A DNA stretch of 64,000 bases from contig NZ_JACHIG010000002.1 in the NCBI RefSeq assembly GCF_014203095.1, positions 611,695 through 675,694 of the forward strand, written 5' to 3'. Numbering within the stretch: position 1 is the stretch's first letter; every line of letters starts with the position of its first letter. The DNA is from Prosthecobacter vanneervenii. GTDB lineage: Bacteria > Verrucomicrobiota > Verrucomicrobiia > Verrucomicrobiales > Verrucomicrobiaceae. Shown in pieces: positions 1-64,000 of this stretch. The notes under the pieces were generated by a model that worked only from the letters and a program-made list of their open reading frames with translations, did not search any database and was not told where the DNA came from. A program made the position numbers and the translations under genes.

Positions 1-9
1 TGCGGGCCA

Positions 10-489
10 TCAGCGGCGCTTTTTCATGCCGCCACCCTGGCCGAGGCGGAAGAGTTGATCCACCGAGACGGAGCCCGAGCCAAAGAGCAGCAGCGTGGCG
101 GTGATGATGAGGTAGAGCCAGGCGGCCTCCACCTTGGGAGAGCCGGCATGCTGCAGCACCACCAGTGTGGTGATGACCACCGGCAGGAAAAGCAGCGCAA
201 AGAGCCGCGTGAGGAAGCCGATGATCCAGCTGAGCGCCACGCCAAAGACCAGCACGGCCACCACGGGCGCTAGCAGGTGGGCGTAGGGCATGCCGGCCTG
301 ATGAAAGGCGGGCACCCAGTCCCAGCTCTTCTCCTGCCAGAAGAAGTGGTAGGCATCCTGCGCGGCACCGAGGCCATAGCGCGTCATGAGCAGCAATCCG
401 GTGCCGATGCGGAGGATGGCGGCGGTTTGGAAAAAGGAGCTGAGGGGGGCTTGCGCCGCGGCTGGATTGCCGCCGGTGTATTCGAGCAT
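10..489 (-). CDS. DoxX-like integral membrane protein
   Basis: A 159-residue membrane protein with about four hydrophobic helices. The first is around residues 20-37, and long hydrophobic stretches centre on residues 70-115 and 124-140. The layout resembles the DoxX/DoxD family of small quinone-linked or redox-associated membrane proteins; the exact substrate is unknown. I chose the ATG at 489. Extending upstream to 600 would run into the neighbouring export-protein gene and add a hydrophilic leader that looks like out-of-frame coding sequence. It lies 16 nt downstream of the export-like lipoprotein gene on the same strand, so the two are probably cotranscribed. The Lys/Arg-rich C terminus is consistent with a cytoplasmic tail. 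Family assignment rests on overall pattern only. Confidence 0.7.
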   Translation of the reverse strand: MLEYTGGNPAAAQAPLSSFFQTAAILRIGTGLLLMTRYGLGAAQDAYHFFWQEKSWDWVPAFHQAGMPYAHLLAPVVAVLVFGVALSWIIGFLTRLFALLFLPVVITTLVVLQHAGSPKVEAAWLYLIITATLLLFGSGSVSVDQLFRLGQGGGMKKRR

Positions 490-505
490 GGCTGGAGATG
501 ACAGA

Positions 506-1204
506 TCAGATGTCTGTGGAAAGGGTGATGATGTCGCCGGCCTGCGGCTCCCATTTGCGGTCCGCAGATTCCAGCGAGGTGAAGAAATGGCGCTGCCCAC
601 GGCGGGAGATGTACACGCCGCGATTGGTAGAGCCTGGCTTGCGGCCTCCGGTAACGGTGACGGCCTGCCTGACGGTCATGTCTTTGAAGGCGGGGATGAA
701 CTCGCGCTCGCGCACGTCGCCATTGAGATAGACGACGGGGGTGTTTTCCACGGAGATGATCTGCACCATGATCTCGCGGGTGTTCCGACCGGCCAGGCGG
801 AAGACCATGGCGATGGCGTCTGCCGCCTCCGGCAGGTGCAGGCCGCCGACGCGTGCGGTGCCGGTCTCGCCCAAGGGCAGGAGGCCGTCGCTGTTCACCA
901 TGGTGATGCCGCTGTAGATGCGGTCAGGGCTGCGGGTGCCTTCATACACCTCCAGGCGCAGGGTGTGTCCATAGCCGATGCTGTGGCGGGTGTTGAAGGG
1001 CACCTCGGGGTCATTGGCGTCCACGCTGTCCTTGTCAGGCATGCCGGGGATGAGCTTGGCCACGGTGCGCATGCTGGGCAGGCTGAGCTTTGGCAGCTTG
1101 GGCATGGGCACTTTCAGGTCCGGCATGAGGTCCGTGAGCAGGGTGCAGGAGCAGAGCACGAGGCTGGCGCTGGCAAGGAAAAGTGCTGAAGAGACGCGCA
1201 TCAT
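506..1204 (-). CDS. Polysaccharide export-type lipoprotein (Wza/SLBB-like)
   Basis: A 232-residue secreted protein. The N terminus carries a lipoprotein signal peptide (a hydrophobic run followed by a VLCSC lipobox near residues 16-20). The body from about residue 70 resembles the polysaccharide biosynthesis/export domain: an IGYGHTLRLEVYEG segment, then a region like the soluble ligand-binding fold (VYLNGDVREREFIPAF and TVRQAVTVTGG), and a C-terminal GDIITL motif typical of such proteins. It probably sits in the outer membrane or periplasm in exopolysaccharide export. It is shorter than Wza (about 380 residues) and has no adjacent tyrosine kinase or glycosyltransferase, so it is an orphan. 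Two adjacent ATGs (1204 and 1201) could both serve as start. Confidence 0.72.
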   Translation of the reverse strand: MMRVSSALFLASASLVLCSCTLLTDLMPDLKVPMPKLPKLSLPSMRTVAKLIPGMPDKDSVDANDPEVPFNTRHSIGYGHTLRLEVYEGTRSPDRIYSGITMVNSDGLLPLGETGTARVGGLHLPEAADAIAMVFRLAGRNTREIMVQIISVENTPVVYLNGDVREREFIPAFKDMTVRQAVTVTGGRKPGSTNRGVYISRRGQRHFFTSLESADRKWEPQAGDIITLSTDI

Positions 1205-1393
1205 GGGAAATAGCTAGGTAACGATGCAGCCATGATGGCGGCACGTGCTGCGAAGGCAAGAGGCTTTCGCCTTCAGGGCGATTACTTCTCACGTCAGGTA
1301 AAATTTGCGCGCAAATGCGGCATCGTGCCATCAGTGGTGGCTTCCTTCGACGCACGCAGTCTGGCACACACCGCGCCAAAAGGGCCCGTCCTC

Positions 1394-1439
1394 CTTCGTT
1401 TCCATTTTCCCTCCCTAGAGGTGGAAACGAGAAACGAAG
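1394..1439. repeat. Dispersed palindromic repeat A, copy 1
   Basis: A 46-bp element whose ends are perfect inverted repeats (CTTCGTTTC and GAAACGAAG). A second possible internal stem is CGTTTCCA with TGGAAACG, so two alternative hairpins share the same left arm. Three other copies lie at 4461-4506 (opposite orientation), 4915-4960 and 9941-9986, all intergenic. The rest of 1205-1393 shows no gene; it contains a short GAAGGC/GCCTTC inverted repeat. Confidence 0.85.
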
Positions 1440-1456
1440 CGGGAGGGGCTCAGCGC

Positions 1457-2287
1457 TCACTCCTCCGGCGGCACCACGCCCTCTGCACCAGCTTCATACA
1501 CTTGCAGTGCAGCGGCGGCGGAGGCCGGGCGCTGCGCGGGCTGGCGGCGGATCAGCCACTCCACCCAGCGGGTGGTGTGCGGGGGCAGATCCGGGCGCAG
1601 GGCGGCCAGCGGCTGCGTGCGGTGGTGCAGGTGCGCCACCATCACCTGCGGGGAGAGCTCTCCCTCAAAGGGATGCCGCTGTGTCAGCGCGTAGTAAAAG
1701 GTGCAGCCGAGGGAGTAGAGATCCGTGCGCGCATCCAGCGGCTCTTTGCGAAACTGCTCCGGCGCCATGAAGAAGACGCTGCCGGGCAGGCCTGCGGGCG
1801 CAGGCGCGGCGGACGCGGATGCCATGGGCGTGGCCAGCCCAAAGTCGATGAGCTTCACCTGCAGGCCGCCAGCAGGCAGGCGCTGCAGCATGAGGTTCCC
1901 CGGTTTCAGATCCAGATGAAGCAGGCCCTGTGCGTGCATGCAGGCCACGGCAGCCAGCGACTGCCGCACCAGGGCGTCAAAGTCTGCCGCTGCCAGCGGC
2001 GCACGTGCCAGGGCGTCTTCCAGCGGCTCTCCGGGCAGCAGCTCCAGCACGAGGAAGGCACCGCCGGCATCGGTGCCGGAGTCCAGCACCGTGGCGATGC
2101 CCGGGTGGTGCAGCGCAGACTGCAGCAGCCCTTCCTTGAGCAGCGCCTGCACGGCGGCGGGGTCCGCCTGGTCAGCACGGGTGCGCTTCACCGCCACCTC
2201 ATGGCCGCTGTGGCGGTCCCGTGCCCTGAAGACAGTGCCCAGACCGCCTTCGGCGATGCGGGACAGCAGCTCATAGCGTTCGTTCAT
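1457..2287 (-). CDS. Serine/threonine protein kinase, catalytic domain only
   Basis: A 276-residue Hanks-type kinase that is almost entirely catalytic domain. Visible motifs are the glycine loop AEGGLGTVF (12-20), the ATP-binding lysine K34, the catalytic loop HLDLKPGN (124-131), DFG (148-150) and APE (175-177). The residue before the catalytic Asp126 is Leu instead of the usual Arg, so this is a non-RD kinase, which are often not controlled by activation-loop phosphorylation. There is no transmembrane segment and no C-terminal sensor domain, unlike PknB. It is divergent to the ABC ATPase gene starting at 2377. Substrates cannot be told from the sequence. Confidence 0.9.
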   Translation of the reverse strand: MNERYELLSRIAEGGLGTVFRARDRHSGHEVAVKRTRADQADPAAVQALLKEGLLQSALHHPGIATVLDSGTDAGGAFLVLELLPGEPLEDALARAPLAAADFDALVRQSLAAVACMHAQGLLHLDLKPGNLMLQRLPAGGLQVKLIDFGLATPMASASAAPAPAGLPGSVFFMAPEQFRKEPLDARTDLYSLGCTFYYALTQRHPFEGELSPQVMVAHLHHRTQPLAALRPDLPPHTTRWVEWLIRRQPAQRPASAAAALQVYEAGAEGVVPPEE

Positions 2288-2376
2288 CGGGAGAGATGGG
2301 GGATGCTGACACTTTCGTGCTTTCCCGCAATGAAACTTTCGCTCGTTTGGGCGCGTGTGCTAGAATCCGCATCCCG

Positions 2377-3165
2377 ATGCCGCTCCTCAGCGTTCAAGAC
2401 CTCAAAATTCACTTCCCCGTACGCGGCGGCTGGCTGGGCCGTGCCACCGATGTCATCAAGGCGGTGGACAAGGTCAGCTTTGATGTCGAGGAGGGCTGCA
2501 CCGTGGGCCTCGTGGGGGAAAGCGGCAGCGGCAAGTCCACCGTGGCCCGCGCCCTGCTCAAGCTCACGCCCGCGACCTCCGGCAGCGTGACCTATCTGGG
2601 GCGCGACATCCTGCCCATGACCGAGGCGGAATTTCGCCCGCTGCGCAAGGACATGCAGATGGTGTTTCAGGACCCCATCGGCTCGCTGAACCCGCGCATG
2701 ACGGTGGAGTCCATCCTGGGCGAGCCGCTGGAGATTCACGCCAAGGAAATGAACCGTGAGGCACGCCGCGAAGTCTCCGCCGGTCTGCTGAAAAAAGTGG
2801 GCCTGCCCGAGGATGCCCTGCACCGCTACCCACATGAGTTCAGCGGCGGCCAGAGGCAGCGCATCGGCATCGCGCGTGCATTGGCCGTGAAGCCGCGCTT
2901 CCTCATCTGCGACGAGCCCGTGAGCGCGCTGGATGTCAGCGTGCAGGCGCAGATCCTGAACCTGCTCAAAGACATCCAGGCAGAGCTGGACCTCACGCTC
3001 CTCTTCATCGCGCATGACCTCGCCGTCGTGCGCCACATGAGCGACCACATCGTGGTCATGCACCACGGCAAGGTGGTGGAGCAGGGAGATGCGGACGAGC
3101 TCTGCGAAAACCCACGCCACGACTACACCCGCAAGCTGCTCGATGCAGTGCCCGAACTCATCTAG
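2377..3165 (+). CDS. Oligopeptide/dipeptide-type ABC transporter ATPase (OppF/DppF-like)
   Basis: A 262-residue ABC ATPase. Walker A is GESGSGKST (47-55), the Q-loop is Q98, the signature is SGGQR (156-160), Walker B is LICDE (176-180) and the H-loop His is about 213. The C-terminal extension (NPRHDYTRKLLDAVP) is typical of the OppF/DppF peptide-transporter group. The ATG at 2377 was chosen because it aligns with the usual start of the family; an upstream ATG at 2296 would add a low-complexity leader. No permease, binding protein or OppD partner is next to it, so it would have to work with components encoded elsewhere. rodA follows after 48 nt. Confidence 0.9.
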   Translation: MPLLSVQDLKIHFPVRGGWLGRATDVIKAVDKVSFDVEEGCTVGLVGESGSGKSTVARALLKLTPATSGSVTYLGRDILPMTEAEFRPLRKDMQMVFQDPIGSLNPRMTVESILGEPLEIHAKEMNREARREVSAGLLKKVGLPEDALHRYPHEFSGGQRQRIGIARALAVKPRFLICDEPVSALDVSVQAQILNLLKDIQAELDLTLLFIAHDLAVVRHMSDHIVVMHHGKVVEQGDADELCENPRHDYTRKLLDAVPELI

Positions 3166-3213
3166 CGGAGTGGTGCTGCGCCCTTCCTTCCCAGACTCTC
3201 TTTTCCTGATCCC

Positions 3214-4422
3214 ATGACACCGCTTTTCAAAAAGTTTCTCGGCATGAACTGGCTCCTCGTGCTGAACATCGCCGCGCTGATCGTCTTCGGCGTGTATGCC
3301 ATTTACAATGCCTCGGCCTACAAGGAGGACGTGGCCATGTCGCTGAAGTATCGCGACCAGATCCGCTGGGTGCTCATCGGCCTGCCGTTCTTCTTTGCCG
3401 CGTCTCTCATCGACTACAAATGGGTGCGCTGGGCCTGCGTGCCGATGTACCTCGCAGGCATCGGCGGTCTTGTGGCGGTGCTGGCCTTCGGGGTGGAGAT
3501 CGGGGGAAACAAGGCGTGGATCAAGGTGGGCAGCATCATGGTGCAGCCTTCACAGTTTGCCATCATGTCCGGCATCCTGATTCTGGGCGTCATCTTTGGC
3601 GAGCTGCCGCGCATGCTGCCGGTGTTTCGGCGGCCGTGGCTGCGCATCATGATGGCAGGCATGGTGGCCGGGGTGCCGGCGCTCATGGTCATCAAGGAAG
3701 ACCTTGGCTCCGGCCTGGTGTGGGGGCCGGTCTTTCTCACCATTATGCTGGTGGGCAGCATCCCCTTCCGCTACCTGATCACATTGCTGCTATGCGTGGT
3801 GAGCGTGGTGCCGCTGGTCTACGTCTTTGCGCTCAAGCCCTACCAGCAGGCGCGTATCCAATCCACCTGGTACATGCTGACCAACCAGCTCGACAAGGTG
3901 GACCTGCAAAACGAAGGCTGGGTGGCCAAGTATCTGCAGATCGCCGTCTCCACGGGCGGGCTGGAGGGTAAGGGCCCGGAGTCCAAGAAAGTGCCGGACC
4001 AGACCTCCATCCACCGCACCTTCTTTCCGCATGAGTCCATCAATGACTTCATCTTCGGCGTCATCTGCGAGGAGTTCGGCTTCCGGGGCGCGCTGCTGGT
4101 GCTCTCGGGCATGGCGCTGCTGCTGCTGCAGGGCGTCTTTGTGGCCTTTTGTGCGCGGGATCAGCTCGGGCGGCTCATCGTGGTGGGGGTGGTGGCCATG
4201 TTCTTTGTGCACACCTTCCAGAATGCCGGGATGAATCTCGTCATGCTGCCCGTCATCGGCCTGCCCATGCCCTTTGTGAGCTACGGTGGTACCTTCGTGG
4301 TCGTGACACTCTTCCTCATGGGCATGGTGCAGAGCGTGTGGGTGCACCGGAACATCTCCGCCGTGAAAAAGAAGCGCTCCGTGAACGGCCCGCGCCGCGA
4401 TGAAGAGGACGAGGAGGAGTAG
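3214..4422 (+). CDS. rodA: Rod-shape-determining SEDS glycosyltransferase RodA
   Basis: A 402-residue polytopic membrane protein of the SEDS family (RodA/FtsW/SpoVE), which polymerises lipid II into peptidoglycan with a partner class B PBP during elongation. Family motifs are KEDLGSGLV in the middle, NDFIFGVICEEFGFRGAL, and MPFVSYGG near the C terminus. Roughly ten membrane segments are visible. Length fits RodA (about 370-420). The C terminus ends in a charged tail rich in Lys/Arg then Asp/Glu. RodA rather than FtsW is inferred from length and from the absence of division genes; mreC, mreD or pbp2 are not nearby. The repeat-filled intergenic region 4423-4982 follows. Confidence 0.88.
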   Translation: MTPLFKKFLGMNWLLVLNIAALIVFGVYAIYNASAYKEDVAMSLKYRDQIRWVLIGLPFFFAASLIDYKWVRWACVPMYLAGIGGLVAVLAFGVEIGGNKAWIKVGSIMVQPSQFAIMSGILILGVIFGELPRMLPVFRRPWLRIMMAGMVAGVPALMVIKEDLGSGLVWGPVFLTIMLVGSIPFRYLITLLLCVVSVVPLVYVFALKPYQQARIQSTWYMLTNQLDKVDLQNEGWVAKYLQIAVSTGGLEGKGPESKKVPDQTSIHRTFFPHESINDFIFGVICEEFGFRGALLVLSGMALLLLQGVFVAFCARDQLGRLIVVGVVAMFFVHTFQNAGMNLVMLPVIGLPMPFVSYGGTFVVVTLFLMGMVQSVWVHRNISAVKKKRSVNGPRRDEEDEEE

Positions 4423-4460
4423 GCGGGAGCATCGTGGTCTGCCATGAGCAGGCCATCTGC

Positions 4461-4506
4461 TCGTTTCTCGTTTCCACTCCTAGAGACGGAAAATGGAAAC
4501 GAGAAA
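4461..4506. repeat. Dispersed palindromic repeat A, copy 2 (inverted)
   Basis: Inverse-orientation copy of the 46-bp repeat A. Relative to the other copies the outer stem carries a compensatory T-A to C-G change (CTCGTTTC pairs with GAAACGAG), so the hairpin is kept although the bases differ. It lies 38 nt after the rodA stop codon. Confidence 0.82.
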
Positions 4507-4548
4507 AAGGGTCTTTAATGAGGTGTGTGCCGGTCTGACTTGGCCCCT

Positions 4549-4602
4549 CATGGTGGTCCGTGCAACGCGAAGCCAGCCGAAGGCAATCCTCTGTGCGGTT
4601 CG
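4549..4602. repeat. Dispersed repeat C, copy 1
   Basis: A 54-bp segment with a core AAGCCAGCCGAAGGCAA followed by CCTCTGTGCGG. A close copy is at 7515-7568 and a more diverged inverse copy at about 9846-9902. Noncoding by position. It is one block of the intergenic mosaic 4423-4982, which holds repeat blocks A, C, D, B, A in that order and no gene I can support. Confidence 0.75.
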
Positions 4603-4628
4603 CGCTATCCAGCATTTCATGCGGCCAG

Positions 4629-4776
4629 CCAGCGCTCTGGCAGAGTGGGATCGTCCCGATCCCACACGCTCACGCATCGCCCGGCGCGCTCGCACATCCA
4701 CGAACACGCTGGGGAGATCAAGATGATCCCTCTCTGTCGGCTCGTGCCTCCGCCTTCAGACCCGTTTTCAACGCAT
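4629..4776. repeat. Dispersed repeat D, copy 1
   Basis: Matches, in inverse orientation, the region 18312-18507. The best-conserved parts are the CCAGCGCTCT end, a 9-bp hairpin at 4645-4665 (GTGGGATCG, loop TCC, CGATCCCAC) and the block ending GATCAAGATGAT near 4727. In the other copy the hairpin stem has a compensatory pair change. Similarity weakens after 4727 but is still visible to about 4776. Confidence 0.72.
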
Positions 4777-4784
4777 CGTGGTAT

Positions 4785-4869
4785 GAGCGCTGGGCTTCTG
4801 TGCAGACAGATCGTGGCCCGCAGCTCAGGGGTGTGGCGGGCCGCACAGGGACTGTGCGGACCACTATGG
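4785..4869. repeat. Dispersed repeat B, copy 1
   Basis: An 85-bp block closely matching 7636-7721 (86 bp) in the same orientation. It contains a strong palindrome CCGCACAG/CTGTGCGG around 4841-4860. A partial inverse copy is at 9748-9780. No credible reading frame is shared by codon pattern, so it is treated as noncoding. Confidence 0.78.
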
Positions 4870-4914
4870 CAGGCCGCCTTCTGCGAAGGCGCACCACCTG
4901 AAAAGAGCCTACTC

Positions 4915-4960
4915 CTTCGTTTCCATTTTTCCTCCCTAGGAGTGGAAACGAGAAACGAAG
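4915..4960. repeat. Dispersed palindromic repeat A, copy 3
   Basis: 46-bp repeat A in the same orientation as the copy at 1394-1439. It ends 22 nt before the stop codon of the minus-strand oxidoreductase gene at 4983, so it could act as a 3' hairpin for that transcript. Confidence 0.85.
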
Positions 4961-4982
4961 CGGAATGGCCTCATGCGGTGCC

Positions 4983-6302
4983 TCACACGATCTCCCAGCC
5001 TTTGCGGTAGTCGCGGCGCACCATCTTGTCGGCTGCGGCGTTGTTGGGGATCTTCAGGCCGGGCGCGTCCCAGGTGAGGTTCTCGCCGGGGAAGGCGCTG
5101 GCCAGGCAGCCGAGCAGCACGGCCTCGGTCAGCGGGCCGGCGTAGTCAAAGTTGGCGGAGGGCTGCTTGTCGCCCTTGAGGCAGCAGTCGATGAAGTCAG
5201 CCCAGTGGTCGCGGGGTTCCAGCTTGGGATAGGCACCAAAGCTGGCGAATTTCTCGCGCGGGTACAGCAGCGGCGTGGAGCCGTGCGGGGAGAGCAGCAC
5301 GCCCTCGGTGCCCAGATAAATCGTGCCCTGGCCGGGGAATTTGGAGACGTCTCCCACCAGTGCCATGACCTCGGCTGGCGGACGGGCGTCGCCATCGGTC
5401 CAGGTGACTTTGACGGTGTCGCCCGCAGTGTATTTGGTGCCTTTGAAGGTGTACTCCACCACGGCGTTGATGGCCCAGTTGTCCTTATTCGGCACAGGGC
5501 CGGTGGACTTCACGGAGATGGGCGCGGCGAGATCGAGGGAGCGGAACCAACCGCTGAACATGTGGCAGCCCATGTCCCCCAGGGTGCCGGTGCCAAAGTC
5601 ACGGCGCTTGCGCCAGTTGCCGGGGTGATCGTATTTCTCGATGTAGCTGCGCTCGGAGGCCACGCCCAGCCACTTGTCCCAGTCAAACCCGGCAGGGATG
5701 GGATCGCTCTTGGCCGGGCGCACTTCGAGGTCTCCCCACTTCTTGTTGGAGAAGGTGTGGGCTTCCTTGACCTTGCCGATGGCACCCATCTGGATGAGGG
5801 CCACGGCGTGGCGTTCGGTGAAGGCGGAGGAAATCTGGATGCCCATCTGCGACATCACCCCCTTGGCGCGGGCGCGCTCCACCATCTGGCGGCATTCCCA
5901 CAGGTTGTGCGCCAGAGGTTTCTGGCCGTAGATGTGCTTGCCCTTGGCGATCGCGGCCAGGCCGATGCTGCCGTGCATGTGGTCAGGCGTGGAGACGTTG
6001 ACGCTGTCGATGTTGTCGGCCTCTTTTTCCAGCAGCTCGCGCCAGTCCTGATACACGCGGATGTTGGGCCACTTTTTCTGTGCGTTGGCAAAGTTGCGCG
6101 TATCCACATCGCACACGGCCACCAGCTCCCACATGGGGTGGTTGGACATGGCGCTCATGTCGGCCATGCTCATGCCCGCAGCACCAAACGCGGCGTGGCG
6201 CAGCTTGCCATTGGGCGAAGCGGCGCGCATGCCGGTGGTGACCCACGGGGCGGCGAAAAGGGTGGCGGCGGACTGGCGTATGAAGTGGCGGCGTGATTGC
6301 AT
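4983..6302 (-). CDS. Exported Gfo/Idh/MocA family oxidoreductase
   Basis: A 439-residue NAD(P)-dependent oxidoreductase-fold protein with a Tat-type signal at the very N terminus (SRRHFIRQS followed by a short hydrophobic stretch). The Rossmann part includes the ELVAVCDVD strand-turn, and the family EKP motif appears as QKPLAHNL. The C-terminal substrate domain includes the WRKRRDFGTGTLGDMGCH segment typical of the large Planctomycetes-Verrucomicrobia subgroup. It probably acts in the periplasm on a sugar or sugar derivative; substrate unknown. The ATG at 6302 places the twin arginines correctly; an upstream in-frame extension to 6761 overlaps the divergent yggS gene and is rejected. Repeat A copy 3 lies just past its stop codon. 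Confidence 0.88.
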   Translation of the reverse strand: MQSRRHFIRQSAATLFAAPWVTTGMRAASPNGKLRHAAFGAAGMSMADMSAMSNHPMWELVAVCDVDTRNFANAQKKWPNIRVYQDWRELLEKEADNIDSVNVSTPDHMHGSIGLAAIAKGKHIYGQKPLAHNLWECRQMVERARAKGVMSQMGIQISSAFTERHAVALIQMGAIGKVKEAHTFSNKKWGDLEVRPAKSDPIPAGFDWDKWLGVASERSYIEKYDHPGNWRKRRDFGTGTLGDMGCHMFSGWFRSLDLAAPISVKSTGPVPNKDNWAINAVVEYTFKGTKYTAGDTVKVTWTDGDARPPAEVMALVGDVSKFPGQGTIYLGTEGVLLSPHGSTPLLYPREKFASFGAYPKLEPRDHWADFIDCCLKGDKQPSANFDYAGPLTEAVLLGCLASAFPGENLTWDAPGLKIPNNAAADKMVRRDYRKGWEIV

Positions 6303-6402
6303 GAGCGGCGGTGGGAATGAAATGGGTGAGCGCGAAAATACGTTGCGCGCACGCCGCATCTTCCGTTTCTCTTTTTCCGAGAAACCCACCGATCCCCAAG
6401 AC

Positions 6403-7101
6403 ATGAACGACCTCGCCAGCCGACTGCAAGCCATCCGCGACCGCATCTCCGCCGCTGCCCAGCGCTGCGGACGCGATCCCGCCTCGGTGCAGCTGCTGGC
6501 CGTGTCCAAGACCTTTCCCGCAGAGGCCATCCGCGAGGCTCTTGATGCCGGGCAGCTGCTCTTTGGAGAGAACAAGGTGCAGGAGATCCTGGCCAAGGCG
6601 CCGCAGCTTCCCTCAAACCTGCAGTGGCACCTCATCGGGCACCTGCAGTCCAACAAAGTGCGCAAAGTGCTGCCGCATGTGCAGGCCATCCATAGCGTGG
6701 ATTCGCTGGATCTGGCGAGAGACATCGACCGCATCGCCGGAGAGCTGGGGCTCAAGGCCAAAGTTTATCTTGAGGTGAATCTGGGAGATGAAAGCAGCAA
6801 GCACGGTTTCAACGCCGAAGGTCTGCGCGCGCAGCTTGAGGCACTCCACGCCCTCACACGGCTGGAGATCCAAGGACTGATGTGCATACCGCCCTTTGAT
6901 GACGATCCGGAGAAAAGCCGCCCTTATTTTGTCCAGCTGCGCACTCTGCGCGATGAGCTGGAAAAGACCGGCGGCCGCCCGCTGCCGCTGCTGAGCATGG
7001 GCATGAGCCACGACTTTGAGATCGCCATCGAGGAAGGGGCCACGATGGTGCGCGTTGGCAGCGCCATCTTTGGCGAGCGCACTTACAAGCCTGCCGCCTG
7101 A
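6403..7101 (+). CDS. yggS: YggS/PROSC family PLP-homeostasis protein
   Basis: A 232-residue single-domain alanine-racemase-like TIM barrel that binds pyridoxal phosphate but has no known enzymatic reaction; the family regulates PLP supply and amino-acid homeostasis. Lys36 in AVSKTFP is the expected PLP lysine. Other family segments are FGENKVQE, WHLIGHLQSNK, GLMCIPP, LSMGMSHDFEIAIEEGATMVRVG and the terminal FGERTY. Length is typical (about 230). The ATG at 6403 fits the family start. It overlaps the S4-domain gene by one base (TGATG), implying translational coupling. The divergent exported oxidoreductase starts about 100 bp upstream. Confidence 0.93.
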   Translation: MNDLASRLQAIRDRISAAAQRCGRDPASVQLLAVSKTFPAEAIREALDAGQLLFGENKVQEILAKAPQLPSNLQWHLIGHLQSNKVRKVLPHVQAIHSVDSLDLARDIDRIAGELGLKAKVYLEVNLGDESSKHGFNAEGLRAQLEALHALTRLEIQGLMCIPPFDDDPEKSRPYFVQLRTLRDELEKTGGRPLPLLSMGMSHDFEIAIEEGATMVRVGSAIFGERTYKPAA

Positions 7102-7499
7102 TGAATACGCGTGCCGACAAATGGCTGCACCATGTGCGCGTCTTCAAGACCCGCACGCTGGCCACGCAGGCCTGCGCCAAGGGAAATGTGACGATCGACG
7201 GCCAGGTGGTGAAAGCCTCGCGTGATCTGAAGCCCGACGATGTGCTGGAGGTGGTGCGCGGAGATCTGCGCCTGCGCCTGCGCGTCGTCGCCTTCCCGCC
7301 GCAGCGCCTCGGCCCGCCACGCGTGGCGGAGTTTTGCGACAACCAGACCCCGCTGGAGTGGATCCAGAAAGCCAGCGAACTGCGCCGCGAGCGCGAGCTG
7401 ATCCAGCCCCGCGAACACGAGATGGTGGCCAAGCCTGACAAGAAGCAGCTCCGCGAGCTGCGGAAGTTCTGGGAGGAGCAGCACGCGGCAGAGGCGTGA
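7101..7499 (+). CDS. S4-domain RNA-binding protein (Hsp15/HslR-like)
   Basis: A 132-residue protein with an N-terminal S4 RNA-binding domain (residues about 4-60: ADKWLHHVRVFKTRTLATQA, then GNVTIDGQVVKASRDLKPDD). The charged C-terminal tail resembles Hsp15, which binds stalled 50S subunits carrying nascent peptidyl-tRNA. The start codon shares its first base with the yggS stop codon, so the two genes are coupled. The C-terminal region around 100-130 is Lys/Arg/Glu-rich and probably helical. The assignment to HslR rather than another S4 paralogue is by length and tail composition. Confidence 0.82.
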   Translation: MNTRADKWLHHVRVFKTRTLATQACAKGNVTIDGQVVKASRDLKPDDVLEVVRGDLRLRLRVVAFPPQRLGPPRVAEFCDNQTPLEWIQKASELRRERELIQPREHEMVAKPDKKQLRELRKFWEEQHAAEA

Positions 7500-7514
7500 T
7501 GAGGCAGGCGTCAG

Positions 7515-7568
7515 CATCGCGGTCCGCATCACACCAAGCCAGCCGAAGGCAAGCCTCTGTGCGGCTCG
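7515..7568. repeat. Dispersed repeat C, copy 2
   Basis: 54-bp copy of repeat C, same orientation as 4549-4602; the central AAGCCAGCCGAAGGCAA is identical. It begins 15 nt after the S4-domain gene. Confidence 0.75.
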
Positions 7569-7635
7569 TGACACCTTGCGTTTTCTTTTTCACCCAGCTT
7601 CTTTGCGCTGCTTTGCCATCGCCGCGCTGAGGAGT

Positions 7636-7721
7636 GAGCGTTGCGTTTCTGCGAAGGCGAATCGTGGCGCGCAGATCAGGGGAGTGGCGTGCCGCACAGG
7701 GGACTGTGCGGACCACTATGG
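7636..7721. repeat. Dispersed repeat B, copy 2
   Basis: 86-bp copy of repeat B, same orientation as 4785-4869, one base longer in the loop of the CCGCACAG/CTGTGCGG palindrome. Most of the right half is identical between copies. Confidence 0.78.
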
Positions 7722-7835
7722 GGGCCAGGCATCCTGCCTGCGAGCACGTCATGCGGTTTGCTGCACCGCCTTTTCGAAGAAGTGTTGCTCAAGCTCGTGG
7801 TGATCTTTACGATGCGTGGCAGATTTGATTTAAAT

Positions 7836-9740
7836 ATGGGACTTTTTGACAAGTTTTTCGGCAGGAAGAAAGCAGCAGCTGTGGGACCAGTGGGTGAGCG
7901 GACAGAGCCCGAAGCCCCGTCGAGTGCTGCGGAGGAGAAGATCAAGGTCTTTGACCAGTTCGGCCGGGAGCTGCATCTCTCCAAGCAGGACTGGCTGAAG
8001 CATATGCTCCTGCCCAACATCGAGAAGGCCTGGAACGACGCTGACAAGCTGGCCGGCTACATCATCAACGGGCTCCAGGACGGCTTTGCCCGTGAGCTGC
8101 TGCCGGCGGCGGCCAGGCTGGCGGAGATGGATGCCAATGCTGAGCGCGGGGCGGTGCTGCATGCGGCCACGCTGCTGAAATCGGGGCAGGCGGGTGAATC
8201 TGAGCGCGTGCTCACGCAGCACATCTCCAAGCACGGTAGATCCGGCGTGGTGATGACCAATCTGGCCAAAGTGTACGCGGAGCGGAAAGAGGATGCCCGC
8301 GTGCTGGCGGCGCTGTGGGAGGGGCTGGAGCTGGACCCGAACCAGGACAATGCTGTCATGTGGTATGAAGTGGCACACCGGGACAAGTCTGGCGAGGCCG
8401 CGGGTCTGGAGGCGCTGCGGCGCATCGCGGCGCTTCCCGGCAGCTGGCGCGCGCAGGTCTGGCTGGCGCGGGAGGAGCTCAAGGAGCGGCATCTGGAGCA
8501 GGCGCTGGCGCTTTACACCGAAAGCCTGGAGCGTGCACCGCGCCCGGTGCCCACCGACCTGCTGGTGCAGATGAGCGGCGACCTGGGAAACCTGGGGCAC
8601 CTGCCCGAGCTGCTGAACCTGACCGAGCCGCACTTTGTGCCTGCGGAGCACGGCATGGAGGTGGGGAACAACCTCATCAAAGCCTGCCTCGATCTCGGTC
8701 TGCTGGATGAGGCGCGGCCCATCCTGGACCAGCTGCATGCGCTCAAGCGGCCGGACTGGATGCAGGGGCTGAGCTACTGGGATACCGAACTGGCCAAGGC
8801 CCGGCTGGAGACGACCCCGCCCCCGGAAGAGGCTCAGGTACAGCTTTCCATGCTGACCGTGCAGGGGCCGGTGTGGCTCAAGCCAGACTCCCCCGCCGTG
8901 GAGCTCTTTCCGGTGCGTGCGGAAGGCGGGCCCACCCTTTGCGTGGTGGGGGGCTGTGTGGAGCAGGCCACCAACTCCAAGCGCATGGAGCAGACCATGT
9001 CAGACGTCTCCGGCCGCCTGAGCCGCGCCCTGCCGCTCTTTCTCTCCGAGCACATCCACTGGGGCAGTGATGCCACCTGCAGCGTGCTGCTGCCCTGGGT
9101 GGTGAAGCCCACGCCGGGCTTTGCCGTCAATGGGGTGCCGTGGGAGGATGGCGAAGTGGCGCACCTGGCACGGCAGACACCCACGCCCAGCGACTACGCC
9201 GTCTATGTAAACCTGAAGGCGCAGACAGAGCCCGCGCTGGCAGAGATCCGGCTCATCCGCACCATCGACGCAAATTGTGTGGGCATGCTGAGCCTCCCTG
9301 TGGCTGTGGAGGCTCCCGGTGCCGACGTGATGGAGCTGGCCGACAAGCTTCAGGAGCTGCTCTGCCAGGAGGCAGACGCGGAGCGCGCTGCAATGCCCGA
9401 CTGCTATGCGATCCCCGCCGTGCCAGACCTGCCCAACTACCTGCTGCGTCTGGAGCAGCTCCTGGCGGTGCGCTGCGCCGGCATGGAGGGGGTGCGTGCG
9501 GAGTTTCTCAGCGGCCAGCATGAGATCCTCAATGGCAGCCTGCATCTCTGCCTTTCATATCCTGAATCCCTGTCCATGCGCCTGCTGTTTGCGCAGGCAC
9601 TTCTTACCATGAAAAAGAGCTGCCCGTCTGCCGTGGCAGACTTTCAGGAAAAAGCACGCCTGCTGCAGAAGATGCACCCCTTGGAAGGCGCTGCCCAGGG
9701 TGTCGTGGAGCGCATGATCAACGAAGCTTTTGGCAATTGA
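7836..9740 (+). CDS. Large TPR protein of unknown function
   Basis: A 634-residue soluble protein starting MGLFDKFFGRKK. Residues about 85-330 form helical TPR-like repeats (LLPAAARLAEMDANAERGAVLHAAT; VMTNLAKVYAERKEDA; LWEGLELDPNQDNAVMWYEVA; LPGSWRAQVWLAREEL; TESLERAPRPVP). The C-terminal 250 residues are a separate, non-repeat region. Several segments (FDQFGREL, LPGSWRAQVWLAR, MSGDLGNLGHLPEL, VGNNLIKACLDLG) recall a conserved TPR family of unknown function that I believe occurs in proteobacteria; that recollection is not checked. No signal peptide. The ATG at 7836 was preferred over in-frame upstream ATGs (7812, 7641) because the MGLF start is a common pattern and the upstream stretch overlaps repeat B. 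It is flanked by repeat-rich gaps, so probably monocistronic. Confidence 0.75.
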   Translation: MGLFDKFFGRKKAAAVGPVGERTEPEAPSSAAEEKIKVFDQFGRELHLSKQDWLKHMLLPNIEKAWNDADKLAGYIINGLQDGFARELLPAAARLAEMDANAERGAVLHAATLLKSGQAGESERVLTQHISKHGRSGVVMTNLAKVYAERKEDARVLAALWEGLELDPNQDNAVMWYEVAHRDKSGEAAGLEALRRIAALPGSWRAQVWLAREELKERHLEQALALYTESLERAPRPVPTDLLVQMSGDLGNLGHLPELLNLTEPHFVPAEHGMEVGNNLIKACLDLGLLDEARPILDQLHALKRPDWMQGLSYWDTELAKARLETTPPPEEAQVQLSMLTVQGPVWLKPDSPAVELFPVRAEGGPTLCVVGGCVEQATNSKRMEQTMSDVSGRLSRALPLFLSEHIHWGSDATCSVLLPWVVKPTPGFAVNGVPWEDGEVAHLARQTPTPSDYAVYVNLKAQTEPALAEIRLIRTIDANCVGMLSLPVAVEAPGADVMELADKLQELLCQEADAERAAMPDCYAIPAVPDLPNYLLRLEQLLAVRCAGMEGVRAEFLSGQHEILNGSLHLCLSYPESLSMRLLFAQALLTMKKSCPSAVADFQEKARLLQKMHPLEGAAQGVVERMINEAFGN

Positions 9741-9747
9741 AGGAGGA

Positions 9748-9780
9748 GGGTGCGATCTGCCTTCGCAGAAACCCAACGCC
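9748..9780. repeat. Dispersed repeat B, partial inverse copy
   Basis: About 33 bp matching the left end of repeat B in inverse orientation; the shared core reads GCCTTCGCAGAAAC on this strand. It starts eight bases after the stop of the 634-residue TPR gene. Confidence 0.6.
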
Positions 9781-9845
9781 ATGATTCGGCGACACGATGG
9801 AGACCATACGCGGAGGACTAGGGTGAAGAAGGAAACGCTGGTTCG

Positions 9846-9902
9846 CGCGAGCCGCACCGAGGATGGCCCGCGGCAGGCTGCGCGTGGTGCGGCCCCCTAT
9901 GG
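9846..9902. repeat. Dispersed repeat C, diverged inverse copy
   Basis: Aligns with the reverse complement of 4549-4602 over its whole length with scattered mismatches (CGCGAGCCGCACCGAGGAT here against CGCGAACCGCACAGAGGAT there). Intergenic, between a TPR gene and the SET-domain gene. Confidence 0.58.
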
Positions 9903-9940
9903 GGGGGGCGCCTTCGACCATCACAGACCGCCTTGTCCTC

Positions 9941-9986
9941 CTTCGTTTCCATTTTTCCTCCCTAGAGGTGGAAACGAGAAACGAAG
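9941..9986. repeat. Dispersed palindromic repeat A, copy 4
   Basis: 46-bp copy in the same orientation as 1394-1439, with identical terminal arms. It lies 37 nt past the stop codon of the SET-domain gene, so like copies 1, 2 and 3 it follows the 3' end of a gene. Confidence 0.85.
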
Positions 9987-10023
9987 CTGCCCCCCGAGGC
10001 GAGAGAGCGGCAGGAGCCAGAAA

Positions 10024-10668
10024 TCACTTCTTCCCGGTCTTCTTGGCCACCTTCTTCCCAGCACTCTTCTTCTTGGTCGCTGCGGCCTTCTTGGTCTTCA
10101 CACCATTCGCGCTGCTTTTCCCGTTCACTCCGGTGCCATTGGCTGCAGCTTTGGCGCGTTCCTTTTCCTTGTCGCGCTGAAGTTTCTCCATCTTGCGCAG
10201 GAGCTTGGGCCACTGCTTTTCCTCCACGATGAAGCCCACGCAGCGGTCCGAGCCGCAGCGGCAGGGGTGCTCGTCCCAGGTGTCCACATCAAAGCCGTAG
10301 TTGTAGGTCAGCTCTTCGCCCGCCTTGATCTCGCGCAGGGAGTAGATCCAGATGCGGCCGCGGATGATGTAGGCCTCGCAGTTCGGGGCGCAGGAGTGAT
10401 TGATATAGCGTGCGGGGTTGCGGCCCTTGGCGCCATCGATGTCATACTTCTGGTTCAGCGTAAAGACGTACACCGCCGCGCCGCCGGTCTTTTTGGACTT
10501 TTCCACCAGCGCCTCGCCACGGCGCAGAGACTCCGCCTTTGTGATTTTTTCGCCCACGTACTCGATGATCGGCACGTCGTAGGGGATGTCACAGCGGGCA
10601 AAGATGCCCCGGTTGTGGATGGAGGAGGAGCGGACGGTCCAGTAGCGTTTCGTGGGGGCTTGGGGCAT
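10024..10668 (-). CDS. SET-domain methyltransferase with H1-like basic tail
   Basis: A 214-residue protein with a complete SET lysine-methyltransferase domain (residues about 10-150). Visible are GRNPARYINHSCAPNC with the NHSC motif (90-93), EELTYNYGF with the catalytic-type Tyr122/Tyr124, and a post-SET zinc cysteine cluster (C136, C138, C143) that would pair with C93. From about residue 160 the sequence becomes Lys/Ala-rich (KTKKAAATKKKSAGKKVAKK), resembling histone H1 or bacterial Hc1-like tails, which bind DNA. SET proteins occur in chlamydiae and other PVC bacteria, where histone-like proteins are reported substrates. The ATG at 10668 was chosen; a much longer upstream reading frame overlaps the PpiD-like gene in antisense and is not real. 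Its target is unknown. Confidence 0.88.
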   Translation of the reverse strand: MPQAPTKRYWTVRSSSIHNRGIFARCDIPYDVPIIEYVGEKITKAESLRRGEALVEKSKKTGGAAVYVFTLNQKYDIDGAKGRNPARYINHSCAPNCEAYIIRGRIWIYSLREIKAGEELTYNYGFDVDTWDEHPCRCGSDRCVGFIVEEKQWPKLLRKMEKLQRDKEKERAKAAANGTGVNGKSSANGVKTKKAAATKKKSAGKKVAKKTGKK

Positions 10669-10845
10669 GTGGGGCAGGCAGGCGTCTGAGAAAAAGGGAG
10701 CGCATGAAGTGTGCCGGGTGCCTGCAATGTCAAGGAAGGAGGCCGAATGTTTCAGGGCAGGCACCTCCTTCATGCCAGCACTTTCCGGTTGCCGCCGGGA
10801 TGCGGTGCGCCTTATTGCGCGCCCTTCAACCGCCCTGAATTTGTC

Positions 10846-12363
10846 ATGCTTGAATTTTTCCGCCGCCACCGTCACGCCTTCCTCTATACGCTGACGTTCA
10901 TCATCATCGTCTCCTTTGCCATGTGGGGCGGGTGGCGCAAAAGCGGCGGCGACTTCGGCCGTGGCGCCAAGCTCACGGACACCGCCGTGACCGTCTATGG
11001 CAAGGACTACACCGTGGCCGATCTGCAGCGCGCCCAGCGCTCCGTGCAGTTCGCCCAATACTACCTTCAGGACTATGAGCTGCTCTCCGCGCTGATGTCC
11101 CTCTCTGCCAGCCGTGGCATGGGCGGTGGTGGCATGGACACCCTGACCAACCTCTTTGTGCTGCGCCATCTCATGGAGCAGAATGGCATCCGTGTCAGCG
11201 ATGCCGAAGCCCGCGCTGCGCTGGAAAAGCTGCCTGCGCTGCAAAACAACGGCAAGTTTGACGTCTCCCGCGCCCAGAGCCTGGAGGCCAATGCCTCCGC
11301 CATGGGTTTTGATGGCGAGGCTCTGCTCGGCATCATGAAGGACACCGTGGGCGTCCGCAAGCTGCAGGACATCGTGTCCAAGAGCTACGAGGCCTCCCCG
11401 CTTTCCGCTGAAAAGCAGTACGCCAGCAGCTACCAGACCTTCAAGGGCTCCAAGATAGTCTTTGAAACCGAGACCTTTAAAAAGGCCGCCACCGTGACCG
11501 ACGACGAGGTCAAAAAGTACTACGACGAAAACAAGGACAGCTACAAAACCGAGGAAAAGCGCGCCGTGAGCTACGTCTTCTTTGAGAACCCCAAAGACCT
11601 GGACAAAAAGCCGCTGGAAGAGCGCCAGAAGGCCCAGAGCGAAGTGGTCAAGCGCGTCAATGCCTTCAACGACCTGACCGTGAAGGACAAAAAATCCTTT
11701 GCCGACGCCGCCAAGCAGACCAAGGAAAAAGTGGAGTCCGTCCCCGCCTTCACCCAGGCCGAGCCCCCTGCCGCCCTCAAGAACGAAAGCGCCGTGGTGG
11801 AGCAGATCTTTGCCCGTGCCAAAGACGCCAAGGCCGAAGCCGTGGAAGGCAACAATGGCTGGTACGTCTTTGACGTGACCAAGATCGAGGAGCCCAAGCA
11901 GCAGACGCTGGACGAAGTGAAGACCAAGATCAAAGACGTGCTCCTCGGCCAGAAGGCTGACGAAGCCCGCACCAAGGCCGTGAACGAAGCCCGCCTGGCC
12001 CTGGCAGACGGCCTCAAGGCCGGCAAGAAGATCGAAGACCTCGTGAAGGACAAGAAGCTGACCCTGCAGGCACTGCCGGACATCGACACCGCCAATCCTC
12101 CCCAGGAAGAGCCCAACGGCTTCATCATCGCCAAGGAAGCAGCGAAGACCGGTGTCGGTGCCATCTCCCACGCAGTGGACTTCGACAAAGGCACCATGCT
12201 CATCTACGTGAGCGCCAAGGAGCTGCGCAAGCGCCCCGACGCTGCCGAACTGCGCAAGAGCCAGGGCACCAATCTCTCCTCCCAGGAGCGCCGCAGCCTC
12301 TTCCAGGCTTGGTTTAAGAAGCAGCAGGAAAGCGCCCGCGTCGTCATCGCCAAGGTGGGCTGA
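10846..12363 (+). CDS. PpiD/SurA-like membrane-anchored periplasmic folding factor
   Basis: A 505-residue protein with a short basic N terminus (FFRRHRHAF), one transmembrane helix (about residues 10-28) and a long, very charged periplasmic region rich in Lys, Glu, Asp and Ala. The arrangement, with a SurA-N-like helical part (about 60-200) and a central segment where a parvulin domain is expected (KRAVSYVFFENPKD onward), matches PpiD. The isomerase motifs themselves are not clear, so it may be a chaperone without isomerase activity. The ATG at 10846 directly precedes the membrane anchor; upstream in-frame ATGs add unrelated sequence. The small TPR gene follows after 30 nt. Confidence 0.72.
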   Translation: MLEFFRRHRHAFLYTLTFIIIVSFAMWGGWRKSGGDFGRGAKLTDTAVTVYGKDYTVADLQRAQRSVQFAQYYLQDYELLSALMSLSASRGMGGGGMDTLTNLFVLRHLMEQNGIRVSDAEARAALEKLPALQNNGKFDVSRAQSLEANASAMGFDGEALLGIMKDTVGVRKLQDIVSKSYEASPLSAEKQYASSYQTFKGSKIVFETETFKKAATVTDDEVKKYYDENKDSYKTEEKRAVSYVFFENPKDLDKKPLEERQKAQSEVVKRVNAFNDLTVKDKKSFADAAKQTKEKVESVPAFTQAEPPAALKNESAVVEQIFARAKDAKAEAVEGNNGWYVFDVTKIEEPKQQTLDEVKTKIKDVLLGQKADEARTKAVNEARLALADGLKAGKKIEDLVKDKKLTLQALPDIDTANPPQEEPNGFIIAKEAAKTGVGAISHAVDFDKGTMLIYVSAKELRKRPDAAELRKSQGTNLSSQERRSLFQAWFKKQQESARVVIAKVG

Positions 12364-12393
12364 GCCCAGCCCCACCCGCCAATCTGACACGCC

Positions 12394-12738
12394 ATGAGCG
12401 ACACGCCCGCCCCCACCGTGGAGGAACTCTACGACGAGGCCAGCGGGCACGTAGCACTCGGAGAACTGCCCGAGGCCATCGCCCTCTACCGCCGCTGCGT
12501 GGCGCTGCAGCCCGACCACTTTGACAGCTGGCACGCCCTCGGCATGGCTCTGCTGCGCCATGGAGAGGTGAAAGAAGCCATCGGCGCCGGCCTCATGGCC
12601 ACCACCCTCCAGCCCAACGATCTGCTGGCCTGGACCGCGCTCTCGCAGATGTATGTGACCAACAAGCAGATCGCCGAAGCCGAAGACGCCAAAAGCAAAG
12701 CCCGCATCCTCTCGCTGGGCGGCAAGGTGGTGAAGTAA
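12394..12738 (+). CDS. Small TPR-repeat protein
   Basis: A 114-residue cytoplasmic protein consisting of about two to three tetratricopeptide repeats: LYDEASGHVALGELPEAIALYR, then CVALQPDHFDSWHALGMALLRHGE, then TTLQPNDLLAWTALSQMYV. The last 20 residues are helical and Ala/Lys-rich. It follows the PpiD-like gene by 30 nt in the same direction and is probably in its operon. TPR proteins scaffold protein contacts; the partner is unknown, though the upstream folding factor is an obvious candidate by position only. Confidence 0.82.
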   Translation: MSDTPAPTVEELYDEASGHVALGELPEAIALYRRCVALQPDHFDSWHALGMALLRHGEVKEAIGAGLMATTLQPNDLLAWTALSQMYVTNKQIAEAEDAKSKARILSLGGKVVK

Positions 12739-12770
12739 AGTGCCCGCTAGCTTCGGCTTCCTCAGGAAAC

Positions 12771-12810
12771 AACTGTCAACCACCGTCAACGACTGTAAAC
12801 AACTGTCAAC
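12771..12810. promoter_or_regulatory. Four tandem 10-bp repeats upstream of SDR gene
   Basis: Four directly adjacent 10-bp units: AACTGTCAAC, CACCGTCAAC, GACTGTAAAC, AACTGTCAAC. The consensus is nACTGTCAAC. The spacing of about one helical turn would put each unit on the same DNA face. The array lies between the small TPR gene and the SDR gene and ends 15 nt before the SDR start codon. It may be a multi-site operator or a short satellite; no protein is known for it. Confidence 0.5.
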
Positions 12811-12825
12811 TTCCCCTCCCCTGCC

Positions 12826-13596
12826 ATGTCCTCCCCTCTCTTCAATCTCAGCGGCAAGTCAGCACTCGTCACCGGCGGCAGCAAAGGCTTGGGCAAGGCC
12901 ATGGCGCGCGGCTTTGCCGAAGCCGGAGCGGATGTCTTCATCTCCAGCCGCAATGCCGAGGAACTGGCCGCAGCCGCAGCCGAGATCGGCGCAGGCCTGA
13001 ACGTGAAAGTGGAGTGGATGGTGGCCGACATGGCCGACCGCCCCTCCGTCAAAGCCCTGGCCGCAGAGGCTGAGAAGCGCCTCGGCAAAGTGGACATCCT
13101 CGTCAACAACGCCGGCATCAACAATCCGCAGGCCATTGATGAGATCACCGACGAAGTCTGGGACCGCAATGTGGAGGTGGACCTCACCTCCGTCATGTCC
13201 CTTACCCGCGCCCTTGTGCCCGGCATGAAGGCCCGCAAGTGGGGCCGCATCATCCACACCTCCAGCGTCCTCGGCGTCGGCGGCCGCTTGAAGCGGAATG
13301 TTTACTGCGCCTGCAAGGCCGCGCTCATCGGCCTGGCTCGTGCCAGCGCGCTCGATCTCGGCCCCTACGGCATCACCGTGAACTGCCTCTGCCCCGGTCC
13401 CTTCCTCACCGACATGCCCGGCAAGCTCCTCAACGACGAGGAAAAGAAATACTTCGCCGACCGCACCGCCCTCAAACGCTGGGCCGCCCCCCGCGAACTC
13501 GCCGGCCCCGCCCTCATGCTCGCCAGCGAAGCCGGTGCCTACATCACGGGACAAGGCATCGTGGTGGATGGTGGAGCTGCGGTGAATATTCTTTAA
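12826..13596 (+). CDS. Short-chain dehydrogenase/reductase
   Basis: A 256-residue classical SDR. The cofactor motif is TGGSKGLG (16-23), the structural NNAG is at 94-97, the catalytic Ser is in HTSS (about 146-147) and YxxxK is Y160/K164 (YCACK). The C-terminal region has the NCLCPGPFLTDM and ITGQGIVVDGG segments typical of classical SDRs such as gluconate 5-dehydrogenase or 3-oxoacyl-ACP reductase. It is probably an NAD(P)-dependent alcohol or sugar dehydrogenase; the exact substrate cannot be read from the sequence. The start codon is 15 nt downstream of the four-unit 10-bp tandem repeat. Confidence 0.92.
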   Translation: MSSPLFNLSGKSALVTGGSKGLGKAMARGFAEAGADVFISSRNAEELAAAAAEIGAGLNVKVEWMVADMADRPSVKALAAEAEKRLGKVDILVNNAGINNPQAIDEITDEVWDRNVEVDLTSVMSLTRALVPGMKARKWGRIIHTSSVLGVGGRLKRNVYCACKAALIGLARASALDLGPYGITVNCLCPGPFLTDMPGKLLNDEEKKYFADRTALKRWAAPRELAGPALMLASEAGAYITGQGIVVDGGAAVNIL

Positions 13597-13605
13597 TCAC
13601 CCAGC

Positions 13606-13881
13606 ATGGGCAGGGTTCTCTGCGCCGAACATGGCTTGACTGGTGTTACTCTAGTTTGCAGTCACATGAAGCGAGCCTTCAGCGAAAACTTGCCTCTGCC
13701 ACAAAGTGGAGCCGTCTTGATCGATCTGCTAGATGATCCCGATTCCCTTTCGACAATTCACTTGTGCACCGATTGCATCATCTCACAGGGGCTTGGCAAA
13801 GCCGCCCCATTGAAAGACTTCCCCGAGGATCTTGAGCCTCTGTGCAGCCAGTGCTTCGCTCAACAAAACCAGGCTGGATGA
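13606..13881 (+). CDS. Small Cys/His-rich protein, probable zinc binding
   Basis: A 91-residue protein I do not recognise. It has four short Cys/His pairs: CAEH at residues 6-9, CSH at 18-20, CTDC at 54-57 and CSQC at 79-82. This spacing suggests one or two zinc sites. There is no signal peptide or membrane segment. It starts nine bases after the SDR stop codon, so it may be translated from the same mRNA. A start at the internal Met21 is possible, but the first ATG keeps all four Cys/His pairs. Confidence 0.6.
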   Translation: MGRVLCAEHGLTGVTLVCSHMKRAFSENLPLPQSGAVLIDLLDDPDSLSTIHLCTDCIISQGLGKAAPLKDFPEDLEPLCSQCFAQQNQAG

Positions 13882-13974
13882 TACGCCCCTCCTATTGAGC
13901 ATCGCGCAATGAAGTGACAAACCAACGAACCATCCACGGATGGCTCAAGATGCCTGTGACGAGGGCTCCTGAAA

Positions 13975-14245
13975 GGAGCGGAGAAATTAGCCGGTGGTGG
14001 AGCGAAACCGCGAAGCGGTGCAGCGGGAACCACCGGACCTGATCAGCATGCATCATTCCGTAAAGGACGCATGCCGGAGGTATGCGAGAAGCCTCCTGCG
14101 ATCCAGCGTGAACGAGAGGCAACTGCGCGCCCTTCTCGCATGCCTTCAGCATGCAGCCTTGGGCAGAGATAAGCCCTGCTCATGGTCCGATGGTTCTCGC
14201 TCGCCAAGCCTCGCTGCACCACCGGCTAATTTCCTTGCTCTTTCC
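13975..14245. repeat. Long nested inverted-repeat element
   Basis: Outer imperfect inverted repeats at 13975-14039 and 14184-14245 share the block GAAATTAGCCGGTGGTG and end in GGACC/GGTCC. Nested inside are 23-bp arms at 14069-14091 and 14132-14154 that match at 20 of 23 positions when one is reverse-complemented. The whole would fold as a long hairpin with a second hairpin in its loop. It fills most of the gene-free stretch 13882-14304. No open frame fits a transposase. I recall similar GCCGGTGGT palindromes between genes in Planctomycetes and Verrucomicrobia genomes, unverified. Confidence 0.75.
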
Positions 14246-14304
14246 AGGAGCAGGTACGAAGCCGCCCGTGAATGTGGACACCAGTACTATAAAGCACCCA
14301 TTAG

Positions 14305-15009
14305 TCATTTAGATGGCGCAGCCGCCCCAGCCTCCGCCTTGCCAAAAAACATCAAATGCTGCCACGGCAGCCCGTCAAATTCGCGCACGAGTTTGAAGCC
14401 GTTGAGGTTCATCTCCTTGTTAATCTGAGCCTTGCTCATTTTGTGCTCGGGCTTGATCGGCACAGTCTCGTCCTCGGCGCGGAACTCGCACAGCACGAGC
14501 TGGCCGTCAGGCTTCAGGGCGGCGCGCATGGCGGCCAGCATCTGCACCGGGTGGCTGAACTCATGGTACACATCCACCATGAGGATGAGGTCGCAGGTGT
14601 TCGGCGGCAGCTTGGGGTCATGATACAGGCCATCGATGGGCACGATGTTTTTCAGCCCTTCGCTCTCGATGTTCTTTTTCAGCATCTCGATCATCTGCGG
14701 CTGCACATCCACGGCATAGACTTTGCCCGTGTCCCCCACCATGCGAGCCAGCGGGATCGTGTGGTAGCCATTGCCGCAGCCCATGTCGCACACCACCATG
14801 CCGGGCTTTACCTGGAGCTGCTGACGCATGAGCGTGGGGCCTTCCTCCTGCTCGCGCACGCGGCGCATCAGCCATTCAAAGCCGGACCAGTGCATGGTCC
14901 GGGCAATGGTGCGCCCCTCATACACCGTCAGCCCCGGCGGGGCGGCGGCCTCCTCCTGGGCAGGGAGATTCAGGGCAAGAAGGAGCAGCAGGAGGAGGTG
15001 CGAGCGCAT
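14305..15009 (-). CDS. Exported class I SAM-dependent methyltransferase-like protein
   Basis: A 234-residue protein with a clear signal peptide (MRSH followed by a Leu-rich core, cleavage near residue 18, LPAQEE) and then a complete Rossmann methyltransferase fold. Motif I is VVCDMGCGNGYH (72-83), the acidic residue after strand 2 is Asp101 in VYAVDV, and the DLILMVDVYHEF segment is motif IV-like. Export is odd because SAM is not expected in the periplasm. Similar exported methyltransferase-fold proteins, with the KPGMVVCDMGCGNGYHT block, are common in PVC genomes. The inverted-repeat element lies 60 nt beyond its stop codon. Function unknown. Confidence 0.82.
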   Translation of the reverse strand: MRSHLLLLLLLALNLPAQEEAAAPPGLTVYEGRTIARTMHWSGFEWLMRRVREQEEGPTLMRQQLQVKPGMVVCDMGCGNGYHTIPLARMVGDTGKVYAVDVQPQMIEMLKKNIESEGLKNIVPIDGLYHDPKLPPNTCDLILMVDVYHEFSHPVQMLAAMRAALKPDGQLVLCEFRAEDETVPIKPEHKMSKAQINKEMNLNGFKLVREFDGLPWQHLMFFGKAEAGAAAPSK

Positions 15010-15126
15010 GTGGGTGTGGAGATGCTCAAAACGGCGGAACTCATGCTAATGTAGCGCCGCACTGCGCCAAAGACTTTTCCAGACTCGCGCTGGAAATCCC
15101 GGGGCGGCTTCGTATCCTGAGCTGCC

Positions 15127-15993
15127 ATGACACGCCGTTTCATCGCCCGCCTGCTGCTGCCTCTGCTCGGATTCGGAGCCTTGGGCACCGCCGTGCTCAG
15201 CGCCCAGGACGCCCCGCCGGTGCCCAAGCCACCGGAAAGGCCCGCCATCCCGGAGGATGTGGTGGGAGACGAGCACGTGCGCGAGGAGTTCGGAGTGAAC
15301 CCCTTTACCACGCCGTCCATCCGCAAGCTCTTCGACATGCTCAACAACGTGGGCAAGCTGCGCTTTGACGACCTAAAGCGCCCTTTCACTGACAAGACAC
15401 CCGCGGACCGCGTCATCGTGGCCATGGGGCTGGGCACCCTCATCGCCGATGGCTTCCTCATCGTGCAGTGCGAGCGTGTAGACGAGATGGAGGCCGTGGG
15501 CCGCGCCATGATCAAGTACGGCAAGGCGCTCGGCGCAGGCAACCGCATGAACAAGCACACCGGCAGCCTCTTTGAGTACAGCCTCAAGGGCAACTGGCAG
15601 GATCTCCGCGTGGAGCTGGCCAAAACCCAGAGCGATGTGGAGGCCGAGATGGTGCAGCTGCGCGATGTGGACATCGCCCACCTCATCAGCCTCGGCGGCT
15701 GGCTGCGTGCCCTGGAGATCGCCACCAAGAGCATCAGCGACAACTATGCCGAGGAAAAGACCCGCCAGCTCACGCGCCACGACATCGCCGAGTACTACCT
15801 CATGAGCCTGGACAGCCTGCACCCCAGCCTGCAGAAAAACCCGGCCCTCATCGAGCTGCGCAAAGGCCTGGAGGAACTGCTCCCCATGCTGGACGTGCCT
15901 GAGGGCAAGGCCCTCACCGAAGCCGAGGTCAAAGCCCTCCACAAAAAGGCCTCCGAACTCGCCCACATCGTCACCGACAAAATGAACGGCTGA
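15127..15993 (+). CDS. Secreted helical protein of unknown function
   Basis: A 288-residue protein not recognised. The N terminus is a signal peptide (MTRRFIARLLLPLLGFGALG, cleavage near LSAQDA, residues 24-27) followed by a Pro-rich stretch (residues 29-41). The mature part is largely helical, with a segment LGTLIADGFLIVQ, a charged middle and a C-terminal helix ELAHIVTDKMNG. No Cys pairs or catalytic motif stand out. It is divergent from the exported methyltransferase gene, whose start is 117 bp away, and 40 nt upstream of another unknown gene on the plus strand. Confidence 0.7.
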   Translation: MTRRFIARLLLPLLGFGALGTAVLSAQDAPPVPKPPERPAIPEDVVGDEHVREEFGVNPFTTPSIRKLFDMLNNVGKLRFDDLKRPFTDKTPADRVIVAMGLGTLIADGFLIVQCERVDEMEAVGRAMIKYGKALGAGNRMNKHTGSLFEYSLKGNWQDLRVELAKTQSDVEAEMVQLRDVDIAHLISLGGWLRALEIATKSISDNYAEEKTRQLTRHDIAEYYLMSLDSLHPSLQKNPALIELRKGLEELLPMLDVPEGKALTEAEVKALHKKASELAHIVTDKMNG

Positions 15994-16033
15994 GCCCAGC
16001 CCCGTTCCCGCCTCGTATCTTCTACACATCTTC

Positions 16034-16555
16034 ATGGCCAATCTCACCTCGGAACAGCGTCAACTCGTCGAACAATGGGCCGCAGAGGGCGCAAACCTCA
16101 ATCAGATCCAGGACCGTCTGCGCAACGAATGCTCGGTCACGCTCACCTACATGGAGACGCGCCTGCTCATCATGGAGCTGGGAGTGAAGATCCAGGAAAA
16201 GCCGCGCGAGGCTCCGCCTGAGGAAAAGCCCGCCCCGCCACCCGCACCGGCAGATGCCGATGCTGACGCAGGCGACTATGCAAATGAAGATGGCGTGGCC
16301 GATGAGCTCATGCCGCCGGACGGCGTACCCGCCGGAGACACACCGCTCAGCATTTCCGTGGATGATCTGCCGCCTCCCGGCGCCATCATCAGCGGCAGGG
16401 TCACCTTCAGCGACGGCGTCACCGCCCAGTGGTTCATGGACCAGACGGGCCGCTTTGGCATGCGCGGCCCCGCCCCCGGCTACCAGCCGCCGCCTTCAGA
16501 CATCCCCACCTTCCAGACTGAACTCGACCGCATCCTGCAATTGCGCGGCTTCTGA
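16034..16555 (+). CDS. Hypothetical protein with N-terminal helical (HTH-like) region
   Basis: A 173-residue protein not recognised. Residues 1-50 are helical (LTSEQRQLVEQWAAEGANLNQIQDRL) and resemble a small helix-turn-helix seen in some sigma/Trp-repressor-like domains. Residues 55-110 are a low-complexity Pro/Ala/Asp/Glu linker. Residues 112-173 form a compact C-terminal piece (GRVTFSDGVTAQWFMDQTGRFGM) that looks like a small beta domain. No signal peptide. It lies 40 nt after the secreted helical protein and 33 nt before trpG/pabA, so the three may share a transcript. Confidence 0.65.
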   Translation: MANLTSEQRQLVEQWAAEGANLNQIQDRLRNECSVTLTYMETRLLIMELGVKIQEKPREAPPEEKPAPPPAPADADADAGDYANEDGVADELMPPDGVPAGDTPLSISVDDLPPPGAIISGRVTFSDGVTAQWFMDQTGRFGMRGPAPGYQPPPSDIPTFQTELDRILQLRGF

Positions 16556-16588
16556 TCTTTATAACCTCAAACTTGGAACTCAGGCTCC

Positions 16589-17158
16589 GTGCTTCTCATC
16601 ATCGACAACTACGACTCCTTCACCTACAACCTCGTCCAGTACTTCGGCGAGATGGGAGCCGTCATGGAAATCCGCCGCAATGACCAGGTGACGCTGGATG
16701 AGATCGAAAAGCTCAAGCCCGACCACATCTGCATCTCCCCCGGCCCCTGCACGCCTAAGGAAGCCGGCATCAGCTGTGCGGTGATCGAGCGCTTTGGCAA
16801 GTCCACCCCGCTCCTCGGCGTGTGCCTGGGCCATCAGGCCATCGGCCACGTCTTCGGCGGCGATGTCGTCCGCGCAGGCCGCCTCATGCACGGCAAGACC
16901 TCGCTGATCAATCATCAGGGCGAATCCGTCTTCAAAGGCCTGCCGCAGCCCTTTGAGGCCACGCGTTACCACTCCCTCCTCGTCAAGCGCGACACCCTGC
17001 CCGACTGCCTAGCCATCACCGCCACCTGCAGCGATGACGAGTCCGAGATCATGGGCCTGCGCCACAAGGAGCTGCCCATCCACGGCGTGCAGTTCCACCC
17101 TGAGTCCATCCTGACCCAGGACGGCAAGAAGCTGCTGAGGAACTTCCTGGAGATGTGA
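16589..17158 (+). CDS. trpG: Glutamine amidotransferase, anthranilate/aminodeoxychorismate synthase component II
   Basis: A 189-residue class I glutamine amidotransferase of the TrpG/PabA group. It hydrolyses glutamine to supply ammonia to a chorismate-using partner in tryptophan or folate synthesis. The nucleophile is Cys79 in GVCLGHQ, and the other triad members are His170 and Glu172 in QFHPES. The N terminus [16 protein letters not shown] and the ISPGPCTP segment are diagnostic. The start codon is GTG at 16589. No trpE or pabB is adjacent, so trpG and pabA cannot be told apart here; one protein may serve both. Confidence 0.92.
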
Positions 17159-17184
17159 GCCCGCTGCCTCACGGCGCGGATGCC

Positions 17185-17604
17185 ATGACCGACGCAGAAC
17201 ATCTGCGCCGCTTTGAGGATCACAGCCTGCCACATGCGCAGTGGACGCACCGCGCCCACCTGAAGGTGGCCTACCTCTACCTGCTGCGCCTCCCCTACCC
17301 CGAGGCACTTGAGCGCCTGCGCAGCGGAATCAAAGCCTACAACATGGCCCACGGCATCCAGAACACGCCCACCGGCGGCTACCACGAGACGCTGACCCAA
17401 GTGTGGCTGCACCTCGTGCACACCACCCTGCGCCAGTTTGGCCCCGCTGAAACCGCCGATGCCTTCTTCGACGCCCAGACGCAGCTCAGCAGCACACGCA
17501 CCCCGCTGCTTTTTTACTCACGCGAGCGGCTGATGTCAGCCGAGGCCCGGAGCACCTTCCTTCCGCCCGACGTGGCGCCGCTGCCAACGCCCCAGGAAGA
17601 ATGA
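17185..17604 (+). CDS. Conserved-looking hypothetical protein (HxxWTHxAHL motif)
   Basis: A 139-residue protein of unknown function with a striking His-rich region (HAQWTHRAHLKVAYLYL). Downstream His residues lie in GYHETLTQVWLHLVH, suggesting a metal site or a compact helical fold. I took the ATG at 17185; a GTG at 17155 overlapping the trpG stop codon is an in-frame alternative and would imply coupling. It is cytoplasmic with no membrane segment. It sits 26 nt after trpG on the same strand. The His-based motif suggests a recurrent family, but I cannot name it. Confidence 0.65.
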   Translation: MTDAEHLRRFEDHSLPHAQWTHRAHLKVAYLYLLRLPYPEALERLRSGIKAYNMAHGIQNTPTGGYHETLTQVWLHLVHTTLRQFGPAETADAFFDAQTQLSSTRTPLLFYSRERLMSAEARSTFLPPDVAPLPTPQEE

Positions 17605-17664
17605 TCCTTGGAATAAGCTCAGGTCCTGCGTGCAAAGGCAGCACGTCAGGCTATGTAGCCATCC

Positions 17665-18306
17665 ATGTTTCTTCGCCTTCGCTTTGTCATTCTCTCTTGT
17701 GCCATGCTCGTGCTCAGCAAGGCAGGCAATGCAGCAGACCCCTTGCGCGTGGCGTGCGTAGGGGACAGCATCACGCAGGGGGTCGGCATTCTTCATCCGG
17801 AAAAGGATGGCTATCCGGCCAGGCTGCAGGAGATTCTGGGCACGAGCTGGAGTGTCAAAAACTTCGGCGTGGGCGGGCGCACCATGCTGAGAAAGGCGGA
17901 CCCCTTCGACCACCGCCCGGCACTTGGCTCCAGCCCGGACATCGTCGTCATCGCCCTCGGCACCAATGACTCCAAGACTCCGATCTGGTCCGGACATAAA
18001 GGCGAGTTCGTGGCTGACTATGTGGCCATGATCAAAGAATTTCAGGCGCTGCCCAGCCACCCTCAGGTGCTGGCCTGCCTGCCACCACCCGCCTTCCCGG
18101 GAAATTGGGGCATCACCGAGGAGACCATCGTCGGTGAAGTGATCCCGGCCATCAAGCAAGCCGCCCAGCAGGCGGGCATAAGCGTGATCGACCTGCACAC
18201 TCCGCTGCTGGAGAGCAAGCCCTGGTTTCCCGACACTGTGCACCCAAACGAAGCCGGAGCGCAGCGGATTGCTGAAGTCGTGGCTGCGGCCATCAAGGCG
18301 AAGTAA
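17665..18306 (+). CDS. Secreted SGNH/GDSL-family esterase
   Basis: A 213-residue hydrolase with a signal peptide (about residues 1-23, cleavage near GNAAD). It has the four SGNH blocks: GDSIT with nucleophile Ser35, Gly69/70 in VGGRT, Asn101 in GTND, and Asp190/His193 in DTVHPNE. It most likely removes acetyl or acyl groups from carbohydrates outside the cytoplasm, as many GDSL_2 members do; the substrate is inferred only from the exported, glycan-oriented gene set of this window. It starts 60 nt after the His-motif protein and is followed by repeat D. Confidence 0.88.
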   Translation: MFLRLRFVILSCAMLVLSKAGNAADPLRVACVGDSITQGVGILHPEKDGYPARLQEILGTSWSVKNFGVGGRTMLRKADPFDHRPALGSSPDIVVIALGTNDSKTPIWSGHKGEFVADYVAMIKEFQALPSHPQVLACLPPPAFPGNWGITEETIVGEVIPAIKQAAQQAGISVIDLHTPLLESKPWFPDTVHPNEAGAQRIAEVVAAAIKAK

Positions 18307-18311
18307 TACCC

Positions 18312-18507
18312 TGATGCGATGAAGCAGGCCTGAAAACGCATTCCCGAGCCTACGTTGGAAATCATCTTGATCCACCTCCTGCAGCAAGTTCGCGGATGTG
18401 CGGTGGCGCTGGGCGATGCCAGAGGCTCGGCTTTGTGAAGACGCGAAAGCAGAGGGTATTGAGAGAGTGTGAGGGATCGGGACGATCCCTCTCCGCAAGA
18501 GCGCTGG
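18312..18507. repeat. Dispersed repeat D, copy 2 (inverted)
   Basis: Inverse-orientation relative of 4629-4776. Best conserved from 18361 (ATCATCTTGATC) to 18507, interrupted by about 50 extra bases near 18420-18465. The hairpin GAGGGATCG, loop GGA, CGATCCCTC lies at 18471-18491; in the other copy the second pair is T-A instead of A-T, so the stem is preserved by a paired change. Confidence 0.72.
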
Positions 18508-18520
18508 CCCCCGCTCGCCC

Positions 18521-18766
18521 TCAAATCTGCTGCAGCTTGTTCCGCTCGTTGGGCGTGCGGCACACGGGGCAGGTCGTCACGGTGATTTTGCGCTTGGGCT
18601 CGCAGGCGTAGGCGGTGCCGCAGATGCGGCACTGGATGGCGATGCGGCGGCGATACACCTCGCGCTTGCGGTCGCGCCAGAAGCTGTAAAACCACAGCAG
18701 GCACACCGTCGTGACCCCCACGGCCATGAAGAGAATGATCAGTCCTCCGAGCGGGATGGGGATCAT
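18521..18766 (-). CDS. Small membrane protein with zinc ribbon, end of ExbBD operon
   Basis: An 81-residue protein: one N-terminal transmembrane helix (about residues 5-27, GGLIILFMAVGVTTVCLLWF), a basic stretch (RDRKREVYRRR), then a cytoplasmic CxxC...CxxC zinc-ribbon-like knuckle (CRICG and CPVCR). Its ATG overlaps the TGA of the TonB-like gene (ATGA at 18763-18766), a four-base overlap implying translational coupling. Because it is tied to exbB-exbD-tonB-like genes it may be an accessory or adaptor of that energy-transducing complex. I do not know a named family. Confidence 0.75.
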   Translation of the reverse strand: MIPIPLGGLIILFMAVGVTTVCLLWFYSFWRDRKREVYRRRIAIQCRICGTAYACEPKRKITVTTCPVCRTPNERNKLQQI

Positions 18767-19503
18767 GGCTTGCGGGCGGCCTCCCACCGGAATGAAATCT
18801 CGCCCCACTCCACCTGCTTGACCTCAGCGGGGGTAAAGCGCAGCGCGGTCACTGCGGCATGCAGCTGCTGCATCACCCCGGGGTCTTCCACACTGCTGAG
18901 CGGCAGCGCCGTGATGATCTGCCCCGCACGACCTACGGCCACGCGGAACTGCACACGCGTGGGCTCCGTCAGCTTGATGCCCTCCAGCTCCACGCTGGCA
19001 GGGCCGCGCTGGGCCAGGCTGGGGCTCATCACCGCATGCAGCCGGGCCTCTGGCGCCACCGGCACATGGGAGATGCTGCGGGCAGGCACCGGCGGCAGCA
19101 CATCCGCCGCCGCAGTAAAGAGACGCGGCTGCTGGATGGCGGCCGGAGCAGGATCGAGATCCTTGAGCTTGATCTCATGCCCGGCAAAGGTGGGCTGAAA
19201 GGCCAGCAGAGGGCTTTTCACCTGGAGGTCGCTGTCGTCATCGCTCAGCAGCGCAAAGCTGCGGTCCTGCGCCCGGTGGATGAGGGCCAGCTCGGCCGGA
19301 TTTGCGGGGTTCAGGGAAATGACGTGCTGCGGAGTCACCGCAGGACGCTGCACCGTCGGGTGCACGATCCGAAAGACAAAGAAAAAGCCGGCCATGGCCA
19401 GCATGAGCGCCAGCAGCGCCAGCACCAGACGCCAGAGGGAGTAATCCCGCACCTCCCAGGCAAAGATGAGCCCGGGCTCGGATGGATGCGGCTTGGCGGA
19501 CAT
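18763..19503 (-). CDS. TonB-like periplasmic energy transducer
   Basis: A 246-residue protein. It has a short cytoplasmic N terminus, one transmembrane helix (about residues 25-45), an extended periplasmic region and a C-terminal domain (about 185-240: RVQFRVAVGRAGQIITALPLS, then TALRFTPAEVKQVEWGEISFRW) whose pattern matches the TonB C-terminal domain. The typical Pro/Lys-rich linker is weak. It follows exbD by 25 nt and overlaps the next gene by four bases, giving exbB-exbD-tonB-zinc-ribbon order. The ATG at 19503 is preferred; an upstream ATG at 19566 overlaps exbD. The alternative is a TolA-like protein. Confidence 0.68.
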   Translation of the reverse strand: MSAKPHPSEPGLIFAWEVRDYSLWRLVLALLALMLAMAGFFFVFRIVHPTVQRPAVTPQHVISLNPANPAELALIHRAQDRSFALLSDDDSDLQVKSPLLAFQPTFAGHEIKLKDLDPAPAAIQQPRLFTAAADVLPPVPARSISHVPVAPEARLHAVMSPSLAQRGPASVELEGIKLTEPTRVQFRVAVGRAGQIITALPLSSVEDPGVMQQLHAAVTALRFTPAEVKQVEWGEISFRWEAARKP

Positions 19504-19528
19504 CGGGGGGGGAAACGGGCTTGGTGGG

Positions 19529-19933
19529 TTAGGCCTTGGGCGGCACGGTGGAGTAGGCCACCTCATAGCCGAGCTCCAGGGCGATGTTTCCGACCTCGAT
19601 CACACGGCCGTGCGGTGCCTGTCTGGCGGCATGAATGATGGCGCGGCGCTCGCCTTCGCGGCTGGCCTTCAGCTTGTCCCGCAGCTCCGCCGTGCTGGTG
19701 CGCACCCCGTCAAAGTAGAGCGCATTTTCCAGCCCGGCGGGGATGGTGATGATGTGCGCGCGGTCAAACCCGGTGAGCCTGGAGCTGGACTGCGGCTTGT
19801 CCACATGGATGCCGGACTGCACCACGAAGTTGCTGTTGAGAAGGAAAAAGACCAGCAGCAGCAGGATCGTGTTCATCAGCGGCACGATGTACAGCCACGG
19901 GCTTTGTCTGGGTAGATGACTCTCTAGCTTCAT
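19529..19933 (-). CDS. exbD: ExbD/TolR-family proton-channel subunit
   Basis: A 134-residue protein with one N-terminal transmembrane helix (about residues 12-32, WLYIVPLMNTILLLLVFFLL) and a periplasmic domain, the ExbD/TolR topology. The helix carries an Asn (N21) where the functional membrane Asp of ExbD is expected; Asp25 in E. coli ExbD is essential for proton flow. This is a rough alignment and should be read with care. It lies between exbB and a TonB-like gene on the minus strand. It probably couples the proton gradient to outer-membrane transport or envelope stability. Confidence 0.82.
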   Translation of the reverse strand: MKLESHLPRQSPWLYIVPLMNTILLLLVFFLLNSNFVVQSGIHVDKPQSSSRLTGFDRAHIITIPAGLENALYFDGVRTSTAELRDKLKASREGERRAIIHAARQAPHGRVIEVGNIALELGYEVAYSTVPPKA

Positions 19934-20002
19934 GCGGGTCGGGCTACGTGCTCAGTATTGGCGGCCAGGGTTGGTTCGGCCAGCCAAAAGTGCTCCTCAG
20001 GA

Positions 20003-20692
20003 TTACCCCTTGAGCCCGCGTCCCCGCGCTTTGGTCATTGCAGGCGCCACCTCCGCCTGACGGAACTCCACGATGTTATCGGTGCTGTTCGCGTCCTCGA
20101 TCAGATTCACGATCTCGATGCCCGCACGCTCCAGATCGTGCATGACCGCGCGTGCACGTGCGCTCAGGAAGGCAAAGGAGAGGTAGGAGGGAATGGCCAC
20201 CACCAGACCGAGCGCGGAGGTGATGAGGCTTTGATACACACCACGCGCCACGTCTGCCTGTGTGGCCAGGCCGTTGGCGGAGGAGAGATTGGTAAAGCTG
20301 TCCAGCAGGCCGATCACTGTGCCCAGCAGGCCGATGAGGGGTGCGGCGTGGGCAATGGCATTCAGAATGCCCAGAAAGCGCTCAAGACGGGGCACCTCCA
20401 GCTGTCCGGCCTCCTGCACGATCTCCTTGAGCTGCTCCCGAGGGGCGTGATGGCGCAGCAGTGCGGCGTGGATGACGCGGCCGGCGGGCACCCGTGTGGC
20501 CACGCATTCCTGCAGAGCCTCGGCAAAGTTTTTGCGGCGGATCAGGCTGGCCAGCCCGGCCAGAAACTCGCCCACGTTCATGCTTGCCCGGTGGAAATAG
20601 GCCAGCCGCTCGATAAAGATCGCCCCAGCGAAGCACAGGCACCCAATTAGGAGCCATACGAGCGGTCCGCCTTTGGAGATCAGATCTATCAT
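20003..20692 (-). CDS. exbB: ExbB/TolQ/MotA-family proton-channel protein
   Basis: A 229-residue membrane protein with three transmembrane helices: residues about 9-27 (GGPLVWLLIGCLCFAGAIFI), about 112-135 (AHAAPLIGLLGTVIGLLDSF) and about 150-172. The second contains the conserved APLIGLLGTVIGL block of ExbB/TolQ. The ATG at 20692 fits the family; upstream ATGs belong to noise. It is the first gene of the minus-strand cluster exbB-exbD-tonB-like-zinc ribbon, 69 nt ahead of exbD. A candidate promoter (20770-20798) lies 78 bp upstream. Ton and Tol systems cannot be separated from this gene alone. Confidence 0.9.
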   Translation of the reverse strand: MIDLISKGGPLVWLLIGCLCFAGAIFIERLAYFHRASMNVGEFLAGLASLIRRKNFAEALQECVATRVPAGRVIHAALLRHHAPREQLKEIVQEAGQLEVPRLERFLGILNAIAHAAPLIGLLGTVIGLLDSFTNLSSANGLATQADVARGVYQSLITSALGLVVAIPSYLSFAFLSARARAVMHDLERAGIEIVNLIEDANSTDNIVEFRQAEVAPAMTKARGRGLKG

Positions 20693-20769
20693 GTGCCGGG
20701 AGTCAGAGAGTAAAGGGTCAAGCCTGGCACCACACGCCAGCTCGGGAGAGGTCGTGTAGTACAAAGCAT

Positions 20770-20798
20770 GTTTTATGCCGAGACTGATGTCTTGTAAA
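20770..20798 (-). promoter_or_regulatory. Candidate sigma-70-type promoter for exbB operon
   Basis: On the minus strand TTTACA (-35 like, 20798-20793) is followed after exactly 17 bases by TAAAAC (-10 like, 20775-20770). It lies about 78 bp upstream of the exbB start and is the only AT-rich part of the divergent 291-bp region. Similarity is 5 of 6 and 4 of 6 to the E. coli consensus; verrucomicrobial promoters are not well known, so this is tentative. Confidence 0.4.
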
Positions 20799-20983
20799 CA
20801 TTGGAAATAAACGGGATGAAGAAAGAGCGGTCAAGCGGGGAGAGAAGAAGAAATGCCTAAGAGGGCGCGGGGACATCGATTTAGCCCTATCCTCTTGGCC
20901 CTGCCACCCCGGTGTAACATTCATACCACTTCCCATCACGTCCCAGCCTTGATTCCCCGGCCCGGCCCCGCTCCTATGGCGGC

Positions 20984-21892
20984 ATGAAACCTTTCGATCT
21001 TCAGGTCAATGGCTACGCGGGCACCGACTTCAATGGCGACGCCCTCACCGCCGAGTCCCTCCACCACGCCTGCGCGGCGCTGGAGGAAGACGGCTGCGAC
21101 TCCATCCTGGCCACCTTCATCACCGACCACATCCCCACTCTGGAGCGCCGCATCAGCACCCTGGTGGCGCTGCGGGAAAAGGACGAGCTGGCCCGCCGCA
21201 TGATCTCCGGCATCCACATCGAGGGGCCGTTTATCAATCCCATCAAAGGCTACGTGGGCGCCCACCCTCCCGCCGCCGTAAAGCCCGCCAATGTGGACGA
21301 TGCCAAGCGCCTGCTGGACGCCTGCAGCGGTCTGGCCCGGCTGGTGACCCTGGCCCCGGAGCACGATGAGGGCAGCAAGACCACCGCCTTCCTGGCCTCC
21401 CAGGGCGTCACCGTCTCCGCCGGTCACTGCGATCCCTCGCTGGACCAGCTCAATGCTGCCTGCGATGCCGGACTGAGCATGTTCACCCATGTGGGGAATG
21501 GCTGCCCCATTCAGATGCACCGGCACGACAACATCATCCAGCGCGCCCTCAGCCTGCACGAGCGCCTTTGGCTCTGCTTCATCCCGGACGGCGTGCACAT
21601 CCCCTTCTTTGTGCTGAAAAACTGGCTGGCCTGCGCCGGTCTGGACCGCACCATCTTTGTCACCGATGCCATCTCCGCCGCCCGACTCGGCCCCGGCCGC
21701 TACACCCTCGCCGGATGGGACATACTCATCGGTGAAGATCTCGTGGCCCGCTCCCCCGACGGCACCCACTTCGTCGGCAGCACCGTCACCGTGCCGCGCA
21801 TCAAAGCGAATGCGTATGAGCAGCTCGGCATGACTGAACGTGATCTGACGCGGGTGCTGGATGTGAATCCGCGGAAGGCGATAGCCGCATAG
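20984..21892 (+). CDS. NagA-like N-acetylglucosamine-6-phosphate deacetylase, barrel-only form
   Basis: A 302-residue amidohydrolase-fold protein. Metal-binding and catalytic positions of NagA are visible: Glu80 in HIEGPF, His148 in AGHCDP, His169 in THVGNG, His205 in PDGVHI and Asp228 in TDAIS. NagA is normally about 380 residues, with a TIM barrel flanked by two halves of a small beta sandwich. Here the protein starts at the equivalent of the first barrel strand (DLQVNGYAG) and stops at NPRKAIAA, so both sandwich halves are missing. It could be a true deacetylase acting on GlcNAc-6-P or a related amidohydrolase. THVGNG replaces the usual THLxNAM. Confidence 0.83.
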   Translation: MKPFDLQVNGYAGTDFNGDALTAESLHHACAALEEDGCDSILATFITDHIPTLERRISTLVALREKDELARRMISGIHIEGPFINPIKGYVGAHPPAAVKPANVDDAKRLLDACSGLARLVTLAPEHDEGSKTTAFLASQGVTVSAGHCDPSLDQLNAACDAGLSMFTHVGNGCPIQMHRHDNIIQRALSLHERLWLCFIPDGVHIPFFVLKNWLACAGLDRTIFVTDAISAARLGPGRYTLAGWDILIGEDLVARSPDGTHFVGSTVTVPRIKANAYEQLGMTERDLTRVLDVNPRKAIAA

Positions 21893-21918
21893 CTCCACCA
21901 CCTCAATCCCGCCCTCTC

Positions 21919-22287
21919 ATGCACCCTCTGGCCGATCAAGCGTTCCAATGGTGGCTGGGCCGCCTCCCGAAATACAACCGGGGGCTGGTCATCGCAGGAG
22001 TCTCGGCATTCGTCGCCTATGTCTTGATCGGTTTCCTGCTGCTGCCGGCATCCGAGGGATTTGAGGTGACCCTTTTTACCCTTGTGATTCAGAGCGTCGG
22101 TTATCTTGTCATCATCGCCCTGGCCAACATCTGCTACCTCATCGGCCCTGTCTCCGAAAGCCTGCTGCGTCCTGATGATGTACACCGCTACCGCGAAAAG
22201 TGGCACACCCTCGGCTCCCGCCTGTCCTTCGCCCTGCCCTTCAGCGTGCCTGTGATGCTCCTGGTGGTGGCGCTGCTGAAGGGGTGA
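21919..22287 (+). CDS. Small integral membrane protein
   Basis: A 122-residue protein with three hydrophobic segments: residues about 22-42, about 52-75 and about 105-121. Between them are a Trp/Arg-rich N terminus (FQWWLGRLPKYNRG) and a charged stretch (LLRPDDVHRYREKWHTLG). It follows the NagA-like gene by 26 nt on the same strand. I do not recognise a family. The three helices and lack of a periplasmic domain suggest a structural or accessory role in the inner membrane. Confidence 0.65.
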   Translation: MHPLADQAFQWWLGRLPKYNRGLVIAGVSAFVAYVLIGFLLLPASEGFEVTLFTLVIQSVGYLVIIALANICYLIGPVSESLLRPDDVHRYREKWHTLGSRLSFALPFSVPVMLLVVALLKG

Positions 22288-22323
22288 TTGGATGACTCCC
22301 GACGAACTTGCCCTTCGAATGAC

Positions 22324-22386
22324 ATGAATCCACTCCTCAGGCTCGAATCCCAGCGTGGACATTACACCGTCGTCCGCTGGGTGTGA
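22324..22386 (+). pseudogene. 5' fragment of the LMF-like gene at 30248
   Basis: A 20-codon frame (MNPLLRLESQRGHYTVVRWV then TGA) that matches the first 20 residues of the LMF-like gene at 30248 at 14 positions; the DNA is likewise similar around CTCGAATCCCA and GTCCGCTGG. It ends abruptly after RW, 21 nt before the stop codon of the efflux OMF gene on the other strand. It is most simply the remnant of a partial duplication or of a second gene copy deleted by rearrangement. Confidence 0.6.
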
Positions 22387-22407
22387 ATTCTTGGAAGACA
22401 AATCAGA

Positions 22408-23808
22408 TCACCCTCCACCCAGGGCCTTGTAGAGGGAGATCTGGAGCTGAAACTGGCGTTTGTTCACATCCACCAGCTCCAGTCTTCCCTCCAGCGTGGT
22501 TTGCTGGGCGTTGAGCACTTCCAAATACGTGGCACGGCGGGTGGCGAAGAGATCATTGGAGGTGGCCACGCTTTCGGCCAGCAGGCCGACCTGCTCGGAT
22601 CTGACCGTATTCAGCTCATCCAAAAGACGTATCTTGGCCTGGCGGTTGTGGACTTCGACATAGGCATTGACGATGGACTGTTGATACTCCGCCAGGGCTT
22701 CCAGTTCTTCCGCGCTGGCTTTTCGAAACTGGGCTTTGATGGCGGCGCGGTTGATCAGCGGGGTAAGAAGTCCGCCTGCAACGTTGTAAGCGGCGGAATG
22801 GGAATTGAGCAGCAGATCGCCACGGAAGGCCTGGAATCCGATGACACCGTTGATGTTCAGGCTGGGCAGAAAGGCGGCGCGTGCGGCTTTCACGTCCGCC
22901 TTGGTGGCGGCGAGCTCATGCTCGGCCTGGCGCACATCGGGGCGCTGGGTCAGCAGGCTGGCAGGCACCTGCTGGGACAGGCGCGGCACCCGCAGGCTGG
23001 TGATGGACTGCTGCGTGCGCTGAATGTTTGCAGCGGCATTCCCGAGCAGCAAGCGGATCGCCGCTTCGAGGTCGATGATCTCCTCCCGCGCCTGGATCTT
23101 GAGACTGCGCAGGTTTCTGGCGCGGGCCTCAAACTGCTGAACGGCGAGCGCGTTTGCGGCGCCGACAGCTTTCTGCGCCTGCACGGTTTCGATGGCGTGC
23201 TGCTGCAGCAGGAGGTTGTCATCGAGAATGCGCAGCGTGGTGTCCAGCGCGAGGAGGTCGTAGTAATGCGTGGCGATGTCGCTGATGAGGCTGACGAGCA
23301 CCAGGCGGCGGCCCGCCTCGCCGGCCAGGGTGCGCTGCAGGGCGGCGTTGCGCTGGCTGCGCAGCTTGCCCCACAGATCGACCTCCCAGGCTGTCTGCAG
23401 GCCCAGGCTGAAGTCTGGCAGCGTGTTGGGAATGATCTGATTTTTGTAGATGGTCGTGGTCCGGTTTCCGGCATCATCCATCGTGTAGTAGCCAAATTTC
23501 CGCAGTCCCACGGCGCTGGCGATTCCGGCACTGGGCGCCAGCGCACCCCGGCTGGCGGTGAGCTGCGCGCGCGCCATCTGCACCCTCTGGTAGGCCACCT
23601 TGAGATCGTTGTTGCCGGCAATGGCCTGATCAATGAGGCGGCTGAGATGCGGGTCCGTAAAGTGTTTGCGCCACAGCGTGGTCTGCGCGCGGGCTTCTTC
23701 GGGAGTGAGGGCCGCTTTGGGCGCGGTGATGGCGGTGGGGAGCAGCACGCCTGTGCAGCCGGAGGCCAGCAGGGAAAAGACGGCGCAGATGAGGGAGGAA
23801 AGTTTCAT
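22408..23808 (-). CDS. RND-efflux outer-membrane lipoprotein (NodT/OprM-type)
   Basis: A 466-residue outer-membrane factor that forms the exit duct of a tripartite pump. It has a lipoprotein signal ending LASGC (Cys18). Then come two repeats of the OEP family, the first with DLKVAYQRVQMARAQLTASRGAL, and the diagnostic segment LTQRPDVRQAEHELAATKADVKAARAAFLPSL. Length is typical (about 460-490). It is the third gene of the adaptor-pump-channel operon, starting 12 nt after the RND pump stop codon. Confidence 0.92.
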   Translation of the reverse strand: MKLSSLICAVFSLLASGCTGVLLPTAITAPKAALTPEEARAQTTLWRKHFTDPHLSRLIDQAIAGNNDLKVAYQRVQMARAQLTASRGALAPSAGIASAVGLRKFGYYTMDDAGNRTTTIYKNQIIPNTLPDFSLGLQTAWEVDLWGKLRSQRNAALQRTLAGEAGRRLVLVSLISDIATHYYDLLALDTTLRILDDNLLLQQHAIETVQAQKAVGAANALAVQQFEARARNLRSLKIQAREEIIDLEAAIRLLLGNAAANIQRTQQSITSLRVPRLSQQVPASLLTQRPDVRQAEHELAATKADVKAARAAFLPSLNINGVIGFQAFRGDLLLNSHSAAYNVAGGLLTPLINRAAIKAQFRKASAEELEALAEYQQSIVNAYVEVHNRQAKIRLLDELNTVRSEQVGLLAESVATSNDLFATRRATYLEVLNAQQTTLEGRLELVDVNKRQFQLQISLYKALGGG

Positions 23809-23820
23809 AAATAGCGCGGC

Positions 23821-26800
23821 TCAGAGGGTTTCGCTCAGCGGCAGTTCTTCCCGCCTGCGGCTGAACTTTTCCGCAAACGTGGCAACGATGACGTAGAGGC
23901 CGGGCGTGAGGATGACGCCGAAGACGGTGCCGAAAATCATGCCGCCCGTGGCCGCGGCGCCGATGGTGCGATTTCCCACGGCACCGACACCGGTGGCGAG
24001 CAGCAAAGGAATGAGGCCTGCTACAAAGACCATCGACGTCATTAGAATGGGGCGCAGGCGTGTGCGGACAGCCTCCACGGCGGCGAGCAGCGGTGTTTTG
24101 CCTTCGCGATGGCGCAGCGCCGCAAACTCCACAATGAGGATGGCGTTTTTCCCGAGCAGGCCAATGAGCATGATCATGGCGACCTGCGCGTAAATGTTGT
24201 TTTCCAGCCCCAGCAACAGCAGGAAAAGAAAGGCTCCCACCAGCCCTGTGGGCAGCGAGAGGATGACCGGCAGCGGCAGCAGCAGGCTCTCATACTGCGC
24301 CGCCAGCAGCAGATAGACAAAGACGATGCAGATGAGGAAGATGAAGGTGGCCTCGCCGCCCCCGTTCACCTCATCCCGGCTGATGCCCGCCCAGTCGATG
24401 CCATAGCCTTTGGGCAGCTTCTGCTTCACCGTTTCCTGAATGGCACGCAGCGCGTCTCCACTGCTGTAGCCGGGGGCCTGCTCGCCATTGATTTCAGCGG
24501 AGGGAAACATGTTGTAGCGTGTGATCTGATCGACGCCATAGACCTTCTCCAGCGTGACGAAGCTGGAGAGCGGCACCATCTGGTCGTTGCTGGCTTTGAT
24601 GCTGAGCTTGAGGATGTCCTCCGGGCGGGCGCGGTACTGCGGCAGCGCCTGCACCATGACGCGGTACATCTGTCCGAAGCGAATGAAATTGGAGGCATAC
24701 TCACTGCCGAGCAGGGTCTGCAGCTCGCCCATGGCGCGGCCCACGGTCACGCCCTTCTGCGCGGCTTTGTCCATGTCCACACGCAGCAGGTACTGCGGAT
24801 AGCTGGCGTCAAAGATGGTGAAGACGCTGCCGATCTCCGGCCGCTGCCGCAGGTCGGCCATGAATTTTTTCAGCACGCCATCCATGCGCTTGAAGTCACC
24901 GCTGCCGGTCTTGTCCAGCAGACGCAGCTCGTAGCCGCTGGCATTTCCGTAGCCGGGCACGGCGGGCGGCGGGAAGATCTCGATCCGCGCATCCTTGATG
25001 TGGGAGATCTTCTGCCGCACCTCGTTCATCACCGTCTCCACGGTGGTGCTGCGCTTGTCCCAGGGGACCAGGTTCACCAGGCAGGTGCCATAGGTGGCGC
25101 CGGTGCCGTCGGAGAGGATGTTCGTGCCCGAAAGGCTGGAGATGGAGAGGATGGAGGGCATGTCCCGCGTGCTGCGCACGATCTCGTCCACCACATCCTT
25201 GGTGCGCTCCAGCGTGGCGCCGGCGGGCGTGGTGATGCTGACATAAAAGGTGCCCTGGTCCTCATTGGGAATGAAGCCGGTGGGCTGCCTCCGGCTGATC
25301 CAGACCGTGGCGCAGCAAAAGCCGAGCAGCATCAGCCAGGTGAGGGCACGACGCCCGGCGATGGCATGAATCATGGCCGCGTAGCTGGTGGCCAGGCGCT
25401 CGTAGGCGCTGTTGAAGCCATGGAAGAACCACGCCAGCGGGCCGCGCTTTTTAGGAGGTGCGGCGGCAGAGTGCGGCTGATGATGCGGGTTTTTCAGCAG
25501 CAGCGCACACAGCGCCGGCGTGAGCGTGAGCGCCACAAAGCCCGAGAGCGTGATGGCCGTGGCTATGGTGATGGCAAAGTTGCGGTACAAAATGCCGCTG
25601 GGTCCTGACATGAAGGCCACGGGCACAAAGACCGCCGCCATGACGAGTGTGATGGCCACCAGCGCGCCGCTGATCTCATGCATCGCACGCTCGGTGGCCT
25701 GCCGTGCTCCCCCCTTCCCCCGCTCCATCTGCGCATGCACCGCCTCCACGACGACGATGGCGTCGTCCACCACGATGCCGATGGCCAGCACCAGCGCGAA
25801 GAGCGTGACGAGATTCAGCGAGAAGCCGATCATCTGCATGAAGACAAAGGTGCCCACCAGAGACACCGGCACCGCCAGCACCGGCACCAGCGTGCTGCGC
25901 CAGTCCTGGAGGAAGACATAGGTGACGAGGGAGACGAGCACAAAAGCCTCCAGCAGCGTCCGCAGCACCTCGTGAAGGGAGGCATCCAAAAAGCGCGAGA
26001 CGTCATAGCTGATCTCGTAATCCATGCCCGGCAGGAAGGTGGACTCCTTGATTTCTTCCAGCCGCTGCTTCACGGCGGAGATGACCTCGCTGGCGTTTGA
26101 GCCTGGCAGCTGCTTGAGCATAATGGCGGCAGCGGGCCTGCCGTTGAGCTTGGCCTCCACGTCAAAGTAGGTGGTGCCAAACTCGATGTCCGCCACGTCG
26201 CGGATGCGCAGGATCTGCCCCTCGGAGGTGGCACGCAGCGGGATGTTCCGGTACTCCTCCTCGGTGCTGAATTTGCCGGTGTAGCGCACCACATACTGGA
26301 GCTGCGGGCGGCCTTTGTCGGAGCTTTCCCCCACCTTGCCGGGGGCGGCCTCCACATTCTGCTCGTCCAGCGCTTTCATCACCTCATCGGCGGAGACGCC
26401 CAGGGCCAGCAGCTTGTCCGGCCGCAGCCACACGCGCATGGCGTACTCCTTGGTGCCGAGGATGTCGGCAAAGCCCACGCCTTTGATGCGCTTGAGCTCG
26501 GCGAGGATGTTGAGATCGGCGAAGTTGTAGAGAAACTTTTCGTCCACATCATCCTTGGTGCTGAAGAGGTTCAGGTACATCAGCATGGCGTTTTCCTCCT
26601 TGGCGATCTTCACGCCATTGCGCACCACCTCGGCGGGCAGCTCTCCCATGATGGCGGCCACGCGGTTCTGCACATTCACCGCCGCCACATCCGGACTGGT
26701 CCCCACTTCAAAGATGATCTGCACCACGCCCACGCCGTCATTGCCCACGTCGGTGGACATGTATTTCATGCCCGGCACGCCGTTGATGCTGCGCTCCAGC

Positions 26801-26991
26801 TTGACCATGGCCGCCTTGGTCAGCGTCTCGGCATTGGCCCCGGTGTACTCCACCGTCACGTTCACCTCCGGCGGGGCGATCGCCGGAAACTGGGAGACGG
26901 GCAGCTTCGTCAGCGACAGCAGCCCCAGCAGCGTGAGGATGACGGACATGACGACAGAAAGAATAGGTCGATGGATGAACCTCGAGGTCAT
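23821..26991 (-). CDS. RND multidrug efflux pump (AcrB/MexB, HAE1 type)
   Basis: A 1056-residue inner-membrane proton-driven exporter. It starts with the HAE1 signature FIHRPILSVVMSVILTLLG. Twelve transmembrane helices in two halves flank two large periplasmic loops. TM4 carries the paired acidic residues of the proton relay (ALVLAIGIVVDDAIVVVEAV). FIPNEDQGTFYVSI opens the second periplasmic loop and PTGLVGAFLFLLLLG lies near the C terminus. Length fits AcrB (1049). It probably pumps hydrophobic or amphiphilic drugs through the lipoprotein channel encoded next. It lies between adaptor (29-nt gap) and outer-membrane factor (12-nt gap). Confidence 0.96.
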   Translation of the reverse strand: MTSRFIHRPILSVVMSVILTLLGLLSLTKLPVSQFPAIAPPEVNVTVEYTGANAETLTKAAMVKLERSINGVPGMKYMSTDVGNDGVGVVQIIFEVGTSPDVAAVNVQNRVAAIMGELPAEVVRNGVKIAKEENAMLMYLNLFSTKDDVDEKFLYNFADLNILAELKRIKGVGFADILGTKEYAMRVWLRPDKLLALGVSADEVMKALDEQNVEAAPGKVGESSDKGRPQLQYVVRYTGKFSTEEEYRNIPLRATSEGQILRIRDVADIEFGTTYFDVEAKLNGRPAAAIMLKQLPGSNASEVISAVKQRLEEIKESTFLPGMDYEISYDVSRFLDASLHEVLRTLLEAFVLVSLVTYVFLQDWRSTLVPVLAVPVSLVGTFVFMQMIGFSLNLVTLFALVLAIGIVVDDAIVVVEAVHAQMERGKGGARQATERAMHEISGALVAITLVMAAVFVPVAFMSGPSGILYRNFAITIATAITLSGFVALTLTPALCALLLKNPHHQPHSAAAPPKKRGPLAWFFHGFNSAYERLATSYAAMIHAIAGRRALTWLMLLGFCCATVWISRRQPTGFIPNEDQGTFYVSITTPAGATLERTKDVVDEIVRSTRDMPSILSISSLSGTNILSDGTGATYGTCLVNLVPWDKRSTTVETVMNEVRQKISHIKDARIEIFPPPAVPGYGNASGYELRLLDKTGSGDFKRMDGVLKKFMADLRQRPEIGSVFTIFDASYPQYLLRVDMDKAAQKGVTVGRAMGELQTLLGSEYASNFIRFGQMYRVMVQALPQYRARPEDILKLSIKASNDQMVPLSSFVTLEKVYGVDQITRYNMFPSAEINGEQAPGYSSGDALRAIQETVKQKLPKGYGIDWAGISRDEVNGGGEATFIFLICIVFVYLLLAAQYESLLLPLPVILSLPTGLVGAFLFLLLLGLENNIYAQVAMIMLIGLLGKNAILIVEFAALRHREGKTPLLAAVEAVRTRLRPILMTSMVFVAGLIPLLLATGVGAVGNRTIGAAATGGMIFGTVFGVILTPGLYVIVATFAEKFSRRREELPLSETL

Positions 26992-27020
26992 ACGCAGCTA
27001 AAAGATGGGAGATGGTGGTT

Positions 27021-28169
27021 TCAAAGCGGGGCGGATGCGGCCCACGCCTGCTCCCGTGGTTCGATGACCTGCCCTTCCTGCACGAGCTGAATGCCTTCAA
27101 AGATGACGCGATCCTGCGCGCTGAGCCCTCTGCCGATGACAAAATGATTGGGCAGCCTGAAGAGCGGCACCACCTCCTCCATCTGCACTTTGTTGTCCTG
27201 GCCCACACGGTAAACGCACAGCCGGTGCTGAAGCTCAAAGGTGCACTTCTGCGGGATCACCACCACCTGCTTCAGCAGATGGCGCACGGTGACCTTGCAG
27301 CTGGCCCCCTGCCGCAGCACATGGTCCGGATTGGGGAATCGCCCGCGGAAAGCGATGGTGCCCATGCTTTTGTCGATGACGGCATCCACCGTCTCGATGC
27401 GCCCCTGGTGCGGATAGGCGTTTCCATCCGCCAGCTCCAGAGACAGCCCGCCCGGCGCCGTGTAGTCGGTGCGGGCGATCAGCTCCAGATACTCCTGCTC
27501 GCTGACATTGAAATAGACGAATACATCGCCATCGCTCGAAAGGGTGGTAAGCACGTCCCCCACATTGACCAGACTGCCAGCCTTTTTGGGCAGGCGGTTG
27601 ATGATGCCGTCAAAGGGTGCGCGCACTTCCGCCAGGCTGAGGTGCCGCTCGGCATCCGCCACGTCCGCACCAGCCTCCTCCACGGCGGCGGCTGCGGCAT
27701 CTGTCTTGGCCTGCGCCAGTTCCATGTCCACCTTGGCGATGATCTTCTTCTCCAGCAGGATGGCTGTGTTTGCCTGCTCAATCTCAGCCATGCGAAAATC
27801 CGCCTGCGCGCTTTTGAGCTTGGCGCGTGCACGGTGGAGTTCCGTCTCAAAGGCCTGCCTGCCGATCGAAAAAATGAGCTGCCCCTTGGTCACACGCTGG
27901 CCTTCATCCACCACCACCTTTTCGATGAAGCCCTCCACCCGCGCGCACAGCTCGATATGGCTGGTGTTTTGCACGGAGGCCACGTACTGCCGGTCTGCCG
28001 GGACATCCATGACGACAGGCATGGTGACGCTGTACGCCTGCGGCGGCGCAGGCTCTGCGACCGGGGCTGAGCTCCGAGTGCAGGATGACAGGCCGGAGCC
28101 TGCCAAAACGAGGCCTGCGATGGTGAAAAAAGCGCGCTGAAACACGCAGCACTGGGGGGAAATTTGCAT
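27021..28169 (-). CDS. RND-efflux periplasmic adaptor lipoprotein
   Basis: A 382-residue membrane-fusion protein with a lipoprotein signal (lipobox LSSC, Cys30). A biotinyl-lipoyl segment follows (IELCARVEGFIEKVVVDEGQRVTKGQLIFSI). Then come an alpha-helical hairpin rich in Ala/Glu/Lys (about 95-165), and barrel and membrane-proximal parts (APFDGIINRLPKKAGSLVNVGDVLTTLSS). It bridges pump and channel. The ATG at 28169 was chosen; a GTG at 28187 would add six residues. It is the first gene of the efflux operon, 129 nt downstream of the response regulator gene, with an inverted repeat in between. Confidence 0.93.
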   Translation of the reverse strand: MQISPQCCVFQRAFFTIAGLVLAGSGLSSCTRSSAPVAEPAPPQAYSVTMPVVMDVPADRQYVASVQNTSHIELCARVEGFIEKVVVDEGQRVTKGQLIFSIGRQAFETELHRARAKLKSAQADFRMAEIEQANTAILLEKKIIAKVDMELAQAKTDAAAAAVEEAGADVADAERHLSLAEVRAPFDGIINRLPKKAGSLVNVGDVLTTLSSDGDVFVYFNVSEQEYLELIARTDYTAPGGLSLELADGNAYPHQGRIETVDAVIDKSMGTIAFRGRFPNPDHVLRQGASCKVTVRHLLKQVVVIPQKCTFELQHRLCVYRVGQDNKVQMEEVVPLFRLPNHFVIGRGLSAQDRVIFEGIQLVQEGQVIEPREQAWAASAPL

Positions 28170-28238
28170 GTCCCCACTTTTCAGCACGATCCATGCGCGA
28201 GCATGTCAGCACGTCTCGCTGCATTCTGTCATCCGCGT

Positions 28239-28256
28239 CTTACAGGCCGGTGTAAG
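28239..28256. promoter_or_regulatory. Dyad operator-like site before the efflux operon
   Basis: Perfect 6-bp arms CTTACA and TGTAAG separated by GGCCGG, with partial symmetry continuing outward. It lies 70 bp upstream of the adaptor start codon and 43 bp after the response regulator gene. LuxR/NarL-type regulators bind such inverted repeats, and the upstream gene encodes one; this link is inferred from position only. Confidence 0.4.
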
Positions 28257-28298
28257 GCCGCGCCCTACACGCTGCGAACGATCCGTTTGGGACGCTTT

Positions 28299-28961
28299 TC
28301 AGGCTTCCGCTTTTCCTGCCTGCTGCTCCCACCAGCGGAAGGCCTCCCGCATCAGCTCATGGTGCCCGGCCAGCCCCAGCTTTTCACGCACACGTGTGCA
28401 GTACACCTGCACCGTCTTGATGCTGATGCTCAGCGAGTCGGCGATCTGCCGCGTGTCACTGCCCTGCCCCAGCATGCGAAAGACCTCCAGCTCGCGGTCG
28501 CTCAGCGTGCTGATGTCCGAGGAGCTGGTGCGGTTTCCCAGATAGCGCTCGGTGATCTGCGCCTGCACCTCCGGGCTGACAAACACACGCCCCGCCGACA
28601 CTTCGCGGATGGCATTGACGATCTTCTTGGTGGTGTCGCGCTTGCTCACATAACCACGCGCACCGGCACGCAGCGCGCGGTCAGCGTAGGTCAGCTCATC
28701 GTGCATGCTCAGCACCAGGGAGATGCTCTCCGGTGACACGCGGCGGATGTCCTTGAGCAGCTCCAATCCTGAGCCGGCGGCCAGCATGATGTCCACCACC
28801 ACCACATCCGGCTTCAGTGCCTCGATCTTGGACAGGGCCTCGGGCGCGGCCTCAGCTTCGCCGCAGATGGTCATGTCCGTCTGCTGGTTGATGAGATTGC
28901 CCAGCCACTCCCTCACGAGGGGGTGGTCATCGACAATGAAAATGCTCTGTCGTTCGCTCAT
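28299..28961 (-). CDS. NarL/FixJ-type response regulator
   Basis: A 220-residue two-component regulator. The receiver has the acidic pair Asp11/Asp12, phosphoacceptor Asp57 (VVDIML) and conserved Lys107 (GYVSKRD). The output domain is LuxR-type HTH (about 150-205: LSDRELEVFRMLGQGSDTRQIADSLSISIKTVQVYCTRVREKLGL). It follows its sensor kinase gene by 8 nt. The next gene downstream is the RND adaptor, so the pair probably controls that pump. Confidence 0.95.
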   Translation of the reverse strand: MSERQSIFIVDDHPLVREWLGNLINQQTDMTICGEAEAAPEALSKIEALKPDVVVVDIMLAAGSGLELLKDIRRVSPESISLVLSMHDELTYADRALRAGARGYVSKRDTTKKIVNAIREVSAGRVFVSPEVQAQITERYLGNRTSSSDISTLSDRELEVFRMLGQGSDTRQIADSLSISIKTVQVYCTRVREKLGLAGHHELMREAFRWWEQQAGKAEA

Positions 28962-28969
28962 GCAGAAAA

Positions 28970-30061
28970 TCAGATGGAGGCGGCGCCGGCGGAGGTGGTG
29001 GTGCGCGTGGGAACGAGCACACTCACGCAGGTCCCGCGCTCAAGTCCAGTCACTTCGCACAGCGCCCCGATCATGTCGGCACGATGACGCATGATGTGCA
29101 GGCCCATGCCCGATTTCCGCGCAGCTTCAGGCGGCAGCCCGGCGCCATTATCAGTCACGCGCATCTGCACCCCCTGGGACGTGTTTTGCAGGGAGATGGT
29201 GATGCGGTCCCCACCGCTGTGGCGCACGGCGTTGTTCACCGCCTCCTGCGCGATGCGGTAGAGATGCACCACGGCCTCGGAGTCTTCCAGCAGCACCTCC
29301 TCCGGCATTTCCAGCGTGCAGTTCAGACGGGCGCGCATGCTGGTGGTGCGGGCCAGCTCACGCAGCGTGGCGGTGAGCCCCAGCATGTCCAGTTCCACCG
29401 GGGCAAGCCCGCGCGCGAGGCTGCGCGCCAGGTCGATGCCGGACTCGATCAGACCCACGAGCTGCTCGCTGTCTGCAGACTCCGCCACGGATTTCTGGTG
29501 CAGCTTTTCGCTCAGCACCTGCCCGGCCAGCGCAGCGCTGGTCAGGTGCTGGCAGAGGCTGTCGTGCAGATCATGGCCGATGCGGCGCTGCTCGCGCTCG
29601 CTGACCTCCAGCACCGCCTGTTCCAGTTTTTTACGCTCCTGGATCTCCTCGCGCAGGGCGGTGGTCCGCTCCCGCACGCGCACTTCAAGCTGTCGCTGAA
29701 ACATGCGCAGCCGGTGCAGCACTGAAACCATGACAATATAGAAGCTGATGGCGATGGCGCAGTTCCACCATGGCACAAGCTCGTTTTTGTACACAGCACC
29801 GCTGGCCAGGTCTCCCGCCAGCGAGAGCACCACGCTGATCAGCGCCACGAGCACGCCGAGCCCCCAGCCGCCGAACCAGGTGGCCAGATAAACTGAGACG
29901 AGGTAGAAGATGGAAAACTGCAGCTCATAGCCCGCATAATAGTCCACCACCGCGACCACCGGCAGCAGCAGGAATGCCGCACGCAGCCATTTGCTGTGCA
30001 GGCGGACAGGCGCTGTGGGATGGGTGGAGTCCATGCTCATTTTATAGTCGTTGGCCGACAT
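28970..30061 (-). CDS. Membrane sensor histidine kinase (HisKA_3/NarX-like)
   Basis: A 363-residue sensor kinase. The N-terminal 115 residues contain about four transmembrane helices with very short loops (from LRAAFLLLPVVAVVDYYAG to CAIAISFYIVMVSVL), so the signal is probably sensed in or near the membrane. A coiled linker (RQLEVRVRERTTALREEIQE) follows, then the HisKA_3 dimerisation segment GHDLHDSLCQHL with phosphoacceptor His166. The HATPase domain has EAVNNAVRHSGG (N box) and DNGAGLPPEAARKSGMGLHIM (G boxes). It heads the minus-strand pair with the response regulator, and the efflux operon lies downstream. Confidence 0.93.
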   Translation of the reverse strand: MSANDYKMSMDSTHPTAPVRLHSKWLRAAFLLLPVVAVVDYYAGYELQFSIFYLVSVYLATWFGGWGLGVLVALISVVLSLAGDLASGAVYKNELVPWWNCAIAISFYIVMVSVLHRLRMFQRQLEVRVRERTTALREEIQERKKLEQAVLEVSEREQRRIGHDLHDSLCQHLTSAALAGQVLSEKLHQKSVAESADSEQLVGLIESGIDLARSLARGLAPVELDMLGLTATLRELARTTSMRARLNCTLEMPEEVLLEDSEAVVHLYRIAQEAVNNAVRHSGGDRITISLQNTSQGVQMRVTDNGAGLPPEAARKSGMGLHIMRHRADMIGALCEVTGLERGTCVSVLVPTRTTTSAGAASI

Positions 30062-30247
30062 CAGTCTGGCATGCCAGAATCCGGGACGGCAACACTCAAA
30101 TCATCCGAAACACCGCAGCTGCCGCAAATTTGCAAGCACGGTTCTGCCGGGCACCTAAATTGTGAAACTGATGGGATGAGGTTCATTGACGTAAATCCGG
30201 CAAACGCGATGTTCTGAAACCAGCCTTCACAAGCAGCCCTCGCTAGC

Positions 30248-31798
30248 ATGTCCCCCCTCTTCTGGCTCGAATCCCATCGCGGACGCTACACCGTTGTCCG
30301 CTGGTTGTTTCCGCGTCTGCTGGCCGCCATCTACCTCATCGCTTTCGCGTCGTGGGGCGTGCAGTATGACGGGCTCGTCGGGGAGAACGGCATCCTGCCG
30401 ACGAAGAGCCTGATGGAAAACATCCACGCCTATGAGGCGCGGGAGCACACCTCGCTCTTCTGGCAGATGCCCTCGGTGTTTCACTGGCATTACACCGATG
30501 CCTTTGCACACGGAGTCTTAACCGCCTGCTGCGTCTTGTGCGTGCTGGTGATGGCGGGTGTGGCGCAGGGGCCGCTGCTGGCGCTGCTGTGGTTTGGCTA
30601 CCTGTCCTTTGCCACCACGGGAGACATCTTCATGGGCTACCAGTGGGATGCCCTGCTGCTGGAGGCCGGATTCCTCGCTCTCTTTCTCGCACCTTGGCGG
30701 CTGTGGGCCTGGCGCAGCCCTGCGGAGCCGCCGCGAGGCTCCATCTTCCTGCTGCACTGGCTGCTCTTCCGCCTCATGTTTCTCTCCGGCTACGTCAAGA
30801 TCGGCGGCGGCGACCTGCCGTGGCATGACATGACCGCGCTGCTCTACCACTACGAGACGCAGCCGCTGCCGAATGGCCTTTCGTGGTTCATCCATCATGC
30901 GCCGCGCTGGTTTCACGTGGCGAGCTGCTGGATCATGTATGTCATCGAGCTCGCGCTGCCCTTCGCCATTTTCCTTGGGCGCTGGGGACGACTGGTGGCG
31001 GCGCTCGGCTTTCTGGGGCTGATGGTGATGATCTCCGCCACGGGGAACTATAACTTCTTCGATCTCCTCACCGGCTTGATGGCGATCACTCTGCTGGACG
31101 ACCGCTGGTGGCCGCAGCGCCTGCGCACATGGCTGCGCATCTCTGCCGAATCCCCGCGCCCCACCTTCAAACACTGGACGCAGTGGCCCGCGCTCGCAGC
31201 CGTGCTGCCCGTGGTGCTGGTCACACTGCTGGCGGCAGATTCCTTCCTCGCAGGCCGCATCCGTGACTACAAGCCCCTGCTGCCCGCCGGGCTGCATGAA
31301 AAGCTCGACGCTCCCGCCGCCCGCACCCGCTCCTTCAATGCCTACGGTCTCTTTCAGGACATGACGGAGGAGCGCCCTGAGGTCATTCTGGAGGTGAGCG
31401 ATGACGGCGCGCTCTTCCTGCCGCTGGAGTTTAAATACAAGCCCGGAGACCCCGCGCGCCGTCCGCCCTTCATCGCCCCGCATCAGCCGCGCCTGGACTG
31501 GCAGATGTGGTTTGCGGCGCTTTATCCCGGCTACGATCCCCAGCGCGATGCGAATCCAAACTCCCCCATGCACTGGTTTGGCCAGTTCTGCACCGCCCTG
31601 CTCCAGCACAAGCAGCCCGTGTGGGCCCTGCTGGAGCCCCCGCCCTTCCCCGTGGAAAAGATCACCCACATCCGCGCCCGCCTCTACCGCTACCACTTCA
31701 CCCTGCCCGAGGTGCGAAAAGTCTCCGGCGACTGGTGGGAGCGCGAGCCGGTGGGCAGCTTCTGCGGCACGATGTCTCTGAGAGCAAGAGGGCGGTGA
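30248..31798 (+). CDS. Lipase-maturation-factor-like (LMF1-type) membrane protein
   Basis: A 516-residue polytopic membrane protein. Segments LLWFGYLSFATTGDIFMGYQWDALLLEAGFLALFLAP and LHWLLFRLMFLSGYVKIGGGD closely follow the pattern of the LMF1/LMF2 family, where vertebrate members mature lipases in the ER. Bacterial relatives have no established role. About eight membrane helices occupy residues 20-330, followed by a soluble C-terminal domain (about 340-500, PEVILEVSDDGALFLPLEFKYKPGDPARRPP). A fragment of a second copy lies at 22324-22386. It is isolated, upstream of the antitoxin-like gene. Confidence 0.83.
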   Translation: MSPLFWLESHRGRYTVVRWLFPRLLAAIYLIAFASWGVQYDGLVGENGILPTKSLMENIHAYEAREHTSLFWQMPSVFHWHYTDAFAHGVLTACCVLCVLVMAGVAQGPLLALLWFGYLSFATTGDIFMGYQWDALLLEAGFLALFLAPWRLWAWRSPAEPPRGSIFLLHWLLFRLMFLSGYVKIGGGDLPWHDMTALLYHYETQPLPNGLSWFIHHAPRWFHVASCWIMYVIELALPFAIFLGRWGRLVAALGFLGLMVMISATGNYNFFDLLTGLMAITLLDDRWWPQRLRTWLRISAESPRPTFKHWTQWPALAAVLPVVLVTLLAADSFLAGRIRDYKPLLPAGLHEKLDAPAARTRSFNAYGLFQDMTEERPEVILEVSDDGALFLPLEFKYKPGDPARRPPFIAPHQPRLDWQMWFAALYPGYDPQRDANPNSPMHWFGQFCTALLQHKQPVWALLEPPPFPVEKITHIRARLYRYHFTLPEVRKVSGDWWEREPVGSFCGTMSLRARGR

Positions 31799-31909
31799 GG
31801 ACAGAAGCTCCTTATGTTTCAGACCGCAACTGCCCATGCAAGCCCTGGGTAACCTTGGACGTTGAACCAAACCAAGAACGATCTACATTGCGCCACACGC
31901 CTTCACGAC

Positions 31910-32137
31910 ATGTCCACCCCTGAAACAGCACTGGATTATCTCGAGCAGCAGATTCCCAGCCTTTCGGCCGCTGCGGTGGACGTGGCCTACTGGCAGGCTC
32001 TGGCTTCAGGACAGACCGTCCTGATCAGCGAAGAAGGCGGCATCTATCAGGCATTTCCAGATGGCACACGCCAGCTGGTCAAGACCACGGAAAAGCCGCT
32101 CAGCGTGCCCGTGGGAACCCGTGTGCGTATTCCCTGA
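31910..32137 (+). CDS. Small protein upstream of zeta-toxin remnant, possible antitoxin
   Basis: A 75-residue protein (MSTPETALDYLEQQIPSLS start), helical at the N terminus and beta-rich at the C terminus (QTVLISEEGGIYQAFPDGTRQLV). It ends three bases before the start of a zeta-toxin-like pseudogene, the position of an antitoxin in a toxin-antitoxin module. It has no obvious DNA-binding motif. It remains intact while the toxin is broken, which fits decay of a toxin that no longer needs its partner. Family not recognised. Confidence 0.62.
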   Translation: MSTPETALDYLEQQIPSLSAAAVDVAYWQALASGQTVLISEEGGIYQAFPDGTRQLVKTTEKPLSVPVGTRVRIP

Positions 32138-32140
32138 ATC

Positions 32141-32883
32141 ATGCACATACCTCGCCTGCGCATGTTCGCCGGGCCAAATGGTTCTGGCAAAAGCACCATC
32201 AAAAGCGTGGTTCCGGAAAGCCTGCTGGGCATTTACATCAACCCTGATGAAATCCAGAAAGAGGCCGCACACTCAGGGTATTTGGTGGTGCAAGATTACT
32301 CAGTAGAAACAAGCCCAGAGGAAATCCTGGAGTTTTTACGCGGTCTGTACTGCTGCAACGTGCGGGCCTTGCTGAAGCGGCTGGTCGCCTGCGATTTAAC
32401 AACGGCAGCCTGGACTTCAGAGATGTGGAAATGAACGCTTACTTTGCCTCTGTGGCGGCGGATTTTTTGCGGCAGAAGCTGCTGGAGAAACAAGCTTCGT
32501 TCTCCTTCGAAACAGTCATGTCATCCCCAGACAAGGTGGCTCTGCTGGAAAAAGCCCGGCGGCTGGGATATCGCACCTACCTCTATTAGATTGCCACCGA
32601 TGACCCTTCGATCAACGTGGCCCGTGTCAAGGCACGCTTCAGCCAGGGAGGTCACGATGTTCCTGAATCAAAGATCATTCAGCGTTACCATCGATCCCTC
32701 GAACTGCTCATGGATGCGGTCAAATTCACCAGCAGATGCTATATTTTTGACAACTCCCGCCATGGTGGCGAGCGACTCTGGGTGGCGGAGATCACAGAAG
32801 GACAGGACCTCGAATTGAAATGCGACCCCATGCCCCTGTGGTTTCAGAAAGCACTCTGGAGCAAGATCCAACCCGGTGTCTGA
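32141..32883 (+). pseudogene. Zeta-toxin-family kinase, frameshifted and interrupted
   Basis: Reads as a zeta/PezT-like P-loop kinase: Walker A FAGPNGSGKST at the N terminus, YINPDEIQKEA, and the conserved SFETVMSS, ARVKARFSQGGHDVP and IIQRYHRSL segments. It is broken twice. The frame starting at 32141 is lost near 32345-32350, where the five bases CTGTA leave the reading one base short. The continuation is in another frame from 32350 (LLQRAGLAEAAGRL...). In that frame a TAG at 32587-32589 interrupts YLY-stop-IATDDP. Intact members phosphorylate UDP-GlcNAc and block wall synthesis. Here a functional product is unlikely. Confidence 0.82.
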
Positions 32884-33053
32884 GCACCGCTCCCGGTTGC
32901 GCCATTTTGTCCTCCACTGCGGCGGGCGGACCATCTCAGGATTTTTCCCGCAGTTTCCGTTTTCGTCACTCCCCCATCCTTTCTCCTTGCGTCTGTCTCA
33001 GACTGCGGCACTATCGCGCCCCCTCATTCGATTACGGATGTGGGAAACACCTT

Positions 33054-33130
33054 CGGGGCGTAGCTCAGCCTGGTAGAGCGCTTGCTTTGGGAGCAAGAAG
33101 TCGTGAGTTCGAATCTCGCCGCCCCGACCA
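33054..33130 (+). tRNA. tRNA-Pro (anticodon TGG)
   Basis: A 77-nt cloverleaf. The 7-bp acceptor stem pairs CGGGGCG with CGCCCCG, the D arm has TAGCTCAG...GGTAGAGC, and the anticodon stem CTTGC/GCAAG encloses loop TTTGGGA with TGG at 33088-33090. The T arm is GTGAG-TTCGAAT-CTCGC, the discriminator is A, and CCA is encoded. It is followed directly by a 16-bp perfect palindrome. Confidence 0.97.
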
Positions 33131-33145
33131 TCTGAAATTTCAGAT
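33130..33145. other. 16-bp perfect palindrome at the tRNA 3' end
   Basis: ATCTGAAATTTCAGAT, perfectly self-complementary, begins at the last base of the encoded CCA. It may be a short terminator-like hairpin or an attachment-site relic; no T-tract or integrase gene supports either firmly. It ends 21 bp before the YbjN-like gene. Confidence 0.4.
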
Positions 33146-33166
33146 CTCAGATTCCCTTCCCGCCGC

Positions 33167-33661
33167 ATGTCCGCCCTCTACGCCACTGTCCTGACGACCT
33201 TCAAGGAAATGGGCTGGCTCTACCGCGAGGTGGCCGAGCACTCCGTCGTCGAGGCCGACTTTGAGGCCCACCACACCAAGGTGCCGCTGCACGCGCAGGT
33301 CTTTGGAGACACCCACATCCTCTCCGTGGTCTCCACCTCCACCCTCCAGGTGCCCGCCAGCCACCGCCTCCAGGTGTGTGAGCTGCTCATGCGCACCAAC
33401 AAGGAGCTGAACCTCGGCAACTTTGAGCTCGAGTGGGACGGCGGCCAGGTGATGTTCCGCGTGACGAATGTCTTCCCGCCCAACCGCCACGACTCCCGCA
33501 TCATCGCCAGTCTGGTGCATTCCGCTGTGGCGGAGATGGACCGTCTGACCCCGTTCCTCGGCGAGATCATCCGCACACCCAAGGGCGAGCTGCTGCTGCT
33601 GAAGGTTTCTGACCTCATGCAGCGCGAGGATTTGCTGCCTCCGGCACCGGATGAGGAGTGA
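33167..33661 (+). CDS. YbjN-domain-like protein
   Basis: A 164-residue soluble protein whose pattern fits the YbjN family, which shares the fold of type III secretion chaperones: an N-terminal helix (YATVLTTFKEMGWLYREV), a beta strand ending FGDTHILSVVSTSTLQVP, the helix VCELLMRTNKELNLGNFELEWDGGQVMFRVTN and a C-terminal helix (ASLVHSAVAEMDRLTPFLGEI). The family is linked to stress tolerance or protein binding without a fixed function. The start is 36 nt after tRNA-Pro. Confidence 0.75.
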   Translation: MSALYATVLTTFKEMGWLYREVAEHSVVEADFEAHHTKVPLHAQVFGDTHILSVVSTSTLQVPASHRLQVCELLMRTNKELNLGNFELEWDGGQVMFRVTNVFPPNRHDSRIIASLVHSAVAEMDRLTPFLGEIIRTPKGELLLLKVSDLMQREDLLPPAPDEE

Positions 33662-33719
33662 TTGCGCGTGACACAGGCCGCCCGCCTGTGCTTCTGTGGC
33701 CTGAGAAACGGCCCACTCC

Positions 33720-34520
33720 ATGCCCGCACGCTACACCCTCCAGCAGCACCCGGCTTTCAGCGCTCCTCTTTCCAGAGAGGATCTCTACACCCTGGTGGCG
33801 CGCGGCTCCCTGGCACGCGGGGAGATGTGCGTGGATGAGGCCACCGGCATGACCCACACCGTGGGGGAGCTGATCAGCGGCATGCGCCCTGCAGGCCATG
33901 CCAGCGGCACCCGCGCCCGCATCGCCCGTCCTGCCTATCGCGAGATCAGCCCGGACTTTGAGATCCCCATGGAGGTGGCCGAAACGCAGGCGGAAATGGA
34001 GGAAGAGGAAATCGAAGAAGAAGAGATCGAGGAGGAAGAACCCGAAGACAGCGCCGATCACGACTACTCCCCCAGTGGCGAGATCATCCTGCACCACGCG
34101 CACCCCTCATGGCTGGGCTACCCCAAGGCGCTCTTCCTCTTCCTGCTGCTCCTGGTGGCCAGCGGCCTGCTCTACGTCGTCCAGGCGGAGTATTCCATCA
34201 TCTCCCTGCTCTGCGCTTCGTCCACGCTCATCGCCATCGGCATCTCGCGCTTCTCGCACGACTACATTGTCACCCGCGAGCGCGTGGAGCTCATCTGGGG
34301 CATCATTGGCAAGAGCTCCAAAGAGGCGCGCATCTGCGACATCCGCAGCATCGATGTGTACGAGTCCGGCCTCAAAGGCCTGCTCGGCCTCGGCACCATC
34401 GACTTCTCCACGGCGGCGAATGCCGGCATCGAAGTACAGTTCAAAGACCTCCGCCGCGCCCATGAGGTGAAGGATCTGGTGCGCAAGCTCCAGCGCGGCG
34501 TGGACCCGACCAATGACTGA
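33720..34520 (+). CDS. Bacterial PH-domain membrane protein with acidic linker
   Basis: A 266-residue protein. The N-terminal part (residues about 1-90) is a small domain with the SREDLYTLVARGSLARGEMCVDEATG segment. Next is a strongly acidic linker (about 86-112, EEEEIEEEEIEEEE). Then come two transmembrane helices (about 135-175) and a bacterial PH-like domain (ISRFSHDYIVTRERVELIWGIIGKSSKEARICDIRSIDV) with a C-terminal helix. bPH_2 proteins are membrane-associated and of unknown role. It precedes the inverted repeat at 34555. Confidence 0.82.
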   Translation: MPARYTLQQHPAFSAPLSREDLYTLVARGSLARGEMCVDEATGMTHTVGELISGMRPAGHASGTRARIARPAYREISPDFEIPMEVAETQAEMEEEEIEEEEIEEEEPEDSADHDYSPSGEIILHHAHPSWLGYPKALFLFLLLLVASGLLYVVQAEYSIISLLCASSTLIAIGISRFSHDYIVTRERVELIWGIIGKSSKEARICDIRSIDVYESGLKGLLGLGTIDFSTAANAGIEVQFKDLRRAHEVKDLVRKLQRGVDPTND

Positions 34521-34554
34521 GCACAAAGCGGGGGCATAGGACAGAAATGACGCA

Positions 34555-34680
34555 TGTGTAAATCCGAATGACGAATGAAGCCCAAAGCCCGAATGCCAAT
34601 GCTCGTGGCGCTGCGTGCCGCGTAGAGCGTGGCATTCAGGCTTTGATCTTCGTCATTATTTCGTCATTCGGATTTACACA
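34555..34680. repeat. Inverted repeat overlapping the start of a histidine kinase gene
   Basis: Left arm 34555-34598 and right arm 34630-34680 are imperfect inverted repeats (TGTGTAAATCCGAATGACGAA against its complement, plus the GGCATTC/GAATGCC inner part). The motif TTCGTCATT recurs directly at 34649, 34661 and 34681. A transcript would fold into a stem of about 40 bp. The ATG at 34568 lies in the left arm and the hydrophobic signal-peptide core of the following gene is encoded by the right arm. Confidence 0.75.
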
Positions 34681-36694
34681 TTCGTCATTCGCCGCAGCCG
34701 CACTGACCCGCGCCATCGACATCCGCACGCTGCCCTACGAGCGCAGTCTGGAAAAGCTGCCCGTGGACCTCACGGCCACGATCGGCTTTGTGGAAAGCGG
34801 CGGTACCGCCTTCGTTCAGGACGACACCGCAGGCACGCACCTGCACTTCAAGCCCGCACGCAATGACCTGCGTGTGGGCGACCGCGTACGCATTCTGGGC
34901 ACCACCACCGCCGGACTGTACTTTCCCGGCGTGGACGTGACCAGCCTGCAGATCCTGGGCCACGCCGAGCCACCCGCTGCTGCGCCCGCCAGCTACGATG
35001 ATCTGGCCACCGGCCGCTACCACTACCAGCGCGTGATCGTGGAGGGGCTGGGCCGCACGCTCACGCCGCTGGATGAAAACCGCTCGCTGCTCCGCCTCGC
35101 CATCGGCAGCCGCGTGCTGGAGGTGCGCATCGACTCACCGCTGGAGACCGCGCCAGCGCTCATCGACGCACACCTGCGCATCACCGCTCTGGCCGCAGGC
35201 GGCATCAATGACCGCCGCCAGCTCGTCTTTCCCTACATCCGTGTCACCGACTGGAATGATGTGGCCATCACCCGGGCCGCGCCACCGCTTGAAGATCTGC
35301 CCGTCACCTCCGTCGTCACCCTGCTGCAGTTTGGTGCTGCGGACGAGCCCCACCACCGCGCACGCGTGCTGGGCACCGTGCTCGCATCCTTCCCGGACGG
35401 CCGTGTCTTTTTGCGAGATGCCACGCCACCGCCACCACCGCGAGAGCAGCCCAAGGATGCCGCACCTCCGCCGCAGCAGTCTCCCTCCATCGCCATCCGC
35501 CTCACTTCGCCAGCCACTCTCAGCACGGGGCAGAAGGCCGAGATCATCGGCTTTCCCATCATGGCCGGATTCAGCGCCTCTTTGGCCGATGCGCAGGTGA
35601 TCACCAGCGATGAAGCAACCACCGCGCCCGCCGTTGCTGCCGCCGTGTCTCTCAGGGAATTTCTGGACGGCAGTCACGATGCCAACCTCATCCACCTCAC
35701 TGCACCTGCCGTGCTCAATGATTTCTTCCGCACGGTGGATGGCTACGAACTGCGCCTCACCTCCGGCGGCACGCCGCTGCGCGCTTTTTTGCTGCAATCC
35801 ACTGTGCCCGATCTGGAGATCGGCACCGTCGTTGGGCTCACGGGCATCTGTCTGGTGGAGTCGTCCAAAGACCGCGGCTTCCGCTCGCAGGCGGAGCGCG
35901 CATCCCTGCTGCTGCGCTCGGCGGAAGACATCGCCGTCATCAGCACCGCGCCCTTCTGGACCACCGGCCGCCTCATCATCGCCATCAGCATTCTGGCTGG
36001 CGTCGTGCTCCTTGCCATCGTCTGGATCGCAGCCCTGCGCCGTCAGATCAGCGCCCTGAGCAGCCGCATCGTGCAGCAGGCCACGCAGGATGAGCGCCAG
36101 CGCATCGCGCGCGAATTCCACGACACGCTGGAGCAGGAGCTCGCGGGCCTCTCCCTGCGTCTGGACGCCGCTACCACGCGCCCGCTGGAGGACAAGGCGC
36201 GCACCCTCATCGAGACCAGCCGCAGCCTCGTCTCCCGCATTCAAAGCGAAGCGCGAAACCTCGTCGCCGATCTGCGCGACACCGAGCAGTTGCACGATCT
36301 CCCCGCGGCGCTGCGCGAAATCCAAAACCGCATGCCGCCCAATGCACCCGCATTGCAGCTCGATCTCCATCCCCTCCCCGCCATCCCGGGAGCCGTCTCC
36401 CACCACCTGCGCATGATGGCGCAGGAGGCCATCACCAACACGATCAAACACGCCCAGGCCACCGAGATCTCCCTGCATCTCTCCGCCACCACAGACGCGC
36501 TCACGCTCCGCATCTCCGACAACGGCCGCGGCCTCGCCTCAGACACTGCCACCACCGGCCAGCCCGGCCACTTTGGCTGCATGGGCATCCGCGAGCGCGC
36601 GCGAAAAATCGGTGCTGACGTGAGCTGGAAAAGCGAGGCAGGAAAAGGAACGGTGGTCACGGTTTCCCTGCCGCTCCATCATTCGTCCTTTTGA
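34568..36694 (+). CDS. Sensor histidine kinase with large periplasmic domain
   Basis: A 708-residue sensor kinase. A signal-peptide-like N terminus (hydrophobic core about residues 25-42) precedes a periplasmic region of about 430 residues, possibly two OB-like beta domains (RVRILGTTTAGLYFPGV; VVGLTGICLVE). A transmembrane helix (about 465-490, LIIAISILAGVVLLAIVWIA) leads to a cytoplasmic HisKA_3 segment REFHDTLEQELAGL with His518 and a HATPase with DNGRGL and GCMGIRERARKIGAD. The N terminus is encoded inside an inverted repeat, so the true start is uncertain: the ATG at 34568, or a TTG at 34643 giving a very short leader. The response regulator follows at once. Confidence 0.9.
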   Translation: MTNEAQSPNANARGAACRVERGIQALIFVIISSFGFTHSSFAAAALTRAIDIRTLPYERSLEKLPVDLTATIGFVESGGTAFVQDDTAGTHLHFKPARNDLRVGDRVRILGTTTAGLYFPGVDVTSLQILGHAEPPAAAPASYDDLATGRYHYQRVIVEGLGRTLTPLDENRSLLRLAIGSRVLEVRIDSPLETAPALIDAHLRITALAAGGINDRRQLVFPYIRVTDWNDVAITRAAPPLEDLPVTSVVTLLQFGAADEPHHRARVLGTVLASFPDGRVFLRDATPPPPPREQPKDAAPPPQQSPSIAIRLTSPATLSTGQKAEIIGFPIMAGFSASLADAQVITSDEATTAPAVAAAVSLREFLDGSHDANLIHLTAPAVLNDFFRTVDGYELRLTSGGTPLRAFLLQSTVPDLEIGTVVGLTGICLVESSKDRGFRSQAERASLLLRSAEDIAVISTAPFWTTGRLIIAISILAGVVLLAIVWIAALRRQISALSSRIVQQATQDERQRIAREFHDTLEQELAGLSLRLDAATTRPLEDKARTLIETSRSLVSRIQSEARNLVADLRDTEQLHDLPAALREIQNRMPPNAPALQLDLHPLPAIPGAVSHHLRMMAQEAITNTIKHAQATEISLHLSATTDALTLRISDNGRGLASDTATTGQPGHFGCMGIRERARKIGADVSWKSEAGKGTVVTVSLPLHHSSF

Positions 36695-36723
36695 GTTCGT
36701 CATTTGCCTGCTCTCTTCTTTCC

Positions 36724-37338
36724 ATGATCTCCCTCCTTCTCATCGACGACCACTTCGTTGTCCGCAGCGGCCTCGTGGCCTCGTTGGAGCTGGAAGACGA
36801 TCTTAAAGTGGTGGGAGAAACGGACCGTGGCGAAGAGGCCTCCGCGCTCTATGCCAAAAAGCAGCCGGATGTCGTGCTCATGGATCTGCAGCTCCCCGGC
36901 ATCGGCGGCATCGAGGCCACTGCCGCGCTGCTACGGGATCACGCCAGCGCGCGTGTCCTCGTCTTCTCTACCTTCGCACGTGACGATGAAATCCAGGCCG
37001 CGCTCAAAGCAGGCGCGCTTGGCTACCTGCAAAAGTCATCTTCACGCGAGGCCCTGCTCACCGCCATCCGCACCGTGGCCAAAGGAGAGCGTAGCCTGCC
37101 GCCGGACATCGCCCAGCGTCTCAAAGACCGCCTCGCCGAACCCGAGATCACCCCCCGCGAGCGCGAGATCCTCGCCCTCGTCACCCAGGGCCGCGCCAAC
37201 AAGGAAATCGCCGCCATCCTCGGCATCGGCGAAGACACCGTAAAGCAGCACGTCAGCCGCATTTTGATGAAGCTGAAAGTGAATGATCGTGCTCAAGCCA
37301 CGGCGGAGGCGATCAGGCGCGGACTGGTGCGGGTGTGA
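36724..37338 (+). CDS. NarL/FixJ-type response regulator
   Basis: A 204-residue two-component regulator. The receiver has Asp8/Asp9, phosphoacceptor Asp54 (VLMDLQLPG) and a conserved Lys in GYLQKSSS. The LuxR-type HTH at the C terminus reads ITPREREILALVTQGRANKEIAAILGIGEDTVKQHVSRILMKLKV. It begins 29 nt after the sensor kinase stop codon; a TTG at 36691 overlapping that stop is a less likely start. The DUF1800/DUF1501 secreted-protein block begins 69 nt downstream on the same strand, so it is the likely target. Confidence 0.94.
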   Translation: MISLLLIDDHFVVRSGLVASLELEDDLKVVGETDRGEEASALYAKKQPDVVLMDLQLPGIGGIEATAALLRDHASARVLVFSTFARDDEIQAALKAGALGYLQKSSSREALLTAIRTVAKGERSLPPDIAQRLKDRLAEPEITPREREILALVTQGRANKEIAAILGIGEDTVKQHVSRILMKLKVNDRAQATAEAIRRGLVRV

Positions 37339-37407
37339 CCTCCGCCCGCAAAACCCCATTCCCAATTCCGCGCGTTTATGCTTAGCTAGGCGGCACCGTC
37401 CCTTCCC

Positions 37408-40011
37408 ATGAACACGCGTACTCTCCTGGTTCTGGCCCTGCTCTGCACTTCGATGCCAGCCCCGGCGCTCGACTCCAACGCCAACCAGCAGAGCGACATC
37501 TGGGAAATCCTTTTCGGAGCGACGAGCCTGCCCGCACTCGGAGATGCCGACCACGACGGCTGGACGAACGCTCAGGAGAGCGGCGCTGGCACCAATCCTC
37601 TTGATCCCCACTCCTTTCCCTCCTCGGCACTCTCCTCAGGCGTGGCGGGCCAGGTGCATCTCAGCTGGCCCAGCGCCGCCGGCAAAAACTACGCCATCTA
37701 CGGCAGCCCGGATCTCAATCCGGCCAACTACACACTGATGAGCACCGTCTCAGGAGATGGCAGCAACATCGCCACCCCGTTCGATGCCAGCACTCACAGC
37801 CGCTGGTTTTTCAAACTGGCCATCGCTGATGTGGACAGCGATCTCGACGGCCTGACCGACTGGGAGGAAATGCAGCTCGGCTTCAATCCCGCGCTCAACC
37901 ACAGCGACCGCAACGACACCGCCGACCTCAGCCGCGTGCAGTCCACCCTCACCGCAGCCAGCACCATCACCGTCGGTTTGATCGACGGCGACATGCGCGA
38001 AGACTGGCCTGACAAAGGCGTCGTCGTCATCCGCCGCAGCGGCGGGCTGCGCCCCCTCACGGTGAATCTGACCCTCACCGGCACCGCCACGCGAAACACC
38101 GACTACACCACCAACATCGCCAGCACCCAGATCGTGCTGCCGATGGGCGCACGCGAGACGTGGGTGGAGCTGACTCCCGTGAACGACGCCAGCGCCGAGG
38201 GCGTGGAAACCATCGTGGTCACCGCCATCGCAGGCAGCGGCTACTCCCTTGGCAGCGTGAACAACGCCACCGTCACCCTCGGAGATGCCTCCTCCCTGCC
38301 CTGTGCCAAAGAGGCCGCGCGCTTCCTCATCCAGGCCGCCTTTGGCCCGGATCAGGATGACGCCGCCGATGCCGACATCATCCCCGAGAATGTAGAAGCG
38401 CTGATGGCGCAGGGGCTGGAAGCCTGGATCGACGACCAGTTCACCCGCCCCATCGGCTACATCCAGCCCTACACCAACTGGGCGCTGCAATACGCCAACG
38501 GCCTCGAACTCTACGGCAACTACAAGGAGCACGCATGGTGGGAGCGCGCCATGGGCGTGCCCAAGCTGCGCCCCGACTCCGCCACCACGCAGCTCCCCGA
38601 TCCCCTGCGCCAGCGCGTGGCCTTTGCTCTCAGCGAGATCCTCGTCACCTCCGACCGCGCCGACACGCTGGCCGTGGACTACGAGGGCATGGCCAACTAC
38701 TACGACATCTTTGAGGCCAACGCCTTCGGCAACTACCTCGACATCCTCAAGCAGGTGGCCATGCACCCCGTAATGGGCGTTTATCTCAGCCATCTGGGAA
38801 ATCAAAAAGCCATCCCCGCGCTGAACATCCACCCGGATGAAAACTTTGCCCGCGAGGTCATGCAGCTCTTCAGCATCGGCCTCTGGCAGCTGAACACCGA
38901 CGGCACGCGCAAAACCTACCCCGCTGGCGATCCGCAGGCCGGGCAGTTCATCCCCACCTACAGCAACTCCGACATCACCGAGCTCGCCCGCGTCTTCACC
39001 GGCCTGACGTGGTATGACAGCACCAGCTTTGATGCCAACAATCTCATCAACGGCGACCGCCTGCACCCGATGAAGATCTTTGACGCCTACCATGACTGCG
39101 GTGCCAAAACGCTGCTCAATGGTCTCAACCTCGCCGCCAGCACACCCAGCAGCGGCAGCACCGGCACGGCGGGCATGGCGGACATCAATGCAGCCATCAC
39201 CAATCTCTTCAACCACCCCAACGTTGGCCCCTTCATCGGCCGTCTGCTCATCCAGCGCCTCGTCACCTCCAATCCCAGCGCCGCCTACATCGGGCGCGTG
39301 GCCGCCAAGTTTAACGACAACGGCAGCGGCGTGCGCGGAGACATGAAGGCCTTCATCAAGGCCATCCTCATGGACCCCGAGGCGCGGGATCCCGCCATGA
39401 TGGACTCCCCCACCTTTGGCAAAATGCGCGAGCCCTTCCTCCGTGTGGTCAACCTGGCCCGCGCCTTCAATGCCGCCTCCACCTCCGGCCGCTATCCGCT
39501 GGATCAGTTCAATCTCGACCACCAGCAGGACCCGCAGAACTCCCCCAGCGTCTTCAATTTCTTCCTCCCCGGACACAGCCCGCCCGGCCCCGTCACGCAG
39601 ATGGGGCTGGTGGCTCCGGAGTTTCAGATCGTCAATGCCAGCTCCGCCATCACCGGGGCCAACTACTTCTACAATGCCATCGGCAACAACAGCCTGCATC
39701 GCTGGGGCAGCGGCACCCCGGCCTACAATGTCGCGCTCAATCTCGATCCCGAGCTCGGCTTCATCATTCCCGCCGCCCACATCAACGAGGACACCCCCAG
39801 CGTCTCCAATCTCCTCGATCTCGATCTGCTGATCCGGCGCTACGATATGATGCTCCTCGGCGGCACCATGTCGCCTCAGCTCTTCCAGGCCATCCGCGAA
39901 TCCGTCGATCGTGTAAAGCCGCCGGACACTTCCTGGCAGTGGCACCGCGAGCGCCTCCGCCAGCTCATCACCTCCATCGTCTCCTCCGCCGAGTACAATG
40001 TGATGCGCTGA
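37408..40011 (+). CDS. Secreted DUF1800-family protein with EF-hand-like and Calx-beta regions
   Basis: An 867-residue exported protein with a signal peptide (TLLVLALLCTSMPAPALD). Next are two calcium-binding type-3-like motifs (DADHDGWTNAQESGAGTNPLDP near residues 48-70; DVDSDLDGLTDWEEMQLGFNP near 140-160). A Calx-beta-like segment (about 190-300, RNTDYTTNIASTQIVLPMGARETWVELTPV) follows, then the DUF1800 domain (about 310-860) with LSEILVTSDR, HLGNQKAIPALNIHPDENFAREVMQLFSIGLW and YDCGAKTLLNG. DUF1800/DUF1501 gene pairs are characteristic of PVC and related bacteria; function unknown. The DUF1501 gene follows after 28 nt. Confidence 0.9.
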   Translation: MNTRTLLVLALLCTSMPAPALDSNANQQSDIWEILFGATSLPALGDADHDGWTNAQESGAGTNPLDPHSFPSSALSSGVAGQVHLSWPSAAGKNYAIYGSPDLNPANYTLMSTVSGDGSNIATPFDASTHSRWFFKLAIADVDSDLDGLTDWEEMQLGFNPALNHSDRNDTADLSRVQSTLTAASTITVGLIDGDMREDWPDKGVVVIRRSGGLRPLTVNLTLTGTATRNTDYTTNIASTQIVLPMGARETWVELTPVNDASAEGVETIVVTAIAGSGYSLGSVNNATVTLGDASSLPCAKEAARFLIQAAFGPDQDDAADADIIPENVEALMAQGLEAWIDDQFTRPIGYIQPYTNWALQYANGLELYGNYKEHAWWERAMGVPKLRPDSATTQLPDPLRQRVAFALSEILVTSDRADTLAVDYEGMANYYDIFEANAFGNYLDILKQVAMHPVMGVYLSHLGNQKAIPALNIHPDENFAREVMQLFSIGLWQLNTDGTRKTYPAGDPQAGQFIPTYSNSDITELARVFTGLTWYDSTSFDANNLINGDRLHPMKIFDAYHDCGAKTLLNGLNLAASTPSSGSTGTAGMADINAAITNLFNHPNVGPFIGRLLIQRLVTSNPSAAYIGRVAAKFNDNGSGVRGDMKAFIKAILMDPEARDPAMMDSPTFGKMREPFLRVVNLARAFNAASTSGRYPLDQFNLDHQQDPQNSPSVFNFFLPGHSPPGPVTQMGLVAPEFQIVNASSAITGANYFYNAIGNNSLHRWGSGTPAYNVALNLDPELGFIIPAAHINEDTPSVSNLLDLDLLIRRYDMMLLGGTMSPQLFQAIRESVDRVKPPDTSWQWHRERLRQLITSIVSSAEYNVMR

Positions 40012-40039
40012 AACATTCCCTGACGCACCCACCACAGCC

Positions 40040-41470
40040 ATGATCGCCTTTCACCAGCCCCGACGTCAGTTCATCGGCAAGGCCAGCTGCGCCGCCGTCA
40101 GCTCCATCCCGGTGCTGAACACGCTGCTCAATCTCTCCTTTGCCGAAAAGATCTCCGCGCTCACCGCCCCCACCAGCGGCGAATACCGCGCCGTGGTCTG
40201 CCTCTTTCTCTCCGGCGGGTGTGACAGCTTCAATGTCCTCGTCCCACGGGAGACCTCCGCCTACGCGCAGTATCAGGCCACGCGCTCGGACCTCGCGCTG
40301 GCTCCCGGCTCCCTCATCGACATCCATCCCACTGGGCAAAACACCTTTGCCGTGCATGGCGGCATGCCGGAGGTCGCCGCGCTGTTTGAAGCCGGGCACG
40401 CCGCTTTCATCGCCAATGTGGGCACGCTCATCGAGCCTGTGCAAAACCGCAGCCAGATCACCGCGCTGACCAAGAAGCTGCCGCTCGGACTCTACTCGCA
40501 CTCCGACCAGATCGAGCAGTGGCAGACCAGCCTGCCCAATCAGCGCTCCGGCATCGGCTGGGCCGGGCGCACCGCCGATCTCCTCCAGGGCCTGAATGCC
40601 AACCAGAAGGTGCCCATGAACATCTCGCTGGATGGCAGCAACGTGTGGCAGACCGGTCATTCCGTGGCCGAGTACGCCATCACCACCGACGGTGCCGTGG
40701 CCCTGGATAACTACAGCGCCGGATGGCAGCAGTACGACACCGTCACGCAGGCTTTCAGCCAGGGCATGGACAGCCAGCTGGCGCTGCAATATTCCAACAT
40801 CCTCATGCAGACCTTCAACACCCGGAAGAAGGCCGCGCTGGATGCCTACAATGCCTTTACCACCGCTACCTCCGCCCCGCTGCCCGGCGGCATTGTCTTT
40901 CCATCCACCTATGTCGGCTCCCGCCTGCAGATGATCGCGCAGGCCATTCAGGGCCATGCCAACTCCGCCCTCGGTGCCGTGCGGCAGACCTTTTTCATCA
41001 ATTTCGGCGGCTGGGACCACCACAGCGGCGTGCTTAGTCTGCAAGGCACCATGCTGCCGCAGATCAGCGCGGCCATCGGCGCCTTCTACAATCAGCTCGC
41101 CGCCATGAACCTGCAAAATCAGGTCGTGCTCTACACCGCCTCCGACTTTGGCCGCACGCTGACCAGCAACGGCCAGGGCAGCGACCACGCCTGGGGCAGC
41201 AATCAGCTCATCGTAGGCGGCGGCGTGAAGGGAAAGAAAATCTACGGCACCTTCCCCAGCCTGGCCATCAATCCTGACACTGGCCCTGAGCAGAACCCGC
41301 TCGACACCGGCAACGGCCGCCTCATCCCCACCACCAGCTGCGACCAGTTCTTTGCCGAGCTGGCTCTCTGGCTCGGCGTCTCTCCCACCGATCTGCCGCT
41401 GGTGCTACCCAACATCGGCAACTTCTACACCCCCAGCGCCAGCAACCCGCCTCTGGGGTTCATGGTGTGA
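40040..41470 (+). CDS. DUF1501-family exported protein (first copy)
   Basis: A 476-residue alkaline-phosphatase-superfamily-like protein of the DUF1501 family. The N terminus has a Tat-type signal (PRRQFIGKASCAAVSSIPVL). Family features are VVCLFLSGGCDSFNVLVPRE, GGWDHHSG, VVLYTASDFGRTLTSNGQGSDHAWGSNQLIVGG and a C-terminal LALWLGVSPTDLPLVLPNI. The DH/H pairs (WDHHSG, SDHAWG) are expected metal ligands. It is paired with the DUF1800 gene. The pair is thought to work in the periplasm or at the surface, but no reaction is known. Confidence 0.92.
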   Translation: MIAFHQPRRQFIGKASCAAVSSIPVLNTLLNLSFAEKISALTAPTSGEYRAVVCLFLSGGCDSFNVLVPRETSAYAQYQATRSDLALAPGSLIDIHPTGQNTFAVHGGMPEVAALFEAGHAAFIANVGTLIEPVQNRSQITALTKKLPLGLYSHSDQIEQWQTSLPNQRSGIGWAGRTADLLQGLNANQKVPMNISLDGSNVWQTGHSVAEYAITTDGAVALDNYSAGWQQYDTVTQAFSQGMDSQLALQYSNILMQTFNTRKKAALDAYNAFTTATSAPLPGGIVFPSTYVGSRLQMIAQAIQGHANSALGAVRQTFFINFGGWDHHSGVLSLQGTMLPQISAAIGAFYNQLAAMNLQNQVVLYTASDFGRTLTSNGQGSDHAWGSNQLIVGGGVKGKKIYGTFPSLAINPDTGPEQNPLDTGNGRLIPTTSCDQFFAELALWLGVSPTDLPLVLPNIGNFYTPSASNPPLGFMV

Positions 41471-41503
41471 GGTTGGCCTCAGCTCAAAAAAGGGACAAGT
41501 CTC

Positions 41504-41523
41504 CCCCTCACGAAAGTGGGGGG
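41504..41523 (+). terminator. GNRA-loop hairpin between DUF1501 and PSD1 genes
   Basis: Eight base pairs (CCCCTCAC with GTGGGGGG, one G-T wobble) closed by a GAAA tetraloop. It is followed by CCCAAGATG rather than a T run, so it may be a stabilising or attenuating hairpin instead of a classical terminator. It lies 34 nt after the DUF1501 stop codon and 44 nt before the next start. Confidence 0.4.
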
Positions 41524-41566
41524 CCCAAGATGCTGAAAAAGGCGTCTATCTGGCGTTCATAGGAGC

Positions 41567-44500
41567 ATGACGCGCTACGTCCCCGCCCTTTTTCTGCTCT
41601 CCGCCCTCGCCGCCTCCGCCCAGAATGACAGCGGTGGCAACGACACTGCGGACAAACCGCTCGCCACACCCGTCATGCAGTGGCGTTTTGACAACTCCAA
41701 GGAGCCCGGCCCACGCTCCCCAAACTATCCCGGCTTTTCCAAGGACAACACCGCCCAGCGTTTCGATGGCGACGGCAAGAAATCCGCCCTCACTATCAAG
41801 GACACCGAGGCTCTGCGCTTTGGCCTCAATGAAACGATCACCCTCGAAGCCTGGGTCAAGCCTGCCGGACAGAACGGCACCCCCTACATCATCGGCAAAG
41901 GCCGCCTCGGCACCAAGGAGTTTGGCAGCGAGAACCAAAACTACGCCCTGCGCCTGCAAAACACCAAGGGTGGCGCTCAGATCGGCTTCCTCTTCCGCAG
42001 CGCCAATGTGCCCGATAAAAAAGGCGACTGGCACCGCTGGTGGTCCAAGGACACCCTGCCCACCTCCGGCTGGCACCACATCGCCGTCACCTACACCTAC
42101 GGCAAACCCAAGAGCATCAAAGGCTACATCGACGGCCGCGAAACCGACGGCGTGTGGGACATGGGCGGTGCCACCGACCGTGCCCCTGTGACCGATGGCG
42201 ACTCCCTCGTGATCGGCAGCGGCTCCACGCTCGCGTCCTCTCATTCCCTCAATGGCTGGCTCGATGACGTAGCCATCTATCGCGGGCCCGTCGATGTCAC
42301 CGCGCTGAAGGCCAAGTATCAGTTTGTGCCGCCGCCTCCGCCCATCGCCAAGAAGCAGGTGCCCGCAGGCCGTGTGCTGGTGCAGCTGGCAGAGGAAGGC
42401 ATGCCCGACGCCAACGCCTGGCCCGCCGAACCGCCCAAGGTGGGCGAGACTTACACGGAAGATGTCTTCGGCTTCCTCGATGTGCCGCAGAAGTACGTGG
42501 ACACCGGCGTACGTGGCGAGCGCCATGTGCCCTTCATGCTGCGTGCGGCAGCCGTGGTGACCTTTCCCAAAGGCAAGCACCGCCTGCTGCTGCGTGCCCG
42601 TGGCGCCACGAATCTCTATGTCGATAACAAGATCGTCCTCAACACCCCCTTCCCGCCGAATGACAGCGACGGCCATCATCTGGTAGCCGATCAGCAGGGT
42701 TATCTCGACCTGGGCCCCGACTTCCGCTTTGTCCCTCCCGGAAACCGCGAATCTTGGTGCGAGTTTGAAGGCACCGGCAAGCCGCAGTTCATCGTGCTGG
42801 AGACGCTGGTGGGCAGCTATGTGGGCAAGAGCATCCGCCGTCCTGAGCTGGGCGAAACCGTGGTTGCCTGGAGCCAGCAAGGCACCGAGACCTGGAAGCT
42901 CGTCACCCCCGGCAAGCGCACCGTGCCCTACACCGATGCCGGATGGGCTGCCTACGAGCAAGAGCGCAATGCCCACTACGCCGAGGTGAATGCCAAAAAA
43001 CGCGCCGAACTGCGTGCCCTCTCCGCGCCCTACTGGGCCACGCGCCGCAAGGCTGCGGAAGAATGGCTGGCAAAAAATCCGGTGGGCAATGGCAGCATCG
43101 ACGAATTCATTGCCGCCAAGATCGCCACCGTGAAGTCCCAGGACTCCCACAAAGGCAGCATCGACTACTTCAAGGACATCCAGCCCATCCTCGAAGCCAA
43201 GTGCACCGAGTGCCATCGCGGCTCCAAGGCCAAGGGCGGACTGCATCTCGACTCGCTGGCAGACGCCATCAAAGGCGGCAAATCCGATGGTGCCGCCGTC
43301 GAGCCCGGTAAGCCCGACCACAGCTCCCTCATCGCCCGCATTACCTCCACGGATGAAGACGAAATCATGCCGCCCAAGGGCAAGCCTTTGACGAAGGATG
43401 AGATCGCCCTGCTCACCACCTGGATCAAAGAAGGGGCCCACTGGCCGGAGATCCGCGCCGATCACCTCACGCTCACACCACTCACGGACGACCTCAGCTT
43501 CCTGCGCCGTGTGTACATCGACACCATCGGCGTGCCTCCATCCCTGGAAGAGATTGCCGCATTCCAGAAGAACCCGGACCGCAAGGCCGTCATCGACCAA
43601 CTGCTGAAAGACCCGCGCTGGGCCGACAACTGGATGGGCTACTGGCAGGACGTGCTGGCGGAAAACCCAAACATCCTCAACCCCACGCTGAACAACACCG
43701 GCCCCTTCCGCTGGTGGCTCTATGAGTCCCTGCAGGACAACAAGCCCATGGACTTCTTTGTCACCGAACTCCTGCGCATGCGCGGCAGCGAGCGCCTCGG
43801 CGGCCCCGCCGGATTTGGCACCGCCTCGCAGAACGATGTGCCCATGGCTGCCAAGGGCACCATCGTCAGCACCGCCTTCCTCGGCGTGGAGATGAAGTGC
43901 GCCCGCTGCCACGACTCCCCCACCGGCAAGTCCATCCAGCAGGATCTCTTTGAACTCGCCGCCATGCTCGGCTCCAAAGAAATCGAAGTGCCCAAAACCA
44001 GCAGCGTGCCGATGGACAAGATCCACGCCGGTGGCCGCAAGCCCCTCATTCAAGTGACCCTGCAGCCCGGCACCAAGGTGCAGCCCAAGTGGCCCTTTGC
44101 GGAGTTCTGCGATGAAGCCGCCGCCAAGCTGGCCGAAGATCCCAAGGACAGCCGTGATGTGCTGGCCGCCATGATCACCGCGCCGCAGAACGAGCGCTTT
44201 GCCCAGGTCATCGCCAATCGCGTTTGGGCACGCTTCATGGGCCGCGGCATCGTGGAGCCCATCGAAGACTGGGAGAAGGGCAAGCCCTCGCATCCTGAGA
44301 TGCTGAAATGGCTGGGCCGCGAATTCGTCAGCGGCGGTTATGACGTGAAGCACCTCGCCCGCCTCATCCTCAACAGCCAGGCCTACCAGCGTGCCACCGA
44401 TCCCACGCTCAAGCAGACCAGCCCGCTCTTCACCAGCCCCGCACCGCGCAGGCTGCAGGCAGAGCAGATCGTGGACTCTCTTTTCTCCGCCACCGGCAAG

Positions 44501-45175
44501 CCCTTCCACACCGAGGAAGTCTGCCTGGACATCGACAACACCCGCGATCTCAAAAACGCCATCCACATGGGCAAGCCGCACCACAGCTGGATGCTCACCA
44601 GCACCAGCAATGAGCGCGACCGCCCCAGCCTGGCCCTGCCCCGCATCCAGGCCGTCACGGATGTGCTCAGCGCCTTCGGCTGGCGCGGCTCACGCCAGGA
44701 CCCTGTGAGCAAGCGCGATGCCGACCCCAACGTGCTGCAGCCCGCCATTCTCAGCAACGGCACCGTGGGCGTCTGGCTCACTCGACTGAGTGATGACCAT
44801 GGCATCACCGCCCTCGCTTTGAAAAACGAATCGCTCGATCAGTTCATTGACCAGCTTTTCCTCAAGCTGCTCACCCGTCATCCGACGGCGGAAGAGCACG
44901 CGCTGTACACCAAGCACCTTAGCGCCGGGTACGACAAACGAATCAATAGCCCAGAAGCGTGCATTAAGCACACCCCATCCAACCGCACCCGCGAAAAATA
45001 CGTGAGCTGGTCCAACCACCTCGACGCCGAAGCCACCACCGTGCGCATGGCCCAGGAAACCGCCGCCCGCGCCGGAGATCCCCCCACCAACAAGCTCAAC
45101 GCCGAATGGCGCGGCCGCATGGAGGATGTGCTGTGGGCTTTGCTCAACGCACCCGAGTGGGAGTTTAGCCCTTAA
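41567..45175 (+). CDS. LamG-PSD1/DUF1549-DUF1553 cytochrome-like secreted protein
   Basis: A 1202-residue exported protein with a signal peptide (ALFLLSALAASAQN). Then comes a LamG-like concanavalin fold (about 40-245, with GWLDDVAIYRG at its end) and a carbohydrate-binding-like region (about 290-400). The PSD1/planctomycete cytochrome c domain contains a CxxCH heme motif CTECH at residues 546-550 and DEIMPPKGKPLTKDEIALLTTWI. DUF1549 (about 640-850) has a second CxxCH motif CARCH (778-782), and DUF1553 follows (about 880-1190, NRVWARFMGRGIVEPIEDW). Such proteins are expanded in PVC bacteria and often linked to breakdown of complex or sulfated polysaccharides. The paired DUF1501 gene follows after 57 nt. 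Confidence 0.93.
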   Translation: MTRYVPALFLLSALAASAQNDSGGNDTADKPLATPVMQWRFDNSKEPGPRSPNYPGFSKDNTAQRFDGDGKKSALTIKDTEALRFGLNETITLEAWVKPAGQNGTPYIIGKGRLGTKEFGSENQNYALRLQNTKGGAQIGFLFRSANVPDKKGDWHRWWSKDTLPTSGWHHIAVTYTYGKPKSIKGYIDGRETDGVWDMGGATDRAPVTDGDSLVIGSGSTLASSHSLNGWLDDVAIYRGPVDVTALKAKYQFVPPPPPIAKKQVPAGRVLVQLAEEGMPDANAWPAEPPKVGETYTEDVFGFLDVPQKYVDTGVRGERHVPFMLRAAAVVTFPKGKHRLLLRARGATNLYVDNKIVLNTPFPPNDSDGHHLVADQQGYLDLGPDFRFVPPGNRESWCEFEGTGKPQFIVLETLVGSYVGKSIRRPELGETVVAWSQQGTETWKLVTPGKRTVPYTDAGWAAYEQERNAHYAEVNAKKRAELRALSAPYWATRRKAAEEWLAKNPVGNGSIDEFIAAKIATVKSQDSHKGSIDYFKDIQPILEAKCTECHRGSKAKGGLHLDSLADAIKGGKSDGAAVEPGKPDHSSLIARITSTDEDEIMPPKGKPLTKDEIALLTTWIKEGAHWPEIRADHLTLTPLTDDLSFLRRVYIDTIGVPPSLEEIAAFQKNPDRKAVIDQLLKDPRWADNWMGYWQDVLAENPNILNPTLNNTGPFRWWLYESLQDNKPMDFFVTELLRMRGSERLGGPAGFGTASQNDVPMAAKGTIVSTAFLGVEMKCARCHDSPTGKSIQQDLFELAAMLGSKEIEVPKTSSVPMDKIHAGGRKPLIQVTLQPGTKVQPKWPFAEFCDEAAAKLAEDPKDSRDVLAAMITAPQNERFAQVIANRVWARFMGRGIVEPIEDWEKGKPSHPEMLKWLGREFVSGGYDVKHLARLILNSQAYQRATDPTLKQTSPLFTSPAPRRLQAEQIVDSLFSATGKPFHTEEVCLDIDNTRDLKNAIHMGKPHHSWMLTSTSNERDRPSLALPRIQAVTDVLSAFGWRGSRQDPVSKRDADPNVLQPAILSNGTVGVWLTRLSDDHGITALALKNESLDQFIDQLFLKLLTRHPTAEEHALYTKHLSAGYDKRINSPEACIKHTPSNRTREKYVSWSNHLDAEATTVRMAQETAARAGDPPTNKLNAEWRGRMEDVLWALLNAPEWEFSP

Positions 45176-45232
45176 ATGATCCGTGTGCCGTGACTTGAAA
45201 CTTTAAACCTAAAACTTGAAACTGTTCCCATC

Positions 45233-46498
<1,266 letters not shown>

Positions 46499-46522
46499 TG
46501 CAGACCTTCCAACTGACGCGAC

Positions 46523-46557
46523 AGGCTCATAGAGCCTCGTGGCGGGCGCATGCCCGC
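46523..46557 (+). terminator. Two tandem hairpins after the DUF1501 gene
   Basis: AGGCTC-ATA-GAGCCT (46523-46537) is followed by GCGGGC-GCAT-GCCCGC (46542-46557). They begin 25 nt after the stop codon of the second DUF1501 gene and are the only structure in the 175-bp gap before the outer-membrane protein gene. No T-tract, so termination is a guess. Confidence 0.4.
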
Positions 46558-46673
46558 AACTCCGGCTGCAGCCATTCGTTGCAAACATAAACGCGCATTC
46601 ATCTGGACGCTCATCGTCCGTTTAGGTGCGCGGGATTTTCCCCCGCTGAAGGCAGTCATCCCTGCCATCAGCC

Positions 46674-47870
46674 ATGAAAACTCCCCGCACCTCCCTGCGC
46701 TGCGCAGTGCTTGCCATTGCGCTTTCATTGACCGCCACCCGCTTTGTGCATGCCGATGGCATCGGCGTGGACCCGCCCTACACCGACTACGATCCCCACC
46801 GACTGCTGCTGGGCCGGACGCTGGCCGCGCAGGTATGGGACGACCTCCAGGCGCGCAAAAACGCCCTCGTCCCCATCACACTGGGAGCCTGGCACTGGTG
46901 GCGCATTCCCACCGGCGGCCCGGGCTTTGGCGGCTATGGCTCCCCCACGCTCCCAGGCACCTATTACTACTATGTGCAGATCGATCCCCTCTGGTACACT
47001 GGAGGGAAATGGGTGCAGAGCATGGGCCTGCATGCGGACATGCGTTTTCGTGAGGGGCGTGCCTTCCGCAGCACCATGTCCCCGGTCTTCTGGCCGTTCG
47101 AGGCGTACGCATGGGCTGAAACAACGGCGGGAGTTTTCAAGGCAGGCCAGCTCCGCCGCAGGCTGGGCATCGAGTGGGACGGCAGCTTCTATGGAAACGT
47201 GGCCTACTACGATGGCTTCAAGCTCAACTCAGACATCGGCGTCTCCTGGGAGCACACCTTCTGGCTGCGTCCCAAGTTCAGCATCGAATCCACCGCCCAG
47301 TTTTTCTTCCGCGAAGACGGCATCAGCTCCGGTCTCTCAGGCGCTGACACGGAGAGCACCTCTGCCTTCCGGCTGCAAAACAATGCGGTCTTTCGCGTGG
47401 TGCCCACATGGTGGATCAGCCGCACTTCCAGTCTGGCGCTGGGCCTCACCGGCTCCATCGCCCAGGCGAAAGCCCAGCTCCCCGGCTACCGCGACCATGC
47501 GCTCAGCCTCTGGGGCATCGACCTGACCTACACACGCGGCCGATTCAAGACCTTTGCCGAAGTGCTGCAGCGAAACGGCGCCGTGAATCCCACCCGCTAT
47601 GTCTCCGGCGGCATGAGCACCCGCACCACGGACTTCATCGTCGGCACCAGCTACGCCACCGGGCCCGTCACCTGGCGCATGGCCTACTCGGCTGGCTATG
47701 ATGCCCATCCCGGCGGCAGGCAGTTCATGTTTGTACCTGGCGTCACGATTGCCCTGACCCAGAACATCGATCTCTATCTCGAGTACGTGAAGTGGCGTGT
47801 GACGAATCCCATCGCTGGCTCCACGACGTATGAAAACGGCTTTCAGGTCGCACTGAACTGGCGCTTTTGA
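46674..47870 (+). CDS. Outer-membrane beta-barrel protein of unknown substrate
   Basis: A 398-residue exported protein with a signal peptide (cleavage near FVHADG, residues 24-29). The mature part consists of alternating hydrophobic/polar strands with aromatic girdles (WHWWRIPTGG; TYYYYVQIDPLWYTGG; FWLRPKFSIESTAQFFF) and ends in ALNWRF. The terminal Phe is the usual outer-membrane assembly signal. It could be a porin or a substrate channel for products of the neighbouring exported proteins. It lies between the DUF1501 and DUF1080 genes on the same strand. Confidence 0.78.
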   Translation: MKTPRTSLRCAVLAIALSLTATRFVHADGIGVDPPYTDYDPHRLLLGRTLAAQVWDDLQARKNALVPITLGAWHWWRIPTGGPGFGGYGSPTLPGTYYYYVQIDPLWYTGGKWVQSMGLHADMRFREGRAFRSTMSPVFWPFEAYAWAETTAGVFKAGQLRRRLGIEWDGSFYGNVAYYDGFKLNSDIGVSWEHTFWLRPKFSIESTAQFFFREDGISSGLSGADTESTSAFRLQNNAVFRVVPTWWISRTSSLALGLTGSIAQAKAQLPGYRDHALSLWGIDLTYTRGRFKTFAEVLQRNGAVNPTRYVSGGMSTRTTDFIVGTSYATGPVTWRMAYSAGYDAHPGGRQFMFVPGVTIALTQNIDLYLEYVKWRVTNPIAGSTTYENGFQVALNWRF

Positions 47871-47955
47871 TCGAGTGAAAGGATCACCAAGTAAAACAGC
47901 ACTCTTCACACTTTGGCCGCGAAGCTGTGCCTTCCTGCACCGTATGGATCTGCAC

Positions 47956-49152
47956 ATGAAACCAACCTTGCTGCTCTCCATCCTCGCACTCGCAACGGCC
48001 CCTACCTTTACCAGCGCAGCTGAGGAAGAAGGCTTTGTCCCCATGTTTAATGGCAGAGACCTCAGCGGATGGGTGAACGCCAACTGCGCGCCGGAGACCT
48101 GGAGCATCAAGGACGGCGTGGTGAGCTGCACGGGCACTCCCACCGGAGCCATGCGCACAGAGAAGCAGTATGAAAACTTCATTTTGGAATGCGAGTGGCG
48201 GCACCTCAGCAGCGGCGGAAACTCCGGGGTCTTCATCTGGGGCAGCCCCATCTCCGCACCGGGTGTGCCCTTTCTGCGCGGCATCGAGGTGCAGGTGCTG
48301 GACCACGGTTACATGAAGCATGCCGATCCCAAGAAGCCGCGCTGGTTCACCACGCATGGCGATGTCTTCCCCATCCACGGCGCCACCATGGAGCCGCATG
48401 GCGAGCACAACGGCCAGCGCAGCTTTCCCAGCGAAGAACGCAGCAAACCCACCCCCGAATGGAACCACTACCGCATCACCGGCAACAACGGCACGCTCAC
48501 TCTCGCGGTGAATGGCAAAGTGGTGAGCGGCGGCGACAAATGTTTCTGGCGCAAAGGCTACCTTGCCCTGGAATCCGAAGGCGCACCTGTTGAATTCCGC
48601 AACGTTCGCATCAAAGAACTGCCCAGCACCGGAGCCACAGCTGCTGACTCCGCACCGCTGGATCAAGGTTGGAAGCACCTGTACAACGGCATCGACCTGC
48701 GTGGCTGGAAAGTACCCGCCGGTGCTGAGGCTCGCTGGGTAGCCGCTAATTGGAACCTCAAGCTCATCTCCGGCCAGCCAACCGCTCCCCTCTGGAGCCA
48801 AATCGAGATCGCTGATGGCGAATACATCGCCGACTTTCAACTGCCGAAAGATGCCGACCTCACGCGAGCCTGTGCGGGCCTCTGCGTCCGTGGTCAGTCA
48901 GCGCCCGCTGTGCTTATCGGCAGCGGCACCGCCCCCATCGTCTTCGGTGCAGACAAGATAAAGCCCGGCAGATGGTACCGCGTGCGCCTCACACTCGAAG
49001 GCACCAAAGCCACCGCTACGCTGACCGAGCCTCAGGAGGCTAATCCGCAGGTAGTGGAGGGCAAGCTCGAAGGTGCTGCGAAAGGTCCAGTGGGTGTGGC
49101 GGATTTCGGCGGTGCTGTGAGCTTTGCGAACTTCTTTGTGAGGGAGCGCTAA
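47956..49152 (+). CDS. Exported protein with two DUF1080 (3-keto-disaccharide hydrolase) domains
   Basis: A 398-residue exported protein: a signal peptide from Met at 47956 (LLLSILALATAPTFTSA), then a DUF1080 domain (about 25-210) starting GFVPMFNGRDLSGWVNANCAPE and containing NSGVFIWG, WNHYRITGNNGTLTLAVNGKVV and VEFRNVRIKEL. A second, more diverged copy follows (about 222-390: LYNGIDLRGWKVPAG ... VGVADFGGAVSFANFFVRE). The family has a concanavalin-like fold and some members cleave 3-keto-glycosides. An in-frame ATG at 47944 is an alternative start. It ends the plus-strand block of secreted proteins. Confidence 0.87.
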   Translation: MKPTLLLSILALATAPTFTSAAEEEGFVPMFNGRDLSGWVNANCAPETWSIKDGVVSCTGTPTGAMRTEKQYENFILECEWRHLSSGGNSGVFIWGSPISAPGVPFLRGIEVQVLDHGYMKHADPKKPRWFTTHGDVFPIHGATMEPHGEHNGQRSFPSEERSKPTPEWNHYRITGNNGTLTLAVNGKVVSGGDKCFWRKGYLALESEGAPVEFRNVRIKELPSTGATAADSAPLDQGWKHLYNGIDLRGWKVPAGAEARWVAANWNLKLISGQPTAPLWSQIEIADGEYIADFQLPKDADLTRACAGLCVRGQSAPAVLIGSGTAPIVFGADKIKPGRWYRVRLTLEGTKATATLTEPQEANPQVVEGKLEGAAKGPVGVADFGGAVSFANFFVRER

Positions 49153-49183
49153 TCAACAAACGAAGAGCGTCCATCATCCCGCA

Positions 49184-51280
49184 TCACATCCCCAGCGCCC
49201 GCACCAGAAACGCCCACTCGTCAGCTGTCTTCTCGATGGTCTTGTTAAGCGCTGTTCCCGCTCCATGCCCGGCACTGGTTTCGATGCGGATGAGCACGGG
49301 TGGACCTTCCTTGGCTTGACACTCCTGCAGGCGGGCGCCGAATTTGAAGCTGTGCGCGGGCACCACGCGGTCGTCGTGATCGCTGGTGAGCACCAGCGTG
49401 GCTGGGTAGCGGGTGCCAGTTTTAAGATTATGATAGGGCGAGTATTTGGCCAAGGCATTGAACTCCGCCTTGTTTTCCACGCTGCCGTAGTCGCTCTTCC
49501 AGCCCCAGCCGATGGTGAATTTTTCAAAGCGCAGCATGTCCAGCACGCCCACAGCAGGCAGTGCGGCGGCGTAGAGCTCCGGGCGCTGCGTCATGCACGC
49601 ACCGACAAGAAGGCCACCATTGCTGCCGCCCTGGATCGCGAGCTTGTCTTTGCTGGTGTACTTGTGGGAGATCAGCCATTCTGCTGCGGCGATGAAGTCA
49701 TCAAACACGTTCTGCTTTCCCAGCTTGATGCCTGCCTGATGCCACTCTCGGCCATACTCGCCACCGCCGCGCAGATTCGGCATGGCAAAGACGCCGCCCA
49801 TCTCCAGCCAGACTGCACGCGAAATTGAAAAGCCGGGCATCATGTTGATGTTAAACCCGCCGTAGCCGTAGAGCAGCGTGGGGTTGGCACCGTCAAGCTT
49901 CAGCCCCTTTTTGTGCACGATGAACATGGGCACCCGAGTGCCGTCCTTGCTGTGGTAAAAGACCTGGTGCGTTTCGTAGGCGGTGCCGTCAAAGTCCACC
50001 TGCGGCTTTTTCCACAGACGGCTCTCTCCAGTTTTCAGATCCATGCGGTAGATGGCCCCGGGCTCGGTGAATCCGGTGAAGGTGTAGAAAGTCTCCGTAT
50101 CGTGCCGATGACCACCAAAGCCACCCGCGCTGCCGATGCCTGGTAGCTTGACCTCACGAACAAGCTTGCCGTCGAGATCGAGACACTTCACCTCCGTCTT
50201 GGCATCGCGCAGGTATTCGCAGAACATGTAGCCACCAGCAGTGCTCACGCCTTCCAGCAGCACCTTGGGAACCTCAGGCACCACGATGCGCCAGCTGCCA
50301 CGCTCCGGCTTGCGGATGTCGATGGCGATGACCTGATAGCATGGCGCATTCAGATCCGTGCGAAAATAGAAGATGGGACCTTCATTGTCGATGAACTCAT
50401 AGCGTGCATCGTTGTCATTGAGCAGCTCCACCACCGGACCGCCTGCAATCTTCTGGTAAAAGACACGGTTCTTGGGCTCCGTGCCCAGCCACACCTGAAT
50501 GACGAGATACTGCCCGTCCTCGGTGACACCGCCGCCAAAGCCCCATTTCGGCTGGTCTTTGCGCTCATAGATGAGCTGGTCCTCGCTCTGGGGCTTTCCC
50601 AGGGGATGAAAGTAAAGCTTGTGGAATTCGTTCTTCGCTGTCAGCGCCGCACCTGGCTTGGGCTCGTCGTAGCGCGAGTAGTAGAAGCCGCTGCCATCCT
50701 TGCGCCACGATACACCGCTGAACTTCACCCACCGCACCACGTCATCGAGATCCTGCCCAGTGGCGATGTCGCGCACGCGGATGGTATTCCAGTCACTGCC
50801 GGCCTCGGAGACGCCGTAGGCTATCAGTTTGCCGTCTTCACTGGGTGAATAGTCAGAGAGAGAAGTCGTGCCTTCCTTCGACATCGCATTCGGATCCAGC
50901 AGCACCTTGGCCTCTCCTTCTAGAGACTCGGCGGTCATGAGCACCGCCTGGTTTTGCAGTCCGGAATTGTAGGTGTAGAACCAGCGCCCGCCCTGCTCAA
51001 AGGGCCGCCCGACGCGCTCGTAGTTCCACAGCTTTTGCAGGCGTGTCTTGATCTCCTCGCGGCGCGGCAGCTTTTCAAGATATCCAAAGGTCACCGCATT
51101 CTGCGCCTTCACCCACGCCTTGGTCTCCTCAGAGTTGTCATCCTCCAGCCATCGATAGGGGTCGGAAACCGTCACGCCATGCAGCGTGTCTTTGACATCC
51201 TCCTTGCGCGTCTGTGGATAGGTCAGGGCTTCGGCGGCAAGAGAGGCGGTGGTCATCATGAACAGAAATGCGGCACGCAT
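49184..51280 (-). CDS. Prolyl oligopeptidase-family serine peptidase (S9A)
   Basis: A 698-residue exported peptidase with a short signal peptide (RAAFLFMMTTASLAAEA), an N-terminal seven-blade propeller (about 60-430) that guards the active site, and a C-terminal alpha/beta hydrolase. The nucleophile is Ser553 in GGSNGG, the acid lies in SDHDDRVVP and the catalytic His in AGHGAG. The YPQTRKEDVKDTLHGVTVSDPYRWLEDD start is characteristic of S9A, and length is typical (about 700). It cleaves short peptides after proline. It is convergent with the DUF1080 gene and divergent from the HerA-like ATPase gene (75 bp apart). Confidence 0.95.
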   Translation of the reverse strand: MRAAFLFMMTTASLAAEALTYPQTRKEDVKDTLHGVTVSDPYRWLEDDNSEETKAWVKAQNAVTFGYLEKLPRREEIKTRLQKLWNYERVGRPFEQGGRWFYTYNSGLQNQAVLMTAESLEGEAKVLLDPNAMSKEGTTSLSDYSPSEDGKLIAYGVSEAGSDWNTIRVRDIATGQDLDDVVRWVKFSGVSWRKDGSGFYYSRYDEPKPGAALTAKNEFHKLYFHPLGKPQSEDQLIYERKDQPKWGFGGGVTEDGQYLVIQVWLGTEPKNRVFYQKIAGGPVVELLNDNDARYEFIDNEGPIFYFRTDLNAPCYQVIAIDIRKPERGSWRIVVPEVPKVLLEGVSTAGGYMFCEYLRDAKTEVKCLDLDGKLVREVKLPGIGSAGGFGGHRHDTETFYTFTGFTEPGAIYRMDLKTGESRLWKKPQVDFDGTAYETHQVFYHSKDGTRVPMFIVHKKGLKLDGANPTLLYGYGGFNINMMPGFSISRAVWLEMGGVFAMPNLRGGGEYGREWHQAGIKLGKQNVFDDFIAAAEWLISHKYTSKDKLAIQGGSNGGLLVGACMTQRPELYAAALPAVGVLDMLRFEKFTIGWGWKSDYGSVENKAEFNALAKYSPYHNLKTGTRYPATLVLTSDHDDRVVPAHSFKFGARLQECQAKEGPPVLIRIETSAGHGAGTALNKTIEKTADEWAFLVRALGM

Positions 51281-51355
51281 GTCTCACCCTGCCTGTCATT
51301 TTCTGCTTTGCAATCCAAGCGGCTTCCGCCACGCTTATTTCATTCTTCGCACTTC

Positions 51356-53773
51356 ATGATCTCCCCTGACCAATACGAAAAGCTCGGCTCCTTCTACCTC
51401 GGCCGTGAGTATGACCTTAAAACCAAAAAGGTGCAGGATGACCTCATCCTCTACGACTCCAAGGACCTCGTGACGCACGGCGTCGTCCTCGGCATGACGG
51501 GCAGCGGCAAGACCGGCCTGTGCCTCGCGCTGCTCGAAGAAGCGGCGATGGATGGGGTGCCCGTCATCGCCATCGATCCCAAGGGAGACATCGGCAATGC
51601 GCTGCTCACCTTCCCCAACCTCACGCCGCAGGAATTCCGCCCGTGGATCAATGAGGACGAGGCACGCCGCAAAGGCCAGTCTCCAGACGACTACGCCGCC
51701 GCCCAATCTGCGCTCTGGCAAAAGGGCCTGGGTGAGTGGGGACAAAGCGCCGAGCGCATCCAGAAACTGCGCGCCACGGTGGACATGGCCATCTACACCC
51801 CCGGCAGCAATGCAGGCCTGCCCGTATCCATCCTCAGCTCTCTCAACTGCCCGCCTGCTGAAGTGATGGACGATGCCGAAGCGCTGGCCGACCGCATCGA
51901 GAGCACCGTATCCTCCCTGCTCGGCCTCATCGGCGTGGAGGCCGATCCCGTGCAGTCGCCTGAGCACATCCTGCTCAGCAACATCGTCTCCACCTGCTGG
52001 AAGAAAGGTCAAAACCTCAGTCTCGAAAATCTGGTGCGCCAGATCCAGCAGCCACCGCTGCGGAAGATCGGCGTGGTCGATCTTGAAAGCTTCTTCCCCG
52101 AGACCAAGCGCACCGCCCTGGCCATGAAGCTGAACAACCTGCTGGCCTCCCCCGGCTTCAGCACCTGGCTGGAGGGCGAGCCACTGGACATCCAGCGCAT
52201 GTACTACACGCCCGAGGGCAAGCCGCGCATCACCATCTTCTGCATCGCTCATCTGAGCGATACCGAGCGCATGTTCTTCGTATCGCTGCTGATGAATCAG
52301 CTCCTGGGCTGGATGCGCGCACAGCAGGGCACCACCTCCCTGCGCTCCATCTTCTACATGGACGAGATCTACGGCTACCTGCCCCCCACGGCCATGCCGC
52401 CGTCCAAGAAGCCGCTGATGATCCTGCTCAAGCAGGCGCGCGCTTTTGGCCTTGGCATCCTGCTGGCCACACAAAACCCAGCCGACCTGGACTACAAGGC
52501 ACTGGCCAACATCGGCACGTGGTGGCTCGGACGCCTGCAAACGGAACGCGACAAGATGCGCGTGCTCGATGGACTGGAAGGCGCGGCCAATACCGCCGGT
52601 GGAAAGTTTGACCGGCAGGAGATGGAGCAGACGCTCGCCGGGCTGGGCAACCGCGTCTTCCTCATGAACAATGTGCATGAAGACCACCCCGTGATCTTCA
52701 CCGTGCGCTGGCTCATGAGTTATCTAAGCGGACCTCTCTCACGTCCGCAGATCAAAGCCCTCATGGACCCGCTGCGCCCGCGGGCCGGAGCCAATGCAGC
52801 CGCCGCTGCCGCAGCCGAGGACGATGGCTTCGCCCCTCCAGGCACGACCAGTGCCGCCGCCGGAGACCGCAACACGCTGCGCCCCAAGCTGCCCGAAACC
52901 GCCACCGAACTCTTCCAGCCGAGCGATGACGACGGCGAGCGCATCACTTACACACCCGCCATCCTGCGCAGCGCCACAGTGGTGTTTGACGATGCCAAGC
53001 GCAAGATCAGCGGCCGCGGCACAGTCACGCTCGTCAACGAGATCGACATCGAGAAGCAGAAGGTTCTTTGGGACAAGTTTGTCGATGTGCCCAAGGACGA
53101 CGATCTCTCCAAATACGAGTCCGAGCCCAAAGAAAACGCCGCCTATGCCGACCTCCCCGGTCCAGCGCTGAAAAGCACCACCTACACCAGCATCAAGAAA
53201 GACTTCGCCGACTGGGTCTTTGCGAATCACAGCCTGGAGGTCTTTTACTCGCCGTTGCTGGAGGCCTACTCCAATCCCGGTGAGAAGCAGGACGAGTTCA
53301 AAGCCCGCATTACGCAGACCGCACGTGAGCAACGCGATGCCGCCATTGAGGAACTGCGCACCAAGACCGTCAAGGCCATGAAGTCCTTGCAGGACAAGGC
53401 GGAGAAAGCCGCCGGCAAGGTGGACGTGCAGCAGGCGCAGTCCAGCGGTGCCAAGCTAAGCGCCGCCGTTCAGATCGGCAGTACTCTGCTGGGCATGTTC
53501 ATGGGCCGCAAAGGCAGCGCTGTAAAAGCCAGCACCATCACCAGCGCCTCCCACGCCTGGAAAGAAAGCCAGGACGTCAAAGCTGCACAAAACGAACTGG
53601 ACGCCCTCAAGGCCGACATCGCCGAACTGGAAAAACAGATCGCCGACAACACTCAGAAAATCCGCGACCAGTACGATCCCGCCACGCTGACCTTTGAAAC
53701 CTTCAAGCTCACCCCGATGAAGAAAAACATCCAGGTGACCGCGACGGGGATTTTGTGGCTGGCGAGGTCTTAG
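51356..53773 (+). CDS. HerA/FtsK-like ATPase with C-terminal coiled coil
   Basis: An 805-residue P-loop ATPase of the HerA-like (DUF87/DUF853) group. The nucleotide site is GMTGSGKTG (46-54) and VIAIDPKGDIGNALLTF. Walker B is IFYMDEIYGYLPP with Asp336/Glu337, and the sensor segment is LATQNPADLDYKALANIGTWWLGRLQTERDK. From about residue 490 an Ala/Pro-rich linker leads to a C-terminal region with a long charged coiled coil (about 735-790: NELDALKADIAELEKQIADN). HerA-type pumps move DNA or proteins; no nuclease gene is adjacent. The ATG at 51356 was chosen over a long upstream extension that overlaps the divergent peptidase gene. The small next gene may be its partner. Confidence 0.85.
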   Translation: MISPDQYEKLGSFYLGREYDLKTKKVQDDLILYDSKDLVTHGVVLGMTGSGKTGLCLALLEEAAMDGVPVIAIDPKGDIGNALLTFPNLTPQEFRPWINEDEARRKGQSPDDYAAAQSALWQKGLGEWGQSAERIQKLRATVDMAIYTPGSNAGLPVSILSSLNCPPAEVMDDAEALADRIESTVSSLLGLIGVEADPVQSPEHILLSNIVSTCWKKGQNLSLENLVRQIQQPPLRKIGVVDLESFFPETKRTALAMKLNNLLASPGFSTWLEGEPLDIQRMYYTPEGKPRITIFCIAHLSDTERMFFVSLLMNQLLGWMRAQQGTTSLRSIFYMDEIYGYLPPTAMPPSKKPLMILLKQARAFGLGILLATQNPADLDYKALANIGTWWLGRLQTERDKMRVLDGLEGAANTAGGKFDRQEMEQTLAGLGNRVFLMNNVHEDHPVIFTVRWLMSYLSGPLSRPQIKALMDPLRPRAGANAAAAAAAEDDGFAPPGTTSAAAGDRNTLRPKLPETATELFQPSDDDGERITYTPAILRSATVVFDDAKRKISGRGTVTLVNEIDIEKQKVLWDKFVDVPKDDDLSKYESEPKENAAYADLPGPALKSTTYTSIKKDFADWVFANHSLEVFYSPLLEAYSNPGEKQDEFKARITQTAREQRDAAIEELRTKTVKAMKSLQDKAEKAAGKVDVQQAQSSGAKLSAAVQIGSTLLGMFMGRKGSAVKASTITSASHAWKESQDVKAAQNELDALKADIAELEKQIADNTQKIRDQYDPATLTFETFKLTPMKKNIQVTATGILWLARS

Positions 53774-53792
53774 CTTCGACATTCACAACAAC

Positions 53793-54122
53793 ATGGCCTT
53801 TATCATCCAAGCATGGCGCGAATTTTGGCTCAGCCATCGTCTGCGCAGAGCCATTGAGAAGCAGGCCGCGCGACTCTTTGACATTACGGAGAGGAAGGTT
53901 GTTGTGGAAATACTGGCCTGTAGCACCTTTCCATTGCTGGAACAGCGCAGAGCCGAATCACTGCGCGTCAAACTGGCAATCCTCATTCTTTCCCAAGGAA
54001 AGCAGGAACGATTTCAAGAGATGCTGGCACTGGCCACGCGCGACTGGCGCGACGTGCTAATGGCTGCGGACATGGGTTGGCCCAACTGGCAAGAAATACT
54101 GCAGCGCAAAGGAGTATGGTGA
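53793..54122 (+). CDS. Small helical protein next to HerA-like ATPase
   Basis: A 109-residue all-helical basic protein (WREFWLSHRLRRAIEKQAARLFDITERKVVVEILACSTFP), not recognised. The motif DWRDVLMAADMGWPNWQEIL at the C terminus is Trp-rich. No signal peptide. It starts 19 nt after the HerA-like ATPase on the same strand, so it may be in the same operon; a role as its partner is only a positional guess. Confidence 0.6.
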   Translation: MAFIIQAWREFWLSHRLRRAIEKQAARLFDITERKVVVEILACSTFPLLEQRRAESLRVKLAILILSQGKQERFQEMLALATRDWRDVLMAADMGWPNWQEILQRKGVW

Positions 54123-54146
54123 TTTAACCCACTCCTCGCACTCGGC

Positions 54147-55310
54147 TCAATACACATCCCGCCGGTACCTCTTCGCCTCCTTCATCGCATGCACGTACGC
54201 GGCGGCTTCATCCACTGTTTTGCGACCCTGCTGCTCCACGATGGTGTGCAGCGCCTTGTCCACATCACTCGCCATGCGTGCGGCATCGCCGCAAACATAG
54301 AAGATGGCGCCCTGCTCCAGCCAGGCCCAGAACTCCGCGCTGTTTTCCAGCATCTTGTGCTGCACGTAGATTTTCTCAGCCTGATCACGGCTCCAAGCCG
54401 TGCTGAACTTCGTCAACGTGCCGTCAGCAAGATAGCCTTCAAACTCATCCTTGTAGAAGAAGCAGGACTTGGAGCTGACCTCTCCAAAGAACAGCCAGGC
54501 CTTGCCCTTGGCATTCGTCGCCTTGCGCTCTTCCAAAAAAGCACGGAAGGGAGCGATGCCCGTTCCCGGCCCGCACATGATGATGGGCGTCTCATCCTGC
54601 GGCTCAGGCAGGCGGAAGCCCTTTCCATGATTCACAAAGCAAGGAATCAGCGTTTTATTCGGCGTCACACGCTCTGCGAGGAAGGTGGAGCACACACCAC
54701 CGCGTGCACGATTGTGGCTGGTGTAGCGCACTGTGGCCACAGTCAGGTGCACCTCTTCCGGGTGCGCTTTCTGGCTGCTGCTAATGGAATACAAACGAAT
54801 GTTCAGCTTCTTCTGCGTGGCCATGAACTCATCCGGCGTGAATTTCGCGATGGGATTCTCCAGCAGCAGGTCCACCACAAAGCGGCCCCAGAGGTACTCT
54901 TTGAGAGCCTCTTTCTTCTCCGGCACGCTGAGATCTGCCAGCAAGGTGTCACCATCCGTCTTTTCCACGATGGCCTTGATGAGCTTGTTGTCGATCTCGG
55001 TGATGAGCGCTCCTTCTGTCAGCGCCTGCCGGATCGGCACCTCAACACCCGTCTTGGGATGCTTCACGATCTCTGCACCGGAGAAGCCGAGCGCGTCCAG
55101 CGTGTCCTGGACCAGCGCCGGATCATTCGTAGGCTGCACAGCCAGCGAGTCCCCAGGCGTGTATTCCAGCCCTGAGCCAGCCAGATCGATCTCATAGTGA
55201 GCGGTGTGCTTGGGTGCATCCGGTCCGGAGAGATTGTACATCCGCTTCACCTTGGCGATGCAGGGATTTTTCACGTTATAGACAGGCTTTCCAGCTTCGG
55301 GTGTGCTCAT
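54147..55310 (-). CDS. CysJ-like flavoprotein reductase lacking the flavodoxin domain
   Basis: A 387-residue protein that matches the C-terminal two thirds of sulfite-reductase flavoprotein CysJ. An FAD-binding, connecting and NADP-binding module runs from NPCIAKVKRMYNLSG to the C terminus RYRRDVY. The FAD site is RLYSISSS and GGVCSTFL, and the NADP site has GPGTGIAPFRAFL and FYVCGDAARMASDV. The N-terminal FMN-binding flavodoxin domain of CysJ is absent, so electrons must pass to a separate carrier. CysI is not adjacent. It converges with the small helical protein gene and lies 46 nt from creC. Confidence 0.87.
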   Translation of the reverse strand: MSTPEAGKPVYNVKNPCIAKVKRMYNLSGPDAPKHTAHYEIDLAGSGLEYTPGDSLAVQPTNDPALVQDTLDALGFSGAEIVKHPKTGVEVPIRQALTEGALITEIDNKLIKAIVEKTDGDTLLADLSVPEKKEALKEYLWGRFVVDLLLENPIAKFTPDEFMATQKKLNIRLYSISSSQKAHPEEVHLTVATVRYTSHNRARGGVCSTFLAERVTPNKTLIPCFVNHGKGFRLPEPQDETPIIMCGPGTGIAPFRAFLEERKATNAKGKAWLFFGEVSSKSCFFYKDEFEGYLADGTLTKFSTAWSRDQAEKIYVQHKMLENSAEFWAWLEQGAIFYVCGDAARMASDVDKALHTIVEQQGRKTVDEAAAYVHAMKEAKRYRRDVY

Positions 55311-55356
55311 GCACGGAGCCTATAAAGGCGGCCCGCCATTGTCAAACCTGCCCTCT

Positions 55357-56784
55357 TCAGCCTGGAAGGATCAGCATGGCCTTGGCACCTGCTGTGCCTT
55401 CGCGATTGGTTAGCTCCACGCTGCCACCATGCAGCTGCGCCACCTCTTTCACAAAGCAGAGCCCCAGGCCGGTGCTCTTCTTGCCGCTGTCCGGACGCGG
55501 CAGCGAGTAAAAGCGCTCAAACACACGCTCGCGCGCATAGTCAGGAATGCCCGGCCCGCAGTCCTCGATTTCAATCGTCACCTTGGAATCAAAGCGGTAG
55601 CCTCGTGCGATGATCACGCTGTCCTTGGGCGCAAAGTCGATGGCATTTTGCAGCAGATTGCCAACGGCCAGCTCCAGCAGCCAGGGGTCCCCTTTGATCA
55701 TGAGGTCTGCAGCCATGTCACGTTCCAGCCGCACCTCCTTGGCCTGTGCGATCAGCGCTAGATGATCCCAGGCACAATCAAACACCGCAGCCAGATTCAC
55801 CATCTCATGAGTCTCCAGCTTTTTCTGCTTCTCCAGCGCGGCCAGGTGTAGCAGGCGCTCCAGCAGATCGCGCAGACGGGCGGCCTCAGTGCGGATGTTT
55901 TGCAGAAAGCGCGCACGCTTGGGCTCCGGCACATCGCCCTGCAAAATCTCGCCCGCGCCCAGGATGGCTGCCACGGGGCTCTTCAGCTCATGCGTGAGGC
56001 TCTGAACATAGTGCTCCACATATTCACGCCCCTCCAGAGCATCACGCATGTCTTCCAGCGCACGGGCCAGCGTCTTCATTTGATGCCCCGGCATGTGCGG
56101 CAGCGATGAGCGCTCTCCCCGGCTCACCGCGAGCGCATGTTGCGTCAGCTGTTCCAGGGGCCGCGTGGCCCAGCGTGCCGCCAGGTAGATGCCCAGCAGC
56201 ATCAGCAGCACCGTGGTGATCACTGACCACTTCAGCCAGCGCTCCGTTTCCCACACAAAGGCCAGCACTCCGCGCTGCGGCTTGGCCACGCTCAGCATGC
56301 CGATGATTTTGCCCTCATGTCTGATCGGCGCGCCCACATACATCACGATGGAAAGAGGATCGTAGTCACTCACACGGCTGGATCGTGCCCCATACTGCCC
56401 TGTCAGCGTCAGGTTCACATCGCGATGGTTCGAGATAGCACCCGGTTTTTCAATGCCTGCCGAATCAAATAGCACCCGCCCCTGCGCATCGGTCACATAC
56501 ACCTGCATGTCCACCTTGGCCTTGCGCAGATTGTAGATCTGCGCATTCAGCTGGCGCTGCTGTGCGGCGCGCACCGCCTTTTCCACCGCCTGCGGCTTCA
56601 GCACACCATCCTCCGCATCAGCAGCAATGATCTCGGCGAGGATGTTGGCCACATCCACCATCGGCTCCTCGATGGCCTCAAAGTACTGCCGCTCCACACG
56701 ATGGATGAGCTGCGTGGAAAGCAGCAGCAGCCCCACCGTCGTCACCACGGCAAAGCCCAGCATAAAGCGCGCAGTCAGGCTCAT
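55357..56784 (-). CDS. creC: Sensor histidine kinase CreC-like
   Basis: A 475-residue membrane sensor. TM1 is about residues 8-26 and TM2 about 185-205, enclosing a 160-residue periplasmic sensor domain (with VYVTDAQGRVLFDSAG, a PAS-like cap). A HAMP segment (about 206-255, RPLEQLTQHALAVSRGE) follows, then HisKA LTHELKSPVAA with His265. The HATPase has NLLQNAIDFAPK, EDCGPGIPDYAR and STGLGLCFVKEV. The architecture and the short linkage to creB and a CreD-like gene match the cre locus, which responds to metabolic or cell-wall stress. It follows creB by 3 nt. Confidence 0.88.
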   Translation of the reverse strand: MSLTARFMLGFAVVTTVGLLLLSTQLIHRVERQYFEAIEEPMVDVANILAEIIAADAEDGVLKPQAVEKAVRAAQQRQLNAQIYNLRKAKVDMQVYVTDAQGRVLFDSAGIEKPGAISNHRDVNLTLTGQYGARSSRVSDYDPLSIVMYVGAPIRHEGKIIGMLSVAKPQRGVLAFVWETERWLKWSVITTVLLMLLGIYLAARWATRPLEQLTQHALAVSRGERSSLPHMPGHQMKTLARALEDMRDALEGREYVEHYVQSLTHELKSPVAAILGAGEILQGDVPEPKRARFLQNIRTEAARLRDLLERLLHLAALEKQKKLETHEMVNLAAVFDCAWDHLALIAQAKEVRLERDMAADLMIKGDPWLLELAVGNLLQNAIDFAPKDSVIIARGYRFDSKVTIEIEDCGPGIPDYARERVFERFYSLPRPDSGKKSTGLGLCFVKEVAQLHGGSVELTNREGTAGAKAMLILPG

Positions 56785-56787
56785 GCG

Positions 56788-57483
56788 TCAGTCAGGCCAG
56801 GTTTCCAGCAATGAGTAGCCCATGCCACGATGGGTCACGATGGGCTCCAGCCCCGCACGCACGCCACGCATGCGGGCGCGCAGCGTCTTCACATGCGTGT
56901 CCACCGTGCGCTCCATGGAGGCGTCCGGCTCCTCGGAGGCATGGTCCATCAGCTGCTCGCGGCTGAAGACACGGCCCGGATGCGCCGCAAAGGCCTTGAG
57001 CATGCGAAACTCATAGCGCGAGAGATTCAGCGCTGTGCCGTAGTAGATGGCCTGGCAGCGTACGTCATCGATCACGAGCGGCACCGTCGTATCCGGCCGC
57101 TGCGCAGGCAGCGGCACGGCGGACACACGCCGCAGGATGGCGCGCACTCGGGCCACCAGTTCGCGCGGGCTGAAGGGCTTCACCACATAGTCATCTCCGC
57201 CGATCTCCAGCCCCACCACGCGGTCCACCTCGCTGGACCGTGCGGTGAGAAAGAGCACCGGCAGCGCCCTCGTCTTGCGGATCTCCCGGCACACCTCAAA
57301 GCCTGTCATGTCCGGCAGCCCCACATCCAGAATCACGAGGTTGAATTCCTGCGCCTTCATGAGGTCCAGCGCCGCACGCCCCGTGGCAGCAGTGCTCACG
57401 ACAAAGCCATCGGCTTCGAGCGCATAGACGACATTTTCACAAATGGAGGGCTCGTCTTCGACAATGAGTATTTTGGCAGACAT
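56788..57483 (-). CDS. creB: OmpR-type response regulator CreB-like
   Basis: A 231-residue regulator with a receiver domain (Asp10, phosphoacceptor Asp53 in LVILDVGLPD, Lys in DDYVVKPFSPREL) and a winged-helix DNA-binding domain (about 130-228, ending THRGMGYSLLE). OmpR/PhoB-type regulators bind direct repeats with 11-bp spacing, and such an array is found at 59982-60019 ahead of this gene group. It lies 105 bp downstream of the CreD-like gene and 3 nt ahead of creC. Confidence 0.9.
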   Translation of the reverse strand: MSAKILIVEDEPSICENVVYALEADGFVVSTAATGRAALDLMKAQEFNLVILDVGLPDMTGFEVCREIRKTRALPVLFLTARSSEVDRVVGLEIGGDDYVVKPFSPRELVARVRAILRRVSAVPLPAQRPDTTVPLVIDDVRCQAIYYGTALNLSRYEFRMLKAFAAHPGRVFSREQLMDHASEEPDASMERTVDTHVKTLRARMRGVRAGLEPIVTHRGMGYSLLETWPD

Positions 57484-57588
57484 TTAGGCTGTGGGTGGAT
57501 TGTTGAACCGCCGGACTCCTGCGGACAAGACGCATGTGCAAAATTTGCTCACCAGCACGTCCCATCAGCAGTCTTTCTTGGCAGGGAC

Positions 57589-58773
57589 TCAGGCCAACTT
57601 CGGGGAGACTTCCCCCAGCCTCTGGCTCCAGTCCACCTTGGCCGTCAGCGCCATCAGCACAGCCAGCGTCACGACACCACCCAGCGTGAGCGTCAGACCC
57701 GTGAGTCCCTTGAAGAAAAAGCTGTAGCTGAAGAGCACCATGTAGGAGACCTGCGCCGCCACCCCCACACGAAAGAGAAACTCCCCAGCCGCCGCACGCA
57801 GATACCCGCACACCAGCAGCAGCGAAACAGTAGCCGCGAGCACAAAGCTCAGATGCACCGGCATCAGATCCAGCATGTAGGAAAACAGCAGAGGAAAGGC
57901 AAAGAAGCCTGCTGCGAGAAAGAAGTAGTTCACAGGATGCAGCGATACCCCGCGCGAGGTGGCCGTGATGATGACCACCACAAAAAACATCAGCAGCGAG
58001 AGCGGCGAATAACGGGAGATCTGCGCCGCCACCGGTCCGGCATTAAGTTCGCGCGGCATCTCCATGCCGATGCCAGGCGCGGAGATGGCGTCTTCATATT
58101 TCCACACCAGCTCCATGCCCTTCTCTGTCGGCCTGCGATCCGTTGGCGAGCTGACCGGAAAATTCACATCCGTGAAATCCGTGTTCATGGTCAGCGTAAA
58201 GTCACGGATGCGGCTGGCATCTGAAAAGGCATAATCCCAGACATCCATGCCACGGCATTCATAGCTCAGCTCCACCGGAATGCTCTCTCCCGGAGCCAGT
58301 TGCACGCTGTCGGTCATGGCCCCCTCCAGCGGTGCAGCCACAGACCGACGTGCGGCAGTCCCTTCCCCCAGGGTAAAGCGGATTTTGTCCAGCAGCGTCT
58401 TTCCAGAGGGCAGATCAAAGCCGATGTGCAGTGTCTGCGTGATGGCCGTGGTATTGGTAAAGGTGTAGGCCCCGGCAAACTTCACGCCGTAGGTGCGCTG
58501 CCATAGCAGGCCCATCTTCACCGGCTGATACGCCAGCTGCACTTTCACATCACTCTTAGCTGGCTGGAGCACCATGCTGGTGCCGCTGGATGAGGTGTAT
58601 CTCGCCTGTGGATGTTTTTGCACCAGCCTCGGCCCCCAGCGTCCGCTCACGGTGTCTCCGGTTTCATAGCTCACATGCAAGGTGCGCTGGCTCACGACTG
58701 CTCCTAGCAGCCACCAGGCGATGGTGGTGCAGACAAAGATGACGGCGATGACGATAAGATGACTGTATTTCAT
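57589..58773 (-). CDS. creD: CreD-like inner-membrane protein
   Basis: A 394-residue inner-membrane protein. There is an N-terminal TM helix (about 6-26), a large beta-rich periplasmic domain (about 30-270) and a C-terminal bundle of about six helices (from SPLSLLMFFVVVIITATS to LTLTLGGVVTLAVLMALTAKVDW). The SLHPVNYFFLAAGFFAFPLLFSYMLDLMPVHLSFVLAATVSLLLVCGYL portion follows the CreD pattern. E. coli CreD is 450 residues; this form is a bit shorter. In E. coli creD is the strongest target of CreB. Here it lies upstream of creB and downstream of an unknown exported-protein gene on the same strand. Confidence 0.83.
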   Translation of the reverse strand: MKYSHLIVIAVIFVCTTIAWWLLGAVVSQRTLHVSYETGDTVSGRWGPRLVQKHPQARYTSSSGTSMVLQPAKSDVKVQLAYQPVKMGLLWQRTYGVKFAGAYTFTNTTAITQTLHIGFDLPSGKTLLDKIRFTLGEGTAARRSVAAPLEGAMTDSVQLAPGESIPVELSYECRGMDVWDYAFSDASRIRDFTLTMNTDFTDVNFPVSSPTDRRPTEKGMELVWKYEDAISAPGIGMEMPRELNAGPVAAQISRYSPLSLLMFFVVVIITATSRGVSLHPVNYFFLAAGFFAFPLLFSYMLDLMPVHLSFVLAATVSLLLVCGYLRAAAGEFLFRVGVAAQVSYMVLFSYSFFFKGLTGLTLTLGGVVTLAVLMALTAKVDWSQRLGEVSPKLA

Positions 58774-58806
58774 GACGGTGTTTGAGTTTGAAGGGTAGAA
58801 ATGAGA

Positions 58807-59958
58807 TCAGTTGCTGCTGCGTTTGCGGTAGGTGATGCGGGCCTGTGGCTGTTGATCGCGGCAGAGCGATTTGCGCAGATGCAGTCCGGTAGCGGTGGTC
58901 TTCTCAGAGACAGGGTCCACGTTGCCGCTAAAGCTCAGCTCGTAGGCCGTGGGCAGTTGCACATTCCAGTCGATCTGCTTCGCAAAGAGAGGCGTCTGTG
59001 GCAGAGCCAGCTCCAGCTCTCCCTCCGCAGTCTGCAGCGGCGGCAGCATGGCGGTGAAGGAAAACTTCACCTCAGACTCCGCGCCATCCGTGGCCGGATC
59101 ATCCAGCGGTATCTCCAGCCGCACGGCATCCTTCACCACCGGGCGCACAGGCTCGCCGTTCACATGGCATTGCAGCAGCTTCGCAGACTCGGGCAGCTTC
59201 AGTTCCAGCCGCGTGGTGTGATCATGCCGCACCAGCACCGCCCCCTCCGTCAGCACAGAGCCATCCCGCACCACCTCCGTGTTGTAGGTGGCTTCGGAGA
59301 TGATCGCATCATCCGTGCCGCTCGCAGCAGCAGGTTGCACCGGCTTGCGGCTGTCCTCGATGCTCAGCGTCACTTCGCCTCCTTGGGATGGCAGCGCCAC
59401 TTTTCCCGGAGCAGAGAGGCTCAGCGTGTTGGCCCCCTGCTGTAAGCGCATGTTTTTGCCATCCGGCAGCTCATTAAAAGTCAGCGCTGCTATCGGTGCA
59501 GGTGCCAGGTGCAGCACGGTCCCCTGCCCCGGTGCAGCCAGCGCAAAGGACAGCTTCACCTGCTGCGCCCCCGCCTTGTCCGTGATCAGGCAGATGTGTC
59601 CATCAGCCACCACCAGTCGCGCATCCTTTGGCTCCACCGCCGTCGCCCCCATCGTGGCACCCGCAAGGGGAATCGCATGCCAGCCACCGTCAAAGTTTTC
59701 CACCTGCATCTCAGCGGTCAGAGCTCCCGCCTTGGCATTGAGGTCATATAGCGCCGAGAGCAGTGCGGCCGTGATGGGTGGCGGCGGTGGCTTGGGCGGT
59801 TCTGGCGTCTCCTTGGGCAGCGTGGCCGCCACCAGACGCTTCAGCTCGCCGTAGGTGATGCGCACCTCGCTCTCATCGAGCGTGGCGCTGGTGACGGGCC
59901 GTGGGGTTTGCGCCAGCAGTGCGCCGGCGGACATCAGGAGGATGAGGAGTGCTTTCAT
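58807..59958 (-). CDS. Exported beta-rich protein in the cre-like operon
   Basis: A 383-residue protein with a signal peptide (KALLILLMSAGALLAQT, cleavage near residue 17) and a mostly beta-strand mature part. A Pro-rich stretch (PEPPKPPPPP) lies near residues 52-61. No family recognised; the strands (DARLVVADGHICLITDKAGAQQVKLSFALAAPGQGTVLHLAP; LELKLPESAKLLQCHVNGEPVRP) suggest one or two Ig-like domains. It is the first gene of the minus-strand cre-like cluster, 33 nt ahead of creD, has a good GAGGAG ribosome site, and is preceded by four TTCAY boxes at 59982-60019. Confidence 0.72.
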   Translation of the reverse strand: MKALLILLMSAGALLAQTPRPVTSATLDESEVRITYGELKRLVAATLPKETPEPPKPPPPPITAALLSALYDLNAKAGALTAEMQVENFDGGWHAIPLAGATMGATAVEPKDARLVVADGHICLITDKAGAQQVKLSFALAAPGQGTVLHLAPAPIAALTFNELPDGKNMRLQQGANTLSLSAPGKVALPSQGGEVTLSIEDSRKPVQPAAASGTDDAIISEATYNTEVVRDGSVLTEGAVLVRHDHTTRLELKLPESAKLLQCHVNGEPVRPVVKDAVRLEIPLDDPATDGAESEVKFSFTAMLPPLQTAEGELELALPQTPLFAKQIDWNVQLPTAYELSFSGNVDPVSEKTTATGLHLRKSLCRDQQPQARITYRKRSSN

Positions 59959-59981
59959 CGCTCCTCATCTTCAAAAGCGGC

Positions 59982-60019
59982 GTGAAACCTTGATGAACCG
60001 GAGATGAAATGATGATGAA
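59982..60019 (-). promoter_or_regulatory. Four 11-bp-spaced TTCAY boxes, candidate CreB operator
   Basis: On the minus strand TTCAT (60019-60015), TTCAT (60008-60004), TTCAT (59997-59993) and TTCAC (59986-59982) are each separated by exactly six bases, giving an 11-bp period. The cre tag of E. coli and the blr/cre tag of Aeromonas are TTCAC-N6-TTCAC, the same spacing. The array ends 24 nt upstream of the start codon of the exported protein gene that begins the cluster. Confidence 0.7.
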
Positions 60020-60041
60020 ATAATCGTGGACTGCAATCAGC

Positions 60042-60740
60042 TCACAGCCCCGCATGGCAGCAGCTCGGAATCGCATCACTGCCAAAGTCCAGCGTGCCGC
60101 GCAGGCGCCAGGCCATGATCAGCGCGGCGGTGAAGGCGAGCGTGCGCTGCAGCTTGCGCAGCGTCTGCGGTTGGATCCTGCCGCTGATGGCATGCAGTTG
60201 TGTCTGCGCTATCCACAGCAGCGGCAGCGTGCCCAGACCAAAGGCAAAGGCAAACTCCGCGCCTTTGAAGGCAGAGCCATTCGCCATCGCCAGCGCAAAC
60301 ATCATATACAGCGGGCCGCAGGGCAGCAGCGGCGTGGCAAAGCCCAGCAGCCCCGCGCGCATGGCGCTGTGCATGCGAAAGGCCAGCGTCTGAATGCGGC
60401 GCACGCCCTCGCGCAAGAACTGCGGCTTGGGCAGGCAGGTCTCCAGCCCGAGGCCCACAATCGCAAAGGCGATCACCATCAGCCATGGCAGCACGATGCC
60501 TGCGCCATGCTGGAAAAACTTCAGCGGCATCACCCCCACCGTGCCAGCAATGGCCCCCACCAGCGCATACGCCACCAGCCTGCCGCCGTGGTAGAGCGCC
60601 GTGTCCCGCATAAAGCTGGACGCCCCCGGCTTGGACGACACCGCCCATGAGCATGAGAGCGGCCCGCACATGCCCACACAGTGCACACTCGTGACGAGCC
60701 CCGCCAGAAAGGCGGCTGCGCTGGTATCAATGGACTGCAT
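60042..60740 (-). CDS. SafE/TauE-like membrane protein in the cbb3 locus
   Basis: A 232-residue polytopic protein with about six helices and a HCVGMCGP motif (about residues 20-27), typical of the sulfite-exporter/urease-accessory-like family found in cbb3 maturation clusters, where it is linked to copper supply. GFATPLLPCGPLYMMFALAMANG is the second conserved half. The C terminus ends SCCHAGL, with extra Cys/His. It overlaps the 51-residue gene by 14 nt and is the last gene of the operon. Direction of metal or sulfite transport cannot be inferred. Confidence 0.8.
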   Translation of the reverse strand: MQSIDTSAAAFLAGLVTSVHCVGMCGPLSCSWAVSSKPGASSFMRDTALYHGGRLVAYALVGAIAGTVGVMPLKFFQHGAGIVLPWLMVIAFAIVGLGLETCLPKPQFLREGVRRIQTLAFRMHSAMRAGLLGFATPLLPCGPLYMMFALAMANGSAFKGAEFAFAFGLGTLPLLWIAQTQLHAISGRIQPQTLRKLQRTLAFTAALIMAWRLRGTLDFGSDAIPSCCHAGL

Positions 60741-60882
60741 GAGCGGAGCGGGTGACGAGCGGCACCTCCGGCGGCGCGTTTTTCACTGCCAGTGTGATGA
60801 AATAAACCCACCAGGCCACAAAGCCGGTGAAGACCACGGCCACGAGGATCCAAGGGCGCGATTTGAGGCTTTTGGGCATCAT
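60727..60882 (-). CDS. 51-residue single-span membrane peptide in the cbb3 operon
   Basis: A short gene read from two adjacent ATGs (60882 and 60879): 51 residues with one transmembrane helix (PWILVAVVFTGFVAWWVYFI) and a polar C-terminal tail. It lies in the position of ccoH (fixH) between ccoG and the SafE-like gene, but is much shorter than CcoH (about 150 residues). It starts 14 nt after the ccoG stop codon and overlaps the next gene by 14 nt. It may be a reduced CcoH or an unrelated small subunit. Confidence 0.65.
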   Translation of the reverse strand: MMPKSLKSRPWILVAVVFTGFVAWWVYFITLAVKNAPPEVPLVTRSAHAVH

Positions 60883-60896
60883 GGCTTTGTCAGGGG

Positions 60897-62330
60897 TTAG
60901 TGGATGAAATCTTTGGCGTTGAGCTTGGCGGCGGGCACGGCCTGTGGGTCGGGTCCCAGATACTCCATCACGCGAGTCTCGCTGGAGTCTCCACGCGTGG
61001 TGTCCACCACCTTGATGGTAAACTTGAAGCGCTTTTGATACTCCGCCTGCGGCATGGTCAGCACCAGTGTTTTCTGATCTTCCTGCATGGGCCCCAGCTC
61101 TATCGTCTGGTCCATGCCGATGACGCTCAGCGACTTTGGCACCTCGCCCATCAGCTCCATCTTGTAGGTGGAGGTGGCATTGCGCTTGTTGATGATGCGG
61201 AGCTGGAACTGATTGCGGATGACGCCGTTGTCCACATAGAAGGATGCGCCACCCATGCGCACCACACTGGCACGCAGCGGAGAAATGCGGGAGACCGCCG
61301 CGCCAAAACCTGAGATCCACACCAGCAGGATGAAAGTGTAGAAGATCGTGCGCGGACGGATGAACTTGGTCTTGCTGCCGTTCAGCCCCTTGTAGGAGTC
61401 GTAGCGCACCAGCCCGGTTGGACGCTTGAGCTTGTGCATGATGTCATCACACGCATCCACACAGGCAGCACAGCCGATGCACTCCAACTGCAGGCCATTG
61501 CGGATGTCGATGCCCGTCGGGCACACCTGCACGCAACGGCGGCAGTCCACGCAGTCTCCCGCAGGCTTTTCCACCGTGCCTTTGCCACGTGGTTCGCCAC
61601 GCTTCTTGTCGTAGCCGATCACCACGGAGTTATCATCCGTCAGCGCTGACTGGAGACGACCGTAGGGGCAGAGGATGATGCAGAACTGCTCGCGGAACCA
61701 GCTGAAGGAGAAATAAAGCGCGCCAGTGAGAAAGACCACCACGCCAAAAGCCTTGGCATGATGCGTCGGCGATTCATGCATCATCTCATACAGCGCCCGG
61801 ATCGAGACAAAATAGCTCAGAAAGATGTGAGCGATTGCCGCAGAGATCAGGATGAAGAGCGTGTGCTTCACCACCCGCTTGGTGATTTTGGAGGCGGTCC
61901 AAGGTGCGTCCTCCAACTGACGGCGGGCGGTTCCGTCTCCGTCGATCCAGCGCTCCACCCGTCGATAGAGCTGCTCCATGAAGACGGTGTAGGGACACGT
62001 CCACCCGCACCACACGCGGCCAAACAGAGAGGTGATGTAGAAGAGGCTGAACGCCAGCCCCGTCACCAAAAAGAATCCAATCCAGAGATCCTGCGTGGCC
62101 AGGATGAGCCCAAAGAAGTGAAAGCGCCGCTCCTGCACGTCCAAAAAGACGGCCGGAAACCCGTTTACCGGAATCCACGGCAGCGCGATATAGATGACCA
62201 GCAGCACCAAGGCCGCGACACGCCTCCACCGGGTGAATGGACCCTGAACATCAGACGGATGGACGAATTTTCGTGAACCGTCGGCATGAATGGTGGAGAG
62301 CGAGTCGAGAGTGGGCGCGTTGGTCTTCAT
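60897..62330 (-). CDS. ccoG: Cytochrome c oxidase accessory protein CcoG (FixG-like)
   Basis: A 477-residue membrane protein with five or so helices, the CGWTCPYTVFMEQLYRRVE segment and two ferredoxin-type 4Fe-4S clusters (DCVDCRRCVQVCPTG and ECIGCAACVDACD). The C-terminal FixG-like Ig domain (about 370-477) is present. In cbb3 assembly CcoG reduces copper so it can be loaded into the binuclear site. The ATG at 62330 is one base from the ccoP stop; an upstream in-frame ATG overlaps ccoP. It sits between ccoP and a 51-residue peptide gene. Confidence 0.94.
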   Translation of the reverse strand: MKTNAPTLDSLSTIHADGSRKFVHPSDVQGPFTRWRRVAALVLLVIYIALPWIPVNGFPAVFLDVQERRFHFFGLILATQDLWIGFFLVTGLAFSLFYITSLFGRVWCGWTCPYTVFMEQLYRRVERWIDGDGTARRQLEDAPWTASKITKRVVKHTLFILISAAIAHIFLSYFVSIRALYEMMHESPTHHAKAFGVVVFLTGALYFSFSWFREQFCIILCPYGRLQSALTDDNSVVIGYDKKRGEPRGKGTVEKPAGDCVDCRRCVQVCPTGIDIRNGLQLECIGCAACVDACDDIMHKLKRPTGLVRYDSYKGLNGSKTKFIRPRTIFYTFILLVWISGFGAAVSRISPLRASVVRMGGASFYVDNGVIRNQFQLRIINKRNATSTYKMELMGEVPKSLSVIGMDQTIELGPMQEDQKTLVLTMPQAEYQKRFKFTIKVVDTTRGDSSETRVMEYLGPDPQAVPAAKLNAKDFIH

Positions 62331-62331
62331 C

Positions 62332-62997
62332 TTATTTGCCTGCTGCAGGCGGAGTGGCTGACACGGCGGCTGCGGCAGGTGCAGCGGCGGCGGCACCAGC
62401 TTTCAGCGGTGAATCGGCGGCAAGTGTCACGGGTTCACCTTTCTTGTGCTTGCTGAGCACGAATGCAACGACTTCCACCACACGATTGAGTCCGAGCTGC
62501 GGCTCCCATGCAGGCATTCCTTTAGTGATGTCTGGCGCACCCTTGCGCACGATGCCAAGGATCTGCAGCGGGTTGCCGCCATGCTTCCATTCAGTGTCAT
62601 TGAGCGGCAGGCCGGGCAGCTTCACGGTGCCCAGATGTGCGGAAAGGTCAGGCGCATGGCAGGCCACGCAGGTGGTGCCAAAGGTGGCCGCACCGGCGCT
62701 CACCACTTTCTCATCCTGAGACATGGCCCAGAGCTTCTCATCGCTGAGCTGCTCCAGCTCCTTGAGCTGCGCTGCTTTGATGGCGGCCATCTGCTTGTCC
62801 ACCTGTTCCGGGCCGGACTCGCCCAGGTGCAGCTGATAGTAGGCCACCCAGGCGATGACGAACCAGACGATGGTGATGTACCAGGTGAAGAGCCACCAGT
62901 TGGGCAGCTTCTGATCGTACTCCTGAATACCGTCGTAAACGTGGTCACGCAGGACGGGACCGTTGTCGGTGCTTTTGTTGGGAGATGATGGATTCAT
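62332..62997 (-). CDS. ccoP: cbb3 oxidase subunit CcoP, single-heme form
   Basis: A 221-residue membrane-anchored cytochrome c. The N-terminal helix (about 36-55, NWWLFTWYITIVWFVIAWVAYY) matches CcoP, followed by one cytochrome c domain with heme site C110-C113-H114 (CVACH) and candidate axial Met in TKGMPAWE. Proteobacterial CcoP (about 300 residues) has two hemes; only one CxxCH is present here. The C-terminal 30 residues are Ala/Pro-rich and possibly flexible. It lies between ccoQ (34-nt gap) and ccoG (1-nt gap). Confidence 0.9.
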   Translation of the reverse strand: MNPSSPNKSTDNGPVLRDHVYDGIQEYDQKLPNWWLFTWYITIVWFVIAWVAYYQLHLGESGPEQVDKQMAAIKAAQLKELEQLSDEKLWAMSQDEKVVSAGAATFGTTCVACHAPDLSAHLGTVKLPGLPLNDTEWKHGGNPLQILGIVRKGAPDITKGMPAWEPQLGLNRVVEVVAFVLSKHKKGEPVTLAADSPLKAGAAAAAPAAAAVSATPPAAGK

Positions 62998-63030
62998 GAC
63001 GAAAACGTGTGTGGAGAGTTAATTAGGCTT

Positions 63031-63186
63031 TCAGTCATCCAGCGGCAGATGGGAGAGCTGGTCGGCGCTCTCCTTGCGCAGCTTGATGGCGCGAATGACG
63101 AAGAGTAGGAACACGGCTGCGGTCACGCCAAAGGCGAGATAGGGTACCCAGTCGAGCGCAGAGTCGTAGATGATGCGTTTGTACAT
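63031..63186 (-). CDS. ccoQ: cbb3 oxidase small subunit CcoQ
   Basis: A 51-residue peptide, too short to be noticed by length alone but placed exactly between ccoO and ccoP. It has one transmembrane helix (WVPYLAFGVTAAVFLLFVI) followed by a basic then acidic tail (RAIKLRKESADQLSHLPLDD). The layout fits CcoQ, which stabilises the cbb3 complex. The ATG at 63186 starts 22 nt after the ccoO stop codon. Confidence 0.8.
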   Translation of the reverse strand: MYKRIIYDSALDWVPYLAFGVTAAVFLLFVIRAIKLRKESADQLSHLPLDD

Positions 63187-63208
63187 ATGATGCTGCGGGT
63201 AGAGGGTT

Positions 63209-64000
63209 TTACTTGGTCACGGCGGAGGTGCGATAGCCGTCCGGAATGCCGGGTTTCAGCGGGAAGGGCACGCCTTCCGGCTTGGCCAGCGGCTTTTGCT
63301 CAGGATCAACGGCATCGTATTTTCCGAGCTTCTGCAGGTAGGCGATCAGGGCCACGATCTTGCTGTCAGGCATCGCTCCGGCACGGCTCTGTGCCTCCAG
63401 CTCCTGAACGATCTTGATGCCCTGCTCCACGGCCTTGGTCTTCACCTCGGTTTCGGTCATGGCAGGATAAGGCACCCCCAGCTGAGTCAGCACACCGACC
63501 TTCTTCCACAGCGTGCCTTGGTCAAACTTCTCCGTGAAGAGGTGCGGGTAGGCGGGCATGTTGGACCCCACTGAGATGGCGCGCGGATCTTTCATGTGGT
63601 CGTAGTGCCAGCTGTGCGGATATTTGCCACCTTCACGGGCCAGGTCCGGACCGGTGCGCTTGGAGCCCCACTGGTAGGGATGGTCATAAATGCTCTCTCC
63701 TAGGCGGCTGTAGTCGCCGTAGCGCAGCACGTCCGGCAGCATGGTGCGGATCATCTGGGAGTGGCAGTTGTAGCAGCCTTCGCTCACATAGATGTCACGA
63801 CCGGCCAGTTCCAGCGGCGTATAGGGCTGCTGGATGCGGTCTTCCACATTCGTGGCACGGTTCACCAGCACGGTGGGCACGATCTGGATCAGACCACCCA
63901 GGGCCACGGCCACAAAGGTCAGCACCGTGAAGGGCAGCCAGTTGTTCAGCAGGCTGTCATACCAGGCGGACCAGCGATGGTGCCCTCCCTGAAAGCGCTT
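63209..64000 (-). CDS. ccoO: cbb3 oxidase mono-heme subunit CcoO (5' end outside the window)
   Basis: At least 264 residues to the window edge, continuing upstream without a stop codon. The visible part includes a transmembrane helix (VLTFVAVALGGLIQIVPTVL), then the heme motif CYNCH and MIRTM, HPYQWGSKRTGPDLAREGGKYPHSWHYDHMKDPRAI and SNMPAYPHLF. The upstream sequence KRFQGGHHRWSAWYDSLLNNWL does not look like a typical CcoO start, so ccoN may be fused to it; that cannot be seen here. It is the first visible gene of the cbb3 operon. Confidence 0.92.
   Translation of the reverse strand, partial: KRFQGGHHRWSAWYDSLLNNWLPFTVLTFVAVALGGLIQIVPTVLVNRATNVEDRIQQPYTPLELAGRDIYVSEGCYNCHSQMIRTMLPDVLRYGDYSRLGESIYDHPYQWGSKRTGPDLAREGGKYPHSWHYDHMKDPRAISVGSNMPAYPHLFTEKFDQGTLWKKVGVLTQLGVPYPAMTETEVKTKAVEQGIKIVQELEAQSRAGAMPDSKIVALIAYLQKLGKYDAVDPEQKPLAKPEGVPFPLKPGIPDGYRTSAVTK

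Follow-up and report, generated by a model that had tools for sequence, protein, structure and literature searches.

A conserved array of TTCAY boxes heads a Cre-like operon in Prosthecobacter vanneervenii: a probable operator for CreB

The operon and its upstream array

The window considered here is a stretch of 64,000 nucleotides from Prosthecobacter vanneervenii (contig NZ_JACHIG010000002.1, positions 611,695 to 675,694). It contains four co-directional genes, separated by gaps of 33 bp (X to creD), 105 bp (creD to creB) and 3 bp (creB to creC), which are preceded by an array of pentameric boxes (TTCAY, where Y is C or T). The features are as follows, with box positions counted from the ATG of gene X.

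60015..60019, minus strand: box 1, TTCAT, starting at -61
60004..60008, minus strand: box 2, TTCAT, starting at -50
59993..59997, minus strand: box 3, TTCAT, starting at -39
59982..59986, minus strand: box 4, TTCAC, starting at -28
59967..59972, minus strand: possible -10 element, GAAGAT, 8 nt 5' of the ATG (tentative, picked by eye)
58807..59958, minus strand: gene X, exported protein of 383 aa with two predicted beta domains (about residues 62-200 and 216-380)
57589..58773, minus strand: creD-like gene, product of 394 aa with a predicted beta ectodomain (about residues 50-240) and five long C-terminal helices
56788..57483, minus strand: creB, OmpR/PhoB-family response regulator (NF008296)
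55357..56784, minus strand: creC, sensor histidine kinase (NF008312)

Both regulators pass the corresponding NCBIfam equivalog models, CreB with 312 bits against a cut-off of 273 (NF008296) and CreC with 535 bits against 356 (NF008312). The creD-like product exceeds the gathering score of the Pfam CreD family (PF06123; 39.2 bits, cut-off 23, E 5e-10), with a match confined to residues 249-383 in the membrane half of the protein, and fails the NCBIfam CreD equivalog (NF008712; 32 bits, cut-off 275). It is thus CreD-like and, as judged by NF008712, not an equivalog of E. coli CreD. The leader of X resembles a signal peptide by eye. A first-pass annotation had described four TTCAY boxes with six-base spacers ahead of genes for an exported protein, a CreD-like protein, CreB and CreC, and the coordinates and family scans confirm this description. 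The region adjoining the operon on the same strand (60042-64000) looks like a cbb3-oxidase cluster: a family scan identifies a DsbD_2-type membrane protein at 60042-60740, and by eye the cluster also encodes cytochrome c subunits and a ferredoxin protein of ccoG type.

The minus-strand sequence of 60019-59982 is TTCAT-N6-TTCAT-N6-TTCAT-N6-TTCAC, that is, four boxes with an exact 11-bp period, and 23 nt separate the last box from the start of X (ATG at 59958). The pair TTCAY-N6-TTCAY has three matches in the window, all within the array, against an expectation of 0.26, and none of 100 shuffles reached three. The exact four-box array occurs once in the 6.66-Mb genome, upstream of X, and one three-box site is found elsewhere (G000:C6:200666-200692, L151). 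The genes flanking this second site, identified by eye as an rlmN-like gene and one for a membrane protein, both point the opposite way; the site is alike in several members of the genus and is present also in a genome negative for CreC (G046), again near an rlmN-like gene.

Shorter matches are less telling. The first-pass annotation had proposed scanning the genome for two boxes at 11-bp spacing, and this proved uninformative: 70 pairs were found at that spacing against about 98 at each of the four other spacings (464 in total for spacers of 4-8 bases), so that the two-box scan was rejected as a regulon test and an informative scan needs arrays of three or more boxes. Altered spacings, rather than the pattern read backwards, served as the main controls because the reversed pentamer is rarer. 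Among 240 genomes of the phylum, exact four-box arrays with 6-base spacers give 20 matches in 12 genomes, three of the matches being a simple repeat in one of them (G194), and those with 7-base spacers give 14 matches in seven genomes, most with repeated spacers and therefore simple repeats. The difference between 12 and seven genomes is small and on its own separates the arrays poorly from chance; the 6-base arrays, for their part, mostly have unlike spacers.

Conservation of the array and its relation to the cre/blr tag

The cre/blr tag of the regulators CreB and BlrA is TTCAC-N6-TTCAC (PMC4689548, PMC3660660). The sequence TTCACcgtcacTTCAC upstream of E. coli K-12 creD is this published tag, and the form of the tag given in the first-pass annotation is accordingly borne out by both the literature and the E. 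coli promoter. A possible third box at E. coli creD (TTCAA) is 10 rather than 11 bases further on and is not claimed. The window array has the defining features of the tag, namely TTCAC boxes spaced by 6 bases ahead of creD or its operon, although strictly only one of its four boxes reads TTCAC. The likeness to E. coli CreBC and Aeromonas BlrAB extends to equivalog regulators (for E. coli, by NCBIfam), the same box, the 11-bp period and the creD target. There are also differences: the arrays described here comprise two to five boxes (four in 16/20 members of the genus) and include TTCAT as well as TTCAC, X heads the operon whereas the E. coli cluster is without X, and creBC follow creD.

For comparison at the genus level, 24 of 30 X loci were used, six (L055-L059 and L061) being left out as partial matches. 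Sixteen of the 20 orthologues from the genus, the window genome included, have four boxes at -61/-50/-39/-28, three have three in-phase boxes (L048, L049, L051), and one retains a single exact box with decayed neighbours (L050). Three relatives from another genus (L052-L054) have three boxes at -61/-50/-39, and the available sequence of the 24th (L060) lacks the upstream part.

A wider set of 80 loci came from a CreD-profile scan of public genomes. Spacings were counted in the 160 bp that precede the head of the operon, with starts placed by hand, for the window and 52 of these loci (53 in all). A spacing of 11 accounts for 104 TTCAY pairs in 47/53 loci and its harmonic of 22 for 66 pairs, and any other spacing between 5 and 30 for at most four pairs over the whole set; outside the genus, 30/35 loci have a pair at spacing 11. 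No exact pair was found within the 160 bp in six loci: L228, L239, L240, L256, L267 (Nitrospiraceae) and L285, where an array lies farther upstream, about 170 bp from the start. The remaining 28 loci were left out of the count (upstream end off the contig, partial match, or start not settable); 14 of them have a run of at least two boxes (on the other strand in L286 and L289) and 14 have none. Beyond Verrucomicrobia, arrays are found at X-creD or creD loci of Planctomycetota (L269), Lentisphaerae (L271) and Gammaproteobacteria (L281, L287), immediately 5' of creD in Spirochaetes (L280), and in Hydrogenedentota (L283, L285). Neither the array nor, as judged by tblastn, X is present at the loci from Coriobacteriia (L279, L282) and Bacillota (L268). 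The genomes of the family survey below (G handles) and records L211-L290 share organisms and are therefore not independent samples.

The array is real and is conserved in relatives. Conservation in relatives was a check proposed in the first-pass annotation, which took its absence upstream of orthologous clusters as a refutation; the genus (16/20) and the wider loci (47/53 with spacing 11) display it. The array is best read as an enlarged form of the cre/blr tag that has been kept over several phyla.

Co-occurrence of arrays, CreC, CreD and X

In a survey of 59 genomes of the family, CreC scored over its cut-off in 37 and below it in 22. Every CreC-positive genome has a three-box match (160 matches, overlaps counted, in 234 Mb), as against seven of the 22 CreC-negative genomes (12 matches in 116 Mb). 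The contrast holds within the genus, with 65 matches in 21 CreC-positive genomes and eight in 18 CreC-negative ones, in a test that ignores the tree. X, CreD and CreC occur together in 34/59 genomes, or 34 of the 37 CreC-positive ones, and all three are missing from 21 (X being scored as present at a best E of 1.1e-15 or lower). The four remaining genomes have CreC alone (G009, G052), CreC and CreD with an array directly before creD (G006), or X and CreD (G022, only 76% complete and one of the seven CreC-negative genomes with arrays). X therefore nearly always accompanies CreD in the family, and this co-inheritance, together with the conserved promoters, supports the earlier proposal that X would be a member of a cre regulon.

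Arrays do occur in other regulatory settings. In two CreC-negative genomes (G034, G047) they precede genes beside another kinase. In five records, from three Spartobacteria and two other Verrucomicrobia (L246, L248, L250, L252, L275), the array and X-creD are preceded by a divergent kinase (28-30% identity), accompanied in four of them (all except L248) by a divergent response regulator (47-49%), which looks like an exchange of regulators around a retained box. The arrangement beside another kinase is seen in L166, L168 and L169 (G047, G009 and G034), where TTCAT three-box arrays lie 23-26 bp before a gene whose small product (about 150 aa) is exported. This gene directly follows that of another CreC-like kinase, which at 157-161 bits is below the CreC cut-off, and the arrangement is thus present in the CreC-negative G034 and G047; perhaps it is a paralogous system using the same box. 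In a sub-group of the genus (L147-L149, that is G040, G030 and G044; L225, L226, L228), creC is away from X-creD, on another contig or outside the flank.

Promoter geometry and proposed feedback

PhoB-type regulators bind 11-bp direct repeats when they activate from pho boxes. The window array resembles a pho box in that an OmpR/PhoB-family regulator would face head-to-tail 11-bp repeats, the last of them apparently near -35, and differs from it in half-site sequence and in regulon. The distance from the last box (TTCAA allowed) to the start codon was compared in 34 Verrucomicrobia rows (14 from the genus, 20 from elsewhere) and in a third group of nine, comprising eight loci and E. coli; this group covers other phyla and also L276, a record titled Verrucomicrobia whose start was set five bases past the ATG, and the starts of L221 and L285 are doubtful. 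The distance is 22-25 nt in 33/34 Verrucomicrobia rows and 35 nt in the other, whereas it is 43-74 nt in 8/9 rows of the third group (61 in E. coli). The 11-bp tandem repeats and the near-fixed 22-25 nt fit a PhoB-type activator operator, and from this distance we infer probable activation from a -35-like position, together with the possible -10 element GAAGAT. By eye, a hexamer resembling a -10 element precedes the start codon by about 8-9 nt in some Verrucomicrobia rows. A Shine-Dalgarno-like tetramer is present in the last 20 nt in 12/34 Verrucomicrobia rows (2/14 in the genus, 10/20 elsewhere) as against 9/9 in the third group, and the mRNA might conceivably be leaderless.

The first-pass annotation had also suggested feedback control. 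This gains support from the position of creBC downstream of the array in the same run of genes, and from three near relatives in which creD and creB are farther apart (L212, L222, L262) and a second four-box array precedes creB, so that CreBC would probably govern their own synthesis.

Structure and distribution of X and CreD

No Pfam or NCBIfam family matches X or eight of its relatives at cut-off. An end-to-end alignment (hhalign E 4e-71) joins the genus-type protein (383 aa) to a longer type from other Verrucomicrobia, which has about 525-590 aa (15 sequences aligned) and an extra middle part. The longer type in turn aligns over 507 columns (E 4e-31) with seven proteins encoded before creD in distant records, six of them from other phyla and one from L276. 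By these profile alignments, X is a widespread, unclassified neighbour of CreD.

Searches of the PDB by sequence returned nothing better than E 0.48 for X and no convincing match for CreD. The AlphaFold2 model of X (mean pLDDT 86, pTM 0.46) has two beta domains, which in this predicted arrangement together match ribophorin I/Ost1 (6s7o_E; Z 14.9, 291 residues); the rmsd of 14.4 indicates that the angle between the domains differs. The C-terminal domain of the model matches the N-domain of an M1 aminopeptidase (1z1w; Z 13.3, rmsd 3.6, 149 residues). X has about 10% identity to these proteins and, in the model, neither the catalytic M1 domain nor the C-terminal membrane helix, and likeness of fold does not establish function. 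For the modelled CreD ectodomain the matches are Legionella lpg2210 (4g2a; Z 15.1, rmsd 2.9 over 185 residues), lumenal domain 2 of Ost1 (6ezn; Z 10.9, rmsd 3.8) and a heavy chain of inter-alpha-inhibitor (6fpz; Z 9.8, rmsd 3.6 over 163 residues); the top Foldseek rows for it are mostly ligand-gated channels at rmsd 14-20. X and the CreD profile have no sequence similarity (probability 0.4%). On these structural matches, X and CreD look like members of one fold class, shared with the heavy chains that bear VIT domains. The link to VIT/VWA proteins of the inter-alpha-trypsin heavy-chain type thus comes from the CreD ectodomain match to 6fpz and from VIT/VWA genes with arrays in several genera, X itself lacking a VWA domain and any match to Pfam VIT.

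The array as a probable operator for CreB

CreD serves to report the activation of CreBC, and its own role is little known (PMC4689548), though it has been suggested to matter for the recycling of undecaprenyl phosphate (PMC12152626, citing others). CreBC has been tied to damage of the cell wall in published studies: loss of creD harms the envelope in Stenotrophomonas (PMC4689548), and in E. coli colicin M induces creD, cbrA, cbrB and cbrC (PMC3599342). On the sequence evidence the array is probably a switch site for CreB. Specifically, the reading that we favour, with a probability of about 0.82, is that CreB binds it as the operator through which a Cre operon for envelope stress regulates itself. 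The array, the genes, their conservation and their co-inheritance are observed, and from them we infer binding by CreB, activation, a single transcript, the nature of the signal and the role of X. CreC would sense a putative envelope or cell-wall signal and phosphorylate CreB, and phosphorylated CreB would fill the four head-to-tail half-sites, probably as two dimers, in the manner of PhoB-type regulators. With the last box where a -35 element would be expected, bound CreB would therefore recruit RNA polymerase and increase transcription of X-creD-creB-creC, and exported X would work with CreD in the periplasm in protecting the envelope.

The identity of the binding protein deserves scrutiny, since another OmpR/PhoB-family regulator might bind the array as a true operator, alone or with CreB. 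Thirteen further regulators in the genome match CreB over most of its length, and E. coli CreB shares 11/16 recognition-helix positions with window CreB and likewise with two of these paralogues (L295, L299), so that the helix does not single out window CreB within its own genome; arrays also persist in 7/22 CreC-negative genomes and in the five records with divergent regulators. Such an arrangement is nevertheless unlikely given that array counts fall sharply without CreC, in the genus too, that TTCAC-N6-TTCAC is the published CreB/BlrA tag (PMC4689548, PMC3660660), and that window CreB, scanned here alone of these regulators, exceeds the cut-off of NF008296.

The direction of control is a separate matter. 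In Stenotrophomonas maltophilia, creBC exert negative control over the creD promoter (PMC4689548), and activation is for that reason not certain here. CreB that binds the array and represses or fine-tunes the operon is, however, a distinctly unlikely alternative, as activated CreBC raises creD expression in E. coli and P. aeruginosa (PMC4689548) and the near-fixed distance of the last box from the start codon suggests a PhoB-type activator site. Least probable by far is an array that arose by chance, or a simple tandem repeat, with no role. Simple TTCAY repeats do exist, four-box arrays are scarcely commoner with 6-base than with 7-base spacers, and pairs at spacing 11 are not enriched in the genome; but the spacers vary within and between arrays, and boxes and positions alike have been retained across more than one phylum.

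Other genes headed by arrays

If CreB does use these arrays, they may mark further targets. Fifty-nine three-box sites were viewed, chosen among the matches listed (60 regions, L200 being without a three-box array; G012 is not part of the set). By eye, many lie within about 70 bp before the start of a secreted- or membrane-looking protein, and some fall within reading frames or lack an evident gene downstream. Genes in G103, G137, G145 and G245 were listed irrespective of CreC status. Pfam identifies VIT/VWA proteins downstream of arrays in G001 and G014 and, with four-box arrays, in G103, G137 and G145, and a VIT domain in G037; by eye, VIT/VWA-like proteins are also array-headed in G002, G006 and G013. 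Other Pfam assignments among array-headed products are VanZ-like proteins (G006, G009), a transglycosylase/transpeptidase penicillin-binding protein (PBP; G009), an outer-membrane barrel (G018), MipA (G245) and CreD (G006 and, in full length, G145). Nine of the 26 proteins scanned matched no Pfam family at E 0.001. Several of the candidate targets (VIT/VWA, PBP, VanZ-like, MipA, barrel) point to the envelope, and others, a Nudix protein (G013), an alpha/beta hydrolase (G040) and a calcineurin-like phosphoesterase (G009), do not obviously do so. The gene set is a lead to a possible cre regulon.

Taken further, these leads allow a more speculative proposal, which we hold to be rather doubtful as a whole: that in PVC bacteria and several other phyla CreB drives an envelope module built on one beta-sandwich fold (X in two or more copies, the CreD ectodomain and VIT/VWA proteins), in which X would be an obligate partner of CreD and a ribophorin-I-like scaffold for lipid-linked cell-wall precursors or damaged envelope, with the number of boxes in the tandem arrays tuning the response. 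The position of X directly before creD, under the same operator in most loci viewed, offers a way in to the role of CreD. What the analysis adds is the enlarged cre tag across phyla, X with its predicted ribophorin-I/M1-N-like fold, and the scan for at least three boxes; since the tag is kept over several phyla, cre regulons could be predictable from arrays of at least three boxes. In one genome (G145; L334, L327), a gene for full-length CreD (PF06123, E 3e-129) has its own four-box array and lies 4 kb from a VIT/VWA gene that has another.
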